Source: Planctomycetota bacterium
Lineage (GTDB): Bacteria; Planctomycetota; Planctomycetia; Gemmatales; Gemmataceae
Assembly (NCBI GenBank): GCA_016191165.1
Contig: JACPPF010000009.1
Coordinates: 1-48,890, forward strand
Direction of reading: 5' to 3'
Length of the DNA stretch: 48,890 bases
Shown here: one piece after another, positions 1 through 48,890 of the stretch
How positions within the stretch are numbered: the stretch's first letter is position 1
How the letters are laid out: each line of letters begins with the position of its first letter
Notes under the pieces: model-generated
What the model was told of the DNA's origin: nothing
Seen by the model: only the letters and a program-made list of their open reading frames with translations
Databases searched by the model: none
Program-made: the position numbers and the translations under genes

Positions 1-199
1 GGGAACGCATGAAGCGGCAGGCAGTTTCAACACCTCGTTCCCAGGCTCAGCCTGGGAACGCATGAAGCGGCAGGCAGTTTCAACACCTCGTTCCCAGGCT
101 CAGCCTGGGAACGCATGAAGCGGCAGGCTCTGCCTGCCGGCAAATAACCGCGAGGCGGAGCCTCGCAACCGCGGCGTTCCCAGGCAAAGCCTGGGAACG
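1..199. repeat. Tandem palindromic repeat, 53-bp unit
   Basis: A 53-bp unit is present at 1-53 and 54-106 and begins again at 107. Each unit holds a near-perfect palindrome with 12-bp arms CGTTCCCAGGCT and AGCCTGGGAACG around one base. Smaller palindromes follow (GGCAGG-CTCTG-CCTGCC near 122, GCGAGGC-GGA-GCCTCGC near 150), then a last copy of the first family at about 175-199 with an AAA loop. No gene is seen here. The pattern resembles dispersed REP-like elements and could act as a terminator for a gene upstream of the window. Confidence 0.85.
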
Positions 200-253
200 A
201 GAACGTGTCGCGGACACCAGCAACGCATGTCTCGAACGGATTTGAGGTTGACT

Positions 254-1063
254 ATGGACGGTCGCAAGTCACTCTGGCTCCTCTGCCTTCCCTGCGCCTT
301 GCTCTTCACCGGCTGCCTGAACCGGAATGGCCCCAAGAACGTGGTCGCTCCGTCGAGCACCCACCTCACGCAGATCGAGGAAACCCCCAAGATTGTCAAG
401 AAGACCGACGGTCCCAAACGCAATCCCAAGGCCGGCACCGAGATCGCCTTTGGTCGCATGAAGGAGATGGAGGCCGAATCCGAGAACATCAAAAAACAGC
501 CCGAGTTGCAGGCCCGGTTGCGCGATGACGCCCGGCATGCCTACCAGCAGGCACTCAAGCTCGATCCGAACAATCTCAACGCCTACCGCCACCTCGGCCA
601 ACTTTACACCAAGATCGGCGATCATGCTCGTGCCCAGGAAACTCTTCGCGCCGCCATGGCCAAGCATCCGCGCGAGGCGTCGCTGTGGTATGATCTCGGT
701 CTGAGCCATCAGCGCAAGCGCGAGCTTCCCGAAAGCGTCAAGTGCTTCAGCAAGGCGGTGGAACTCGACCCGGAGAATCGCGAGTACACCAAGAAGCTCG
801 GCTTCACCCTGGCCTGGATGGGCAACGTCGATCAAGGGCTTGCCTATCTGACGCGGTCGCTGGGTTCGGCGCTTGCCCACTACCACCTGGCCCAGCTGCT
901 CGAAAAGAAGGACCAGCGCGACCTGGCCAGGGAACATTGCCGCCTGGCCTTGCAAGAAAATCAGGGGCTCCAGCGTGCCCGCGACCTCCTGGAGGAACTG
1001 GAGCGTCCGACCGCGACGCCGGTGCGGCGCGGCGCGATGAGCGGACCGGCGGCCAATCAATGA
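254..1063 (+). CDS. TPR-repeat lipoprotein
   Basis: The start at 254 gives a short basic n-region, a hydrophobic stretch and the lipobox LFTGC, so this is a predicted lipoprotein anchored on the periplasmic side of a membrane. An in-frame ATG at 227 adds nine residues in front of the signal and is less likely. From about residue 90 to 245 it has tetratricopeptide repeats, seen as spaced Y/A/L/G/P positions such as A-YRHLGQLY and LWYDLGLSH. This fold usually mediates protein-protein contacts. The last residues are basic and low in complexity. No enzymatic motif is present, and the partner is unknown. Repeats lie directly upstream and a GNAT gene lies 105 bp downstream on the same strand. Confidence 0.8.
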   Translation: MDGRKSLWLLCLPCALLFTGCLNRNGPKNVVAPSSTHLTQIEETPKIVKKTDGPKRNPKAGTEIAFGRMKEMEAESENIKKQPELQARLRDDARHAYQQALKLDPNNLNAYRHLGQLYTKIGDHARAQETLRAAMAKHPREASLWYDLGLSHQRKRELPESVKCFSKAVELDPENREYTKKLGFTLAWMGNVDQGLAYLTRSLGSALAHYHLAQLLEKKDQRDLAREHCRLALQENQGLQRARDLLEELERPTATPVRRGAMSGPAANQ

Positions 1064-1168
1064 GCGGGATCCGCTGGCACGCGCCGCCAGGGCCTGACTC
1101 GCGCGAACCTAACGAGTTTGTCAACTGAATGCCACGCCGGCGGCGATTTTCGCGCCTACAATGCTTCC

Positions 1169-1639
1169 ATGATTCGGCCTGCCACTCCTGCTGATTCCGA
1201 TGCCGTCGTGGCCCTGGGCGACGAGACCGGCATGTTCAAGCCGAGCGAAATCGTCGCCCTGCGCGAGGTGCTCGACGAGTTTTTCGATTACAACCATCTC
1301 GACAATCATCACGCCTTCGTCCTCGAAGAAAACGGCGCCATCCTCGGCTTCGTCTATTACGGCCCCACGCCGATGACCGACCGCACCTGGCATCTGTGGT
1401 GGATCGTGGTTCGCAAGGACCAGCAAGGCAAGGGCGTCGGCGGCCGACTATTAAAGTTCGTCGAAGGCGACCTGCGCGAACTCCGCAACGCCCGGTTATT
1501 GCTCATCGAAACCGGATCCCAGCCCCACTACGAAATGACACGCCAGTTTTACCGCAAACACGGTTACGAACAGAATGCCGTCGTGACCGATTACTACGCC
1601 GACGGCGACAGCATGGTTGTCTTTCGCAAGGCGCTTTGA
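1169..1639 (+). CDS. GNAT-family N-acetyltransferase
   Basis: The 156-residue protein has the GNAT fold signature. It begins MIRPATPADSDAV, typical of the first strand and helix, and has the acetyl-CoA pyrophosphate-binding segment VVRKDQQGKGVGGRLL (Q/R-x-x-G-x-G) at about residues 80-96. It ends with the usual QFYRKHGYE motif B region. Such enzymes transfer an acetyl group from acetyl-CoA to an amine; the substrate cannot be read from sequence. A TTG start at 1118 would add 17 residues unlike the family, so the ATG at 1169 is preferred. The long hairpin at 1647-1702 follows the stop immediately and could terminate transcription. Confidence 0.85.
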   Translation: MIRPATPADSDAVVALGDETGMFKPSEIVALREVLDEFFDYNHLDNHHAFVLEENGAILGFVYYGPTPMTDRTWHLWWIVVRKDQQGKGVGGRLLKFVEGDLRELRNARLLLIETGSQPHYEMTRQFYRKHGYEQNAVVTDYYADGDSMVVFRKAL

Positions 1640-1646
1640 GGTGATC

Positions 1647-1702
1647 GCCGTTTGCGGCTTGGCGTTCGCGTGGCCCCAGGCGAACGCCAAGCCGCAAACG
1701 GC
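1647..1702. repeat. Long inverted repeat (23-bp stem)
   Basis: Positions 1647-1669 pair perfectly with 1680-1702, leaving a 10-base loop. The arm begins GCCGTTTGCGGCTTGG. It sits 8 bp after the GNAT stop, so it may act as a terminator. A related but degenerate palindrome is at 7482-7555, so it is also a dispersed repeat family. Confidence 0.85.
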
Positions 1703-1826
1703 AAAAATCTCGCGGGTTTTTCCTTCACAGCCTCAATTCGCGTGCTACAGTTGAAATACGCTACCCTACGAGCAGCTCCCTCACGGCAATGTTCGACCCG
1801 AACCCGTCCCCTTTGCGAGTCCCATC

Positions 1827-2105
1827 ATGTGGATCAAGCTCAGCGGCGAATATGTCAACCTCAACCACATTGTTCGCGCCAAGGTCAGCAAGAGCTTCAA
1901 GAACGGTACGGAAGAATTCGTGGTCGAACTGGAAGGCGTCATCAAGGGAGAATTGACGTTCTTCACACGCTACCGAGGCGTTGACGCCGACGTGCTGCTG
2001 CACGCGCTCAACATCCATTCGCAGATTGCCGTTGTCCCACCCGGCCCCATCCCGGCCCCCCATGAGCAAGCCGCCCGCAACACCCTACACGACGTGCGTA
2101 TCTGA
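1827..2105 (+). CDS. Small conserved-looking protein, unknown function
   Basis: This is a 92-residue protein that I do not recognise. It begins MWIKLSGEYVNLNHIVRAK and has alternating hydrophobic and charged strands through residue 60. The composition suggests a small beta-rich domain, similar in feel to short 'sequence context' proteins that carry a W-x-K-L start. The tail is proline-rich (PPGPIPAPHEQ). There is no signal peptide, no cysteine pair and no membrane segment. It is flanked by two palindromic repeats (1647-1702 and 2115-2143) and appears to stand alone. Codon usage is like that of its neighbours, so I think it is a real gene. Confidence 0.6.
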   Translation: MWIKLSGEYVNLNHIVRAKVSKSFKNGTEEFVVELEGVIKGELTFFTRYRGVDADVLLHALNIHSQIAVVPPGPIPAPHEQAARNTLHDVRI

Positions 2106-2114
2106 TCAGAAAAG

Positions 2115-2143
2115 CCCAGGGGTGAGCGCAGCGAACCCCTGGG
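2115..2143. repeat. Palindromic repeat CCCAGGGGT/ACCCCTGGG
   Basis: Nine-base arms (2115-2123 and 2135-2143) surround GAGCGCAGCGA. A variant of the same layout (CCCCGGGA ... TCCCGGGG around GAGCAACGCG) lies inside the DUF1553 gene at 35732-35760. It sits 9 bp after the stop of the small gene at 1827. Confidence 0.75.
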
Positions 2144-2234
2144 ATCGAGGCCCTTTTCCCAACCGTCATCCAAACATAAAACGGGACTCCACGGACGCTT
2201 CTTCGAAGCGTCGCCACCCACGAGGATGTTCCCG

Positions 2235-5200
2235 ATGCGAAACCTCTGCCGCTCGTTCGTGTTTTGTATCACTTTCATCTCCATGGCCGCGCTGGCCCGC
2301 GCCGAGATCATCATCGCCGAGGGTGAGTCGTTCACGCCGCTCGACAAGAAGGGCTGGAAGATCACGCACCAGCAAGACAGCTACGGCAGCCACACCTATG
2401 GCGGCATGTGGATGAGCCAGGGCGGCTGTCTCGGCGCGCCGGCCGACAGCGCCGGGGCGATCGCCAAACGGACCATCGTCATCAAAGACGGCGGCGCCTT
2501 TCGCGTTTGGAGCAAGTATCAGGCGCCGCCCTACTTCAACTACCTGCACAAGGTCGAGATCGTGCAGAATGGCAAGACCGTATTCTCCCACGTCTATGGC
2601 AAGAAGGGGACCGATCGTCTCTGGAGTTTCAGCGGCGTCTCCGATGAACTCTGGTGGCCCTGGGGTGTCGATCACGATTGCGCCGAGGCCCCGAAAGCCA
2701 CGGTCACGCTGAAACCCGGCGCTGCGGAGATTCGGCTCATCACCGTCGCGCAACCAAAGCCGGCGGGCGACCGCTTCGTCGATTTCCTGGTGCTGACAAC
2801 GAATCTCAAGGATGAGTACAAGGGCTTCAAACCCTATTCGGTCGGCAGCCCCTTCGCGTTTGAAGCGCTGGACGCCACCAAACTCTTCCTTCGCTTCAAA
2901 AACACCAGCGGCAAGTTCGCATTCTTGAGCGTCAGTCGGGCGGGACATTTTCAACCGAACTATGGCGGCGGATCCATCACCGTTCCCAATCCAGGCAGCC
3001 CAAAAGCACCGTTGACGCCGGGCGTCGCGCCGGGACAGTGGAGCGAGTGGTTCAACATCGGCCCGTTCTGCCGGCTGGTCCATGACGAGGGCTTGACCGT
3101 GACGCTGCCCGGGGCCGCGACGTTTGACCTGCAATTCGCGCGCGATCCCCTTGGCAAGACATTGGTCGGCGACATGAAAGCCGTCTCGGGCGAACCGGTG
3201 GTCGTCCCCATCGATATCACCTGGCAAAAGAACGCCCGCGTCCGCCCCAGCCGCGATTGGGCCGCCGAGATCATCAAAGACAGCAAAACCTGGCGCAAGG
3301 CTAACGGCGGCAAGAAGCCGAAGGAGATCGCCTACTACGGCGCCTTCTCCGGCAACGAGGACTGGGTCCACGAATTGAAGGCGACCCTCGGCTACAATAC
3401 GATGCTCCCCGCCAAGTATGAACAGCTCAAGCGAGGTCATCTTCACGCTCACACGCACAGCATTCCTGACATCGAAGCCTTCGCCAAGCGATTCACCGCC
3501 AAGGACTCGCTGCGCGTCCTCTCCTTCGGCGACGAGATCAGCCTCGGCAACATCAACTTCAAGGACGCCAACCTCAACAAAATGTTTCGCGTCTGGCTGA
3601 AAACAAAGGGCATCACCAAGAACGACCTCGGCGTCGAGCCCGGTAACGCCGTCCTCACCGCATATAGCCCCGGCTTTAGCCGGGGCAGTTCGGAGCGCCG
3701 CCTCGCATGGTGGAGTCAGCAGTTCAACGAGGAAGAACGCTTCGCCGCCTATCGCGCCATGACGGCGCGGGCCAAGGAGCTATTCGGCAAGGACGTGCTA
3801 ACCGGCGCCAACTACTCGCCGCACCATGGCTGCCTGTACTATGGCCCGATCTACCAGTGGGTGGACATCTTCAAGCACAAGGGCATGTCGATGATCTGGG
3901 CGGAGGATTACATTTTCAGCGTGCCCGAGGTGCCGCAGATCATTTCGTGGAGCTTCGCTCAGATGCGCTGCGCCGCCAAGTATCACAACACGCCGATCCA
4001 TTATTACGTGATGCCGCACGCGCCGGGCCAGGAGCCAGGATTCCTGCGGCGAAACATGGTGCTCTCCATCGGTTTCGGCGCGAGGCACATCGACAACTTC
4101 TGGGTCGCCCCGGCCGAGCGCTACACCGAGAACTACGTGTCGTGGAAATACAAGGACACGTTCCGTGTGTTGAGCGAGTCAATCTACGATTCCGCCGAGG
4201 TCGAGAAATTCGTCGTCGAGGGCAAGGTGCGCCCCGCCCAGGCCGCCATCATCATGAGCAAGGCGACCGATTACAACGAGAGCCGACTGATGGTCCCGAA
4301 GGCCAAGGATCCGTTCGCCGCTCAATGCAAGAACGCGCCGGCGATGGTCAACCAGACGCTGTGCCGGAAGGAACAGCAGATGCTGTATTTGGCGTTGCGT
4401 CACGCCCAGCACGCGGTCGATTGCATCACGGAGGAGGACATTCTCGAAGGCTACCTGAAGAACCTCAAGGTCGTCTACTTCGCCGGCGAATGGATCGACA
4501 ACCGCATCATCCCGAAGCTGGAGGAATGGGTCAAAGCCGGCGGCGTTCTCTACTGCTGCGGTGGTTGTGGCCACAAAAACCAGTACGACGAACCCGAACC
4601 CGCGATGCTGAAACTGCTGGGCCTGAAGAGCATCAAGACCACAAAGAACGCGTATCACATGCGCACGCTGCTGGAGTTGCCGCTGGCGGAGCCGATGGAC
4701 ACCTTCGGCGATGTCAAGCTGCCGGCGGTCGGCATGAAACAGGTGCTGGCTCCGGGTGAGGCCAAGGTCTATGCGAAATGGAGTGATGGGAGTGCGGCCG
4801 TGACGACCCACGCGATCGGCAAAGGGCACGTTGTTGCCGCGGGAGCGCTCACCGGAACGTCCACCGTCAAGACGGCCGTCCGCCCGATTCCCTGGGCCCG
4901 CGGCGGTCGCTACATGCCCTACAATCCCGTCAGCGCTGACTTGGATTCACCGCAAATGGTGACCTTGGGAACGGCGTTCTCCAATCCCCCCAAAGACGTG
5001 GTCGCATCGAATCCGCACGTCGAGGGCATTGTAATCGATCACAAAGGCGGAACGCTACTCACACTCGTCAACTGGACGAACGCCAAGGTGCTCAACATGA
5101 TCGAGATCGAAGTCCGCATGAAGGACTCCCCGAAGACCGTCCGTACCGTCAGCGGCCAGCGCAATCTGGCGTTCACGCACAAGGACGGCATCGTGCGTTT

Positions 5201-5246
5201 CAACATCGACCTGGCCGAAGCGGATTATGTGGTGCTGCGGAAGTAG
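2235..5246 (+). CDS. Large secreted glycosidase-like protein
   Basis: This is a 1,003-residue exported protein. The start at 2235 has GAGG nine bases upstream and gives a clean signal peptide ending ALARA; an ATG at 2226 is in frame. After an N-terminal beta-rich part (about 25-210, with 'WSKYQAPPYFNYLHKVEI'), residues about 330-650 look like a TIM-barrel. Acidic candidates there are in SFGDEISLG (about 435) and IWAEDYIF (about 556). Residues about 690-890 resemble the glutamine-amidotransferase-like domain found after the barrel in GH42-type enzymes (EWVKAGGVLYCCGGCG, then GKGHVVAAGA). This architecture suggests action on a polysaccharide, but family and substrate are inferred. The stop codon TAG is the first part of a REP element (5243-5266), and a palindrome is read in frame at 3667-3686. 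Confidence 0.6.
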   Translation: MRNLCRSFVFCITFISMAALARAEIIIAEGESFTPLDKKGWKITHQQDSYGSHTYGGMWMSQGGCLGAPADSAGAIAKRTIVIKDGGAFRVWSKYQAPPYFNYLHKVEIVQNGKTVFSHVYGKKGTDRLWSFSGVSDELWWPWGVDHDCAEAPKATVTLKPGAAEIRLITVAQPKPAGDRFVDFLVLTTNLKDEYKGFKPYSVGSPFAFEALDATKLFLRFKNTSGKFAFLSVSRAGHFQPNYGGGSITVPNPGSPKAPLTPGVAPGQWSEWFNIGPFCRLVHDEGLTVTLPGAATFDLQFARDPLGKTLVGDMKAVSGEPVVVPIDITWQKNARVRPSRDWAAEIIKDSKTWRKANGGKKPKEIAYYGAFSGNEDWVHELKATLGYNTMLPAKYEQLKRGHLHAHTHSIPDIEAFAKRFTAKDSLRVLSFGDEISLGNINFKDANLNKMFRVWLKTKGITKNDLGVEPGNAVLTAYSPGFSRGSSERRLAWWSQQFNEEERFAAYRAMTARAKELFGKDVLTGANYSPHHGCLYYGPIYQWVDIFKHKGMSMIWAEDYIFSVPEVPQIISWSFAQMRCAAKYHNTPIHYYVMPHAPGQEPGFLRRNMVLSIGFGARHIDNFWVAPAERYTENYVSWKYKDTFRVLSESIYDSAEVEKFVVEGKVRPAQAAIIMSKATDYNESRLMVPKAKDPFAAQCKNAPAMVNQTLCRKEQQMLYLALRHAQHAVDCITEEDILEGYLKNLKVVYFAGEWIDNRIIPKLEEWVKAGGVLYCCGGCGHKNQYDEPEPAMLKLLGLKSIKTTKNAYHMRTLLELPLAEPMDTFGDVKLPAVGMKQVLAPGEAKVYAKWSDGSAAVTTHAIGKGHVVAAGALTGTSTVKTAVRPIPWARGGRYMPYNPVSADLDSPQMVTLGTAFSNPPKDVVASNPHVEGIVIDHKGGTLLTLVNWTNAKVLNMIEIEVRMKDSPKTVRTVSGQRNLAFTHKDGIVRFNIDLAEADYVVLRK
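3667..3686. repeat. Palindrome inside a coding region
   Basis: Arms GCCCCGGC (3667-3674) and GCCGGGGC (3679-3686) around TTTA are read in frame within the secreted glycosidase-like gene, giving the residues YSPGFSRGSSE. The sequence matches the layout of the intergenic palindromes in this window and looks like an insertion into the gene without loss of frame. Confidence 0.7.
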
Positions 5247-5304
5247 GTCAGGCTTTCCAGCCTGACACGCTCGGCCAAACGTCAGGCTGGAAAGCCTGAC
5301 CTAC
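5243..5304. repeat. REP + inverted REP pair (BIME)
   Basis: A REP unit at 5243-5266 starts with the tetranucleotide GTAG and then forms a hairpin with arms GTCAGGCT and AGCCTGAC around TTCC. Its mirror image is at 5281-5304 and ends CTAC. The TAG in the first GTAG (5244-5246) is the stop codon of the upstream gene. The GTAG foot plus hairpin is the known layout of bacterial REP elements mobilised by RAYT transposases. Confidence 0.85.
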
Positions 5305-5307
5305 GGA

Positions 5308-5448
5308 CGCTCCGAAGACCGTCCGTACCGTCAGCGGCCAGCGCAATCTGGCGTTCACGCACAAGGACGGCATCGTGCGTTTCAACATCGACCTGGCCGA
5401 AGCGGACTATGTGGTGCTGCGGAAGTAGGTCAGGCTTTCTAGCCTGAC
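5308..5448 (+). pseudogene. Duplicate of the upstream gene's 3' end, with REP
   Basis: Positions about 5309-5428 repeat 5127-5246, the last ~37 codons of the secreted glycosidase-like gene and its TAG, almost base for base (for example GCGGACTAT against GCGGATTAT). The copy then continues into another REP (5425-5448, with one loop change, TTCT). There is no start and no full domain, so it is a partial duplication carrying its REP with it. Confidence 0.85.
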
Positions 5449-5483
5449 GGGAGCGCCCTAGGCAGGTCGTTCAGTCCAAAAAC

Positions 5484-5699
5484 GTCAGGCTGGAAAGCCT
5501 GACCTACGCCGACGTCAGGCTGGAAAGCCTGACCTACGCCGACGTCAGGCTGGAAAGCCTGACCTACGCCGACGTCAGGCTGGAAAGCCTGACCTACGCC
5601 GTGACCTACGCCGACGTCAGGCTGGAAAGCCTGACCTACGCCGACGTCAGGCTGGAAAGCCTGACCTACGCCGACGTCAGGCTGGAAAGCCTGACCTAC
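5484..5699. repeat. Tandem array of seven inverted REPs
   Basis: Seven copies of the inverted REP (GTCAGGCT-GGAA-AGCCTGAC-CTAC) start at 5484, 5514, 5544, 5574, 5616, 5646 and 5676. The period is 30 bp because each 24-bp element is followed by GCCGAC. One 12-bp slip (GTGACCTACGCC) lies between copies 4 and 5. The last copy ends 5 bp before the ATG of the RAYT gene. There are no unique spacers, so this is not a CRISPR array. Confidence 0.92.
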
Positions 5700-5704
5700 C
5701 AGCC

Positions 5705-6373
5705 ATGAAGCGACATTACCAACGACATCTGCCGCATCAAGTTCCGGAAGGGTTTCCGATCTTTTTGACGTGGAACCTCAAGGGGGCATTTCCACCGGAG
5801 GCGATCGCCAGGATTCGCGAGGAAAGGGAACGTCTCGAACGCGAACCAATTTGCTTGGATGAAACTTCCGCTGCGAGACGTATTCGTCACGACAAGCTTG
5901 CATTTGCCTATTCGGATCGCATCCTGGATGCCGGCGCGGAAGGTCCTCTCGATCTCAAGGACGCGTCAAATGCAAAGATCGTTGAAGGCTCAATCCTTTT
6001 TGGCGTGCCGGAACGGTACGAGCTTTTCGCATGGTGTGTAATGGCCAATCACGTCCACGTATTGCTGCACCCGATCTGGGAATTGCCGCGAATCACCAAG
6101 GGCATCAAGGGGTTCACCGCCCGTGAAATCAACAAAAAACAGCAGGAAGTCGGCCGCGTTTTCTGGCAAGACGAGTCGTACGACCACTGGGCGCGCGACC
6201 ACGAAGAGGTAATGCGAATCATCGCGTACACCGAGGACAACCCAGTGACGGCCGGGTTGTGCGTTAGGCCGGAAGATTGGCCGTGGTCCTCGGCGCGATT
6301 TCGCGCCGTGTGGGAAGTAGGTCAGGCTTTCCAGCCTGACATGCAGCCAAAAACGTCAGGCTGGAAAGCCTGA
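5705..6373 (+). CDS. REP-associated tyrosine transposase (RAYT)
   Basis: This 222-residue protein is a Y1/HUH single-strand transposase of the IS200-related RAYT group. The metal-binding HUH motif is visible as ANHVHVLLHP (about residues 113-122). It is followed by the family blocks KGFTAREINKK, FWQDESYDHWARD and IAYTEDNPVTAGLCVRPEDWPWSSA. The catalytic tyrosine is probably in or near the ESYDHW block, which I infer from position. RAYTs recognise REP hairpins with a GTAG foot, and such elements lie on both sides of this gene. The array ends 5 bp before the ATG, leaving no usual ribosome-binding site. The final ~19 residues (VGQAFQPD ... SGWKA) are the translation of a REP pair, so the original C-terminus was probably replaced. 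Confidence 0.9.
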   Translation: MKRHYQRHLPHQVPEGFPIFLTWNLKGAFPPEAIARIREERERLEREPICLDETSAARRIRHDKLAFAYSDRILDAGAEGPLDLKDASNAKIVEGSILFGVPERYELFAWCVMANHVHVLLHPIWELPRITKGIKGFTAREINKKQQEVGRVFWQDESYDHWARDHEEVMRIIAYTEDNPVTAGLCVRPEDWPWSSARFRAVWEVGQAFQPDMQPKTSGWKA

Positions 6374-6378
6374 CCTAC
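6317..6378. repeat. REP/inverted-REP pair overlapping the RAYT 3' end
   Basis: A REP at 6317-6340 (GTAG foot) and its exact mirror image at 6355-6378 are separated by 14 bases. The coding frame of the RAYT runs through both and stops inside the second at 6371-6373. Confidence 0.88.
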
Positions 6379-6382
6379 AAAC

Positions 6383-6493
6383 GCCCTGAAGACCCTCAGC
6401 GGCCAGCGCAACCTGGCGTTCACGCATAAGGACGGCGTCGTTACGTTTCGGCTTGACCCGGCGGAAGCCGTTTATGTGCTGCTGATGCGGTGA
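6383..6493 (+). pseudogene. Diverged remnant of a glycosidase-like 3' end
   Basis: Reading from 6383 gives ALKTLSGQRNLAFTHKDG followed by VVTFRLDP and ending YVLLMR with a TGA at 6491-6493. This aligns with the C-terminus of the gene at 2235-5246 (KTVRTVSGQRNLAFTHKDG, ... YVVLRK) but is clearly diverged. It is therefore an older, third copy of the same gene end, now only about 36 codons long. It suggests that a related gene once stood here and was mostly lost. Confidence 0.75.
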
Positions 6494-6507
6494 GCGGACG
6501 GCTGGCG

Positions 6508-7317
6508 TCAGTCCAAAATCTGTAGGCTCTGCACCCGATAGCGGGCCTGACCGGTGCGGTCGGGCGGCGGCATCATCGTCCCGGTGACAAGCACACGCTG
6601 ACCTTCGCGCAGGTTGCTCAATTCGGCGCCCCCTTCGAGAACGACCACGCCGCCGTGGCGATCTTCTTTCCCCGCGTCCGCGTAACGCAGGCGCCAACTC
6701 TTGCGATAGCGATGCACCTGGCCCGTCAGGCCCTGGCCGTCGGTTTGCCGCCCGTTGGCGATTTCGATAGGCACGGTCTTGATGAGCGCCATCTTCGTCG
6801 GCGCCTTCGGGCTTACGACTTCGAGGTCACGCACGGCACTGGGGCGATCGTCGCCCGGATGGACCTCGTGTTTGGCAAATGGCCGTTGGCTAACCGAGGT
6901 CGGTGGGCTCGCCTCCCGAGGCAAGATTTCGATTTGTCCCGGCACGCCCAACCGCTTCGGGTCGGTGGCGGTGGCGTGGTCCGATGGTTTCGCACCCTGC
7001 TCAGACCGCGACAAGGGAGGGGGCGGCGTGTCCAGCGGCGCGATCGGCGTTGACGATGCATTCAGCAGATCGGGCGTGCCCGAGCGCTCTCCCGCAACGA
7101 CGATGGTCTCCATCGGCCGGCGCGCGCCGGTCTGCTTGGTCCCGGGAAGGAATCGCGGGGGTGCGTCCAGCGATTCCAACTTCTTCCTGCGACCATTCTC
7201 TTGCGGGTTTGAAGACGGTGCACAGCCTTCCCGGCAACTGGCGCCGAACAACGTACAGCCGGCGAAACATGGTAGGCACAAAAGCCCGAGACCCAGGATG
7301 AGGATTTTCTTGCCCAT
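6508..7317 (-). CDS. Lipoprotein of unknown function with OB-like C-terminus
   Basis: The start at 7317 (MGKKILILGLGLL) follows a GAGGCGG ribosome-binding site and gives a signal with lipobox CFAGC, so this is a predicted lipoprotein of 269 residues. An upstream in-frame ATG at 7353 adds 12 residues and is less likely. The middle third is proline- and charge-rich and probably disordered. The last ~75 residues (GQVHRYRKSWRLRY, then GGVVVLEG, LREGQRVLVTGTM and ARYRVQSLQILD) have the strand pattern of an OB-fold domain. The real function is unknown. It is transcribed away from the Hsp70 gene, with a 301-bp region full of palindromes in front of it. Confidence 0.65.
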   Translation of the reverse strand: MGKKILILGLGLLCLPCFAGCTLFGASCREGCAPSSNPQENGRRKKLESLDAPPRFLPGTKQTGARRPMETIVVAGERSGTPDLLNASSTPIAPLDTPPPPLSRSEQGAKPSDHATATDPKRLGVPGQIEILPREASPPTSVSQRPFAKHEVHPGDDRPSAVRDLEVVSPKAPTKMALIKTVPIEIANGRQTDGQGLTGQVHRYRKSWRLRYADAGKEDRHGGVVVLEGGAELSNLREGQRVLVTGTMMPPPDRTGQARYRVQSLQILD

Positions 7318-7408
7318 GAGCCGCCTCGCCACAAACCGAATGAAGGGAATCAAATCTCTACATCGGCATGGCGATGGCAGGACATGAGGGTTTTTCCGAT
7401 TGTAATGG

Positions 7409-7469
7409 AACTGTCAATATGGCAGTTTGGGCGAGATGTTCCGCGCGGAACATTCTGCCAAAATGGCAG
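7409..7469. promoter_or_regulatory. Palindrome cluster upstream of the lipoprotein gene
   Basis: A perfect 18-bp palindrome, ATGTTCCGCGCGGAACAT, lies at 7436-7453. It is flanked by two similar inverted repeats: CTGTCA-ATA-TGGCAG at 7411-7425 (one mismatch) and CTGCCA-AAA-TGGCAG at 7455-7469 (perfect). The symmetry suggests protein-binding sites. The central 16 bases match 12 of 16 positions of the bacterial parS consensus, with symmetric changes. The role is not established. Confidence 0.45.
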
Positions 7470-7481
7470 GTCTGGGCAAGC

Positions 7482-7555
7482 GTCCTTTCCGCGGCTTGCG
7501 GCTTTGCGTTCGCGTGACGACTTGCGAACGCTCAGCCGCGAGCGGCGGAAAGGAC
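7482..7555. repeat. Degenerate long inverted repeat
   Basis: The arms GTCCTTTCCGC (7482-7492) and GCGGAAAGGAC (7545-7555) are perfect. Inward pairing continues imperfectly through GCGTTCGC and GCGAACGC. The core resembles the repeat at 1647-1702. It lies 64 bp past the stop of the Hsp70 gene (minus strand) and could be its terminator. The rest of the 7318-7618 gap holds only the palindromes at 7409-7469. Confidence 0.7.
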
Positions 7556-7618
7556 TGCGAGGTTATGTTTCGAGGAATGTCAAAAGCCATTGTTTGTGCT
7601 GCGAGCAGGTGTGGAATC

Positions 7619-9187
7619 TCACGTGATCTGCAATCCCCTGACCCACTCGGCTTCGCGGGCGATGTCGTCGTCGCTCAGGCCGCTGGAGCGGTGGATTTGC
7701 GTCGTCGCCGATTTGCCGCTCGTTTGATCGATGGCGGTCACCGCGATCAGCCCGTTGGCGCCAACGCCGCAGCGGACCTGGATGGGGGCGTTTTTGGGCA
7801 AGTGCGGCGGCAGGCCCTCGATCCAGCATTCGCCGATCGAGATGCACGCGTCGGCCTGGGGCGCCTCGCCTTGCAACACCTTGACGCGAACGCGCGCTTG
7901 ATTTTCGACGACCGTGCGATAGACGCGCGTCGCTTCGGTCGGCAGCTGGGTGTTCTTCGGAATCAAGATGTCGTTGAGCCGATCCTTGTCGCGGCGAATC
8001 TCGATGCCGAGGCTATGGGCGTTGACGTTGATCTCGACAACGTCGGCGAGCAGATCGAGGATGTCGTCGCCATCGGAATCCCCCATGCGCGCCGCCACGA
8101 TGCCGGCGTGGATGGCGGCGCCGCGCGCGACCACCTCGCTGACCGCCAGCGAGCTATCCGGTATCTTGCCGGAGATTTCGGCGAGCATTCGGCCCGTCAT
8201 GGGCATGTGCGTGGACCCACCGACCAGGAGAAGGCGATCAACCTGGTCCCAGGTTCGTTTGGCGTGTTGCAGGACCTGCTGGGCCGTCAAGCGCGTGCGC
8301 ATCAACAAGTCGCGCGTGATATTTTCGAAGTCGGCGCGCGTCAGCGGCACGGTTAGCACTTTACCCGCGTGCGAGCAGGTGATGTTGGCCTGTTGCAATT
8401 TGCTCAGGGTACGCTTGGCGCGCTCGGCCGCGGAGTTGAGCGAGGCGAACGATACCGGGTCGCTGCGCGGATCGTCGCCGAACTTGTTTTTGAACTGGTT
8501 GGCGACATGGTCGACGATGCGGTCGTCCCAGTCCTTGCCTCCGAGGCGCACATCCCCCTCGATGGCGAGCGATTCAAAGCGATGTTTACCCAGGCGCACG
8601 AGCGTGACATCGAACGTGCCGCCGCCGAGGTCATAGACGAGCACGGTCTGTTCCTGAATGGGCAACGGGTCATCGGGCCTGAGCTGGGCGGGGTGCTGGG
8701 CTTGCTGGAATGAATAGGCCAGGGCGGCGGCGGTCGGCTCGTCGAGGATGTCGAGCACGTCCAGCCCGGCGATACGGCCGGCGTCCTTGGTGGCCTTGCG
8801 GCGCGTGTCGTCGAAATAGGCGGGGACGGTGATGACGGCCTTGGCGATCGGGCCGATGCGTTTCTCGGCGTCTTGCACCAGCTTCTTGAGAATGATCGCG
8901 GACAGCGTCTCCGGGCGGAATTCGCGACCAGCGACCAGCGTGGGAAACTTGGGATGCCCCATGCTGCGTTTGATGAGCATGGCGACCTGTTCGGGTTGCT
9001 CCAGCGCGACATCCCGCGCCGCCTGCCCGACGACGGCGCCGCCTTCCTGAATCAACACGGCACTGGGGGTGAGCATTTCGCCATCGAGGTTGGGCAACGT
9101 GATCGCCTGCCCGCGTTCATCCAGCGTGGAGACGGCACAAAACGTGGTGCCGAGATCGATGCCGACGAGTTTGCCTGGGGTGGACAT
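7619..9187 (-). CDS. Short Hsp70/DnaK-family chaperone lacking the lid
   Basis: The nucleotide-binding domain is complete. The first phosphate loop is GIDLGTTFCAVS near residue 9, the connect region is VITVPAYFDDTRRKATKDAG, the second phosphate loop is VYDLGGGTFDVTLVRLG and the adenosine motif is LLVGGSTHMP. A beta substrate-binding part follows (HSLGIEIRR ... TAIDQTSGKS). The protein ends at 522 residues, about 100 short of DnaK, so the alpha-helical lid and C-terminal tail are absent. ATP-dependent binding of unfolded or specific client proteins is expected; the client is unknown. It is followed by a lipoprotein gene and preceded by two TolC-like genes on the same strand. No DnaJ or GrpE gene is nearby, so it is probably not the housekeeping copy. 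Confidence 0.88.
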   Translation of the reverse strand: MSTPGKLVGIDLGTTFCAVSTLDERGQAITLPNLDGEMLTPSAVLIQEGGAVVGQAARDVALEQPEQVAMLIKRSMGHPKFPTLVAGREFRPETLSAIILKKLVQDAEKRIGPIAKAVITVPAYFDDTRRKATKDAGRIAGLDVLDILDEPTAAALAYSFQQAQHPAQLRPDDPLPIQEQTVLVYDLGGGTFDVTLVRLGKHRFESLAIEGDVRLGGKDWDDRIVDHVANQFKNKFGDDPRSDPVSFASLNSAAERAKRTLSKLQQANITCSHAGKVLTVPLTRADFENITRDLLMRTRLTAQQVLQHAKRTWDQVDRLLLVGGSTHMPMTGRMLAEISGKIPDSSLAVSEVVARGAAIHAGIVAARMGDSDGDDILDLLADVVEINVNAHSLGIEIRRDKDRLNDILIPKNTQLPTEATRVYRTVVENQARVRVKVLQGEAPQADACISIGECWIEGLPPHLPKNAPIQVRCGVGANGLIAVTAIDQTSGKSATTQIHRSSGLSDDDIAREAEWVRGLQIT

Positions 9188-9309
9188 GGATGGAACCGAA
9201 CCGGGAAGGAGTGGGGGGCCTTTGCGAATATTCTACCAGATTTTCTGGAATTGGGGCTTCATCGCGCACGGTGGATGAATGCCGGGGAATCTTGCAATCG
9301 ATTGACGAT

Positions 9310-9329
9310 CCCCGGGCTTGCGCCCGGGG
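9310..9329. repeat. Palindromic repeat CCCCGGGC/GCCCGGGG
   Basis: Eight-base arms surround TTGC in the 157-bp gap between the first TolC-like gene and the Hsp70 gene. The following GCTGGTT and the TTGC loop match the larger palindrome at 23483-23550, so both belong to one family. It may also stop transcription from the TolC genes. Confidence 0.65.
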
Positions 9330-9344
9330 CTGGTTGAGAACCGA

Positions 9345-10898
9345 TCATGGAGTATTGCCGAGCGCGGTGAAAAGCTGTAACTGGGCCTGGCTATAACCGA
9401 TCATGGCGCGAACTAAACTCTGGCGTCCCTCGGCGAGTTGCCTGGCGCTGGCGAGGACTTCGAGTGGGCGGCCCTGGTTGTTTTTGACGCGTACCAGATC
9501 CTCCTCATAAGCACGCCGGGACAGCTCAATGCGTCGGCGCGCGAGAACCAACTCCTGCCGGCGCGCCGCAACCAGGGCATGCGCCTGGGCGACTTCTTGC
9601 CGGACGCGCTCGAAGGTGCGCGTCAGGCTCAGCCGCGCCATCTGCAAGTTGGCATCGGCCACGCGTTGCACGCTCAGGTTGCCTGCGCCAAGGTTTTGCA
9701 ACGACCAGACGGCGACCACATCCAGGTCGGTGCGGCCCAGATAATCGCCGGGTCTGGAGATGGTGTTGTCGCCGCTGCCAGCGTAATCGCCTGCGCTAAA
9801 GCCGATGGCGATCAACGGCAGAAACGGCCGCACGCGCTCCTGACGAAGGCGAGTCTGTTGAAAGGCGACCTCGGCGGTTCGAGCGGCGATTTCTGGATGG
9901 GCGGCAAAGGCCTGGTCGAGGAGGGTTGGCAGGGGCACGGCGCGATTCACGAGTTCCAGGATGGGCGGAGTGCCGTCGGCGGCGCGCAGCGGTTCGGACG
10001 GATCAAGATCGAGCAGCCGGGCCAGGTCGGCGGCGGCCACGCCCAGCGCCTCGCGCGCCTGTTGCGCCTGCCCCTGCAACAGCAACGCCTCGGAAATGGC
10101 GCGCTTCGCGTCGGCGTCCCGGCCTTGCCCAGGCTTGACGAAATTCGTCGTCAGCCTTTCGATCTCCCCAAACTCGCGGCGTGATTGTTCGTAGGCCGTC
10201 AGGCGAGCTTGCGCCTCTGCGAGCGCCAGGTAGGCGACGCCGACTTCGAGCAGCGTGTATTGTCGAGTGGCATTGGCATCGGACCGGCTTTCGGCCACCT
10301 TCTGCCGGGCGGCGCGCGGCGCGTACACTGCGTCAGCAAGGTGGCTGACCAGAAGTACGCCGGGAACAGCCAGCGGCCCCGCGCCGCGGGCCCCGGCGCC
10401 CAGGCCGGCGTAAGTAGACTGGATGTCCGCGTCCAGGAGATTCCCGCGGGCGCGAAGATAGGTGCCCCGGTGACTCCGCACATTCGCGCCCACGTTGACG
10501 TTCGGAAAGAGCAAGGCACGGGCCTGCAATTCCTCGGCCTGACGCTGCCGAACCAGTTCGTCCGCGAATGCAACCGTCGCATTGGCCAGCCCGGCGCGCT
10601 GCAAGGCCGCGGGCAGATTGATGAAGACGACCCCGGCGCCTTCCTCTTGCTTGCCAACGACGGAAGCGTCACCGTTTTGAGCGACCTGGGCGGCAACCTG
10701 GCGCACGCTGGATTCGCGGGCAACGTCGGTGGTCCTACCAAGCCTCGCCCGCGTCAACCTTGGCGCTTGCTGGCTTGTCCTGTCGAGGATACCTCCGAAA
10801 CGGACGGAATGGCAACCACCCAGGGCGCAACAAAGCAGCCAAACGAAACCGCTTGTTCCATACCGAAGGATCATGGGTCTTGCCATTTTCGAATCCAA
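9345..10898 (-). CDS. TolC-family outer-membrane efflux lipoprotein
   Basis: This 517-residue protein has a signal peptide with lipobox ALGGC, so an acylated N-terminus as in OprM-type factors is expected. It has two long heptad-rich alpha-helical halves with the TolC/OEP pattern (RQRQAEELQARALLFPNVN; TRTFERVRQEVAQAHALVAARRQELVLARRRIELSRRAYEEDL given here only as landmarks near residues 135 and 420). Members form trimeric channels through the outer membrane and work with an inner-membrane pump and a periplasmic adaptor. Neither is in this window. It is a paralogue of the next gene, 93 bp upstream on the same strand, and the two are probably co-transcribed. An internal ATG at about 10886 (MARPMILRY) is an equally good start. 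Confidence 0.85.
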   Translation of the reverse strand: MDSKMARPMILRYGTSGFVWLLCCALGGCHSVRFGGILDRTSQQAPRLTRARLGRTTDVARESSVRQVAAQVAQNGDASVVGKQEEGAGVVFINLPAALQRAGLANATVAFADELVRQRQAEELQARALLFPNVNVGANVRSHRGTYLRARGNLLDADIQSTYAGLGAGARGAGPLAVPGVLLVSHLADAVYAPRAARQKVAESRSDANATRQYTLLEVGVAYLALAEAQARLTAYEQSRREFGEIERLTTNFVKPGQGRDADAKRAISEALLLQGQAQQAREALGVAAADLARLLDLDPSEPLRAADGTPPILELVNRAVPLPTLLDQAFAAHPEIAARTAEVAFQQTRLRQERVRPFLPLIAIGFSAGDYAGSGDNTISRPGDYLGRTDLDVVAVWSLQNLGAGNLSVQRVADANLQMARLSLTRTFERVRQEVAQAHALVAARRQELVLARRRIELSRRAYEEDLVRVKNNQGRPLEVLASARQLAEGRQSLVRAMIGYSQAQLQLFTALGNTP

Positions 10899-10991
10899 TC
10901 AGGCCAAACATCACGGCGACCTTCCATGCCTGGTCGCGGCACGCGCACCGACGCCGCCCGCCCCTTCCGGCGGCGTGCTGGGGCTGGAGGG

Positions 10992-12461
10992 CTACTTCTT
11001 CAACTCCGTGCCGCCGGACATGTTCGGCACGGGCCGGGCCAGGACGTCGGCGGGCGGCTGGCCGAGAGCGACGTAGAGCTCAAATTGCGCACGGTTGTAA
11101 TCGACGATCGATTCAAGATACCCATATCGGCTGCGGCCCAGCAAACGCAGGCTGTCGAGGACCTCGATCGGCAGGCCGATTTTGTTACGTGTGCGGCCCA
11201 GGTCTTGCTTGAATGCGGTCAAGCTGCTTTTGATGGCGCGCTCGTGAATCTCGATCTGGGCGTAGCGGGCGAGGACTCGAACGCGAGACGAGGCAACTTC
11301 GGCGCGGACGCGGTCGAGCGTCGCCAGCTCGCGCAGTTCGCTCTGCCGCACCTGGCTGCGGGCCACGCGCGTCAACGCCACGTTGCCGACACCCAGGTTG
11401 CGCAGCGACCAAAAGAGAACGGCATCGAGATCGGTGCGGCCGTCGAGGGGACCGAAACGCGGCTGCTGGAGGGTGGCGCCATCCGGTTGCACGACGCCGG
11501 CGGCGAATCGATTGCTGCCTCCGCCGAATCCTCCCGCGCTGAAACCCACCAGCACCTGAGGCGAGAACGGCAAAAGCCTGGCGTTGCGAAGCTGCAATAA
11601 CGCTGCCCGAATTTCCGCACGGCGCGCCGCCAACTCCGGCCGTTGCGTCAGGGCGATCGCCAACAACTCACCCAGCGGAATCGGTTCGGGGACAAGCGCT
11701 CCAGGCACGACCTGGCGTTCCATCGGAATCAGGCGGATCGACGGATCCAGGCGCAGCAGCTGGCAAAGCCGGGCGGACGCCAGGGCGAAATCCGCGTCCG
11801 CCTGAACCAGATCGTTCTTGCGTTGCTCGAGTTCCGTGGCGGCGCGGTCGGCGTCGGCCTGGCGCCCTTGACCTGCCTTGGCGAAGTTGGCCGTCACACG
11901 GGCCACCTCGCCGGCATCGACGCTGATCTGCTTCGCAATCGCCTGCCTTTGGGCGGCTCCCAAAACATCCAGGTAAGCCGACGCGACCCGCAGCAGCATC
12001 TCGTTGCGAATGGCCTCGCTCTCGAAACCGCGCTGCCTGACTACCTGCCTGCGGATCAAGGCGTTGTGCCAAGCGTCGGAAAGGTTGGCGCTAAACACGA
12101 TGCCGGGGATGTTGACCGTGCCGGCGCCGACCGCGCCGGCGCCCATGCCGAGGTAGAGCGAGTTGCGGTTGACCTTGATCATTTCGCCGGTGGCGGTTTG
12201 CAGGGCGCCTTGATGTTGATTGTAATTCGTGCCCATATTGATCGACGGGAGAAACTGAGCCGCCGCCAGCTGCCGATAGGCGACCGCCTCGCGCACGCGC
12301 TCGCGCGCTAGCCGAATCTCGGGGTTGTCCACACCCGCCAGCCGCAGGGCGGTCGTGAGGTCAATCGGTTGTTCCTGCTGAGGCTGCTGGCCGAACGCAA
12401 GATCACCCAGAAAAGGAAAAGTAAGGATTATTACCGATGAGAAAAAACATGTAAAGCGCAT
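10992..12461 (-). CDS. TolC-family outer-membrane efflux protein
   Basis: This is a 489-residue TolC/OEP protein with a Sec signal ending near DLAFGQ. It has two repeated helical halves starting with the family-typical DLTTALRLAGVDNPEIRLARERV. It shares several local blocks with the downstream paralogue: FLPSINMG against LFPNVNVG, the stretch FAKAGQGRQADADRA against FVKPGQGRDADAKRA, and SLRNLGVGN against SLQNLGAGN. This indicates an old tandem duplication. The start at 12461 has AAGGTGG nine bases upstream; ATG at 12467 is also in frame. It probably provides the outer-membrane channel of an efflux or type I export system whose other parts are encoded elsewhere. Confidence 0.87.
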   Translation of the reverse strand: MRFTCFFSSVIILTFPFLGDLAFGQQPQQEQPIDLTTALRLAGVDNPEIRLARERVREAVAYRQLAAAQFLPSINMGTNYNQHQGALQTATGEMIKVNRNSLYLGMGAGAVGAGTVNIPGIVFSANLSDAWHNALIRRQVVRQRGFESEAIRNEMLLRVASAYLDVLGAAQRQAIAKQISVDAGEVARVTANFAKAGQGRQADADRAATELEQRKNDLVQADADFALASARLCQLLRLDPSIRLIPMERQVVPGALVPEPIPLGELLAIALTQRPELAARRAEIRAALLQLRNARLLPFSPQVLVGFSAGGFGGGSNRFAAGVVQPDGATLQQPRFGPLDGRTDLDAVLFWSLRNLGVGNVALTRVARSQVRQSELRELATLDRVRAEVASSRVRVLARYAQIEIHERAIKSSLTAFKQDLGRTRNKIGLPIEVLDSLRLLGRSRYGYLESIVDYNRAQFELYVALGQPPADVLARPVPNMSGGTELKK

Positions 12462-12654
12462 CACCACTCGCCACCTTTCTGCCAGCCCGCCCGGCGGCTC
12501 GCTTGCGGTTTCGCGTGAATGTCGTCACCGGGGACGTCGCGCGGCGCCGATCCTACAATTGGCACAACCCGCAACCTTTGGTATCGGTAGTTTGAGCTCA
12601 AGACATGATGAAACGGCCACAAAACGGCGTCTGGCAAGAAAGACAAACGGCGCA

Positions 12655-13422
12655 TCAACTCATGGCCTCGCCCGCCGCTTTAGCCAGTTCCACCAGCTTC
12701 GCACGGAACGGATCACGCAGATTGGCAATCTCCCCCACACTAACGACTTCCTCGAATGAATCGGTCCCGGAAATCTCCGTGCTCTCGATAATCAAGTCGT
12801 CCGCCGGCCGCAAAGTCGGGATCACCGAAGAAACAATCACGATCGGTAATTCTCCCAGGCCCTCGGCCTTGTCGATCGTCATCGTGAATCGCAACGCCTC
12901 CAACAGCTTGACGACCGCCGGCTGCCTGGTCAACACGGTGTGCAACATCAGGCAATGCTGAACCGCGGTTTCCAGCTCGGCCCCGGAACGATTGCGGTCG
13001 GCCAGCAACTCACGTAGGCGCTTGGGGCCGAACCCCGCGTAGCTGAGCGACCACTTCAACGGTGACACGACGGTGATTGACTTGGTGTCGGTCTCGGTCT
13101 TGGCCGCATGGACATACTCGACCGCGTGGAATTCGAGCGACGAACCTTGCGTTTCAACCGGCGAACGAAGTTCGCTGAGGCTAAAGGGCTTCACGGCGGC
13201 AACCTTGGCATACAACGCTTGCATTTCCTTGAACGCGGCCTCTCCCCCCTTGACCGATTCCTTCACATCCGACTTGACGTACTCGCCCAGGACCGCGCGC
13301 TGACGCAATAGCGGCGCGAGGGTGGTCAAATATTCCTTGAGTTGACTGCGGACATGCTCGGTAATCGAGCGCGTCAGCTTCCGCAGCCCAACCAGACGCT
13401 TGGTCGTCAACGTGTCGTCCAT
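12655..13422 (-). CDS. Unknown 255-residue protein divergent from the T6SS operon
   Basis: I do not recognise this protein. It has no signal peptide or membrane segment. The first ~70 residues are helical and basic (LRKLTRSITEHVRSQLKEYL). The middle is strand-rich (KSITVVSPLKWSLSYAGFGPKRL), with a following helical part (ELETAVQHCLMLHTVLTRQPAVVKLLEAL) and another strand pair (LPIVIVSSVIPT). It is divergently transcribed from tssA with a 255-bp shared upstream region, so a T6SS-related job is possible but only inferred. Composition is like that of the neighbours. Confidence 0.6.
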   Translation of the reverse strand: MDDTLTTKRLVGLRKLTRSITEHVRSQLKEYLTTLAPLLRQRAVLGEYVKSDVKESVKGGEAAFKEMQALYAKVAAVKPFSLSELRSPVETQGSSLEFHAVEYVHAAKTETDTKSITVVSPLKWSLSYAGFGPKRLRELLADRNRSGAELETAVQHCLMLHTVLTRQPAVVKLLEALRFTMTIDKAEGLGELPIVIVSSVIPTLRPADDLIIESTEISGTDSFEEVVSVGEIANLRDPFRAKLVELAKAAGEAMS

Positions 13423-13677
13423 TCGAGGCAGGCCTCACGATTTCTTGCTGGCAGCCAAATTATTGCACGCCAGACGAGCGCTTACAATGGTGCTCGGTCA
13501 CCGTCCTGGGGAACTTCCTGGGCGGCGTGCCGGTTTTGCAGCTTGGGCCGAACATGAAGCGTACATGAAACAAACGCGGAATTCGCGACAAAAGTAATTT
13601 TTTTCCTTGCTGCCGATGACGTGTCCTTTTACCATATCCTTCGGACCGATCAATCTCGGCTTTGGCGACCAACACAA
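13423..13677. promoter_or_regulatory. Divergent intergenic region upstream of the T6SS operon
   Basis: This 255-bp region lies between two divergent genes and must hold promoters for both. It has A/T-rich stretches, notably AAAAGTAATTTTTTTCC near 13591-13607, but no -35/-10 pair clear enough to call. A GTG at 13621 is in frame with tssA, but the ATG at 13678 fits the family start. Confidence 0.4.
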
Positions 13678-14685
13678 ATGCCCCTTCTGGATTTTGAAGC
13701 CTTGACCGCGCCCATACCGGGCGAGCAACCCGCCGGCGTGCGTTTGCCGCCGGACGTACGCAAGAAGATGGAGGACGCCCGCAAGGAGTTCGAGCCGAAT
13801 CCGGACGACCCGTCGCAGCCGCCCATCCCCAAGAAACCCGAATGGGGGACCATTGTCAACCTCGCGACCAACAGCCTGGCAAGTTCCTCCAAGGATTTGC
13901 TGGCAGCAGTCCGGCTCGTGGAGGCGCTGACCAAACAGGAATCGTTTGCGGGATTGCAAGACGGGATTCACTTGCTGCGGCTCCTGTTGACGGACTGCTG
14001 GGATCGAGTTCATCCCCTCATCGAGGAGCCGGACGACCTCGAGTATCGGACCGGCCCCATCCAGTGGCTGTGTGATCGCGAGAGCGGGGCGTGGTTCCCC
14101 ATTGCGGTCGAAAAGCTGCCGCTGCTGCGGATCAACGGAAAAGTAGTATGCCTCGCCGATTGCAAGGCGGGCCAAATCGATGGAGAATCGCTGACCGCGG
14201 ATGCGATCCGCAACGGCGAGCCCGTCTCGGACACCATCAAGGCCGAGATTGAGGCTTGCCTCACCGAGATTAACGAGCTGGATCAGGCGCTCGGCGAAAA
14301 AATGGCGGAGCACGCGCCCGCGTTCGGCGGCCTGAAGGACGTGATCGTTGAATGTAAACGCTACCTGGATCACCTGCGTGGGCCGGCAACAGATGACGAC
14401 GGCGGCGGAGAAGAGCCGGCTCAGGAGTCCGGCGGAGAAACCACGGGCGCGAAAAAAACAGGCGGAGGCGCGTCCCGCGCGGATGCCTATCGCCAGCTGG
14501 CAACGCTGGCGGAGAACCTTTCGCGGATCGAGCCGCACAGTCCCATTCCGGATCTGCTGCGCTGGGCAGTTCACCTGGGCGGACTCCCGTTCCGCGACTT
14601 GATACAGGAGTTCGTGCGCGAGCCATCGGTGTTGCAGGACATTCGCCGCCAGTTCGGCATCAAGGAACCGGAAGCCACACAATAA
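13678..14685 (+). CDS. tssA: Type VI secretion protein TssA (ImpA-like)
   Basis: This 335-residue protein begins with the ImpA N-terminal domain. The family pattern of a short start (LLDFEALTAPIPGEQPAGV) is followed by W-G-T-I and the helix LLAAVRLVEALTKQESFAGLQDGI, with the landmark DCWDRVHPLIEEPDDLEYR. A low-complexity acidic linker (residues about 238-262) separates it from a C-terminal helical domain (YRQLATLAENLSRIEPHSPIPDLLRWAV). TssA caps and organises the baseplate and sheath during assembly. The start at 13678 is chosen because it gives the standard family N-terminus. It is the first gene of a plus-strand run, followed 49 bp later by tssC. Confidence 0.85.
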   Translation: MPLLDFEALTAPIPGEQPAGVRLPPDVRKKMEDARKEFEPNPDDPSQPPIPKKPEWGTIVNLATNSLASSSKDLLAAVRLVEALTKQESFAGLQDGIHLLRLLLTDCWDRVHPLIEEPDDLEYRTGPIQWLCDRESGAWFPIAVEKLPLLRINGKVVCLADCKAGQIDGESLTADAIRNGEPVSDTIKAEIEACLTEINELDQALGEKMAEHAPAFGGLKDVIVECKRYLDHLRGPATDDDGGGEEPAQESGGETTGAKKTGGGASRADAYRQLATLAENLSRIEPHSPIPDLLRWAVHLGGLPFRDLIQEFVREPSVLQDIRRQFGIKEPEATQ

Positions 14686-14734
14686 CCAGTTACCAGTCGA
14701 TCAAAAGAACCCCAACTTGCACGAGGAGATACCC

Positions 14735-16216
14735 ATGAGTGCGGAAGCAGCCAAGGCCGAACAAGCTGGCGCCGAAACGACGGAATCCGCTGGACTACTC
14801 GATCAGCTGATCGACGCCGCCCGTCCGGACGACCAGATGGCGCGCACGCGCACGCGCGACGCGTTCCATCAGTTCCTCGATCAGGTCGTCAAACCGGGGC
14901 AAGTCGTCTCCAAGGACGTTGATTCCAACATCAAGGCGTGGATCAACGAGATCGACAAGAAGCTGTCGGCGCAGCTCAACGAGGTCATGCACAGTCCCGA
15001 ATTCCAAAAACTGGAATCCACCTGGCGCGGGCTTCACTACCTCGTCAGCCAGTCGGAAACCGGGGAATCGCTGAAGATTCGCGTGCTGAACGTCACCAAA
15101 CGGGAACTCGGAAAGGACCTGGAAAAGGCCGTCGAGTTTGACCAGAGTACCCTGTTCAAGAAAATCTACGAGGAAGAATACGGCACGCTGGGCGGTCAGC
15201 CCTACGGGATGATGGTGAGCGATTTCGAGTTCGGACGCTCCGCCGAAGACATTGGCATGTTGCAGAAGTTGGCCGGGGTCGCGGCCGCGGCCCATGCGCC
15301 GTTCGTGGGGAGCCCGTCGCCGAAGTTGTTCGGGATGGATGACTTCACCGACCTGTCCAAGCCTCGGGATCTGGCCAAGATTTTCTCGTCCGTCGATTAT
15401 GCCCAGTGGCAGTCGTTCCGCGAATCGCCGGACTCGCGCTACGTCGGCCTCGCGATGCCGCGCGTCCTGGGCCGGCTTCCCTACGGCGAGGAATTCAAAC
15501 GGGTCGACGAATTCAAATATGAAGAAGGCGTGGACGGCGCTCACCATGACAAATACCTCTGGATGAGCGCGGCCTGGACGTATGCCGCCCGCATGACGGA
15601 TGCCTTCGCCAAAGACGGCTGGTTTGCCCGAACCCGCGGCGTCGAAGGCGGCGGCAAAGTGGAAGGCCTCCCCGTGCATACGTTCCCAACCGATGACGGC
15701 GGCGTCGCCATGAAGTGCCCCACGGAGATTGCCCTCACCGACCGCCGGGAATTCGAGTTGTCCAATCTCGGCTTCCTGCCGCTCGTTCACTGCAAGGGGA
15801 AAGACTTCGCCGCCTTTCTCGGCACCCAGTCGGCTCAGAAGGCCAAGACCTATTTCGATCCGGCCGCCAACGCCAACGCCGATTTGTCCACCAAACTCAA
15901 TTTCATGCTGTGCGTTTCCCGTTTCGCTCACTATCTCAAGGTGATGGCGCGCGACAAGATCGGTTCCTTCATGGAAGTTTCGGACTGCTCAACCTGGCTC
16001 AACAACTGGATTCAGAATTACGTGCTCGGCAACCCCATCGGCGCCTCCGACGAAATCAAGGCGAAGCGGCCGCTGGCGGACGCCCGGGTCGATGTGCAAG
16101 AAGTGCCAGGCAAGCCGGGCTGGTACGAGGCAGTGGCCTACCTTCGGCCCCATTTCCAACTCGAGGCGCTTACCACGTCGATGCGGCTGGTTGCAGAGGT
16201 CCCGAAAAAGAGCTAA
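14735..16216 (+). CDS. tssC: Type VI secretion contractile sheath large subunit TssC
   Basis: This 493-residue protein has the TssC/VipB (ImpC/EvpB) landmarks: LESTWRGLHYLV near residue 90, YGMMVSDFEFG, AAHAPFVGSPSPKLFG, LAKIFSSVDYAQWQSFRESPDSRYVGL (quoted in part), LPYG, and the C-terminal YLRPHFQLEALTTSMRLVAE. TssC normally forms the contractile sheath together with TssB. The start follows GAGGAGA at good spacing; an upstream in-frame start at 14717 overlaps that site. In most T6SS loci tssB comes immediately before tssC, but here tssA does, and no tssB-like reading frame occurs anywhere in the window. Confidence 0.93.
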   Translation: MSAEAAKAEQAGAETTESAGLLDQLIDAARPDDQMARTRTRDAFHQFLDQVVKPGQVVSKDVDSNIKAWINEIDKKLSAQLNEVMHSPEFQKLESTWRGLHYLVSQSETGESLKIRVLNVTKRELGKDLEKAVEFDQSTLFKKIYEEEYGTLGGQPYGMMVSDFEFGRSAEDIGMLQKLAGVAAAAHAPFVGSPSPKLFGMDDFTDLSKPRDLAKIFSSVDYAQWQSFRESPDSRYVGLAMPRVLGRLPYGEEFKRVDEFKYEEGVDGAHHDKYLWMSAAWTYAARMTDAFAKDGWFARTRGVEGGGKVEGLPVHTFPTDDGGVAMKCPTEIALTDRREFELSNLGFLPLVHCKGKDFAAFLGTQSAQKAKTYFDPAANANADLSTKLNFMLCVSRFAHYLKVMARDKIGSFMEVSDCSTWLNNWIQNYVLGNPIGASDEIKAKRPLADARVDVQEVPGKPGWYEAVAYLRPHFQLEALTTSMRLVAEVPKKS

Positions 16217-16293
16217 GCTACCGTGAAGCCACCGGCAGGCAACGGCGCTAAACGGATGAAAGTGGTCCGTGCCGACCGAAGGAGGAGCCGCCA

Positions 16294-16785
16294 ATGTCCA
16301 ACGTCAATATCTTCATGAAGCTGACGCTGAAAAAGGGCGGCGTCGTCAAGGGCTCATCCAGCATCGACGGGCATCTGGATGAGATCGTGGTGGATTCGTT
16401 TAGCTGGGGCGAACAAAACGCCGGGATCGGTGGAGAAAAAGGCGAGAAGGCCACGCTTCGCGCCTTCAGCATCACGAAAAAAATGTGCCCGGCGTCGGTC
16501 CAGCTTCTCCTGGCCTGCGCGACCAACGACCGTGTCAACGAGGCGGTCATTTCGTGCCGCCTCGCCAATACTACCGAAAAGGTGGACTTTCTGAAGTGGA
16601 CCTTGACCGATGGCGCCATTTCCAATTATCAGGTTGAGGCCACCGCCAAGGATTCGGTGATCCCGGGTGAGCATGTGGACATCCGCTTCCAGACGTTGTC
16701 CGTGGAATTCAGACCCAAAACCCCAGAAGGCAAACTGGGCGCCACACTGTCAGGCCGGGTGGATGTAAACGCCGCTGGCAGTTAA
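16294..16785 (+). CDS. hcp: Type VI secretion tube protein Hcp, copy 1
   Basis: This 163-residue protein has the Hcp pattern. It begins NIFMKLTLKKGGVVKGSSSIDGH (quoted in part), then the conserved IVVDSFSWG, the central FSITKKMCPASVQLLLACA and the late strands AISNYQVEAT and VDIRFQTLSVEF. Hcp hexamers stack into the inner tube, and some carry effectors in the ring. A strong ribosome-binding site AAGGAGGAG lies 7 bases before the ATG, as expected for an abundant structural protein. It directly follows tssC. Confidence 0.88.
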   Translation: MSNVNIFMKLTLKKGGVVKGSSSIDGHLDEIVVDSFSWGEQNAGIGGEKGEKATLRAFSITKKMCPASVQLLLACATNDRVNEAVISCRLANTTEKVDFLKWTLTDGAISNYQVEATAKDSVIPGEHVDIRFQTLSVEFRPKTPEGKLGATLSGRVDVNAAGS

Positions 16786-16881
16786 AAATAGGATTCCGAA
16801 TGTTGGCCCCCTCATCGGCCGCCCCGTTAACCCAGGTATCAAAAAACATTTCTACCCACTTTTCGTGAAAGGAACTGAAAC

Positions 16882-17382
16882 ATGGCAATGATGGCGTATG
16901 CCTACCTGAAGGGACAAAAGTCCGGGCAAATCAAGGGCAGCATCACCCAGAAGGGGCGCGAGGATTCGATCGGAGTCATCGCGGTCAGCCACGAAATCGT
17001 TTCGCCGCGTGATCCGCAAAGCGGACTGCCCACCGGCCAGCGCATGCACAAACCCTTCGTCATCACCAAGGAACTTGACAAGTCGAGTCCGATCCTCTTC
17101 AACGTTCTCTGCACCAATGAAAACATTTCGGAGGCGGTCTTCAAGTTCTGGACCCCCCAGGTCAAGGCCGCGACAGGCGTTGGCGGCGAAGTGCAACACT
17201 ATACCATCAAACTCACCAACGCCAACATCGCGACCATCAGCTTTCGCATGGCCAACATCCGGCATGCCGATCTCGTCAAACTCACCGAATTTGAGGAGAT
17301 TGCCATGACCTACCAGAAGATCGAATGGACCTGGAATGACGGCGGCATCACCGCAGACGACGATTGGGAGTCGCGCAAGTAA
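16882..17382 (+). CDS. hcp: Type VI secretion tube protein Hcp, copy 2
   Basis: This 166-residue Hcp-family protein differs clearly from copy 1. It begins AMMAYAYLKGQKSGQIKGSI, then has VIAVSHEIVSPRDPQSG with the family extended loop (LPTGQRMHKPFVITKELDKSSP, quoted in part). It ends FEEIAMTYQKIEWTWNDGG, which matches the usual Hcp C-terminal strand. An AAAGGAA ribosome-binding site precedes it. Two unlike Hcp genes in one operon suggest either a mixed tube or one form dedicated to effector carriage; this is inference. Confidence 0.88.
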   Translation: MAMMAYAYLKGQKSGQIKGSITQKGREDSIGVIAVSHEIVSPRDPQSGLPTGQRMHKPFVITKELDKSSPILFNVLCTNENISEAVFKFWTPQVKAATGVGGEVQHYTIKLTNANIATISFRMANIRHADLVKLTEFEEIAMTYQKIEWTWNDGGITADDDWESRK

Positions 17383-17562
17383 CGGTCGGCATTCCTGGGC
17401 CAACCTGGCTTCCAAGTTTGCCTTCCGCGGTCTTTTGGCCTTTTTGATAGTCACAACGCCGCATCCGTTCGTCCGGATGCGGCTGCCTTTTCCCTTATCA
17501 ATCTTTCGCCCCGGCGATTTCCGTCCGAAGCCTAATTCTCCGTTCAATACCAGGCGGCTCGT

Positions 17563-18351
17563 ATGGACATCGACATCGGCACCCGATATGGCCCGCTCAA
17601 GGCCAATTTCAAACCGCCTGTCGGGGCCATGCGCCTGTCTGAATTTGTCTTCAACCTCTTTCCGATGGAGGAACGTCTGGTTGGCATGGGGGTCCGCGCC
17701 GCCCAGAAGGACGGACGCTCGGTCTCATGCCGCGCAGGCTGCGGCGCCTGTTGCAGACAACCGGTCCCGGTTTCCATGCCAGAGGCGTTTTTGCTGTACG
17801 AGCTGGTGGCGAGTCAACCCCAGGATCAACGCGAAAGCGTGGTGGCGCGTTTCGACGCGGCCCGCGCAGTGCTGCAGGCGAACGGTTTTGCCGAGCGCAG
17901 CATTGAGGCTCAGAACCAAAATCAATTCGACGTGGTCGGGCTTGCCCTGGACTACTTCAAGTTGAACCTGGCGTGCCCTTTCCTCGAGGCGGAGTCGTGT
18001 TCGATTTATCCCGGTCGGCCCATGAGTTGTCGCGAACATCTGGTGACCAGTCCCGCGGCCGAGTGTTCCAACCCCGCGCAACGTGACGGCGATGAAATCC
18101 GATACAACATTGAAATTCGGCCCATCCTGGCGCCTGTGAGTTTGACGCAGGCGCTGGCCGTGCTGCATGCCGAGCTCGAATCGGTCCCGCCGATTTTCAT
18201 TCCGATTCCGCTGGCGCTGGGTTACGCCGCGGAGCAGCACGAGGGCCGTGCAAAGACCTATGAAGCGGAGGCGTTGTTCCGATCGTTTTTCCGGATTCTC
18301 GGACCCGTAGCGGCCTCTCGCATCAGTCCGCAGGGAGGCGCCCCGAATTGA
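17563..18351 (+). CDS. YkgJ-type cysteine-cluster protein (CxxxCxxCC)
   Basis: This 262-residue protein has the putative metal-chelating signature of the YkgJ/UPF0153 family. The first cluster is SCRAGCGACCRQ (C-x3-C-x2-C-C, near residue 60) and the second is ACPFLEAESCSIYPGRPMSC (near 140), with a further cysteine in AAECSN. The family is thought to bind zinc or iron and often sits beside methyltransferases or other protein-modifying enzymes. Here its stop overlaps the start of a methyltransferase gene (TTGA), so the two are probably translationally coupled. The pair sits within the T6SS operon, between hcp and tssE. A role in modifying a secreted or structural part is possible but unproven. 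Confidence 0.8.
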   Translation: MDIDIGTRYGPLKANFKPPVGAMRLSEFVFNLFPMEERLVGMGVRAAQKDGRSVSCRAGCGACCRQPVPVSMPEAFLLYELVASQPQDQRESVVARFDAARAVLQANGFAERSIEAQNQNQFDVVGLALDYFKLNLACPFLEAESCSIYPGRPMSCREHLVTSPAAECSNPAQRDGDEIRYNIEIRPILAPVSLTQALAVLHAELESVPPIFIPIPLALGYAAEQHEGRAKTYEAEALFRSFFRILGPVAASRISPQGGAPN

Positions 18352-18920
18352 ACCATGACGCTGAGATTCTGGCGACACAAATCGATGGCATCGCTCACTC
18401 CCTGGGAACCTGGATCGCCGGGGGCATCGGGCACCTGAAGAATCGGCCCGAAAGCTGGGGGTTTGCCGGCAATCCAACTCTGCAAACGCTGACGATGTTG
18501 CACGTGGCCCTGGAGGGCACGTCCGCGAAATCCCCCGCCTTGCTTGAATGCGGTTCCGGATTTGGATTCGTGGCCGCCCTCGCCCGGGAGCTTGGATTCT
18601 CGGTCACGGGCATCGAGGTGGTCCCGGAATACATCGAGCTTTCCCGGCGTCTGTTTCCGGCGGTCAGAATTGTCGAAGACGACTTGCTCACGTGGGATCA
18701 TTTTGGCGACTTCGATGTCGTCTATTACAACGGCCCTTTCGCTCACGACCAAATCCAGGCGAACTTCGAGCGCCGCATCGAAACCCGGTTGCGCCCGGGG
18801 GGAATCATCCTGGCCGTGCGCAAGGTGGATCACACCTGGCAAGCCAGCGGCGCCTTCGATCTCCTCTGGACCGACGGCGCCTTGCGGTGGGTGCTGCGAA
18901 AACACCCGGCCGTGGCTTGA
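18348..18920 (+). CDS. SAM-dependent methyltransferase
   Basis: This 190-residue class I methyltransferase has motif I as LLECGSGFGFVAAL (near residue 66) and the acidic ribose contact at the end of strand 2 in VTGIEVVPEYIELSRR. The motif IV region DFDVVYYNGPF and LRPGGIILAVRK after it complete the Rossmann core. The start is TTG at 18348, overlapping the stop of the cysteine-cluster gene. No ATG is available in frame before the conserved core, which supports coupling. The target is unknown; the N-terminus (GTWIAGGIGHLKNRP) is not one I recognise. It converges on the gene at 18930-19295. Confidence 0.78.
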   Translation: MNHDAEILATQIDGIAHSLGTWIAGGIGHLKNRPESWGFAGNPTLQTLTMLHVALEGTSAKSPALLECGSGFGFVAALARELGFSVTGIEVVPEYIELSRRLFPAVRIVEDDLLTWDHFGDFDVVYYNGPFAHDQIQANFERRIETRLRPGGIILAVRKVDHTWQASGAFDLLWTDGALRWVLRKHPAVA

Positions 18921-18929
18921 TCGGCCGAT

Positions 18930-19295
18930 TTATTCCACAACGGAAAATGCGTCGGCATCGTTGCTCGCGCTACCCTGGCCTCCGTGCGGGGAAATGAGCC
19001 GGGGCGTCACGGGGTGGCCAGACCACTGATCCAGCACCTTGATTCCGGCGCTGTCATGGCTGAGGTAGATGGCGGCGTGATTGCCGGTCGACAGGTTGGG
19101 GTAATGGCCATTCACGAAGGTCGCGATGACCGTGCCCTTGGCGATGGTCCCTGGCTGAGAGCCAATTACCTTGATCCCTTCTTTCCAGGTGCCAGTGCCC
19201 GGGGCATTTGCCGCGATTTGGACATAAGCCACGCACTGCCCACTGCCAACTTTTTTTCCTTCATAGGCTTCAGGATTTGCCGCGACGTAGGACAT
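18930..19295 (-). CDS. BPSL0067-family protein, candidate T6SS amidase effector
   Basis: This 121-residue protein fits the BPSL0067 family, seen through the conserved blocks YVAANPEAYEGKKVGSGQCV, the stretch TVIATFVNGHYPN, then TGNHAAIYLS, DQWSGHPV and the ending SNDADAFSVVE. The Cys in GQCVAY and the His in GNHAAIY are placed like the catalytic pair of CHAP/NlpC-type peptidoglycan amidases. The start at 19295 has GGAGAG seven bases upstream. It is the only minus-strand gene inside the T6SS block. A cell-wall-degrading effector is a reasonable inference. No signal peptide is present, as expected for a T6SS cargo, and no neighbouring immunity gene is evident. Confidence 0.7.
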   Translation of the reverse strand: MSYVAANPEAYEGKKVGSGQCVAYVQIAANAPGTGTWKEGIKVIGSQPGTIAKGTVIATFVNGHYPNLSTGNHAAIYLSHDSAGIKVLDQWSGHPVTPRLISPHGGQGSASNDADAFSVVE

Positions 19296-19423
19296 GGTTT
19301 TTCTCTCCAATCGGGGATTTGGAAATCAATCGCATTTGAGCGCCTGAACGACGGTGTTCCTACTAACTATAGGCCGAGGGGTTTGCCAAGGCAACGAAAA
19401 TCCGGGTAGTGGTACAGTCTGAA

Positions 19424-19485
19424 GTAGGTCAGGCATTCTTGCCTGACAGCAGCCGCTAAATGTCAGGCTGGAAAGCCTGACCTAC
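19424..19485. repeat. Dispersed REP/inverted-REP pair
   Basis: A REP with GTAG foot at 19424-19447 (loop ATTCTT, slightly changed) faces an intact inverted REP at 19462-19485 ending CTAC. The whole is enclosed by TGGTACAGT (19410-19418) and its inverse ACTGTACCA (about 19491-19499). This is a copy of the element at 5243-6378, 13 kb from the transposase. The remainder of the 19296-19595 gap has no other visible feature. Confidence 0.85.
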
Positions 19486-19595
19486 GGCAAACTGTACCAC
19501 CACCAAAATCCGTGCAGATTGCCGGAGTCCCGCGGCGGGCGGCACGCTGGTCTTCTGGCTTGAAGTCGCGGAAAGATTCCCGTAACATCGTCTTC

Positions 19596-20048
19596 ATGGA
19601 CCCTCAAACCGGACTGCTGCCTTCGATTGTGGACCGCCTCACCGATCCCGAGTCGCGTGGGACCAAGGCCCGATCGGGTTACACCATCGAACAAATGGCC
19701 GAGGCAATCGAGGCCGACCTCGAATGGCTTCTCAACACCCATTCCGATGACTCGGTGGATACCGAAATGTATCCTCGTTTCGCCGCGTGTGCTGGGTATG
19801 GGCTTCCGGACCTCGCCGCCCTCACCCGTTTGAAGGAGATTGAAGCCGACGCTATTTGCGGGATTCTGGAGGCGAAGATCGCGCGATATGAACCTCGCCT
19901 CAAGGACGTTCAGGTGACCATTAAAGGGGAAGATGGGCCGTTAAAAATCCAGCTCCATCTTCGCGCCGTCCTGGCCGTCGATCCGTCGCCGGAGATGGTC
20001 TTCGACAAGACCCTCGATCTGGCGTCCGGGTTCTTTGCAAGCGGGTAA
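19596..20048 (+). CDS. tssE: Type VI baseplate protein TssE (gp25-like)
   Basis: This 150-residue protein belongs to the gp25/TssE family. It has an N-terminal SIVDRLTDPES, the helix MAEAIEADLEWLLNTHSD, the conserved YPRFAACAGYGLPDLAAL and ARYEPRLKDVQVTIKG. TssE corresponds to the phage T4 gp25 wedge protein and triggers sheath assembly at the baseplate. The ATG at 19596 gives the family-length N-terminus; the reading frame is open further upstream without conserved sequence. It starts a second run, tssE-tssF-tssG. Confidence 0.88.
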   Translation: MDPQTGLLPSIVDRLTDPESRGTKARSGYTIEQMAEAIEADLEWLLNTHSDDSVDTEMYPRFAACAGYGLPDLAALTRLKEIEADAICGILEAKIARYEPRLKDVQVTIKGEDGPLKIQLHLRAVLAVDPSPEMVFDKTLDLASGFFASG

Positions 20049-20074
20049 GGCGCTTTGTCAATTACTGCTCACGA

Positions 20075-20129
20075 GCCGCGACCATCCGGGAGCGGTATAT
20101 CCAGTCCGCTCCCTAACGGGCGTGGGTCG
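20075..20129. repeat. Palindromic repeat GGGAGCGG/CCGCTCCC
   Basis: Perfect eight-base arms at 20088-20095 and 20106-20113 surround TATATCCAGT, with imperfect pairing of the flanks (GCGACC outside left, GGGTCG outside right). It lies in the 205-bp gap between tssE and tssF. It looks like a decayed member of a further REP-like family. Confidence 0.65.
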
Positions 20130-20253
20130 TATCGATTCTCAAATCGTGCGTTTGTTAACGCGCGACTCCTGATCAAGGCCACCAGCCGGCCATGCCGGTG
20201 CATAGCCGGACGCTTGGCGGTGAACCGGTCGGTTAAAGGGGACAAGTTCCACC

Positions 20254-22113
20254 ATGAGCCAGCCGATCGAGGGGTTTTACGAGGAAGAATTGCGGTTCGT
20301 GGAATCAACGGTGCGGGCCTTCGCGGAGCGTTATCCTGCCAACGCGAATCACATGGCGCCGGACCCGGGCGCCAACGCCGACCCGCACCTGGAGCGGTTG
20401 CTCGAGGGCTTCGCCATGTTGGCGGGCCGGGTCCGCCACAAGATCGATAGCGAGTTTCCCGAACTTACCGAGAGTCTGCTGCAAATCCTTTACCCGCATT
20501 TGGGGTTGATCATTCCCTCGATGGCGATTGCCCAGGTGGACGTCGCCAAAAGAAATGCGAACGCCGCTCACGGCCAGCGGTTCGAGAAAAATATTTCGCT
20601 GCGTAGCCAGGCATTCGGGGAACGCGCTGAAACGCTTCACTACGCGCTGGGCTACCCGGTCACCGTCTGGCCGATCGAATTGAGGCGTGTGTCCTGGGAA
20701 GTCAGCCCGTTCGATCTTGGCCTGCGTCCGCCGCAGGGAACCGTCGCCGTGTTGCGCCTGCATTTTGCCTGCACCGATGGATTCTCCCTGGACGACCTAT
20801 CGCTCGACACACTTCGAATCCACCTCAGCGGTGAACGGCAGTTGATGGCGGGGCTTTATGAAATTCTGTTCAACCGCTGCCTGGGGGTGGCATTCCAGGG
20901 CGCCGAGGGGCAACCAGGCGTGGCGCCGGTCTGGCTGTCAGCCGAGCAAACCATCTTTCAGGTCGGCCTGGATCTGGACGAAGGCTTGCTCCCCTTTCCG
21001 GCCGAGGCGTTTCTTGGCTATCGGCTTCTCATGGAACTCTTGAGTTTCCCGCAAAAGTTCCAGTTCGCCGATTTGGGCGGATGGAAGCAACTCGCGGGCA
21101 AACGGTTCGGCGATCAGGTCGAGGTGTTGCTGTTCTTCAGTCAGACGCAGGAGAACCTCGAGCGTGGCCTATCCAGGGAGAACTTACTGCTCAATTGCGC
21201 CCCGGTCGTCAATCTGTTTCAGCAGAGTGCGGAGCCAATCGATCTCCACCATCGCCAGGCCGATTACCGCGTGGTGGCATCGCGTCGGCCGCTGCGTGGG
21301 ACGGAGGTCTATCGGATCGAGTCGGTGCACGCGCTCGATTCAGAGACGGGCCAACGCCGCGAGTTCCTGCCTTTCTACGCCAACGAGTTTGGTCGCGCCC
21401 AGGAGCGCCCGGCCTACTACCATGCGGTGCGGCGCGACTCGCTCATCGAAGAGAACCAGGGCACCGAGGTGTACGTCGCCCTGGTCGATCCAGAGTTTCA
21501 CCCCGGCAAGCCGACGAACAGCGTTCTGGACGTCCAAACCTGGTGCACCAACCGCGATCTGGGCTACAAATACCTGCAAGCCGGGGATCGTCTGTTTTTC
21601 CGGGAGGACACCGCCGGAGACGAGGCCTCGCTTACGCTGTTGCATAAACCAACGCACCCCTTGCGCCCCTTTCGCGAACGTGGAACCTACTGGCGGCTCC
21701 TGGGCCAAAACTGTTTGAACCACGTTTCGCTGATCGACGCGACCGGAGGCCTGGTGGCGCTGCGCGAGTTGCTGAGCCTTTGCGATTTCTCCGGCCCGGC
21801 CACGAAACAACTATCCGCGGTCAATCGACAAATCATCGACGGCATCCAGGCGGTAAAATCACGCCCGGTCATGGAGCGCGTCCGCAGCTCGGCGTCGATG
21901 GCTGGACGCTGCCGGGGCATGGAAATCCTGATGGAATTTGACGAAGAGAAATACACCGGCGTCGGCGTGTTCCTGGTGGCGTCCGTGCTGGAGCGGTTCT
22001 TCGCCCTGTACACCGGCGTGAATTCATTTACCAAGCTGATTGCCAAGACTACCCAGGCCGAGGGATACCTGAAGAAATGGCCACCCCGAGCGGGAGCCCA
22101 GATCCTCCCATGA
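20254..22113 (+). CDS. tssF: Type VI baseplate protein TssF
   Basis: This 619-residue protein is TssF (VasA/ImpG). It opens with the family start GFYEEELRFVESTVRAFAER and then DPHLERLLEGFAMLAGRVRHKI (quoted in part) and SLLQILYPHL. The C-terminal part contains LPFYANEFG and the late block FVAS-like VGVFLVASVLERFFALYTGVNSF. TssF forms the baseplate wedge with TssE and TssG. A clear AAAGGGG ribosome-binding site precedes the ATG. The stop overlaps the tssG start as ATGA, so the two are coupled. Confidence 0.93.
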   Translation: MSQPIEGFYEEELRFVESTVRAFAERYPANANHMAPDPGANADPHLERLLEGFAMLAGRVRHKIDSEFPELTESLLQILYPHLGLIIPSMAIAQVDVAKRNANAAHGQRFEKNISLRSQAFGERAETLHYALGYPVTVWPIELRRVSWEVSPFDLGLRPPQGTVAVLRLHFACTDGFSLDDLSLDTLRIHLSGERQLMAGLYEILFNRCLGVAFQGAEGQPGVAPVWLSAEQTIFQVGLDLDEGLLPFPAEAFLGYRLLMELLSFPQKFQFADLGGWKQLAGKRFGDQVEVLLFFSQTQENLERGLSRENLLLNCAPVVNLFQQSAEPIDLHHRQADYRVVASRRPLRGTEVYRIESVHALDSETGQRREFLPFYANEFGRAQERPAYYHAVRRDSLIEENQGTEVYVALVDPEFHPGKPTNSVLDVQTWCTNRDLGYKYLQAGDRLFFREDTAGDEASLTLLHKPTHPLRPFRERGTYWRLLGQNCLNHVSLIDATGGLVALRELLSLCDFSGPATKQLSAVNRQIIDGIQAVKSRPVMERVRSSASMAGRCRGMEILMEFDEEKYTGVGVFLVASVLERFFALYTGVNSFTKLIAKTTQAEGYLKKWPPRAGAQILP

Positions 22114-23306
22114 AATCTGACGCCGCCGCGCGCGGCAACCCGCCCAGCCAGGCACCGGCGCCGTCCCAGGCGGCGCCCGCGCTACCGGTCTGGACCGTGG
22201 AGCATCAACTCTACAAGGACGAGGGAGTTTGCGGGTTCGAGTTCTTCCAGGCCATCCGGCTCCTGACCCTCTTGAACCTGAAGGACCGCGTGCTCATCGG
22301 CGAGGATGGCCCGCCTCATAAAGAGATCGTTCGCCTGCAGGCCCATCTTTCGCTCGCGTTCCCCGCCAGTGCCATTCAGAAACTCGTTCGAGATACCGCC
22401 GTCGGGCAGCCGCCGCGGATGACGGTGAATTTCATGGGCCTGACCGGTCCCAATGGCGTTCTGCCCCGCCCCTACACCGAACGGCTCTGGACCGACGCGA
22501 AGGCCGCCGAGAAGACCGCCTTGCAAGACTGGCTCGACCTCTTCAACCACCGGTTCATTTCCCTCTTCTACCGGGCCTGGGAGAAGTATCACTTCTTTCT
22601 GCCCTTCGAGCGTGGCGCGGCAAGCCAGCGCGATCCAGACGCCTTCTCGCGCAGCCTGTACAGCATGATCGGGCTGGGGTTCCGCTCGCATCGCAATCGC
22701 TTCCGCGTCGTCGCCCTTGAAACGCAGCCCAACAGCGGCGACGCCGAACAACCGGCTCGCGAAAAGGAACTCGTCCGACTCGACGATCTCTCCCTGCTGC
22801 GCTTCGGCGGCTTCTTCGCCCATCGCCCGCGCTGCGCCGTCTCGCTGGAAGTGTTCCTCAATGTGACGCTCGGCCTACCCGTCAAGGTGCTGCAATTTCA
22901 GGGGCAGTGGCTGCAACTGAACCGCGACAGCCAGACCACGGTCGGCACCATCAATACCCGGATGGGACAGGACATCCTCGTGGGCGACCGCGTCTGGGAT
23001 GTGCAGAGCAAGGTCCGCATTCAGCTCGGGCCGTTGAGTTATGACGCTTTTCAAGAGCTCCTCCCCGATCGCAATCCGCTCGGGCCGCGTAAGAAGATAT
23101 TCTTGTTGGCCCAGCTGGTGCAGTTTTACCTCGGAGCGGAGCTGGACGTCGAGTTTCAACTGCTCCTGAAGCAGGAAGCCGTCCCCGCCACGAGGACCGG
23201 CTTTCGCACGCGCCTGGGCTGGGATAGCTGGTCGCGCACCAAGAGCTATCCCAGCCACGCCAACGACACGGTGTTTACCGTGTCCGATCGCGCGCGCCTT
23301 GGGTGA
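22110..23306 (+). CDS. tssG: Type VI baseplate protein TssG
   Basis: This 398-residue protein is TssG (VasB/ImpH). Landmarks are GFEFFQAIRLL near residue 45, MTVNFMGLTGPNGVLPRPY (quoted in part), LFNHRFISLFYRAWEKYHF and GDRVWDVQSKVRIQLGPL. TssG pairs with two TssF copies and TssE in each baseplate wedge. The start at 22110 overlaps the tssF stop by ATGA; a start at 22077 would add 11 residues inside tssF. The N-terminus is alanine/proline-rich. It is the last T6SS gene on this side: TssK, TssL, TssM, ClpV and VgrG are not here. Confidence 0.92.
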   Translation: MKSDAAARGNPPSQAPAPSQAAPALPVWTVEHQLYKDEGVCGFEFFQAIRLLTLLNLKDRVLIGEDGPPHKEIVRLQAHLSLAFPASAIQKLVRDTAVGQPPRMTVNFMGLTGPNGVLPRPYTERLWTDAKAAEKTALQDWLDLFNHRFISLFYRAWEKYHFFLPFERGAASQRDPDAFSRSLYSMIGLGFRSHRNRFRVVALETQPNSGDAEQPAREKELVRLDDLSLLRFGGFFAHRPRCAVSLEVFLNVTLGLPVKVLQFQGQWLQLNRDSQTTVGTINTRMGQDILVGDRVWDVQSKVRIQLGPLSYDAFQELLPDRNPLGPRKKIFLLAQLVQFYLGAELDVEFQLLLKQEAVPATRTGFRTRLGWDSWSRTKSYPSHANDTVFTVSDRARLG

Positions 23307-23423
23307 TTTTGGCAAAATACTGCCGCCTGGAATCATCCGACTTATCCGGAGTCCGCCCGTGTTCTCGCGCTTCACCGCTTCCGCTCGACGCGTCGTGCAG
23401 CGGGCGTTTCGCGAGGCGAAGCG

Positions 23424-23550
23424 CCAGCCCGCGGCGCAAGCCGGGGGGGGAAACTGAGATTTTGGCTTGAGAGGGAATGAAACCACCAGCCCCCGGCGCA
23501 AGCCGGGGGGTGAAGCAGTATCACCCCCGGCTTGCGCCGGGGGCTGGTGG
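23424..23550. repeat. Large palindrome and half copy after tssG
   Basis: Arms of about 30 bases pair between 23483-23513 and 23521-23550 with one bulged G; the arm begins CCACCAGCCCCCGGCGCAAG. A degenerate half copy (CCAGCCCGCGGCGCAAGCC) is at 23424-23442. The family also occurs at 9310-9329. It fills most of the 318-bp gap 23307-23624 and could terminate the tssE-G transcript. No gene is seen in the gap. Confidence 0.85.
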
Positions 23551-23624
23551 GATTTGTTGACAACCCGCGAACACGCCAACGGCGGTCGCAATCGGGCCGC
23601 TGGGCCCGGCGCAGGAAAGCTGGC

Positions 23625-24410
23625 ATGAGCGAACCATCCGATTTATCCGACGCTGACCGCGCCCGCTATGCCTGGCAACTCTCCGTCAAGGATTTCGGCG
23701 AGAGCGGGCAACGTCGGCTGAAAGGCGCGACCGTGTTCGTGTCGCGCTGCGGCGGCGTCGGCGGGACCGTCGCGCTCCAGCTGGCCGCGGCTGGCGTCGG
23801 GCGCTTGATCCTCGCCCATGCCGGGAACCTTCGGCCCGATGATCTCAACCGCCAGCTCTTGATGAGCCACGCCGGCCTGGGGCAATCGCGCGTGCGGCAA
23901 GCCGCCGACCGGCTGCGCGCCTTCAACCCACTCATCGACGTCGTGCCGTTCGAGGAAAACGTCACCGAAGAAAACGTCGATCGTTTGGTGAGCGACGCCG
24001 ATGTGATCGCATCGTGCGCGCCGCTTTTTTCCGAACGCCTGCTGCTCAATCGGGCGGCGTTCGCGCGAAAGAAACCGCTCGTCGATTGCGCCATGTATGA
24101 AATGGAGGCGCAGCTCACGACCATCCTGCCCGGCAACGGTCCGTGTCTGGCCTGCCTGTATCCGACCGAGCCGGTCGCGTGGAAGCGCCAGTTCCCGGTC
24201 TTCGGCGCGGTCGCCGGCGCGGTCGCCTGTCTCGGAGCCATGGAGGTCATCAAGGTGCTCGCCGGCCTGGGCGAGCCGCTGGTTGGGAAAATGCTGATCT
24301 GCGACCTCGCCGCCATGTCGTTTCGCAAGGTAGCGCTCCGGCGTGATGATCGTTGTTCCGTGTGCGGGCCATCGGCAAACGTCGCCGCTGCTGGAACGCC
24401 AGGGGAGTGA
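23625..24410 (+). CDS. ThiF/MoeB/HesA-family E1-like adenylyltransferase
   Basis: This 261-residue protein has the E1-like fold. The nucleotide-binding loop is VFVSRCGGVGGTVALQLAAAGVG near residue 33 (GxGGxG with Cys before it), followed by the ATP-contacting LNRQLLM. Two zinc-binding cysteine pairs, CLAC (about 178) and CSVCG (about 250), are typical of MoeB/ThiF. Such enzymes adenylate the C-terminal glycine of a sulfur carrier protein (ThiS, MoaD) or of another small protein. No carrier gene is next to it, so the pathway is open. The start follows AGGAAAG nine bases upstream. The canonical GLG is GVG here, which is tolerated. Confidence 0.85.
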   Translation: MSEPSDLSDADRARYAWQLSVKDFGESGQRRLKGATVFVSRCGGVGGTVALQLAAAGVGRLILAHAGNLRPDDLNRQLLMSHAGLGQSRVRQAADRLRAFNPLIDVVPFEENVTEENVDRLVSDADVIASCAPLFSERLLLNRAAFARKKPLVDCAMYEMEAQLTTILPGNGPCLACLYPTEPVAWKRQFPVFGAVAGAVACLGAMEVIKVLAGLGEPLVGKMLICDLAAMSFRKVALRRDDRCSVCGPSANVAAAGTPGE

Positions 24411-24536
24411 GTTTTCCTTCGTTCCCAGGCGCCGCTTCCGCATGATTGGTTCCCGCTTTCCGCTTGCAATCCCCGATCCGCCGCCGCATAATCACGTTGC
24501 ATTCAAACCAGGAACGCGCCTCAACGGAGATTCACC

Positions 24537-25556
24537 ATGAAAGCCGGTATCGTTTTGCTGCTCTTGCTCGCCGTCTTGCTCTTCGCCCTTCCCGTGGGCG
24601 AGGCCCAGGAGAAAGGCCTCATCAAGATCGGCATCATCGGACTCGACACCTCGCACGTCCCGGCGTTCACCGGGTTGTTCAATGATCCGAATAATGAAGG
24701 TGATCTCGCCGGCTTCAAGGTCGTCGCCGGCTTTCGGGGCGGCAGCAAGGACATCAAGGCCAGTTATTCCCGCGTTGACATGTTCACCAAAACACTTCAG
24801 GAAAAGTACGGCGTCGAGATCGTCGATTCGATCGATGAACTGGTTAAAAAAGTGGACGTCGTCCTGATCGAAAGCGTCGATGGTCGGCCGCACCTCGAAC
24901 AGGCGATCCCGGTCCTCAAGGCAGGCAAAAAGGTTTTCATCGACAAGCCGATCGCCGGTTCGCTGGCGGACGTGCTGATGATCTTCGCCCTGGCAAAAAA
25001 ATACAACGCGCCGGTTTTCTCCAGCTCCAGCCTGCGCTATGCCACCAACATCCGCGCGGTCAAGAGCAATCCCAAGGTCGGCAACATTCGCGGCGTCTTC
25101 TCCTACAGTCCGTGTGAAATCGAACCCCATCACCCGGACCTGTTCTGGTACGGCATTCACGGCGTCGAATCGCTCTACACCCTCATGGGCACGGGGTGCA
25201 AGAGCGTGACACGGGCCCACACCAAGGACTCCGATTCCGTCACCGGCCAATGGACCGATGGCCGCATCGGAACCTATCGCGGATTGCGCAAGGGCGCGGG
25301 CTATGGCACGGTGACCTTCGGCGACATGGGCATCGTCAGCACTACAGGCTTCGTCGGCGGATACAAGCCGCTCGTCGTCGAAATCGCCAAGTTCTTTCGC
25401 ACGGGAGCGGCCCCGGTCAGCGCGGCCGAGACCACGGAGATCTTCGCGTTCATGGAAGCCGCGGACGAGAGCAAACGCCAGAACGGCGCGCCCGTGACGA
25501 TCGATGCCGTGATGAAGAAGGCACGCGAGTTCAACAAAACCCGCAAGTTGCCGTGA
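24537..25556 (+). CDS. Exported Gfo/Idh/MocA-family oxidoreductase
   Basis: This 339-residue protein starts with a signal peptide (MKAGIVLLLLLAVLLFALPV, cleavage likely after GEA). It then has a Rossmann start IKIGIIGLDTSHVPAF, in which the usual GxGxxG is changed to GIIGLDTSH, as in a group of planctomycete-type family members. The second landmark is the FIDKPIAGS segment near residue 140, the equivalent of the EKP/DKP motif with the catalytic lysine. NAD(P)-dependent oxidation or epimerisation of sugars is the family role. The altered dinucleotide loop and the export signal make an ordinary activity uncertain. It stands alone, with GGAG eight bases before the ATG. Confidence 0.82.
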   Translation: MKAGIVLLLLLAVLLFALPVGEAQEKGLIKIGIIGLDTSHVPAFTGLFNDPNNEGDLAGFKVVAGFRGGSKDIKASYSRVDMFTKTLQEKYGVEIVDSIDELVKKVDVVLIESVDGRPHLEQAIPVLKAGKKVFIDKPIAGSLADVLMIFALAKKYNAPVFSSSSLRYATNIRAVKSNPKVGNIRGVFSYSPCEIEPHHPDLFWYGIHGVESLYTLMGTGCKSVTRAHTKDSDSVTGQWTDGRIGTYRGLRKGAGYGTVTFGDMGIVSTTGFVGGYKPLVVEIAKFFRTGAAPVSAAETTEIFAFMEAADESKRQNGAPVTIDAVMKKAREFNKTRKLP

Positions 25557-25610
25557 TGGACGATCCGTCGCGAGGCTGGTCCTCCCCGTCAAGGAACGGG
25601 AGACCGAAAC

Positions 25611-25892
25611 TCAGGCCCGCTTGCGTTTCGCTTTGGCTCGCTTGGGGCAGGCCGGCGATCCTTGCAACATGCCGCGAGCGCTGATGTCCTCGTCGATGTC
25701 GGGCCAATGGACACCTTCGCCGTTGCCAATCAACTCGAAGTGACAACGCTGCGACCGGGTGGCGTTGGCCAACCGCCATGACCAGGCGAGCGGAACGCTG
25801 ACGGTCCGCCCATCCGAGAATTGGGCGACAATGGCGTCGTCCGTAACCTCGAGAGTGACGATGCGGGGATCGTTACTGCCCACAATGTTCAT
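25611..25892 (-). CDS. DUF2442-domain protein (putative antitoxin)
   Basis: This 93-residue protein matches the DUF2442 layout: DGRTVSVPLAWSWRLANAT in the middle, followed by WPDIDEDISARGML. The tail is strongly basic (PKRAKAKRKRA). The start at 25892 lies within the end of the DUF4160 gene, giving a 20-bp overlap typical of co-translated two-gene modules. DUF4160/DUF2442 pairs are regarded as toxin-antitoxin-like; the biochemical role is not proven. A longer start at 25925 would add 11 residues inside the partner gene. Confidence 0.82.
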   Translation of the reverse strand: MNIVGSNDPRIVTLEVTDDAIVAQFSDGRTVSVPLAWSWRLANATRSQRCHFELIGNGEGVHWPDIDEDISARGMLQGSPACPKRAKAKRKRA

Positions 25893-26112
25893 CCCATGCC
25901 TCCAGAATAGGCTCCAAATTGCCAAGGATGATCTTTCGGATGCGGTTCAACTCCTTTGCCGAGTAGCCATTATTGTACGCCAGGACAACGGGTTCGAGCC
26001 AAAACTTGCAGACGGCCCGGTCGCGGCGCACATGGACGTGCCTCGGCTCATGGCAATCGAAACTGTAGAAAAAGAAACGATACGGCCCAGGTATATTGGC
26101 GACCGTCGGCAC
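25873..26112 (-). CDS. DUF4160-domain protein (putative toxin)
   Basis: This 79-residue protein has the DUF4160 signature: PTVANIPGPYRFFFYSFDC, then the conserved EPRHVHVRRD and the late IILGNLEPILEAWDEH. The start is set at GTG 26112, which gives the standard VPTV beginning; the frame is open to 26184 without family sequence. It overlaps the DUF2442 gene downstream. Together they look like a small mobile toxin-antitoxin-type module between housekeeping genes. Confidence 0.82.
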   Translation of the reverse strand: MPTVANIPGPYRFFFYSFDCHEPRHVHVRRDRAVCKFWLEPVVLAYNNGYSAKELNRIRKIILGNLEPILEAWDEHCGQ

Positions 26113-26212
26113 GGTGGATTTCTCCTGGCTCTGGTCTGATCGCCGCTCGATTTCGTGTCCCGCGAAAAGGTGTCGCAGCGGCACACCTTTGCGTCAAACC
26201 CGCGACCCACGA

Positions 26213-26524
26213 TCATTCGGAACTGGCATGTAGGCAAAACGGACATTTGTCTAGCCTGGCGTTTCCGTCTTCAATCCAGCGCCGATAGCTCGGCATCCCA
26301 ACAAGCGGGCGCTTGCCAACGATTTCGAGGTACGGAAAGCGGCAGACGCCAGCGGGGGTAAGTTCATATTGAAGTCCGTCCTTGTGAACAGCGCAGTCTT
26401 GTTGGATAAAAGAACTCGTACATTCGGTGCAATACAGATCGCGCGCCATCCAGACGAAATCCTTGTCTGGTTCAGTCGTGTCGCAATAGGCATGATGCCG
26501 TGGAATGATGATTTCCATCGGCAT
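26213..26524 (-). CDS. Small cysteine-rich protein downstream of nrdJ
   Basis: This 103-residue protein is not one I recognise. Cysteine pairs YCTEC (about residue 31) and KCPFC (about 94), plus single cysteines in YCDTT and QQDC, suggest a zinc-ribbon or other metal-binding fold. The start (ATG 26524 or ATG 26518) lies only about 10 bp after the nrdJ stop on the same strand, so it is probably co-transcribed with nrdJ. Confidence 0.5.
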   Translation of the reverse strand: MPMEIIIPRHHAYCDTTEPDKDFVWMARDLYCTECTSSFIQQDCAVHKDGLQYELTPAGVCRFPYLEIVGKRPLVGMPSYRRWIEDGNARLDKCPFCLHASSE

Positions 26525-26532
26525 CGTCAACT

Positions 26533-29500
26533 CTAACTACACCCGCTCGTCGCTCCGCAGGTGTCGCATTTGCAGCAGGCGCCGGAGCGGACCAGGGTGA
26601 GTTGCCCGCACTCGGAGCAGGGGTCGCCTTCGTAACCTTTGAGGCGGGCTTGCAGGATTTTCTCGGTCATCACGGCGACGCCACCGCCGCGGTTGCCGTT
26701 GCCCTTGGAGTGCCCGTTGCCGTTCTCCTTTTCGTGCCCGTTGCCTGGTAGCGGTTTGAGGTGCTCGGTGCGCGGCGTCAGAAAAGCCTTGTGCATTTCT
26801 TTGGGCTCGGTGTCGACCATACGTTCTTCCATCAATTCTTCGTCGTGGAATTCCGGCTCATCCTCTTCGTCGCGGCTCATGGCGTCGCCGCGCAGGTCTT
26901 CCGGGGTGACGTGCGCCAGTTCATGCCGGCCCAGGTAGGTGATGGCCAGTTCGCGGAAGATGTAGTCGATGATCGACGTCGTCATCTTGATGTGCGGATT
27001 GCCCGCGACGACCCCGTTGGGCTCGAAGCGGGTAAAGAGGAACGCATCGACGAATTCATCGAGCGGCACGCCGTGCTGCAGGCCGAGGGAGATGGCGATG
27101 GCGAAACAGTTGGTCATGCTGCGGAAGGCGGCGCCTTCCTTGTGCATGTCGATGAAGATTTCGCCCAGGGTTCCGTCGGCGTATTCGCCGGTGCGCAGGT
27201 AGAGCTTGTGGTTGCCGATGCGGCTCTTCTGGGTGTAGCCCGCGCGGCGGTCGGGTAGCCGGCGCCGCCGGGCCAGGTAGCGATGGACGATGCGCTCCGC
27301 GATCTGCGCAGGCTCGGCCTTGGCCTCCTCGATCAGGATCGGCTCGCTGTCGGCGTCCGACACCGTGTTGAGCGGCTGGCTCAACTTCGAGCCATCGCGG
27401 TAAAGCGCGTTGGCCTTCAGCATCAACTGCCAGCTCATCTTGTAGGCGCTCTTCACGTCGTCGATCGTGGCCGAGTGCGGCATGTTGATCGTCTTGGAGA
27501 TGGCCCCGGAGATGAAGGGTTGCGCCGCCGCCATCATGAGGATGTGCGCCTGCGCGGACAGGAAGCGCTGGCCGAGCCTGCCGCAGCGGTTCGCGCAATC
27601 GAAGACCGGATAATGTTCCTGTTGCAGGTGGGGCGCGCCCTCGATCGTCATGGTGCCGCACACATGGTTGTTCGCCTCGACGATTTGCGCCTTGGTGAAA
27701 CCCAGGGCGTCCAGAAGATTGAACCCGACCGCGGCGTACTGTTCCTCCGTCAGGCCGAGCGCCTTGAGGCAATCGTCTCCCACGGTCCAGCGGTTGAAAA
27801 CGAAGTTGAGGTCGAAGGCGCCCGCCAGTTGCGACTCGATGCGTTGCAGGACGTCGTCCGTGAAACCTTTCGCCTTCAAGCTGGCGCGGTTGACAAACGG
27901 GCAGCCCTCAAGCGTCGCGGCGCCCTTGCTGTAACGGGCGATCTCGTCGATCTGCCGGGCGGAATAGCCCAGCCGCTGCAAGGCCGGCGGGATCGAGGCG
28001 TTGATGATCTTGAAGTAACCGCCGCCGGCGAGCTTCTTGAACTTGACCAGGGCGAAGTCCGGCTCGACGCCGGTGGTGTCGCAATCCATCACCAGGGCGA
28101 TGGTCCCGGTCGGCGCGATGCAGGTGACCTGGGCGTTACGGAAGCCGTGCTTCTCGCCGAGCTGCACCATCAGGTCGGACTCTTCGCGGGCGGCGTGGAG
28201 CAGGTAATCGGGGCAATAGCGATCGTCGATGGCGACCGGCTTGATCGTTAAATCTTCGTATTCGCTGGCCGGCGCCCGGTAAGCCGCCCGGCGATGATTG
28301 CGAATGACGCGCAACATCGCATCCTGATTCGCCCGGTAGCGCGCGAACGGCCCGACCTCGGCGGCCATCTCCGCCGACATCGCATACGACGCGGCATGCA
28401 TCAGCGCGGTCAGCGCGCCCGCCTGCGCCCGGCCCTCGTGCGAATCATACGGAATGCCCTGCACCATCAACAACGTGCCGAGGTTGGCATAGCCCAGGCC
28501 AAGCGTGCGATAGTCAAATGACTTCTGCGCGACCGACTGGCTGGGGAACTGCGCCATGTAAACCGAGATTTCGAGGATCAACGTCCAGACGCGCGAGGCG
28601 TGCCGGAACGATTCGACGTCGAAGCGTTGCGTGGTGAGGTCGTAGAACTTGAGCAGATTGATCGACGCGAGGTTGCAGGCGGTGTCGTCGAGGAACATGT
28701 ATTCGGAGCAATTATGAACGACGATGCCATTGGCGACGAAATGGTGCGTCACCGGTTCGGTGAGGTCGTAGACGGGCTGTTCGCCAACATACTCGAGGCT
28801 CGCCACGCGATCTTGCAACGAATCGGTGTAGGCAGAAACCTGGCGATTAAGACGCGCTAACTGCTCGGCCTTGGGGCTGGCCGAAATGAAGCCGATTTCG
28901 CGTTCAAAAAGGATGCGCGAACTTCGGCTGACCCGAAGGCTGTGCATTTGCTCGACCGGATATTCGCGCACTCCACCTTTGCCATCGGGCAACCTGGCAA
29001 CCAACGGACCGCCGGCGCGACGGTTACGATAAATCTTGGCCTTGATGCCGAACGACAGCAACATTTGCTGAACCTGTTGCAATAGCTCCAGGGACGTGCT
29101 GTCGAGAGCCACGTATTGCGATTTCGCGCCGTAGTTCGCCACGCTGCCGTCGGCCGTGAACAACCCTCGCAGGGTCGCGGCCATGGCGTCTTTGTTGAGG
29201 GTGAAAATGGCAGGCGCGAATGCCTTGGCCTTGCTGCCTTGATTCAACACGGCGAAGCGCTTCAATTCATCGACCACGCATCGTGACGACGTGCCCACGC
29301 GCAGCGTGGCCTGGGGATGATTGACATGCGACTCCCTGGCCCCACGCCCATCGTAGGCGTGTTGTGCTTTGTAGGAATGCAAACTTTCCTGGACATAACC
29401 GGCAAGCAACTCCTCTTCGGGCGACAACGTAATCAAGGCGGTTTCTTGTTCGCCCATCAGGCAGCCATCGCCGACCATCAAGCCGAGGAACTCGCCAAGC

Positions 29501-31230
29501 CTTTCGTCGAGTGGTTCGCTGCCGAAGGGCGGCCGCGCTAACAGGACCTGATCGTCCTTGGTCAATTCACATGCTGGCACGTCGCCGCGGTTTGCCGTTA
29601 GCACCCGATGATCGGCGGTCAAATTCAATTCATAGCCCGAAGCCGTGCGCAGACGATACACCGGTTTCGTACCCGTTGGGTACGCAGGTTCGATTGGATG
29701 CAAACGCCCGTCGGAACCGAGCACGTTGGCCGGGCGGTCAAGCAATTTGTCAATGCGAGTTGGCCCGTCGTCGGTTGCCACCAGCGTGTCCCCCGTCACG
29801 CACGGGTTCGACGCGTTGATGCGCCCATCCGCGGGGCAGGTGTGCCATTCGTTGACGGTGGTGTCGAACTGCAAACCCGGGTCGGCGCAGGCCCATGCCG
29901 CGTAGGTGATGTCGTCCCAAAGGTCGCGGGCCTTGAGCGTCTTGCGCGGCTTGGGCTCACGGCCTTCCTTCTTGGCCTTGGCTTTCTCCGTGCGCCAGTA
30001 GAGATGCCACGGCTCATCTTTTTCAACCGCCTGCATGAACTCGGCGGTCACGCGCACGGAGTTGTTGCTGTTCTGGCCTGACACGGAGAGATACGCCTTC
30101 GAGTTCCAGTCGGTGTCGTATTCCTCGATTTCGACTTCGGTGACGCCTTGCCGCGCGAGTTGGATCATGCGCTCGCAGTAGTTGAGCGGAATCATGTCGA
30201 CCTGGGCTTCGTGGATGGCGCGGCGCAGGTTGGTGTTGTGCTTGCGGTCGAATTTTTCGCTCGCCTTGTCCCAGGTCAGGCAAGACTTGAGGACCGCGTT
30301 CAGATGGCGATTGAGCAGTTTGGAGCCGGTGACGAGGGCGGCGACTTTTTGTTCCTCGACGACCTTCCAGTTGACGAATTCTTCGATATCGGGATGATCG
30401 AGGTCGAGGACGACCATTTTGGCCGCGCGGCGCGTGGTGCCGCCGCTTTTGATGGCGCCGGCGGCGCGATCGCCGATCTTGAGGAAGCTCATGAGACCTG
30501 ACGACTTGCCGCCGCCGGAAAGGGGTTCGCCTTCGCCTCGCAGGTTGGAGAAGTTCGATCCGGTGCCGGAGCCGTATTTGAAGATGCGTGCCTCGCGGAC
30601 CCAGAGGTCCATGATGCCGCCTTCGTTGACGAGATCGTCGTTGATCGCCTGGATAAAGCAAGCATGGGGCGCGGGACGTTCGTAGGCGCTGGTGGAGCGC
30701 ATCATGGAACCGGTGCGCGGATCGACGAAATAGTGTCCCTGCGGCGGGCCGTCGATGCCGTAGGCCCAGTGCAATCCCGTGTTGAACCACTGCGGGCTAT
30801 TGGGGGCGGCCATCTGAGCGGCGAGCATGTAGCAAGACTCGTCGTAGAAGGCGACGGCATCGGCCTCGGTTGAAAAATAGCCGCCTTTCCAGCCCCAGTA
30901 GGTCCAGCAGCCCGCGAGCCGGCGAAAAACCTGGCGCGCATCCGTCTCGGCGCCCTGGTTGCTGTTTGGAGCAGGCTTGGCACGTTGCAACCAGGCGGGA
31001 ACCCCGGGTTCCGCGACCTTGTCCAGCAAAAGCGGCACGCCGGCCTTGCGAAAATATTTCTGCGCCAGGACATCGACAGCAACCTGCGACCAGGCGTCGG
31101 GAACCTGGATGTCTTTCATCTCAAAAACGGTCGAGCCGTCGGGATTTACGATACGGGAATCGCGCGGCGAAAACTTGATGCCAGCGAACGGATCCTGCCC
31201 GGCGACGGTGAAACGACGCGGAATATGCAT
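26533..31230 (-). CDS. nrdJ: B12-dependent (class II) ribonucleotide reductase, intein-containing
   Basis: This 1,565-residue precursor is a class II ribonucleotide reductase that makes deoxyribonucleotides with adenosylcobalamin. Visible landmarks are [14 protein letters not shown], the first active-site cysteine in [40 protein letters not shown], the thiyl-radical site [20 protein letters not shown], and [20 protein letters not shown]. The C-terminal CSEC ... CKCDTC zinc ribbon carries the redox cysteines. The reading frame is interrupted after residue 476 by a 364-residue intein; without it the enzyme is 1,201 residues, normal for large NrdJ. I see no cobalamin riboswitch in the 680 bp upstream. 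The start at 31230 ([11 protein letters not shown]) is the first ATG before conserved sequence. Confidence 0.95.
28711..29802 (-). mobile_element. Intein with LAGLIDADG homing endonuclease in nrdJ
   Basis: The intein runs from Cys477 ([13 protein letters not shown], block A) to Asn840 ([10 protein letters not shown], blocks F/G). Block B is LTADHRVL, with its histidine at intein residue 65. The two LAGLIDADG helices of the endonuclease are [12 protein letters not shown] (102-113) and [10 protein letters not shown] (211-220). All splicing residues are present: Cys1, the block B Thr and His, penultimate His363, Asn364 and the Cys that follows. Self-splicing is therefore expected, and homing activity is plausible because both acidic endonuclease positions (D) are kept. 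The residue after the intein is the catalytic cysteine of the reductase. Confidence 0.95.
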
Positions 31231-31910
31231 GGTATCGTACCTTAGGGTCTACTGGAATAACCAACTTCCGTGCTGACCTCCGCTGTATTCCTGTTCAACG
31301 GAGGCTGGATACTGTTCACCCTAACAGATAATCCTCTGGAAGCAAACGTATAGTAGTTGGATCGGAGATTTTTTTTCTCACGCGACCATGAGTGTAGCCA
31401 TCTTACAACCTGGGGCAACTAGCCTATCGTTTCCGATTGTCCGGCCACCCAAACTCAACCGGTCATCGCCATCGCTGGCGGACCGGGGAAACCGTGTAAA
31501 CTTGGAAAAAAGTTGGGGAAGTTTCGACGTGGCAGACTGACCTTGCCAACGCGTTCTTTCGCCAAAAATTTGTCCCTTTTGTTTCCTGGTTACCAGCTGG
31601 ATTTCGATTCGCGAGATAGCCCAGTTTCCGAAAATGGAAGCCCTGGTGTCAAGAGGAACCTACCCTACGTGTTTTGTATATTCGTGTTAATCACTATATG
31701 CCTTTTTTTGAACTCGCGGTGTCTGGGTCGAATGGGCGAAAAGCACCGCCGGGCCATGCGCGTTCGCAAAGTTCGCTGTCGCAAAAAAAAGCGGGACGCA
31801 TCTGCACTTGTTTTTCTTAGCGGCATTGGGCAGGGTAGGTGGGTGTAACAACTGGGATCGCCTCCTCCTCCCGTTTACGCGGCAGGCTCGCCAAAAACAC
31901 GAACCAAGTC
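31231..31910. other. 680-bp intergenic region between nrdJ and the ABC exporter
   Basis: This is the promoter region shared by two divergent genes. It is visibly A/T-richer than the flanks, with T-tracts near 31371 and 31707. I see no hairpin strong enough for a terminator, no B12 box and no clear NrdR box. A 111-codon TTG-initiated reading frame (31513-31848) has no recognisable features and is not called. Confidence 0.5.
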
Positions 31911-32711
31911 ATGGGCAACGAAACCGACGGCTCTCGTTTGGCCGAAATCTGGCGACTGCGCCACTTCTGGCTCGCCCTCGCCCAGCAGGACATCAAGGAC
32001 CGCTATCGGCGCTCGGTCGTCGGCATTGCGTGGTCGCTCATCAAACCGGCCGTGACGACGCTCATCATCGCCGGCGTTTTCACCAGCGTATTTGATGTCG
32101 CCTGGGATACGTTCGCGCCGTTTCTGTTTTTCGGCTTGATCACCTGGCAATTTCTGACCGAATCCATCCTGCAAGGCTGCAACGCGTTTCGCCAGGCCAA
32201 CACGTTTATTCGCGTGCGGCCAATCCCGCTGGCGATCTTCCCGCTGCGCGTCGTTCTGTCGGCAGGCATCCACTGGCTGATTGGCTTGAGCGCGGCCATC
32301 GCCACCATTCTGGCCTTCCACGGGACGGCGAACCCCATGGCCCTGTTCATGCTTTTTTCAGCGCTGATCCTTCTGGGGATCACCGCCTGGTCGCTCGCTT
32401 GCATCTGCGCGACGCTGTGTGTTCGGTATTCGGACACGCAGCAGGTCGCCGAGATTTCGCTGCAAGTTTTGTTCTACGCGACTCCGGTCATCTACCTGCC
32501 CGAATCGCTTCAACAGGCAGGCTGGCTTCACGTGGTGGTGTCGTGCAACCCGTTCACGGCATTTCTGGAGATGGTGCGGCGACCGATCCTGCAAGGTGAA
32601 TGCCCGAGCGTGTCCGCCATGACGATCGCGTTGGCCTTCACCGCCGTTGTGGCGAGTCTGGCCTGGACGTTGCTGAATCGCGTGGAGAAACGCCTGCCGC
32701 TCTGGCTATGA
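31911..32711 (+). CDS. ABC-2 type permease, polysaccharide-export-like
   Basis: This 266-residue protein has six predicted membrane segments. Its N-terminal amphipathic start, [30 protein letters not shown] (quoted in part), is characteristic of the Wzm/TagG/KpsM permeases that move polysaccharides or their lipid carriers out of the cytoplasm. The C-terminal [13 protein letters not shown] and [15 protein letters not shown] are also family blocks. The ATG at 31911 gives this start; upstream in-frame starts lack support. It is followed 7 bp later by the matching ATPase gene, making a two-gene exporter. No glycosyltransferase genes are adjacent, so the substrate is unknown. Confidence 0.9.
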
Positions 32712-32718
32712 GGTTGCC

Positions 32719-33495
32719 ATGCCGTGTGTCCGCCTGCAAGCAATTGATCTGATGTTTCCCTTGAAAGCCCAGCGCCGCACGACCTTCAAGGATTTGATCG
32801 TCCGTGGCCTATTTCGCGCCCCGGCCGCCTGGCCCGAAACAGTCCGCGCTCTCGATGGCGTCACGCTCGATGTCGTGGACGGGGAATGCGTCGGCCTCAT
32901 CGGCCGCAATGGTGCAGGCAAGAGCACGCTGCTCCGCGCCATCGCCGGGATTTATCCGATCAGCGGCGGCCAGCGTCAGGTCGTTGGCAGCATTTGCTCC
33001 CTCTTCGACATTGCCGCGGGTTTCGAGTGGAACGCGACGGGCTGGGAGAACATTCGCCTGCGCGCCTACCTCCAGGGTGAAACGCCAACCTCGCTGGCGG
33101 GCAAACTCGATCGCATCGCCGAATTCACCGGCCTTGGCGATCTACTCGACATGCCGCTCCGATCCTTCTCGACCGGGCGCATCATGCTGCTCTCCTTCGC
33201 CATTGCCGTGGCGTGCGAGCCTGAGGTTTTGTTGATTGACGAATTCCTTTCGACGGGCGACCTGCAATTTCGCGAAAAGGCCATCGCCGAGATTGTCGCG
33301 ATGCAGCGCCGGGATCGCGTCGTCCTGATCGCGGGGCACGACCTGGCGTTCCTCGGGCAATTTTGCACGCGCATGCTCTGGCTCGACCAAGGCCGCGTGG
33401 TTCTGGACGGTCCCACCGAACGCGTCCTGTCGGATTATCGGCAGGCCATGCAAGCCGCAAAACCGGAACTCGCTGGTTCGCCGCTTGCGGCATAG
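32719..33495 (+). CDS. ABC transporter ATP-binding protein, Wzt/TagH-like
   Basis: This 258-residue ATPase belongs with the upstream permease. The Walker A motif is [12 protein letters not shown] (about residue 62), the Walker B is [13 protein letters not shown] and the H-loop is IAGHD. The N-terminal VDLxF-like start and the long segment before Walker A are typical of Wzt. The signature motif is unusual: [14 protein letters not shown] in place of the family YSSGM-x-x-RL, although the core S-x-G is kept. It lacks the C-terminal carbohydrate-binding extension found in some Wzt proteins, so substrate recognition is probably not by a glycan cap domain. Confidence 0.9.
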
Positions 33496-33701
33496 CATTC
33501 ACGGAAAACCCGCCTGACGCGGTCCATTTTCCGCCGAAAGAAATTGCAATCCACGTCTTTGCCCGGTATTCTGAATCAGAACAGTGCTTGCCGGTTGCCG
33601 GGTTTTGCCGACAATAATGTCAGGCATCCGCTTCCCGCTGCCTGCCTACCCTCCCAACGATTTTGCCGAGACCTATCGGCTCCCACCGAGTTGGTGCAAC
33701 T

Positions 33702-36392
33702 ATGACGCATCGGATCCTTGCGCTGGTAATGGCCTTCGTTTTCTTCGCCGCTTCGAGTCACGCCGGCGGCGCGGACAAGTACGCCTTTTTCGAGGCGAAG
33801 ATCCGGCCGGTGCTCGTCGAGCACTGTTACAAGTGCCACGGCGAAACCAAAACCAACGGCAAGCTGCGTCTCGACAGCAAGGCGGCGTTGCTAAAAGGCG
33901 GCATCTCCGGGCCGGCGATCGTGCCTGGCAAGGCGAAAGACAGCTTGCTCATCAAGGCGATCCGCCATGCCGATCCCGATCTCAAGATGCCGCCCAAGGA
34001 CAAGAAGCTTCCGGACAACGTGATCGCCGATTTTGAAAGATGGATCAACCTCGGGGCGCCCGACCCGCGCGATGGCAAGCAACCAGCGGTCGCGGACAGC
34101 ATCGACTGGAAAAAGGCCCGCGCGTTCTGGTCGTTCCAAAACCCGAAGATGCCTGCGTTGCCCAAGGTCCAGAACGCCAGCTGGGTGAAGACGCCGATCG
34201 ATCGCTTCATTCTCGCAAAGCTGGAGGCGGAGAAACTGACGCCGGTTCGGACCGCCACGCGCCGCGAATTGATTCGCCGGGCCACGTTCGACCTGACCGG
34301 TCTGCCGCCGACGCCGCAAGAGGTCGAGGAGTTTGTAAGCGACAAGACGCCGAACGCGTATGAAAAGGTGCTCGACCGGTTGCTCGCGTCGCCACATTAT
34401 GGCGAACGCTGGGGCCGCTATTGGCTCGACGTCGCGCGATACGCGGAGGATCAGGCGCACACGTTCGCCGTCGTCCCGAACACGTTTGCCTGGCGCTATC
34501 GCGACTGGGTGATCGGCGCCCTCAACGAGGACATGCCATACGATCGCTTCGTGAAACTTCAAATCGCGGCCGACGTCATCGAAAAGGACGACGCGAGTCG
34601 AATCAAGAACCTGCCCGCGCTGGGCTTCTTCGGTTTGGGCGCCCAGTATTACAAGAACACCGACGCCGCCAAGGCCACCGCGGATGAACTTGACGACCGC
34701 GTCGATACGCTCACCCGCGGCTTCCTCGGCCTGACGGTTTCGTGTGCACGTTGCCACGATCACAAGTTTGATCCGATCCCGCAAATCGACTATTACTCGC
34801 TGGCCGGCATTTTCACCAGCTGCAAACTCGCCAACGTCCCGCTCGCCGGCGCGGAGAAGGTCAAACGCATGACCCAGACGCAGGCGAAGATCAAGAAACT
34901 CGACAGCGACATCAAGGCATTCATGAAGACGGAAAAAACGCAGCGGGCCCAGGCCAAGGCGAACGAGTTGCCGCGCTATCTCGTCGCCGCCTGGAGGGTG
35001 CAGGCCGCCAGGCAAAAAAATCCCAAGGCCAACGCCAAGGCCATCGCCGACGCGGAAAAGCTTGATGTCGCCGTGCTAGGCCGCTGCGTCAAGCTCGTCG
35101 AAAAAGGCGGCCCCGCCTTCGGCATGATGCGAAAAATGAACGCCTCGGAGAAAGAAGTTCAGGCCGCCGCCACCGTGATGCAGAAGCAGGTCAAGAGCAT
35201 CATCAACACCAACGGCAAACTCGACAAGATGAAGACGGACCTTTTGAACAGCCTTTTCTACGCCAACAACTCCGTGTTCGGGCTGTCGGATGCCCAGGTG
35301 CGCAATTTGCTCCCCCTGGAGAAGCGAACCAAACTGGACGACATGACCGGAACGCTGAACACGCTGAAAAAAAGCGACGACGCCAAGCCGCTGCCCATCA
35401 CGCACGGCCTGGCCGAGGTCGCGTCCAACGACATGAAAGTGATGCTGCGTGGCAACCCCGCCAAGCTCGGCGAAGTCGCGCCGCGGCGGTTCCTCAAGAT
35501 CCTCGCCGGCGACAATCGCCAGAAGTTCACCCAGGGCAGCGGCCGCCTGGAACTGGCCAACGCCATCGCATCCAAGGACAACCCGCTGACAGCGCGCGTG
35601 ATGGTCAACCGCGTCTGGCAATATCACTTCGGCCGCCCGCTGGTAGGAACGCCGAGCAACTTCGGCGCGCTGGGCGATCTGCCCACGCATCCCGAGTTGC
35701 TCGATTACCTGGCGGTCAAGTTTTCCTCAAGCCCCGGGATGAGCAACGCGATTCCCGGGGGTGAGGGGTTCGCCTGGTCGCTCAAGAAACTCCATCGCGA
35801 AATCATGCTCTCGGCCGTGTATCAACTTTCCGCCGAGCGCGACGAAAAGAACTTCTCCAAGGACGGCGACAACCGCTGGCTGTGGCGCATGAACCGCCGG
35901 CGTCTGGACGTTGAAAGCTGGCGCGATGCGATGCTCGCTGTCTCCGGCAAGCTCGACGCGAAACTCGGCGGCCCGACGACGAACCTCAACGCCGGTGATA
36001 ACGTTCGCCGCACCGTGTATGCGAAGGTCAGCCGGCACGATCTGAATGCGTTCCTCCGTCTGTTCGATTTCCCGGACGCCAACATCACCAGCGAACGCCG
36101 CGTGGAAACGACGGTGCCGCAACAACAGCTATTCGTGCTGAATAGCCCGTTCGTGATCGAAACCGCGAAGGCGTTCGCCGCCCGCATCCAGAAGGAAGCG
36201 ACCAGCGACACCGAACGCGTGCAGCGTGCCTTCGCGCTGGCCTATGGCCGACCGGCCCGCCCCGAGGAGGAGCAGATTTTCGTCGCCTTCCTGAATGGCC
36301 GCGATGCCGATACGAAAGCGAATCGGTTGTCGCGCTGGGAACGGGTGGCGCAGATTTTGATTGGGAGCAATGAGTTCATGTATGTGGATTGA
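33702..36392 (+). CDS. PSCyt1/DUF1549/DUF1553 secreted protein
   Basis: This 896-residue exported protein begins with a signal peptide ending SSHAG, followed by a planctomycete cytochrome-c-like domain with the heme motif CYKCHG (about residue 43). DUF1549 follows (LEAEKLTPVRTATRRELIRRATFDLTGLPPT, quoted in part; SPHYGERWGRYWLDVARYA), with a second CARCHDHKFDPI motif, and DUF1553 occupies the last 300 residues. Such proteins are hallmarks of Planctomycetes and usually precede a DUF1501 gene, with a suspected role in handling complex carbohydrates. Here the DUF1501 gene is 5.5 kb further on. A palindrome is read in frame at 35732-35760. The start at 33702 gives the signal; the frame is open to 33663. 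Confidence 0.92.
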   Translation: MTHRILALVMAFVFFAASSHAGGADKYAFFEAKIRPVLVEHCYKCHGETKTNGKLRLDSKAALLKGGISGPAIVPGKAKDSLLIKAIRHADPDLKMPPKDKKLPDNVIADFERWINLGAPDPRDGKQPAVADSIDWKKARAFWSFQNPKMPALPKVQNASWVKTPIDRFILAKLEAEKLTPVRTATRRELIRRATFDLTGLPPTPQEVEEFVSDKTPNAYEKVLDRLLASPHYGERWGRYWLDVARYAEDQAHTFAVVPNTFAWRYRDWVIGALNEDMPYDRFVKLQIAADVIEKDDASRIKNLPALGFFGLGAQYYKNTDAAKATADELDDRVDTLTRGFLGLTVSCARCHDHKFDPIPQIDYYSLAGIFTSCKLANVPLAGAEKVKRMTQTQAKIKKLDSDIKAFMKTEKTQRAQAKANELPRYLVAAWRVQAARQKNPKANAKAIADAEKLDVAVLGRCVKLVEKGGPAFGMMRKMNASEKEVQAAATVMQKQVKSIINTNGKLDKMKTDLLNSLFYANNSVFGLSDAQVRNLLPLEKRTKLDDMTGTLNTLKKSDDAKPLPITHGLAEVASNDMKVMLRGNPAKLGEVAPRRFLKILAGDNRQKFTQGSGRLELANAIASKDNPLTARVMVNRVWQYHFGRPLVGTPSNFGALGDLPTHPELLDYLAVKFSSSPGMSNAIPGGEGFAWSLKKLHREIMLSAVYQLSAERDEKNFSKDGDNRWLWRMNRRRLDVESWRDAMLAVSGKLDAKLGGPTTNLNAGDNVRRTVYAKVSRHDLNAFLRLFDFPDANITSERRVETTVPQQQLFVLNSPFVIETAKAFAARIQKEATSDTERVQRAFALAYGRPARPEEEQIFVAFLNGRDADTKANRLSRWERVAQILIGSNEFMYVD
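35732..35760. repeat. Palindrome inside the DUF1553 coding region
   Basis: Arms CCCCGGGA (35732-35739) and TCCCGGGG (35753-35760) enclose TGAGCAACGCGAT, closely matching the layout of the intergenic repeat at 2115-2143. The inserted residues read SSPGMSNAIPGGEG and lie in a stretch (FSSSPG ... FAWSLKKLHR) where relatives normally go from the D-Y-L-A block straight to the W-S-x-K-x-L-H block. The frame is kept. Confidence 0.7.
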
Positions 36393-36410
36393 GACGAATT
36401 CCACTGCCGC

Positions 36411-36743
36411 ATGGAAAGCACGTTCATGTATAATACCGTGGACGAAATTGCGAAAGACGGCGGCAAGAAAATCGGAAAGCCGGGACGACATGCGGGAATT
36501 CGCACCGTAAAAAGCGAAGCCGATTTGGAAGCAATCTGGATTCAGTATTCGCAAGGAGGCGCACCCGTGGCGGGAAGCACTTACCCGGGTCCGCGCGTGG
36601 AATTTGCCGATGGATCGGAAATCGCCAAACGTCCGTCGTCGAAATCGGGCGGTCCGACCATCGATGTCCTCGGTGTGGCTGGCGAACGCGTGAAGATTCG
36701 CGTTGATCCATGGCCGCCGGTTCTCCCGGGAGCAACACCATGA
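36411..36743 (+). CDS. Toxin-domain-like small protein
   Basis: This 110-residue protein may begin at 36411 or 36426. It has no signal. The second half (RTVKSEADLEAIWIQYSQGG, then PGPRVEFADGSEIA and SKSGGPTIDVLG) resembles C-terminal domains of polymorphic toxins that end in a short SGG-T-I-D block. It is followed by a helical protein whose start overlaps its stop as ATGA, as toxin and immunity genes commonly are. The function is inferred from this arrangement and from the toxin-antitoxin-rich surroundings. It lies only 18 bp after the DUF1553 gene. Confidence 0.45.
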   Translation: MESTFMYNTVDEIAKDGGKKIGKPGRHAGIRTVKSEADLEAIWIQYSQGGAPVAGSTYPGPRVEFADGSEIAKRPSSKSGGPTIDVLGVAGERVKIRVDPWPPVLPGATP

Positions 36744-37057
36744 AATCGGAGTTGATTGCGGAAATACTGAACCGCGGCAAGGACGACTGGCTGGATTTTG
36801 CCGAGGTGATGTCGATTGTGCGTACACACAGCCGTATCGACGAACCGGCGGCGATCGCGCTGAGCGTTGAGTTAATTTGCGAAATGTTGGAGCAACGATC
36901 GATCTCGGTCGGCGACTTGCTCAAGCGCGGTGAAACCGTGGCATTCGCCCCATGGGACGGACCGCCGCGGCTGATCGTCGAACGCATTCACGCGAACTTG
37001 ATCAACCTGGGCCATCGCCCCGGCATCGGTGAAATTTGCTGGGTGTCAACGGTGTGA
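36740..37057 (+). CDS. Helical partner of the toxin-like protein (putative immunity)
   Basis: This 105-residue protein starts at the ATG of an ATGA overlap with the preceding gene. It is mostly alpha-helical (ELIAEILNRGKDDWLDFAEV, then ALSVELICEMLEQRSISVGDLL) and ends PGIGEICWVSTV. I do not recognise a named family. Size, acidity and gene overlap fit an immunity protein for the toxin-like partner. Confidence 0.5.
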   Translation: MKSELIAEILNRGKDDWLDFAEVMSIVRTHSRIDEPAAIALSVELICEMLEQRSISVGDLLKRGETVAFAPWDGPPRLIVERIHANLINLGHRPGIGEICWVSTV

Positions 37058-37090
37058 AGCTCGCCGCATTGGAGATCGTGGGGGGGCGAG

Positions 37091-37327
37091 ATGGCGTATA
37101 TGTTTGAAATCTATTACCAGCGGCCAGCCGACCCCTCGAAAGAGACGGCGCTGACAACCCGAGTTGCCGCATTCGGAGGCAGATTGGACTATCGCGAGGA
37201 TGAGACCGACCATACTGGAATTATCCTGACGTACGAATTCGACGATCGCGCCAACGCGATGAAGGCCGCCGACCTGTTGCACCAAGTCGGCGAACACGTC
37301 GTGGGGCCGATGGATTACGCGGCGTAG
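37091..37327 (+). CDS. Small protein whose 3' end is reused as a repeat
   Basis: This 78-residue protein has a strong GGGGGG/CGAG-type ribosome-binding site just before the ATG. It starts MAYMFEIYYQRPADPSKETA and has alternating strands and helices (GIILTYEFDDRANAMKAADLL), consistent with a small ferredoxin-like fold. No family is recognised. The last ~15 codons (GEHVVGPMDYAA and stop) recur three more times further along (38087, 38825, 39582) without the rest of the gene, each time in front of a toxin-antitoxin-like pair. Confidence 0.6.
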   Translation: MAYMFEIYYQRPADPSKETALTTRVAAFGGRLDYREDETDHTGIILTYEFDDRANAMKAADLLHQVGEHVVGPMDYAA

Positions 37328-37333
37328 GCGATT
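37287..37333 (+). repeat. Cassette-boundary repeat, copy 1
   Basis: Core GGGGCCGATGGATTACGCGG, extended by CGTAGGCGATT. It contains the end and stop of the 78-residue gene. Similarity to copy 3 extends weakly about 50 bp further downstream. Confidence 0.8.
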
Positions 37334-37386
37334 TGCCGCATCAAGCAATAGAAGACAGTAGGTGCGGCGTGAAGGTAGATGCCATC

Positions 37387-37683
37387 ATGAGCAACGCGCT
37401 CTCTCGATACCGACGCCTGTTGCGCGAGCAACTGCCTTATTTGGCGGCGCGTTATCACGTGGCCTCTCTGGGTCTGTTCGGTTCCTTTTTGCATGGCAGC
37501 CAGCGCGAAGGGAGCGATTTGGACATCCTGGTGACCTTCGACGAAACGCCAAGCCTGTTGCGCTTCATCGATTTGGAAAATTACCTGAGCGACCAGCTCG
37601 GCGTCAGGGTTGACCTGGCCCTTCGTGATTCGCTCAAGCCGCGCATCGCCAAACGGGTGCTGCGCGAGGTCGTGCCCGTATGA
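37387..37683 (+). CDS. mntA: MNT-type nucleotidyltransferase (antitoxin of HepT/MntA type)
   Basis: This 98-residue minimal nucleotidyltransferase has the polymerase-beta motif GLFGSFLHGSQREGSDLDIL (GSxxxG ... SDxD) near residue 30, with a third acidic residue in VRVDLAL. In HepT/MntA modules it AMPylates and thereby neutralises the HEPN RNase toxin encoded next to it. The start at 37387 gives the usual short N-terminus. Its stop overlaps the HEPN start as ATGA. It is the first gene after boundary repeat copy 1. Confidence 0.88.
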   Translation: MSNALSRYRRLLREQLPYLAARYHVASLGLFGSFLHGSQREGSDLDILVTFDETPSLLRFIDLENYLSDQLGVRVDLALRDSLKPRIAKRVLREVVPV

Positions 37684-38072
37684 CGGGGCGAACGCGTCTT
37701 GACTTTCTGGAGGACATTCGCACTGCCGCCCGGAAGGCGCAGGAGTTCGCGGCCGGAATGAAGTTCGAGGATTTCGTCGCGGATGAAAAGACCGCGTTTG
37801 CCGTCGTGCGAGCCCTGGAAATAATCGGTGAAGCGACAAAGCGGGTTCCCCAGGAGGTTCGTGACAAGGGGCCGGAAATACCCTGGCGGTCGATGGCCGG
37901 GATTCGCGACAAGCTGATTCACGACTACGTTAGCGTGAATTTGGAAATCGTGTGAAAAACGGTGACCGATGACTTGCCTGAACTCCTGGCACAAATTGAG
38001 AGCTTGCTCCAAGGAATGACGAAGAAGCCGAAGCGTGTCATAGGCAAGAAGCGTGGGAAGAAAAGCCAATGA
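37680..38072 (+). pseudogene. hepT: HEPN-domain RNase toxin (HepT-like) with in-frame stop
   Basis: The gene starts at the ATG overlapping the mntA stop. It encodes a HEPN (DUF86-like) domain with the RNase motif R-x4-H visible as RDKLIHDYV. At 37953-37955 a TGA replaces what is normally TGG (the family has V-x-L-E-I-V-W). The same frame then continues for 38 more codons, KTVTDDLPELLAQIESLLQG and a lysine-rich tail, to a TGA at 38070-38072. So a single base change has cut 39 codons off an otherwise intact toxin. Either the truncated 91-residue form is made, or the stop is read through. The catalytic motif lies before the stop. Confidence 0.8.
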
Positions 38073-38086
38073 TCCACGCCGGCAAC

Positions 38087-38130
38087 TTGGCGAGCAGGTT
38101 GAGGGGCCGATGGATTACGCGGAGCGGTGA
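38087..38130 (+). repeat. Cassette-boundary repeat, copy 2
   Basis: TTGGCGAGCAGG then the core GGGGCCGATGGATTACGCGG and AGCGGTGA. Reads as LGEQVEGPMDYAER and stop, similar to the end of the 78-residue protein. Identical in layout to copy 4. Confidence 0.85.
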
Positions 38131-38136
38131 ATATCG

Positions 38137-38463
38137 ATGCATCAACCAAAACCTTACGTCCGCGTTGATGAGCACGGCGTCTACCGCGTCGGGGACACCC
38201 GCGTCATGCTCGATTCGGTGCTGGCGGCGTTCCATCAAGGCCATTCGCCGGAGACGATTCAGCAACAGTATCCCGCGTTGAGCCTGGAAGCGGTTTATGG
38301 CAGCATTGCGTATTACCTGGCGAACACCGCGGAGGTGGACGCATACCTCAAGCGCCAGGATGCTGAATGGGAAACGGCGCGGACGCGTGCCGAAGCGAAG
38401 CCGAGCGCAGTCGTCGAACGGCTGCGTGCTTTGCGTAAGGCAGGTGTCGTGGAGGCGCTATGA
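38137..38463 (+). CDS. DUF433 protein, antitoxin of a VapBC-like pair
   Basis: This 108-residue protein has the DUF433 pattern: YVRVDEHGVYRVGDTRVMLD and SVLAAFHQGHSPETIQQQYP (an HTH-like helix pair), then LSLEAVYGSIAYYLANTAEV. These proteins accompany PIN-like DUF5615 toxins and are thought to bind DNA and neutralise the toxin. Its stop overlaps the start of the toxin gene as ATGA. A near-identical second copy is at 39632. Confidence 0.85.
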   Translation: MHQPKPYVRVDEHGVYRVGDTRVMLDSVLAAFHQGHSPETIQQQYPALSLEAVYGSIAYYLANTAEVDAYLKRQDAEWETARTRAEAKPSAVVERLRALRKAGVVEAL

Positions 38464-38816
38464 GTCGCCCGCGTTTCCTGGCCGACCATGATCTGAATGA
38501 GCACATTGTCGATGCCGTTCAGAGACGCGAGCCGGCGATTGAGTTCATTCGAGCACGTGACGTGGGAATGGGCGAGCGCAGCGACGACGACGTGCTGGCT
38601 TACGCTGGTCAACATGGGTACATCATCGTTTCACACGATGTGAACACGATGACGAACGCAGCGTACATGATGCTCGACGCCGGCGGAACGATGAATGGCC
38701 TTTTGATGGTGCAGCAAACCAAGCCGATTGGGCCGGTGGTCGATAGTCTGGTATTGATTTGGTCGGCGAGTGACGCGGAGGAATGGGTTGGCCAGGTTCG
38801 CTTTTTGCCGCTTTGA
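38460..38816 (+). CDS. DUF5615 PIN-like toxin
   Basis: This 118-residue protein belongs to the DUF5615 (PIN-like) family. It has the acidic N-terminal strand FLADHDLNEHIVDAVQRREP, then RARDVGMGERSDDDVLAYA and the conserved IIVSHDVNTMT. The aspartates in ADHD, ERSDDD and SHDV are positioned to bind metal for RNA cleavage. It forms a pair with the DUF433 gene upstream. This copy is intact, while the second copy at 39955 is broken. Confidence 0.85.
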   Translation: MSRPRFLADHDLNEHIVDAVQRREPAIEFIRARDVGMGERSDDDVLAYAGQHGYIIVSHDVNTMTNAAYMMLDAGGTMNGLLMVQQTKPIGPVVDSLVLIWSASDAEEWVGQVRFLPL

Positions 38817-38824
38817 GCGGCACC

Positions 38825-38871
38825 TCGGCGAGCACGTTGAGGGGCCGATGGATTACGCGGCGTAGGCGATT
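38825..38871 (+). repeat. Cassette-boundary repeat, copy 3
   Basis: CTCGGCGAGCACGTTGAGG, then the core GGGGCCGATGGATTACGCGG and CGTAGGCGATT. It encodes GEHVEGPMDYAA and stop in one frame but has no gene in front of it. It begins 9 bp after the stop of the DUF5615 toxin. Confidence 0.85.
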
Positions 38872-38934
38872 CGCGCCATGCTGCAGGCAACAGCAGGGGC
38901 GAGCGTGGCATGATGATTGCCGGTCGGCATTACC

Positions 38935-39216
38935 ATGAACCTCCACGACGCCCTGATCGACTGGGACGAACCGGACGACGAAAACAGCAACACTGGCCAC
39001 ATTGCCGAACACGGCCTGACGCCGGACGAGGTTGAATCGGCACTGTTCGATGGAGATACAACGTTCGACGTAAGTGATTCGTCTGGCCGGCCGATTGCAT
39101 TCGGTAAAACGGTAACCGGCCGGTTTATCGCCATCGTTTTCGAGGTCTTGAACATTGCTGATCCACTGATCGTTCGCCCGATAACGGCCTATGAAGTTTC
39201 GGAGCCCAGGAAGTGA
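38935..39216 (+). CDS. BrnT-like (DUF497-type) toxin
   Basis: This 93-residue protein has the BrnT layout: a W-D/E start (IDWDEPDDENSNTGHIAEHG), then L-T-P-D-E-V-E, the strand GRPIAFGKTVTGRFIAIVFE and the end LIVRPITAYEVSE. BrnT is a RelE-fold ribonuclease. The gene lies 3 bp before an HTH antitoxin gene. The ATG at 38935 gives the family-type start. It is somewhat diverged from classical BrnT, so the activity is inferred. Confidence 0.72.
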   Translation: MNLHDALIDWDEPDDENSNTGHIAEHGLTPDEVESALFDGDTTFDVSDSSGRPIAFGKTVTGRFIAIVFEVLNIADPLIVRPITAYEVSEPRK

Positions 39217-39219
39217 ATC

Positions 39220-39555
39220 ATGAAACCGATGACCAAGCCGATACGCAGTGCCGAGCAGAAGGCCCAGGAGGAAGCGATCCGCCGGCAACACGCGGTGACG
39301 CCTCTCCGAGGACCGCCTGTGGGCGTACTGGATCAAGACGGTTTTGCCGCAATCTTGGGTATCCTCGCAAAGTTCAAGGCCGCGCGCGAAAATCAAGGCC
39401 TGACCGTGAGTGAGGTCGCTACACGCATGGGAATCGAAGCACCCGCTTTGGTTGCCATGGAAACCGGCAAAATGCTGAATCCCACGCTTGCGACGCTTTG
39501 CAGGTGGGCCGAGGCTCTGGGGCGGAAGCTGGATGTCGATTTGCGGGCTGATTGA
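39220..39555 (+). CDS. XRE-type HTH antitoxin
   Basis: This 111-residue protein has a C-terminal helix-turn-helix of the XRE type: ARENQGLTVSEVATRMGIEA, then PALVAMETGKMLNPTLATLCRWAEALG. It ends in a short acidic/basic tail (RKLDVDLRAD). It starts 3 bp after the BrnT-like gene. The order toxin then antitoxin, and the HTH protein instead of a BrnA ribbon-helix-helix protein, is the HigBA-like arrangement. It probably autoregulates the pair. Confidence 0.82.
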   Translation: MKPMTKPIRSAEQKAQEEAIRRQHAVTPLRGPPVGVLDQDGFAAILGILAKFKAARENQGLTVSEVATRMGIEAPALVAMETGKMLNPTLATLCRWAEALGRKLDVDLRAD

Positions 39556-39581
39556 GAAGCGAAAGCAGACGCTGGGGCAAC

Positions 39582-39624
39582 GCGGCGAGCACGGCGAGGG
39601 GCCGATGGATTACGCGGAGCGGTG
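39582..39624 (+). repeat. Cassette-boundary repeat, copy 4
   Basis: GCGGCGAGCACGGCGAGG, then the core GGGGCCGATGGATTACGCGG and AGCGGTGA. It is part of the direct duplication with copy 2; both occur exactly 1,495 bp apart. Confidence 0.85.
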
Positions 39625-39631
39625 AATATCG

Positions 39632-39958
39632 ATGCATCAACCAAAACCTTACGTCCGCGTTGATGAGCACGGCGTCTACCGCGTCGGGGACACCCGCGTC
39701 ATGCTCGATTCGGTGCTGGCGGCGTTTCATCAAGGCCATTCGCCGGAGACGATTCAGCAGCAGTACCCCGCGCTGAGCCTGGAAGAAGTTTACGGCAGCA
39801 TCGCGTATTACCTGGCGAACACCGCGGAGGTTGACGCTTACCTCAAGCGGCAGGATGCCGAATGGGAAACGGCGCGGACGTGGGCCGAAGGGGATTCGAG
39901 CGCCGTGGTCGAACGGCTGCGTGCTCTGGGTAAGGCAGGTGTCGTGGAGGCGCTATGA
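39632..39958 (+). CDS. DUF433 antitoxin, second copy
   Basis: This is a 108-residue near-duplicate of the protein at 38137-38463, with about seven substitutions concentrated in the C-terminal third (for example TWAEGDSS against TRAEAKPS). It keeps the whole family pattern and overlaps the following broken toxin gene as ATGA. With its own toxin lost, it may act as an antitoxin that neutralises the toxin of the first cassette, an 'anti-addiction' role that is inference. Confidence 0.85.
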   Translation: MHQPKPYVRVDEHGVYRVGDTRVMLDSVLAAFHQGHSPETIQQQYPALSLEEVYGSIAYYLANTAEVDAYLKRQDAEWETARTWAEGDSSAVVERLRALGKAGVVEAL

Positions 39959-40059
39959 GTCGCTCGCGTTTCCTGGCCGACCATGATCTGAATGAGCACA
40001 TTGTCGATGCCGTTCAGAGACGCTAGGCGGCGCTGGAATTCGTTCGGGCGCGTCACAAA
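39955..40059 (+). pseudogene. Broken DUF5615 toxin, second copy
   Basis: The first 23 codons match the intact toxin at 38460 almost exactly (RFLADHDLNEHIVDAVQRR). Codon 24 is TAG (40024-40026) where the intact copy has GAG. The frame then continues as AALEFVRARH before similarity ends at an A-tract. More than two thirds of the toxin are missing, including all but the first of the metal-binding aspartates. Confidence 0.88.
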
Positions 40060-40075
40060 AAAAAAGGGGCGACCG

Positions 40076-40837
40076 TTGACGGCAGATGACTACCTAAAAA
40101 AAAGGAGAACTGAAAGAAAGGAGACATTTGACAAAGCGAGGAAAGCCGGCATTCTCGTCGGCATGGCTGCATTTTTGTTTGGCATCCGCCTTTGCTCTTG
40201 GCCGTTCGATCTGTTTATCTGTGCGTATGTAAAATGTCCGAGCAGGAAGGAAAAACAGGTTGACGTTTGTGAATGGCGCCTCCGGCAAACATACGAGAAC
40301 GCAATTGACATCTACCACCTTGCGTGGCTGTTTCTATTGATCTTCGTTTATGCAATTGTCGTGTTCGGTTGCTCGCTGCAATGCTGTCTCCGGCCCTGGG
40401 GTACTGTGTCCGTTCTTGTGGGCGTACTACCGTTATATCGCCTAGGTGAAATAATGGCTGTGATACTCCAACTGCACATTTCTGCCTCTTACGAACCGAG
40501 TAAACGTACGCGGGCTGTGATTCACGCTGTCATGCATTTTCTCGAAGTTGCGCTGGCTTTTGCAGTTTTTTATTGCGTTGGGGACCATTTTTGTTCATCC
40601 TCAACGAACCCAATGTTTGCAGACGGCTGTAGCACCCGAATACCGCTTTACTCCGATTTCGATTTCATTACACCGCTTTATTTTAGCGTTGTCAGTCTCG
40701 CAACGTTGGGGTATGGTGACTATGCACCGAAGAATGGCCTTGGAAAAATACTCGTGATGGCGCAGCTATTCGTTCAGTTTGTCTTCATACTAATTGTCCT
40801 ACCAACAATCGTTTCCTCTCAAGAGAGAAAAAGTTAA
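40076..40837 (+). CDS. Potassium-channel-like membrane protein
   Basis: The protein has about five to six membrane segments, ending with a pore loop and selectivity filter SLATLGYGDYAP flanked by FITPLYFSVV and a last helix LFVQFVFILIVLPTIV. This is the ion-trans-2/KcsA-type pore. The N-terminus is basic (LTADDYLKKRRTERK). The start is uncertain: TTG 40076 follows GGGG at fair spacing, and ATG 40163 is the first ATG within the coding part. The reading frame upstream of 40076 runs into the broken toxin copy and is not likely to be translated. Codons are A/T-richer than in the surrounding genes, which suggests transfer. Confidence 0.72.
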   Translation: MTADDYLKKRRTERKETFDKARKAGILVGMAAFLFGIRLCSWPFDLFICAYVKCPSRKEKQVDVCEWRLRQTYENAIDIYHLAWLFLLIFVYAIVVFGCSLQCCLRPWGTVSVLVGVLPLYRLGEIMAVILQLHISASYEPSKRTRAVIHAVMHFLEVALAFAVFYCVGDHFCSSSTNPMFADGCSTRIPLYSDFDFITPLYFSVVSLATLGYGDYAPKNGLGKILVMAQLFVQFVFILIVLPTIVSSQERKS

Positions 40838-40925
40838 CGTTGGCAGTCAAATGTAAGCGGAAATAGCGTGGATTCTGCCCGAAGTTGTTCTTGGTCTGGC
40901 AAGGTTTCAGCGCGGAGGCCCATCT

Positions 40926-41783
40926 ATGGCGGACAAAAAACCTGAGCCGATCCGATTCCGATGCCAATGCGGCAAACAGCTTTCGGCATGGCCCAACCAA
41001 ATTGGAATGCTTGTCCAATGCGCGTCGTGCGACAAAAAATCCCGGATACCCGAAAAATCCAAACAACCGATTGATCGCCCAGGCCTGATTCAAACGATCT
41101 TGAGCTCGACGTGTTTGTCATTTGCCGTGGCAAGTTCATTGGTTGGAATAGCTGCGTTAGTCGCCGTTATTAGCGTCTTTGTGTCAAGTCGCCCCCGGCA
41201 CGTCCCCAAAACCGAAGATCCAAAAGTGACGCACGCGCTCAAGAAGGGCCCTGCGATCAAGGAATCTCCGGTGGTTGGTAACGATGGCGGGGATAGCTCG
41301 CAAGTTATCGAGAAACAGTGGATTGACGACAAAGGGCTGAAACACCGCGCATTTGGTAAGATCCGGAACGGGGAAAAACACGGGGTTTGGCTATGCCAAG
41401 GTTGTGAAGTCCAAGGGGATTTGCTTGGCAATAAGCGTGTAGGTCCTCCATCATGGAACCGATTCTCATACACTTCTGTCGATTTTTGGGAAGGTAGAGA
41501 GGAGGGCAGAACTATATTGTGGAATGGGAAGGACGTAAAAGCGATTTACCAGGTCGTCGACGGAAAACCACACGGCGTAATGTGGATTCTTCCACGCGCA
41601 GAAGCACCAAACGGTTTGATTTCCTTTTTCAAGAACGGAGTTAGTGAAGGGCGACGCCTTGATGGCTCTGTGCTGTCTGCTCAACAAAAAAAGGTGTTTG
41701 ACATGGCGATTAAACAGCACAGAGATATTTTGGAACAAAACATGACTATCGCTCCAAAGTTTCGTGAATGGTTAGATTTTTAG
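40926..41783 (+). CDS. Zinc-ribbon membrane protein with MORN-like repeats
   Basis: This 285-residue protein has an N-terminal zinc ribbon (FRCQCGKQLSAWPNQIGMLV and QCASCDKK, two CxC/CxxC pairs), one membrane segment (residues about 56-88) and a C-terminal part with MORN-like sequence (GKIRNGEKHGVWLCQG; VVDGKPHGVMWILP; FFKNGVSEGRRLDG). Such N-terminal ribbons before a membrane helix are common in planctomycete proteins. The function is unknown. Base composition resembles that of the channel gene before it. Confidence 0.65.
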   Translation: MADKKPEPIRFRCQCGKQLSAWPNQIGMLVQCASCDKKSRIPEKSKQPIDRPGLIQTILSSTCLSFAVASSLVGIAALVAVISVFVSSRPRHVPKTEDPKVTHALKKGPAIKESPVVGNDGGDSSQVIEKQWIDDKGLKHRAFGKIRNGEKHGVWLCQGCEVQGDLLGNKRVGPPSWNRFSYTSVDFWEGREEGRTILWNGKDVKAIYQVVDGKPHGVMWILPRAEAPNGLISFFKNGVSEGRRLDGSVLSAQQKKVFDMAIKQHRDILEQNMTIAPKFREWLDF

Positions 41784-41901
41784 ATACTCCTCGCTGATCC
41801 CGACGTCAGATTTCGCAAGAAGCTGGACAAAATGGCAAAAAACCAAGCGTTTTTACATTCGAACTCTAAAGGTTTCCCAAATGACTTTTGAGAGAACAAC
41901 C

Positions 41902-43293
<1,392 letters not shown>

Positions 43294-43296
43294 GGT

Positions 43297-43322
43297 GTTT
43301 AGCCGCTCGACGTTGGCGAGCG
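43297..43322. repeat. Palindromic repeat GTTTAGCCGCTCG family
   Basis: GTTTAGCC then CGCTCG-ACGTTGG-CGAGCG. The same family is at 48317-48342 and, inverted, at 48392-48417. It lies in the 38 bp between the DUF1501 gene and the Uma2 gene, and its 3' edge supplies the GAGG ribosome-binding site of the latter. Confidence 0.75.
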
Positions 43323-43331
43323 AGGTGCTAA

Positions 43332-43946
43332 ATGATGGGCCTGCCGAAGACCATAATGACGGAAAACGAATACCTCGCCTTCGAGCGCGCGGCCGAGGAA
43401 CGGCATATTTACGTCGATGGCGAGATCTTCGCCATGGCCGGTGAATCGGGTGAGCACGCCGACATCATCACCAACACCGTTCAATCGCTTGCCAATCAGT
43501 TGGATGACGGGCCTTGCCGTGTGCGGACCGGAAATTCCCGGGTGCGTAGCGGCCCACTGCCGAAGTCGCCACGCCGTCCGCGCGGGCTGTATTCCTATCC
43601 GGACATATTCGTAATTTGCGAAGAGCCGAAATATCTCGACGAATATCGGGACGTGGTTCTCAATCCAAAAGTCATTGTCGAAATCCTGTCGGAATCGACG
43701 GAGGCTTTCGATCGCGGCGGCAAATTCACGCGCTACCAGGATTACAACCCGACGCTTTCCGATTACATCCTCGTCAGCCAGGACCGGCCGCGGATCGAAC
43801 ATTACCATCGCGAGAAGGACGGCTCATGGAAGTACACCCGAGTGGATGGGCTGAAGGCCGTGCTCAAAATCGATTCGATCAAGTGCAAGCTGAAGGCGGC
43901 GGACGTTTACAAGCGCATCAACTTCAAGGCTGACCCGGACAAGTGA
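43332..43946 (+). CDS. Uma2-family PD-(D/E)XK endonuclease-like protein
   Basis: This 204-residue protein has the Uma2 pattern: MTENEYLAFERAAEERHIYV, the YVDGEIFAMAGESGEHADII start, the catalytic D in YPDIFVI, and VIVEILSESTEAFDRGGKFTRYQ (quoted in part) with its E. The C-terminus ADVYKRINF is typical. These proteins are very numerous in planctomycetes and cyanobacteria and are classed with PD-(D/E)XK nucleases; the biological role is not known. An insertion rich in P and R (SGPLPKSPRRPRG) sits just before the catalytic D. Confidence 0.87.
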   Translation: MMGLPKTIMTENEYLAFERAAEERHIYVDGEIFAMAGESGEHADIITNTVQSLANQLDDGPCRVRTGNSRVRSGPLPKSPRRPRGLYSYPDIFVICEEPKYLDEYRDVVLNPKVIVEILSESTEAFDRGGKFTRYQDYNPTLSDYILVSQDRPRIEHYHREKDGSWKYTRVDGLKAVLKIDSIKCKLKAADVYKRINFKADPDK

Positions 43947-43968
43947 GCTTGTCGTTGTCCCCAAAAAG

Positions 43969-44004
43969 AACAAGGCCGGCGATCGTGTGATCGTCGGCCT
44001 TGTT
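43969..44004. terminator. Bidirectional rho-independent terminator
   Basis: Arms AACAAGGCCGGCGATC (43969-43984) and GATCGTCGGCCTTGTT (43989-44004) pair with one mismatch around GTGT, with A-rich sequence on the left and TTT on the right. It lies between the convergent Uma2 and subtilase genes. Confidence 0.88.
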
Positions 44005-44030
44005 TCGCGCTGGACTGGCAGAAAAACCGT

Positions 44031-45998
44031 TTATCTTGCAGCCGGCATTTTTTTTCGTTCCTCTTCGTCAAGGCCATTCCGTGACCGCTCGATGAATGCG
44101 CCGTTCACCACGAAAAGGGCGGCGGCGGCAAGGGCGGTGTAACGGCTCACGGATTTCGCGTCATCCAGGTTCAACGTCGGCGCCAGCGATTTTTCGCCCA
44201 ACGTGGACGAGCGAGGCATGGCCGGAGAAACCGGCAGCCTTCCCGAGGGGGCCCCATGCCGCGCCCTGTCGGCCCGGCCGCTGGCAACATCCTGTCCCAC
44301 CCCGGAAAACGCAAGGCGACAATCGGGGATCAGAGGCAAGACTGGTGCGGTGGACCGAGCCGCCGTCTTGTTGGTTTCGCCATCCGCACGATCCGGTATC
44401 GACGCCTCGGACAAGTCGGCCTGATGAACCGAGGCGCTGACGCGAAGCCAGGTCAAGGAGATAGCCCTGGCCGGCGCGAGTACGCCGAGCGAGGTGTCAC
44501 CCGGGGTGTGCCGGGGGAAAAAGAACGGAGTCACAACGGGCGGCCCATCCGCAAAGACCGGCATGGCAAAGAAGCTCAGGTTCCCCGTGTTGCCGTTGGA
44601 AAGACCCAAGTCGCCCGAAGACACCAACTCCGTGGCCAGGGTTTGGCCATCCGCCCTGCCAGATCCGTTGCTCTTGCCTTTGCCTGGCTTGCCGCCGCCG
44701 CCGCCACCGCCGCCACCCCCGCCATCAGGAGGCGGAGTTCCGGGCAAGGTCAGGGCGGCGTAGAGGTCCAATCGGCCGCGGGACGCCGTCTGCGACATGG
44801 AAACGACTGATCGGTCAACATTCCAAAGGATTTTTTCCTTGGCGGCGCTGGTGCTCAGGCCCGAATTATTGGCAAAGAGCAACGCCGCGGCGCCGGTAAC
44901 GTGCGGCGTCGCCATCGATGTGCCGCTGCCTAAACCATATCCCCCAGGGATTGTGCTCAGGACATTCTGCCCGGGAGCGCCGAGGTCGACGGTAGTGGGC
45001 CCATAGGCAGACCACGACGGCTTGCCGTCCGTTGACGTGGTCGCCGCGACGGAGATGATATTGGGTAGATCATAACTGGCCGGGAATGTGCGAGATTTAC
45101 TGGTGTCGTTATTGACGCCGTTATTGCCGGCCGCGGCCACGAAAAGGACCTGGGGAGAATTCTTGATGGCCTGATAGAGGTAGGAGTAGCGCGTCCCGCC
45201 GAAAGTTTCTCTTGGGTCGGAGAACCCCCAGCTGTTATTCGAGGCTCTGGCGTTGTTGTTGGCAGCATAGGTGATGGCGGCTGCTGCGTTGACGAGGTTG
45301 CCGCCGCCGGAGCTGTCAAGGATTTTCAGGGCCATGATCTGGACCTGCCAGTTGACGCCGGCAATGCCGGTGGCGTTATTACCGACGGCGCCGATCGTTC
45401 CCGCGGTGTGCGTGCCGTGGCCGTTGTCATCGAAAGGATTGTTGTTGTTGGCGACGAAGTTCCAGCCGACGAGGTCATCCTGGTAGCCATTGCCGTCACT
45501 GTCGCTGCCGGTCGTCCAGCCGGCGAGGATGTCTCGGGCGTCAATACGGCCATCGGTGTTGGAATCCGCGATGGTGGAGGCGTCCCATTGGCCCTGCATC
45601 GCAATGCTATTGAGATCCCAGAACGTGATCGTGGCGGTGGCATCCCGGCCCAGAAGGCCGTTGATGGCCGTGCGATTGGCCGTCGGTATTTCTCCCTGGT
45701 TGATCCAAACGTTCAAGTAAAGGTCTGGATGGGTGTAATCGATGCCGCTGTCGATATCGGCTACCACCACGCTCGAACTGCCGGTGGTGACGTCCCAGGC
45801 CGCGGGGGCATTGATCTTGGTCATGTCCCATTGTTCGCCAAACCGTGAATCGTCGGGAGTTGCCAAGAGATGGATCTCGGCGGTCGCCGAAGGGACACAG
45901 CGGTCCTCCAAAACATCAAAGGACAAACGCAGCTTGCGTGGTTTGCGATCGGTTGCCATGCCTCGGAAAATTGGTGAGGGAGATTTTTTCAACCACAT
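44031..45998 (-). CDS. Secreted subtilisin-like (S8) serine protease
   Basis: This 655-residue protein has the S8 catalytic triad: Asp in VADIDSGIDYTHPD, His in DNGHGTHTAGT and Ser in GSGTSMATPH. AAAGGAG lies nine bases before the ATG at 45998. The N-terminus carries the planctomycete exported-protein motif LSFDVLEDRCVPSA in place of a normal signal. Between Asp and His is an extra ~90 residues with two calcium-loop-like stretches, DSNTDGRIDARD (dockerin-like) and DSDGNGYQDD. After the protease come a poly-glycine linker (residues about 430-445), a low-complexity region and a final hydrophobic segment (YTALAAAALFVVNGAF) followed by basic residues, which probably anchors it. It would degrade extracellular protein. 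Confidence 0.92.
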   Translation of the reverse strand: MWLKKSPSPIFRGMATDRKPRKLRLSFDVLEDRCVPSATAEIHLLATPDDSRFGEQWDMTKINAPAAWDVTTGSSSVVVADIDSGIDYTHPDLYLNVWINQGEIPTANRTAINGLLGRDATATITFWDLNSIAMQGQWDASTIADSNTDGRIDARDILAGWTTGSDSDGNGYQDDLVGWNFVANNNNPFDDNGHGTHTAGTIGAVGNNATGIAGVNWQVQIMALKILDSSGGGNLVNAAAAITYAANNNARASNNSWGFSDPRETFGGTRYSYLYQAIKNSPQVLFVAAAGNNGVNNDTSKSRTFPASYDLPNIISVAATTSTDGKPSWSAYGPTTVDLGAPGQNVLSTIPGGYGLGSGTSMATPHVTGAAALLFANNSGLSTSAAKEKILWNVDRSVVSMSQTASRGRLDLYAALTLPGTPPPDGGGGGGGGGGGKPGKGKSNGSGRADGQTLATELVSSGDLGLSNGNTGNLSFFAMPVFADGPPVVTPFFFPRHTPGDTSLGVLAPARAISLTWLRVSASVHQADLSEASIPDRADGETNKTAARSTAPVLPLIPDCRLAFSGVGQDVASGRADRARHGAPSGRLPVSPAMPRSSTLGEKSLAPTLNLDDAKSVSRYTALAAAALFVVNGAFIERSRNGLDEEERKKMPAAR

Positions 45999-46233
45999 GA
46001 ACCCGCACTCCTTTTAGAAGGACCAACCCGTAGGGGTTGGCCAACCTCAGTTTCCCTTTGGGCAAACCACGCGCAACACACGCCCCGGGAAAAATCGCTC
46101 TGAAAGGGTCAAACAAGAGTAGAGCGTCTGCCGAAATGAGTGTCAAGGCAATTCGACGCGGATTTTCCGCGCCCGACCGGTTTCGCGCACCCCTCCGGCA
46201 GCCGGCGGGCATACCGGGATGGAATTCCCGGTC
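45999..46233. other. Intergenic region upstream of the subtilase gene
   Basis: It holds a short palindrome, CCAACCC-GTAG-GGGTTGG, at 46023-46040, which may be another member of the repeat families. Otherwise nothing is recognised. It must contain the subtilase promoter. Confidence 0.5.
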
Positions 46234-48303
46234 TCACTCGGATTCCACGGCGCAGACACCGTAGACCAAAAACGCCGGCGTCGTGAAAACAACCGTGTTC
46301 CCGATCCTCCGAAACGGCAGCCGGGTCTCACCGTTCGCGTCAGGCGAAAGAAAACGAATCTGCCGAATCCTGGTATCGGCCGGAACGCGCAAGCGGACCT
46401 CGACCGGCTTCGCCATGATTGGCGCTTCCCGTTCTGAAACTGATTTGCCTGCCGCCTTCTCCTTGTGGTTGTAGTTGACCAGGTGCAGGATGGTGCGTTT
46501 CTTCGCCTCCTGGCGATAGGCCTGGACTTCGACATGCCAGGGTGCGATGGCGTAACTCGCTTTCCCAAGCTCGTCGAGACGATTGATCACGGCTTCTGGT
46601 TTGACGCGCACATTCGCAAGTCGAACCGTAGGCAGGTTCACGTCTCTGGAATCATGCCGCGCATGGGCAGACTTCGCACCCGGGCGGCGCCGGTCTTCTG
46701 TACTGACGGGCGTCCAGATCAGCTTTCCCCCGCGCTTTGAAAATGCGCGAAGGGCGGCCAGTTCGTCGTCGCCAAGGTACTCGGGCGCCGCGACGATCAG
46801 CGCGTCGTAGCGGCTCAACGGAGTTTGTGCGAGCAGGTCATCGGGAATCATGTCAAATAACCGATGCGCGCGAATCAGCGCTCGGCCGCACGCCTCGACA
46901 TACTCGAGCGCCGACGCATCCCCCGCATGAATGGCGCGGCGCGGGAAGAGGAGACCGACCTCGGCGTGCGGTTTCGCGTGTGCATACCAATCGGCGTGGG
47001 CGCGCAAGAAACGAACATAACGCAGCACCACGGCGCGGTCCTCCTCATGCTGCCACGGCGTCGCGATCGCGTTGGTCGCATACCCCAGCGCCGCGGCCTC
47101 GGCCATCATCACACGCGGGCGGTAAAAGTCGTACTTGTTGATGACGTAAGGCTTGCCGCGCGCCCTGGCGCGAAGGTACAGGCCGTACAGCGTCGTATCG
47201 CCGGCATACGACTTTTCGAGTATCGTGTTTTGCGTGGTTCCCCAGTTGCAATACCAAAGCAGATCTTCGCCCCGGGCCCAAAGGTTCGCGGGCACGCCCC
47301 AGCGCTCGTCAGCGAAGGCATGGGCGAAATTAGTTCGCGTTGAGGTCGGCAAGTGCCCGCGATCCAGATGCAATTCATCGAAATAGGCCATGTGGTTCCA
47401 CTGGGCCACGAACAGATCCTTCTTCAGCCCGCGGCCATGCTTGATATAAACCTCCTCGAAGAACTCGCGCACGCGTTCCTTGGCGAAGCGCAGTTTCTCC
47501 AGGTGCAATCCGTCCGGGACGGTCTCGTGAACGCGATAGGTCCCGGCCACACAGGTGAAACGATGCGTCTTGAGATTGGCGATGCCGAGGCGAATCCTGA
47601 GTTGATCGGCGTTAAAGCGCTGCGCCAGCGATTCGCGCAAGCGCTCCTGGCAAAGAGGGCAGTCGCAATGCTCGAAGAAGTTGCGGTTGGTCATGAAGCC
47701 GTCGATGCCGTGGTCGATGGCGGCCTTCACCATGCGCTTTTGCACTTCGACCCAGTGCGGATTGTTGAAGCAGCCGAGGATGGCCCTGGTATTGACCCGG
47801 CAACCGCACAGGGCGGTCTTGTCGTCCTTGAGTTTTTCCGGCAATACGGAATGGGCGAGCAATTGACGAACGGATTTCGCCGGGCGCGGGCCAAGAAGTT
47901 TTTCGTTCCATTGTTTTCCGTAGAAGCCGAACCAGCCGGTTTGGTCTTCAAGCTCCTTGGGTTGATCGCTGAGTACAAACAACTCCATCTGCCCGATCAG
48001 GCGGATGTTTTTCTTGTGCAAACGATTGGCGACGGCCTGCCATTTCGCCAGATGGGCGGCCACGTCGAGCGGCGCCCGCTTTGATTTCGCCGGCGGCGAC
48101 GCGAGGGAATAGAGCCGCTGATCAAATACCCCCATGATGAGAATGTCTGGTTGGGCTTCCTCCACGAACCGCAGATATTCCTCGGTCGGCAACTCGTGGC
48201 TCATGTTGCCATGCAGCATGAAACGCACCGGCCGGGCGGCGTCTTGACCATGCACGATCGTCGGCAATAGGACGGCAAGGACAAACGATAATGCAAATCG
48301 CAT
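46234..48303 (-). CDS. Second large secreted glycosidase-like protein
   Basis: This 689-residue protein has a signal peptide (MRFALSFVLAVLLPTIVHG) and then a TIM-barrel-like part with HGNMSHELPTEEYLRFVEEA, QPDILIMGVFD and IRLIGQMELFV. DHGIDGFMTNRNFFEHCDCP and CGCRVNTR follow; the CDCPLC cysteine cluster suggests bound metal or structural disulfides. Residues about 455-590 (VGLLFPRRAIHAGDAS; RYDALIVAAPEYLGDDELAA; FSKRGGKLIW) form a glutamine-amidotransferase-like domain, and a beta domain closes the protein. The overall order resembles the gene at 2235-5246 although the sequences are not close. A polysaccharide-active enzyme is the best guess. An ATG at 48315 is in frame, but 48303 fits the signal. 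Confidence 0.62.
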   Translation of the reverse strand: MRFALSFVLAVLLPTIVHGQDAARPVRFMLHGNMSHELPTEEYLRFVEEAQPDILIMGVFDQRLYSLASPPAKSKRAPLDVAAHLAKWQAVANRLHKKNIRLIGQMELFVLSDQPKELEDQTGWFGFYGKQWNEKLLGPRPAKSVRQLLAHSVLPEKLKDDKTALCGCRVNTRAILGCFNNPHWVEVQKRMVKAAIDHGIDGFMTNRNFFEHCDCPLCQERLRESLAQRFNADQLRIRLGIANLKTHRFTCVAGTYRVHETVPDGLHLEKLRFAKERVREFFEEVYIKHGRGLKKDLFVAQWNHMAYFDELHLDRGHLPTSTRTNFAHAFADERWGVPANLWARGEDLLWYCNWGTTQNTILEKSYAGDTTLYGLYLRARARGKPYVINKYDFYRPRVMMAEAAALGYATNAIATPWQHEEDRAVVLRYVRFLRAHADWYAHAKPHAEVGLLFPRRAIHAGDASALEYVEACGRALIRAHRLFDMIPDDLLAQTPLSRYDALIVAAPEYLGDDELAALRAFSKRGGKLIWTPVSTEDRRRPGAKSAHARHDSRDVNLPTVRLANVRVKPEAVINRLDELGKASYAIAPWHVEVQAYRQEAKKRTILHLVNYNHKEKAAGKSVSEREAPIMAKPVEVRLRVPADTRIRQIRFLSPDANGETRLPFRRIGNTVVFTTPAFLVYGVCAVESE

Positions 48304-48316
48304 GACGCATTCCACC

Positions 48317-48417
48317 GTTTAGCCGCTCGCCTTTGGCGAGCGCGAGGAAACTTTGCGCATATAATACAAATTATCAATTTCGCCGGGTTCACGCACGCCA
48401 AAGGCGTGCGGCTAAAC
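48317..48417. repeat. Facing palindromic repeats between divergent genes
   Basis: GTTTAGCCGCTCGCC... at 48317-48342 is mirrored by ...GGCGTGCGGCTAAAC at 48392-48417, each itself a hairpin (CTCGCC-TTT-GGCGAG; CACGCC-AAA-GGCGTG). The 49 bp between them are A/T-rich, with TATAAT at 48360-48365. The two divergent genes must take their promoters from this region. Confidence 0.8.
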
Positions 48418-48426
48418 GTGTGGTCC

Positions 48427-48890
48427 ATGAATCAAATCCTCATTATGGCGGTCATCCTGGTCACGGCGAGCGCGCAGGCGCCGCGCAACTATCCCTACGC
48501 CGAATTGGAGGGCGTGGCCGACGAATTCAATTTCACGCGCAACTGGCGCGCCTATTACTGGCGGCAGGACTGCACGCTCCTGGTGCGCGACGACGCCGGC
48601 AGGACGCATCGCATCATCAGCCGCGAGCCGACGCCGTGGGCCGGGCATCGCCTCGGTACGACCTACACCGGCCTCAAGATCGATTGGAAAGCGAAGCCGC
48701 GTGTTCAGATCATCGGCGTACGCGCCATCGATCGGCAACCTCAGGAATATTGGCTGTTCCGTTTTAAGGTGCAAATCCGTGGCGCCCAGGGTGTTTTCAT
48801 GGTCTGGATGGTCCATACATTAATCGCAGCTGAGCGGCCGGCAAGGAGTCGGTCGCGCCTTCATCTTTGCCAGGGACGGCCATGGCCAAC
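48427..48890 (+). CDS. Partial gene at the window edge, unknown secreted protein
   Basis: An open frame from the ATG at 48427 runs to the end of the window without a stop. It starts with a short signal-like sequence (MNQILIMAVILVTASAQAPR) and continues YPYAELEGVADEFNFTRNWRAYYWRQDCTLL (quoted in part) and EPTPWAGHRLGTTYTGLKID. The family is not recognised. The part after about 48800 looks less protein-like in this frame, while the +1 frame gives GVGRAFIFARDGHGQ, so a frameshift near 48830 is possible. Confidence 0.5.
   Translation, partial: MNQILIMAVILVTASAQAPRNYPYAELEGVADEFNFTRNWRAYYWRQDCTLLVRDDAGRTHRIISREPTPWAGHRLGTTYTGLKIDWKAKPRVQIIGVRAIDRQPQEYWLFRFKVQIRGAQGVFMVWMVHTLIAAERPARSRSRLHLCQGRPWP

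Follow-up and report, generated by a model that had tools for sequence, protein, structure and literature searches.

The window, a stretch of 48,890 nucleotides, is contig C14 of a 7.2-Mb genome in 183 contigs, and it carries a glycosidase-like gene whose 3′ end is present three times around a gene for a REP-associated tyrosine transposase (RAYT). The elements follow one another in the order gene with its working end (T1), REPIN A, T2, REPIN C, an array of further REPs, RAYT, REPIN B and T3 (Table 1). Similarity of the gene to Pfam Glyco_hydro_42M is weak (21.8 bits, under the cut-off of 25.8); its matched relatives include Gemmataceae and Planctomycetota, and orthologues within the genus share 72-84% of their amino acids. 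Our genus comparison set comprised seven genomes (G000-G006), six of which hold a close copy of the gene, split over two contig pieces in both G003 and G004. The gene body is missing from the G001 assembly, where only the last bases of the gene are present, at a contig edge. The 3′ piece of the split G003 gene (L070, G003:C276) contains one in-frame TAA.

Table 1. Features of the gene end and REPtron, in window coordinates
Feature	Position	Strand	Description and basis
Glycosidase-like gene	2226..5246	+	1006 aa; ORF, weak Pfam match; end includes TAG from the following REP
T1	5123..5246	+	Working gene end; repeat search, tblastn, fitted borders
REPIN A	5243..5304	+	Two inverted GTAG REPs, 14-nt spacer, TTTCCAG loop; between T1 and T2
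T2	5305..5427	+	Near-identical gene end at the probable old gene-REPtron junction; repeat search, REP context
REPIN C	5425..5507	+	TTTCTAG loop, 35-nt spacer, as 3′ of the gene in G004 and G001
REP array	5508..5699	+	Additional REPs at intervals of mostly 30 nt, once 42
RAYT	5705..6373	+	ORF, 222 aa; Pfam Y1_Tnp, HUH-type motif, catalytic Y
REPIN B	6317..6378	+	Behind RAYT, overlapping the end of its ORF; 14-nt spacer, TTTCCAG loop
T3	6379..6493	+	Detached gene end, probably old, closed by its own TGA at 6493; repeat search, tblastn
Flank 3′ of T3	6494..6511	+	15 of 18 bases identical to the flank 3′ of the G002 detached tail

The RAYT matches Pfam Y1_Tnp with 34.4 bits, above the cut-off of 23, and the solved TnpArep structure 4er8 with an E-value of 9.5e-5. 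Its score against NCBIfam NF047646 (65.6 bits, E 4.3e-18) lies under the cut-off of 80, as do those of its orthologues in G004 and G001. With HVH at residue 116 and Y at 175, the protein is predicted to be an IS200-like Y1 transposase with an HUH motif and a catalytic tyrosine. Its last 18 residues (VGQAFQPD...GWKA) are read from REPIN B (6317-6370), so that an inserted REP appears to have taken the place of the protein's native end. At an E-value of 1e-30 the RAYT was found in 4 of 95 family genomes, namely G000, G004 and G001, each with a single copy at this gene end, and G023; the viral collection contained no relative.

The repeats are GTAG REPs: a GTAG-tagged palindrome with GTAGGTCAGGCTTTCCAGCCTGAC arms occurs in many copies and in inverse pairs of ~62 b (REPINs). 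A 211-b query matches 134 places in the genome, many of which are the two strands of one REPIN. REPs flank the RAYT gene on both sides in the window, in G004 and in G001, and we refer to a RAYT gene with its flanking REPs as a REPtron. Across this genome's REPINs (L003-L123) the 24-b arms are near-invariant and the 14-15-nt spacers highly variable, as though only the arms were copied or homogenised. Several contigs begin or end inside REPIN clusters (L102, L112, L116, L120, L122, L123), and REP arrays seem to break the assembly of this genome.

Three copies of one gene end

A preliminary description of this DNA had reported the gene end in three copies, the diverged one on the far side of the RAYT. 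Repeat search and tblastn confirm the three copies, with fitted borders within 4 bases of those first proposed, and the RAYT ORF does stand between T2 and T3. The repeat search returned a single family of three 144-b copies, at 5123-5266, 5305-5448 (97%) and 6370-6513 (63%, ungapped). When the last 50 residues of the gene product were compared with the window by tblastn, identities of 97.5% over 40 aa (5306-5425) and 65.7% over 35 aa (6386-6490) were obtained. Over 120 bases T1 and T2 show three differences, and T3 is 84% alike in DNA over ~93 bases. A local DNA alignment between T1 and the T3 region scored 109, as against 26 for the best of 472 background tiles from both strands of the rest of the window. 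With REP sequence excluded, the 7.2-Mb genome contains no tail copies beyond these three places, and it holds no close paralogue of the gene, the sole other match being partial, at 29%, on contig C30.

Both T1 and T2 end in a TAG stop that belongs to the GTAG of the REP next to them. The frame of T3 is open, and it stops at the same codon position as the gene end. T3 is not closer to an unrelated protein: it matches the gene ends of G002, G003, G004, G005 and G006 at 63-77% aa and the detached copy in G001 at 80% over 30 aa. Derivation from the ~30% paralogues was considered and rejected, as these gave only short matches (E 0.44 or worse), far worse than those to the gene ends. We also considered T3 as an extension of the RAYT; it is in frame in the window (6386 lies 227 codons from 5705, behind the RAYT stop) but not in G001.

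Related genomes and the age of T3

Upstream, the order TPR gene, GNAT gene, small gene, glycosidase-like gene is common to the window, G006 and G004, whereas the downstream neighbours of the gene or its RAYT differ among the window, G001, G002, G004 and G006 (window 6494-7353; L071, L072, L067, L068). The REPtron thus sits at what gene order identifies as a synteny breakpoint. Downstream synteny gave no answer as a guide to the gene end's original neighbour, since the downstream genes differ among the genomes compared.

The gene end in G004 is followed by a REPIN with a 33-nt spacer, a RAYT (81% aa) and a REPIN, with no detached tail. In G001 the last bases of the gene are followed by REPs, a RAYT (75-77% aa), a REPIN and a detached tail of 27 residues, so that this genome and the window agree in carrying a detached tail behind the RAYT, the two RAYTs being 76.8% alike. 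G002 has ~590 b without REP or RAYT after the gene, and then a detached tail of 37 residues at 73%. This copy begins ~20 b further upstream in the gene, with nothing recognisable upstream of about codon 961, and the two G002 tails are more alike to each other than to any other tail (92%). The gap between them (L067 2405-2985) contains two small reverse ORFs, one of which is sporadic (4/95 family genomes). No convincing detached tail was found in G003, G005 or G006, where a single weak match of 20 residues (G006, E 0.49) was seen. The 15 of 18 flank bases shared by T3 and the G002 detached tail are suggestive only, as a likeness of this score is reached by 21 of 2320 background tiles if position is left free.

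We compared the tails over 93 columns (31 codons). T3 differs from T1 with a pS of 0.40 and a pN of 0.18, and the window T1 differs from the gene ends of G004 and G003 with pS values of 0.41 and 0.43 and pN values of 0.14 and 0.16, respectively. As the silent divergence of T1 and T3 is about that seen between species, the two appear to have separated about as long ago as the species did; a tail in the same place in G001 would likewise put T3 before that split. T3 is thus most likely older than the split between the window and G001 species. For the G002 tail pair pS was 0.23, and for G002 versus G003 it was 0.22. The 93-nt tail tree rejects none of three arrangements: the distal tails as one clade (p-AU 0.21), the window tails grouped together (0.25) or the G002 tails as a pair (0.30). 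Pairwise pN/pS ranged from 0.12 to 0.45 for pairs that include a detached tail, and we considered coding constraint on T3 on this basis. The private changes, counted over 31 codons only, allow neutrality (7 silent against 7 non-silent in T3, P 0.10; 9 against 12 in the T1 control, P 0.16), and we make no such claim.

Origin of T2 and T3

The 97% likeness of T1 and T2 supports the recent REP-linked duplication that had been proposed for this locus. In that proposal the near copy had carried its REP; the junctions point to the reverse. The REP after T2 resembles the gene-end REP of G004 and G001 in loop (TTTCTAG) and spacer, the latter being 35 nt and starting GGGAGCGCC in REPIN C, and 33 nt in G004 and 35 nt in G001, both starting GGAAGCGCC. 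T2 therefore appears to stand at the ancestral gene-REPtron junction shared with these genomes, and the REPIN after T1 would be the addition. REPIN A resembles REPIN B in loop and spacer length, unlike the 33-35 nt of the old junction, and by these junctions we take the added piece to be the 62-b REPIN A, which separates T1 from T2.

T2 and T3 both start at nnACGC, two bases past the end of a REP. Such a start is found at only 2 of 141 REP outward ends in 38 stretches, which argues against a target rule of REPs. The shared start base suggests that the far flank of the RAYT and the gene end took part in an unequal exchange or a template switch, and in the simplest reading the left border of T2 was copied from that of T3. 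REPIN A with its junction is 86% alike to REPIN B with its junction over 85 b, whereas T1 and T2 differ by ~3%; if everything was copied at once, either T1 and T2 were homogenised later or the 14-nt spacers changed fast. Spacers across this genome's REPINs are very variable and arms are not, so that REPIN B is no more than a candidate source of REPIN A.

We favor, with a probability of about one half, a history in which the end of one gene, at a REPtron, was partially duplicated in several layers. First, in an ancestral genome, a direct duplication of the gene's last ~40 codons would have left behind T3, a spare end that is not translated. REPs and RAYT would later have come between the working end and the spare; the arrangement is that seen today, its order in time is our reconstruction, and a REP now supplies the TAG stop of the gene. 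In the window lineage, an exchange between REPIN B/T3 and the gene-end REP and tail would then have added a REPIN and a second tail. The junctions of this step are present in the sequence. The exchange may have been a single template switch, or T1 and T3 may have crossed over unequally, after which a REP-REP deletion removed one of two RAYT copies. An exchange of this kind would give T2 the junction start of T3 but the sequence of T1, and homology for it is available in the 24-b REP arms (100% alike) and the ~93-b tail (84%). The tail copy of G002, with its start further upstream, may be an independent event. Against this history count the RAYT of G004, which lacks a T3, and the tail tree, which does not resolve a single origin of T3. 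The proposed layers require no function for T2 or T3.

T3 had originally been read as the trace of an older related gene that was lost, to be sought in relatives as a second full-length paralogue. The much older copy of the same gene end is there; the lost gene is not apparent, as none of the seven genus genomes has two close full-length copies. If a complete tandem paralogue had once stood here and been deleted except for T3, its end, this would fit a T1/T3 divergence as large as that between gene ends of different species, the open frame of T3 with its stop at the same codon, and the existence of tandem homologues, side by side at 50% and 25% identity, in a distant Planctomycetota genome (L061 1163-7674). 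However, no gene sequence survives upstream of T3, the tail alone remains in the window and in G001, the G002 copy is likewise unrecognisable before about codon 961, and the even split of private changes in T3 fits neutral drift. A partial duplication suffices to explain T3, and a lost paralogue is possible but unlikely. By these comparisons the three copies look more like a record of ordinary recombination between repeats over time than like the remains of a lost gene.

It is also conceivable that a REP/RAYT unit arrived together with a gene end and joined the gene at its tail, either in the manner of integrative elements that restore the 3′ end of a gene or as a circle joining by one crossover, so that T3 is the displaced original end. 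The likeness of the T3 flank to that of the G002 detached tail, the TGA stop of T3 as against the REP-made TAG of T1, and the fact that T3 is no nearer to T1 than to the ends of other species would agree with this. But RAYT and upstream gene diverge alike between the window and G004 (81% and 84% aa), giving no sign of a recent arrival of the RAYT; only the RAYT looks like a recombinase among the ORFs of 5247-6378, by eye; and inspection of 49 other family RAYT stretches, again by eye, revealed no clear non-palindromic pair of upstream gene ends. We regard such an arrival as improbable. Still less probable is the broader proposition that RAYTs of this lineage carry a copy of the host gene's 3′ end with them, or use one to insert, leaving the gene intact and its old end displaced beyond the RAYT. 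If true, this would be a transposase-linked way of keeping a target gene whole, and in the open-access literature searched we found no description of such insertion for RAYTs. Separate origins of the detached tails in the window/G001 lineage and in G002, in a gap that tolerates insertions and rearrangements, would account for the closeness of the two G002 tails, the differing downstream genes and the sporadic gene in the G002 gap. The flank bases that T3 and the G002 tail share directly after the stop speak against separate origins, which we consider as doubtful as the arrival of a unit. Finally, the T1/T2 pair could in part be a product of misassembly in a metagenome-derived contig rich in closely spaced short repeats, given that several contigs of this genome end inside REP clusters; with T1 and T2 three bases apart and in different REP contexts, and with contig C14 running through, this is very improbable.

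Relation to other REP and RAYT loci

In enteric bacteria, tandem chromosomal duplications occur with REP sequences at the join point, and some integrative elements, e14 in icd among them, rebuild the 3′ end of the gene into which they insert. In the former, as in the history we favor, REP homology drives duplication; the enteric duplications involve large chromosomal segments, whereas the unit here is ~180 bases. With elements of the e14 type the locus has in common that an old gene end lies displaced beyond inserted DNA. It differs from them in that neither a site-specific recombinase nor a recurrence of gene-end copies at the 49 other RAYTs was seen, by eye.

Closer parallels come from REPs themselves. 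In ordered REPIN clusters, of which 16 are described in P. fluorescens SBW25, REPINs are repeated in tandem along with sequence that flanks them (Bertels and Rainey 2011, PMC3116915). T1/T2 may be a case of this kind, its flank being 97% alike and its REP arms alike. Unlike in the SBW25 clusters as described there, the flank here is a coding gene end, the spacers are of 14 versus 35 nt, and an older copy lies beyond the RAYT. In REPtrons with GTAG REPs, palindromes flank the RAYT gene and the TAG of a REP can serve as the stop codon of a neighboring gene; Planctomycetes are among the named hosts (Di Nocera et al. 2013, PMC3733652). The locus shares the GTAG tag, the palindromes on both sides of the RAYT and the REP-made stop with these REPtrons, but adds gene-end copies, a subject on which the text of that paper as available is silent ("duplicat" has 0 occurrences in it). 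In the open-access literature searched, we found no account of a RAYT with gene-end copies to either side. The kind of event is already known: T1/T2 probably belongs with ordered REPIN clusters, and T3 adds an older layer. What the locus offers is a roughly datable, stepwise case in which REPs and a RAYT turn a neighboring gene end into a small repeat family and a breakpoint, with junctions that indicate the old copy, the new copy and the added REPIN. It cautions, too, against taking every detached gene end for the trace of a lost gene.

Duplication of flanking sequence touching a REP was seen at 1 of 37 other REPIN stretches of the genome (L101, 36 b), these 37 being the ones above the BLAST threshold; a second match, in L008, belongs to another repeat. 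The 49 other family RAYT stretches (30 among the matches listed and 19 from a second search, L152 and L165 being the same place) include 26 with direct repeats 350-2000 b apart. Most are of REP type, the sorting of REP-type from gene-end repeats being by eye and the spacing filter not strictly demanding pairs that flank the RAYT. The nearest gene-end-like case, L146 (G063), looks like a three-copy REP-type repeat. In the stretches examined, gene-end copying was not found to be a general habit of REPINs or RAYTs. At L139, in the two-contig genome G081, a RAYT lies between 137-b direct repeats (1265-1401 and 2080-2216) of 99% identity and is perhaps a young insertion.

What the first reader, a model, noticed from the sequence alone, without database searches (positions are those of the whole stretch)
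5243..6378. Complete RAYT/REP system in a planctomycete-like genome
The transposase at 5705-6373 has the HUH motif and the RAYT block pattern. The surrounding elements have exactly the layout known for REPs: a GTAG foot, an 8-bp hairpin and paired inverted copies. A further pair sits at 19424-19485. The match of enzyme and elements in one place suggests an active or recently active domesticated transposase system.
Basis: partly seen in the sequence, partly recalled or inferred. Interest (0 to 1): 0.6.

Follow-up and report, generated by a model that had tools for sequence, protein, structure and literature searches.

The report
RAYT transposase with its REP repeats
A lake-type planctomycete carries one conserved single-copy enzyme of the known RAYT family together with about 365 copies of the short hairpin repeat that flanks it; the pair looks like the REP/RAYT systems already known from other bacteria, so it is real but not a new kind of thing.

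Summary
ORF 5705-6373 is a RAYT: Pfam Y1_Tnp; the best structural match of its model is E. coli TnpAREP (4er8); the catalytic H, H, Y and N are conserved. Twelve REPs (GTAG foot, 8-bp stem, 4-nt loop) lie around it and two more at 19424-19485. Genome-wide there are 263 exact copies and 365 with up to 2 mismatches; reversed control 0. 39 of 44 mapped sites are intergenic in DNA that is about 86% coding. Within the genus, the three species with the orthologous RAYT (same locus, dN/dS about 0.04-0.07) carry 365, 143 and 103 copies; the four without carry 52, 36, 18 and 11. Other RAYTs are flanked by their own REPs, most abundant in that genome, and RAYT similarity tracks REP similarity (Mantel r 0.42, p 0.0002). 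The sister clade shows compensatory stem and foot changes (GTACGTCGGGC, 336 copies in one genome, 0 in this genus). Current activity is not shown: copies could be relics. Two other genomes with many copies lack a detected orthologue, but their assemblies are 82% and 69% complete. Verdict: a new planctomycete member of a known kind (GTAG REPs, REPINs, REPtrons).

The parts
5705..6373 (+). RAYT / TnpAREP gene (222 aa; catalytic core to about 6316; last 18 codons are REP sequence)
   Evidence: Pfam Y1_Tnp 2.6e-8; NCBIfam REP_Tyr_transpos 4.3e-18, 65.6 bits, below its cut-off of 80; 4er8 by sequence 9.5e-5 and by fold 1.9e-7
6050..6058 (+). HUH motif codons H116-V117-H118
   Evidence: invariant H116 and H118 in alignment A1
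6227..6241 (+). catalytic tyrosine Y175 to N179 (YTEDN), equivalent to Y115/N119 of E. coli TnpAREP
   Evidence: alignment to 4er8; invariant in A1
5243..5304 (.). REPIN 1: inverted REP pair 5243-5266(+) / 5281-5304(-), 14-nt spacer; its GTAG supplies the TAG stop of the upstream gene
5425..5448 (+). REP after the duplicated tail of the upstream gene
5484..5699 (-). head-to-tail array of seven REPs (5484, 5514, 5544, 5574, 5616, 5646, 5676), period 30 with one 42-bp unit, ending 5 bp before the RAYT start codon
6317..6378 (.). REPIN 2: inverted pair 6317-6340(+) / 6355-6378(-), overlapping the 3' end of the RAYT ORF
19424..19485 (.). REPIN 3: inverted pair with asymmetric loops (ATTCTT / TTTCCA)
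19410..19499 (.). larger composite: REPIN 3 inside an outer inverted repeat (GGTACAGT / ACTGTACC), 4 copies in the genome
2226..5246 (+). neighbouring gene (weak beta-galactosidase trimerisation domain match) at whose 3' end the RAYT lies in three species
5308..5427 (+). duplicate of the 3' tail of the neighbouring gene
   Evidence: 95% identical over 41 aa
6380..6487 (+). third, diverged copy of that tail, downstream of the RAYT
   Evidence: 64% identical over 36 aa

Best explanation
This is a REPtron: a single-copy, vertically inherited RAYT (TnpAREP) with its cognate GTAG-footed REPs. By analogy with characterised TnpAREPs, the enzyme binds the single-stranded REP hairpin, uses the GTAG foot as a guide, cuts near the REP with Y175 at the H116/H118 metal site, and transfers the strand, so that REP pairs (62-bp REPINs: two inverted REPs with a 14-15 nt spacer) are copied to new, mostly intergenic sites. 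Shown here: family membership, intact catalytic residues, purifying selection, genome-wide family size, larger family size with the RAYT within the genus, and co-variation of RAYT with flanking REP across genomes. Inferred: ssDNA cleavage, copying by this enzyme, and the recency of copying. The tandem array and the duplicated gene tails are most likely secondary products of recombination or slippage at REPs.
For: RAYT identity. REP count 263 exact, control 0; up to 2 mismatches, RAYT+ species 365/143/103 vs RAYT- 52/36/18/11, i.e. 21-50 vs 2-9 per Mb. 39/44 sites intergenic vs 86% coding background, p about 1e-28. Spacer of 14 nt in 21 and 15 nt in 6 inverted pairs. RAYT at the same gene border in three species, dN/dS about 0.04-0.07. 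27/50 RAYT loci carry their own repeated GT[AG]G hairpin vs 0/500 shuffles and 0/15 unrelated loci. The REP of another RAYT is most abundant in its own genome: GTACGTCGGGC 336 in G023, at most 8 elsewhere; GTGGGGCAGAC 76 in G035, at most 6 elsewhere; GTGGGGCAGGT highest in G041 (95) and G044 (28), the two genomes whose RAYTs it flanks, 15 and 14 in the next two, at most 5 elsewhere. Mantel r 0.42, p 0.0002; still r 0.31, p 0.0004 for pairs below 45% identity.
Against: G041 (125 exact copies, assembly 82% complete), G049 (166, 69% complete) and G016 (26, 100% complete) have the REP but no detected close orthologue of this RAYT. The Mantel signal could reflect shared descent of RAYT and REP rather than direct recognition. 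No REP insertion or excision event was observed; the duplicated gene tails show recombination also at work. The within-genus comparison rests on seven draft genomes (permutation p 1/35) whose relationships were not resolved.
Confidence: 0.88

Rival explanations
1. The REPs are relics: the RAYT once spread them but now only binds them or has another host function; the present copies are maintained or amplified by ordinary recombination and slippage.
For: Head-to-tail 30-bp array and duplicated gene tails at the RAYT locus look like slippage or recombination; in G001 the RAYT is intact but only 39% of REPs are exact.
Against: 72% of copies in G000 and G004 are exact versus 25-31% in RAYT-less congeners; catalytic residues are conserved and the gene is under purifying selection.
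Confidence: 0.3
2. An IS200/IS605-type insertion sequence with subterminal hairpins that still moves as a unit.
For: Same HUH/Y1 fold class; IS200 transposases are the next structural matches.
Against: Single copy in the genome, the other four family hits being 25-40% identical; the same locus is occupied in three species; REPs far outnumber transposase genes; the best fold match is TnpAREP, not TnpAIS200; the Y motif is YxxxNP, not YxxxQ.
Confidence: 0.04
3. The repeats are transcription terminators or mRNA-stabilising hairpins selected independently of the RAYT.
For: Intergenic location and strong hairpins; such roles are known for REPs elsewhere (PMC3733652).
Against: The printed sites show no run of T after the hairpin; foot and loop sequence are conserved beyond pairing needs; copy number goes with RAYT presence and the sequence matches the local RAYT. 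May be a side effect, not the origin.
Confidence: 0.06

Closest known systems
E. coli TnpAREP / RAYT (PDB 4er8) and its GTAG REPs
   Same: HUH/Y1 fold (best PDB match); H, H, Y, N and foot-reading W, Q, H, R at equivalent positions; GTAG foot next to a hairpin
   Different: About 40 residues longer in the core region, with an extra helical stretch before the HUH strand; D160 in place of E100; REP stem perfect, without the bulge that the E. coli enzyme requires (PMC8266576)
TnpAY1 subclasses 2.4 and 2.7 of PMC6006769 (Bertels group 4 = 2.4)
   Same: NHVH, WQ and, in sister species, YIxNNP motifs; long perfect GT[AG]G REPs; REP sequence inside the RAYT genes of some relatives (L103, L106) and at the C-terminus here
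   Different: Subclass was not assigned with the published profiles; HuH-Y distance is 59 aa here against a median of 88 in 2.4
GTAG REP families of PMC3733652, which reports GTAG repeats in the PVC superphylum including Planctomycetes
   Same: GTAG tag, palindrome, head-to-head pairs, clusters with flanking DNA, intergenic preference, repeat-specific RAYTs
   Different: This sequence family was not found in the passages read; the genera Pirellula, Rhodopirellula, Blastopirellula and Gemmata are not named in its text
Pseudomonas and E. coli REPINs (PMC3116915, PMC8049555)
   Same: Inverted REP pairs with short variable spacer; single-copy vertically inherited RAYT; more REPINs in genomes with a RAYT
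   Different: Different phylum, RAYT subgroup and REP sequence

Membership tests
RAYT / TnpAREP | Y1_Tnp HUH fold | tested here: met
   Pfam 2.6e-8 above cut-off; 4er8 top fold match E 1.9e-7
RAYT / TnpAREP | HUH, WQ, catalytic Y with N four residues on | tested here: met
   H116, H118, W154, Q155, Y175, N179 invariant in 12; W, Q, Y, N near-invariant in 59 RAYTs
RAYT / TnpAREP | Reaches the curated NCBIfam REP_Tyr_transpos cut-off (a database threshold, not a biological feature) | tested here: not met
   65.6 bits against 80; all 12 clade members match this family. The extra N-terminal stretch probably lowers the score
RAYT / TnpAREP | Single copy, vertically inherited | tested here: met
   One orthologue per genome, same locus in G000, G001, G004
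RAYT / TnpAREP | Binds and cleaves single-stranded REP | not testable with these tools
   needs biochemistry
GTAG REP / REPIN | GTAG foot plus hairpin flanking the RAYT | tested here: met
GTAG REP / REPIN | High copy number in the genome | tested here: met
   263 exact, 365 with up to 2 mismatches
GTAG REP / REPIN | Extragenic | tested here: met
   39 of 44 sites by a simple gene call
GTAG REP / REPIN | Inverted pairs of fixed spacing | tested here: met
   14-nt spacer in 21, 15-nt in 6 inverted pairs
IS200/IS605 insertion sequence | Multiple near-identical copies of the transposase gene | tested here: not met
   single copy
TnpAY1 subclass 2.4 | Profile assignment by the published subclass models | not tested
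   models not on hand; motifs fit NH[IFV]H, WQ and, in sister species, YIxNNP

The most novel reading that the evidence does not exclude
In this planctomycete RAYT clade, foot and stem of the REP change in step with the enzyme within a short evolutionary span: GTAGGTCAGGC becomes GTAGGTCAGCC, GTAGGTCGGGC or GTACGTCGGGC with compensatory changes in the other arm, including an abundant natural GTAC-footed family (336 copies in one genome), which is outside the published GT[AG]G rule. If the foot guides the choice of cleavage site, as shown for one Marinomonas enzyme (PMC8266576), this clade would be a natural series of retargeted single-strand transposases, with residues 24 and 115 as candidates for reading the third foot base.
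Probability: 0.35. Interest if true: 0.5.

Novelty: new member of a known kind. Interest (0 to 1): 0.3.

Why it matters
It extends the well-studied REP/RAYT partnership to a freshwater planctomycete genus with a clean comparison inside one genus (RAYT present versus absent, 2- to 33-fold difference in copies) and gives a dense series of related enzymes with different REPs, useful for working out how a RAYT reads its foot and stem. It does not overturn or extend the known mechanism.

Tried and rejected
One search used a wrong loop length and its zeros were discarded; one search repeats it correctly. Flank analysis for a cleavage dinucleotide: CT lies 4-5 nt before the foot in 11/34 GTGG REPs of G041 and 10/35 GTAC REPs of G023 but only 10/83 in G000, and copies are not independent, so no conclusion. 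Foot-associated residues (24: R/N with GTAG, C/R with GTGG; 115: N with GTAG, S/D or N with GTGG) are confounded by phylogeny and kept as a lead only. Foot alone does not track RAYT similarity among distant pairs (r -0.01). A search for the cognate RAYT of G041's 125 GTAG REPs failed: its RAYTs are flanked by other hairpins or by none. The REP string in the literature gave only unrelated papers. Dating insertions by empty sites was not possible, since the nearest species share only about 70-84% protein identity in the neighbouring gene.

Full report
What is there. ORF 5705-6373 encodes 222 aa that match Pfam Y1_Tnp (2.6e-8) and NCBIfam 'REP-associated tyrosine transposase' (4.3e-18, but 65.6 bits against a cut-off of 80). 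The closest solved sequence is E. coli TnpAREP 4er8 (9.5e-5), and an AlphaFold model (mean pLDDT 85.7) has 4er8, solved with a REP hairpin, as its best PDB match (E 1.9e-7), ahead of IS200-type transposases. H116, H118, W154, Q155, Y175 and N179 are invariant in 12 relatives, and the last four nearly so in 59; they align with the HUH, W94, Q95, Y115 and N119 of the E. coli enzyme (alignment; roles from PMC6006769).

The repeats. Twelve exact copies of GTAGGTCAGGCnnnnnnGCCTGAC surround the gene and two more form the pair 19424-19485. The GTAG is unpaired, followed by an 8-bp stem and 4-nt loop; a pair folds as one long hairpin. Seven of them are a head-to-tail array with 30-bp period that ends 5 bp before the start codon, where the congeners G004 and G001 have purine-rich leaders that could serve as ribosome sites; here none is visible. 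The last 18 codons of the ORF, and the TAG stop of the upstream gene, are themselves REP sequence.

Genome-wide. The own genome (7.2 Mb) has 263 exact copies, reversed control 0, and 365 with up to two mismatches. At 44 mapped sites, 39 are intergenic although about 86% of that DNA is called coding by a simple ORF method (p about 1e-28). In inverted pairs with the foot outside, the spacer is 14 nt in 21 cases and 15 nt in 6, while its sequence varies. Several contigs begin or end in REP arrays.

Dependence on the RAYT within the genus. Orthologues (78-81% identical) occur in G001 and G004 and not in G002, G003, G005, G006. Copies with up to two mismatches: 365, 143, 103 with the RAYT; 52, 36, 18, 11 without; densities 50, 21, 29 versus 9, 7, 3, 2 per Mb; fraction exact 0.72, 0.39, 0.72 versus 0.25-0.31. 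With seven species the ordering alone has p 1/35. In the three RAYT-bearing species the gene sits at the 3' end of the same neighbouring gene; in the others that gene is followed by something else. dN is 0.11-0.15 and dS 1.7-2.9, the latter near saturation. This is the pattern of a vertically inherited, selectively maintained gene. Across genera the location differs.

Exceptions. G041 (125 exact copies, 82% complete), G049 (166, 69% complete, same genus as RAYT-bearing G023) and G016 (26) have no detected close orthologue. G041's own RAYTs are flanked by other hairpins or none. Missing sequence is the easiest reading for G041 and G049, but this is not shown.

Co-variation. Of 50 RAYT loci in relatives, 27 hold a repeated exact GT[AG]G hairpin of their own, against 0 in 500 shuffled loci and 0 of 15 unrelated loci. 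The flanking REP of a given RAYT is most abundant in that genome: GTACGTCGGGC 336 in G023, 8 in its congener, 0 in the other genomes searched; GTGGGGCAGAC 76 in G035, at most 6 elsewhere; GTGGGGCAGGT 95 in G041 and 28 in G044, 15 and 14 in G009 and G042, at most 5 elsewhere. In the clade closest to the window's RAYT (56-81% identical) the REP changes by compensatory steps: TCAGGC/GCCTGA, TCAGCC/GGCTGA, TCGGGC/GCCCGA. Over 59 RAYTs from several phyla, RAYT identity and REP identity correlate (Mantel r 0.42, p 0.0002), also for pairs under 45% identity (r 0.31, p 0.0004), through the stem rather than the foot. Shared descent can produce this without direct recognition, so it supports pairing but does not prove specificity.

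Mechanism. From published work on TnpAREP (PMC8266576): the enzymes bind single-stranded REP, the GTAG foot takes part in recognition or cleavage-site choice, and cuts fall at a nearby CT (or CA) dinucleotide. The residues needed are present here. Copying of REPINs to new sites by this enzyme, and any host benefit, are inferred. Flanks did not give a clear cleavage site.

Where it belongs. It meets the tested biological features of a RAYT with GTAG REPs; the one unmet row is a database score threshold. GTAG repeats in the PVC superphylum including Planctomycetes are on record (PMC3733652), co-evolution of tnpAREP and REP has been proposed (PMC6006769), and higher REPIN number with a RAYT is shown in E. 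coli (PMC8049555). Named relatives confirm a planctomycete setting: G001 corresponds to the MAG contig VGZI01000169.1, 'Planctomycetota bacterium K_Offshore_80m', and other close RAYTs are from Baikal, Isosphaeraceae and other planctomycete MAGs. Hence a new member of a known kind, interest 0.3.

Noticed in passing
window 5160-5246, 5308-5427, 6380-6487: The 3' tail of gene 2226-5246 is present three times around the RAYT. In congener G002, without RAYT, the same gene also has a second tail copy about 590 bp downstream with unrelated DNA between, so this gene end seems prone to duplication.
   Followed up: partly
window 19410-19499; L095, L096, L097: REPIN 19424-19485 sits inside an outer inverted repeat GGTACAGT/ACTGTACC; four such composites of equal length exist in the genome, so a longer MITE-like unit seems to have spread.
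   Followed up: partly
L005 (G000:C126), L002 (G000:C82): Another Y1 transposase-like gene of this genome is flanked on both sides by a different hairpin, GCGTTCCCAGGC-n-GCCTGGGAACGC (a candidate TIR-type pair); a second such gene has one such hairpin.
   Followed up: no
[quoted passage not shown] in L103 the second histidine of HUH appears lost.
   Followed up: no
G041: 125 copies of GTAGGTCAGGC REPs plus 95 of GTGGGGCAGGT REPs in one genome; only the second has a RAYT flanked by it in the assembly.
   Followed up: partly
window 5461-5704: The REP array upstream of the RAYT has units of 30 and 42 bp, all multiples of three, so the RAYT frame stays open through the array (QAGKPDLRRR repeats), without an in-frame start codon.
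   Followed up: partly
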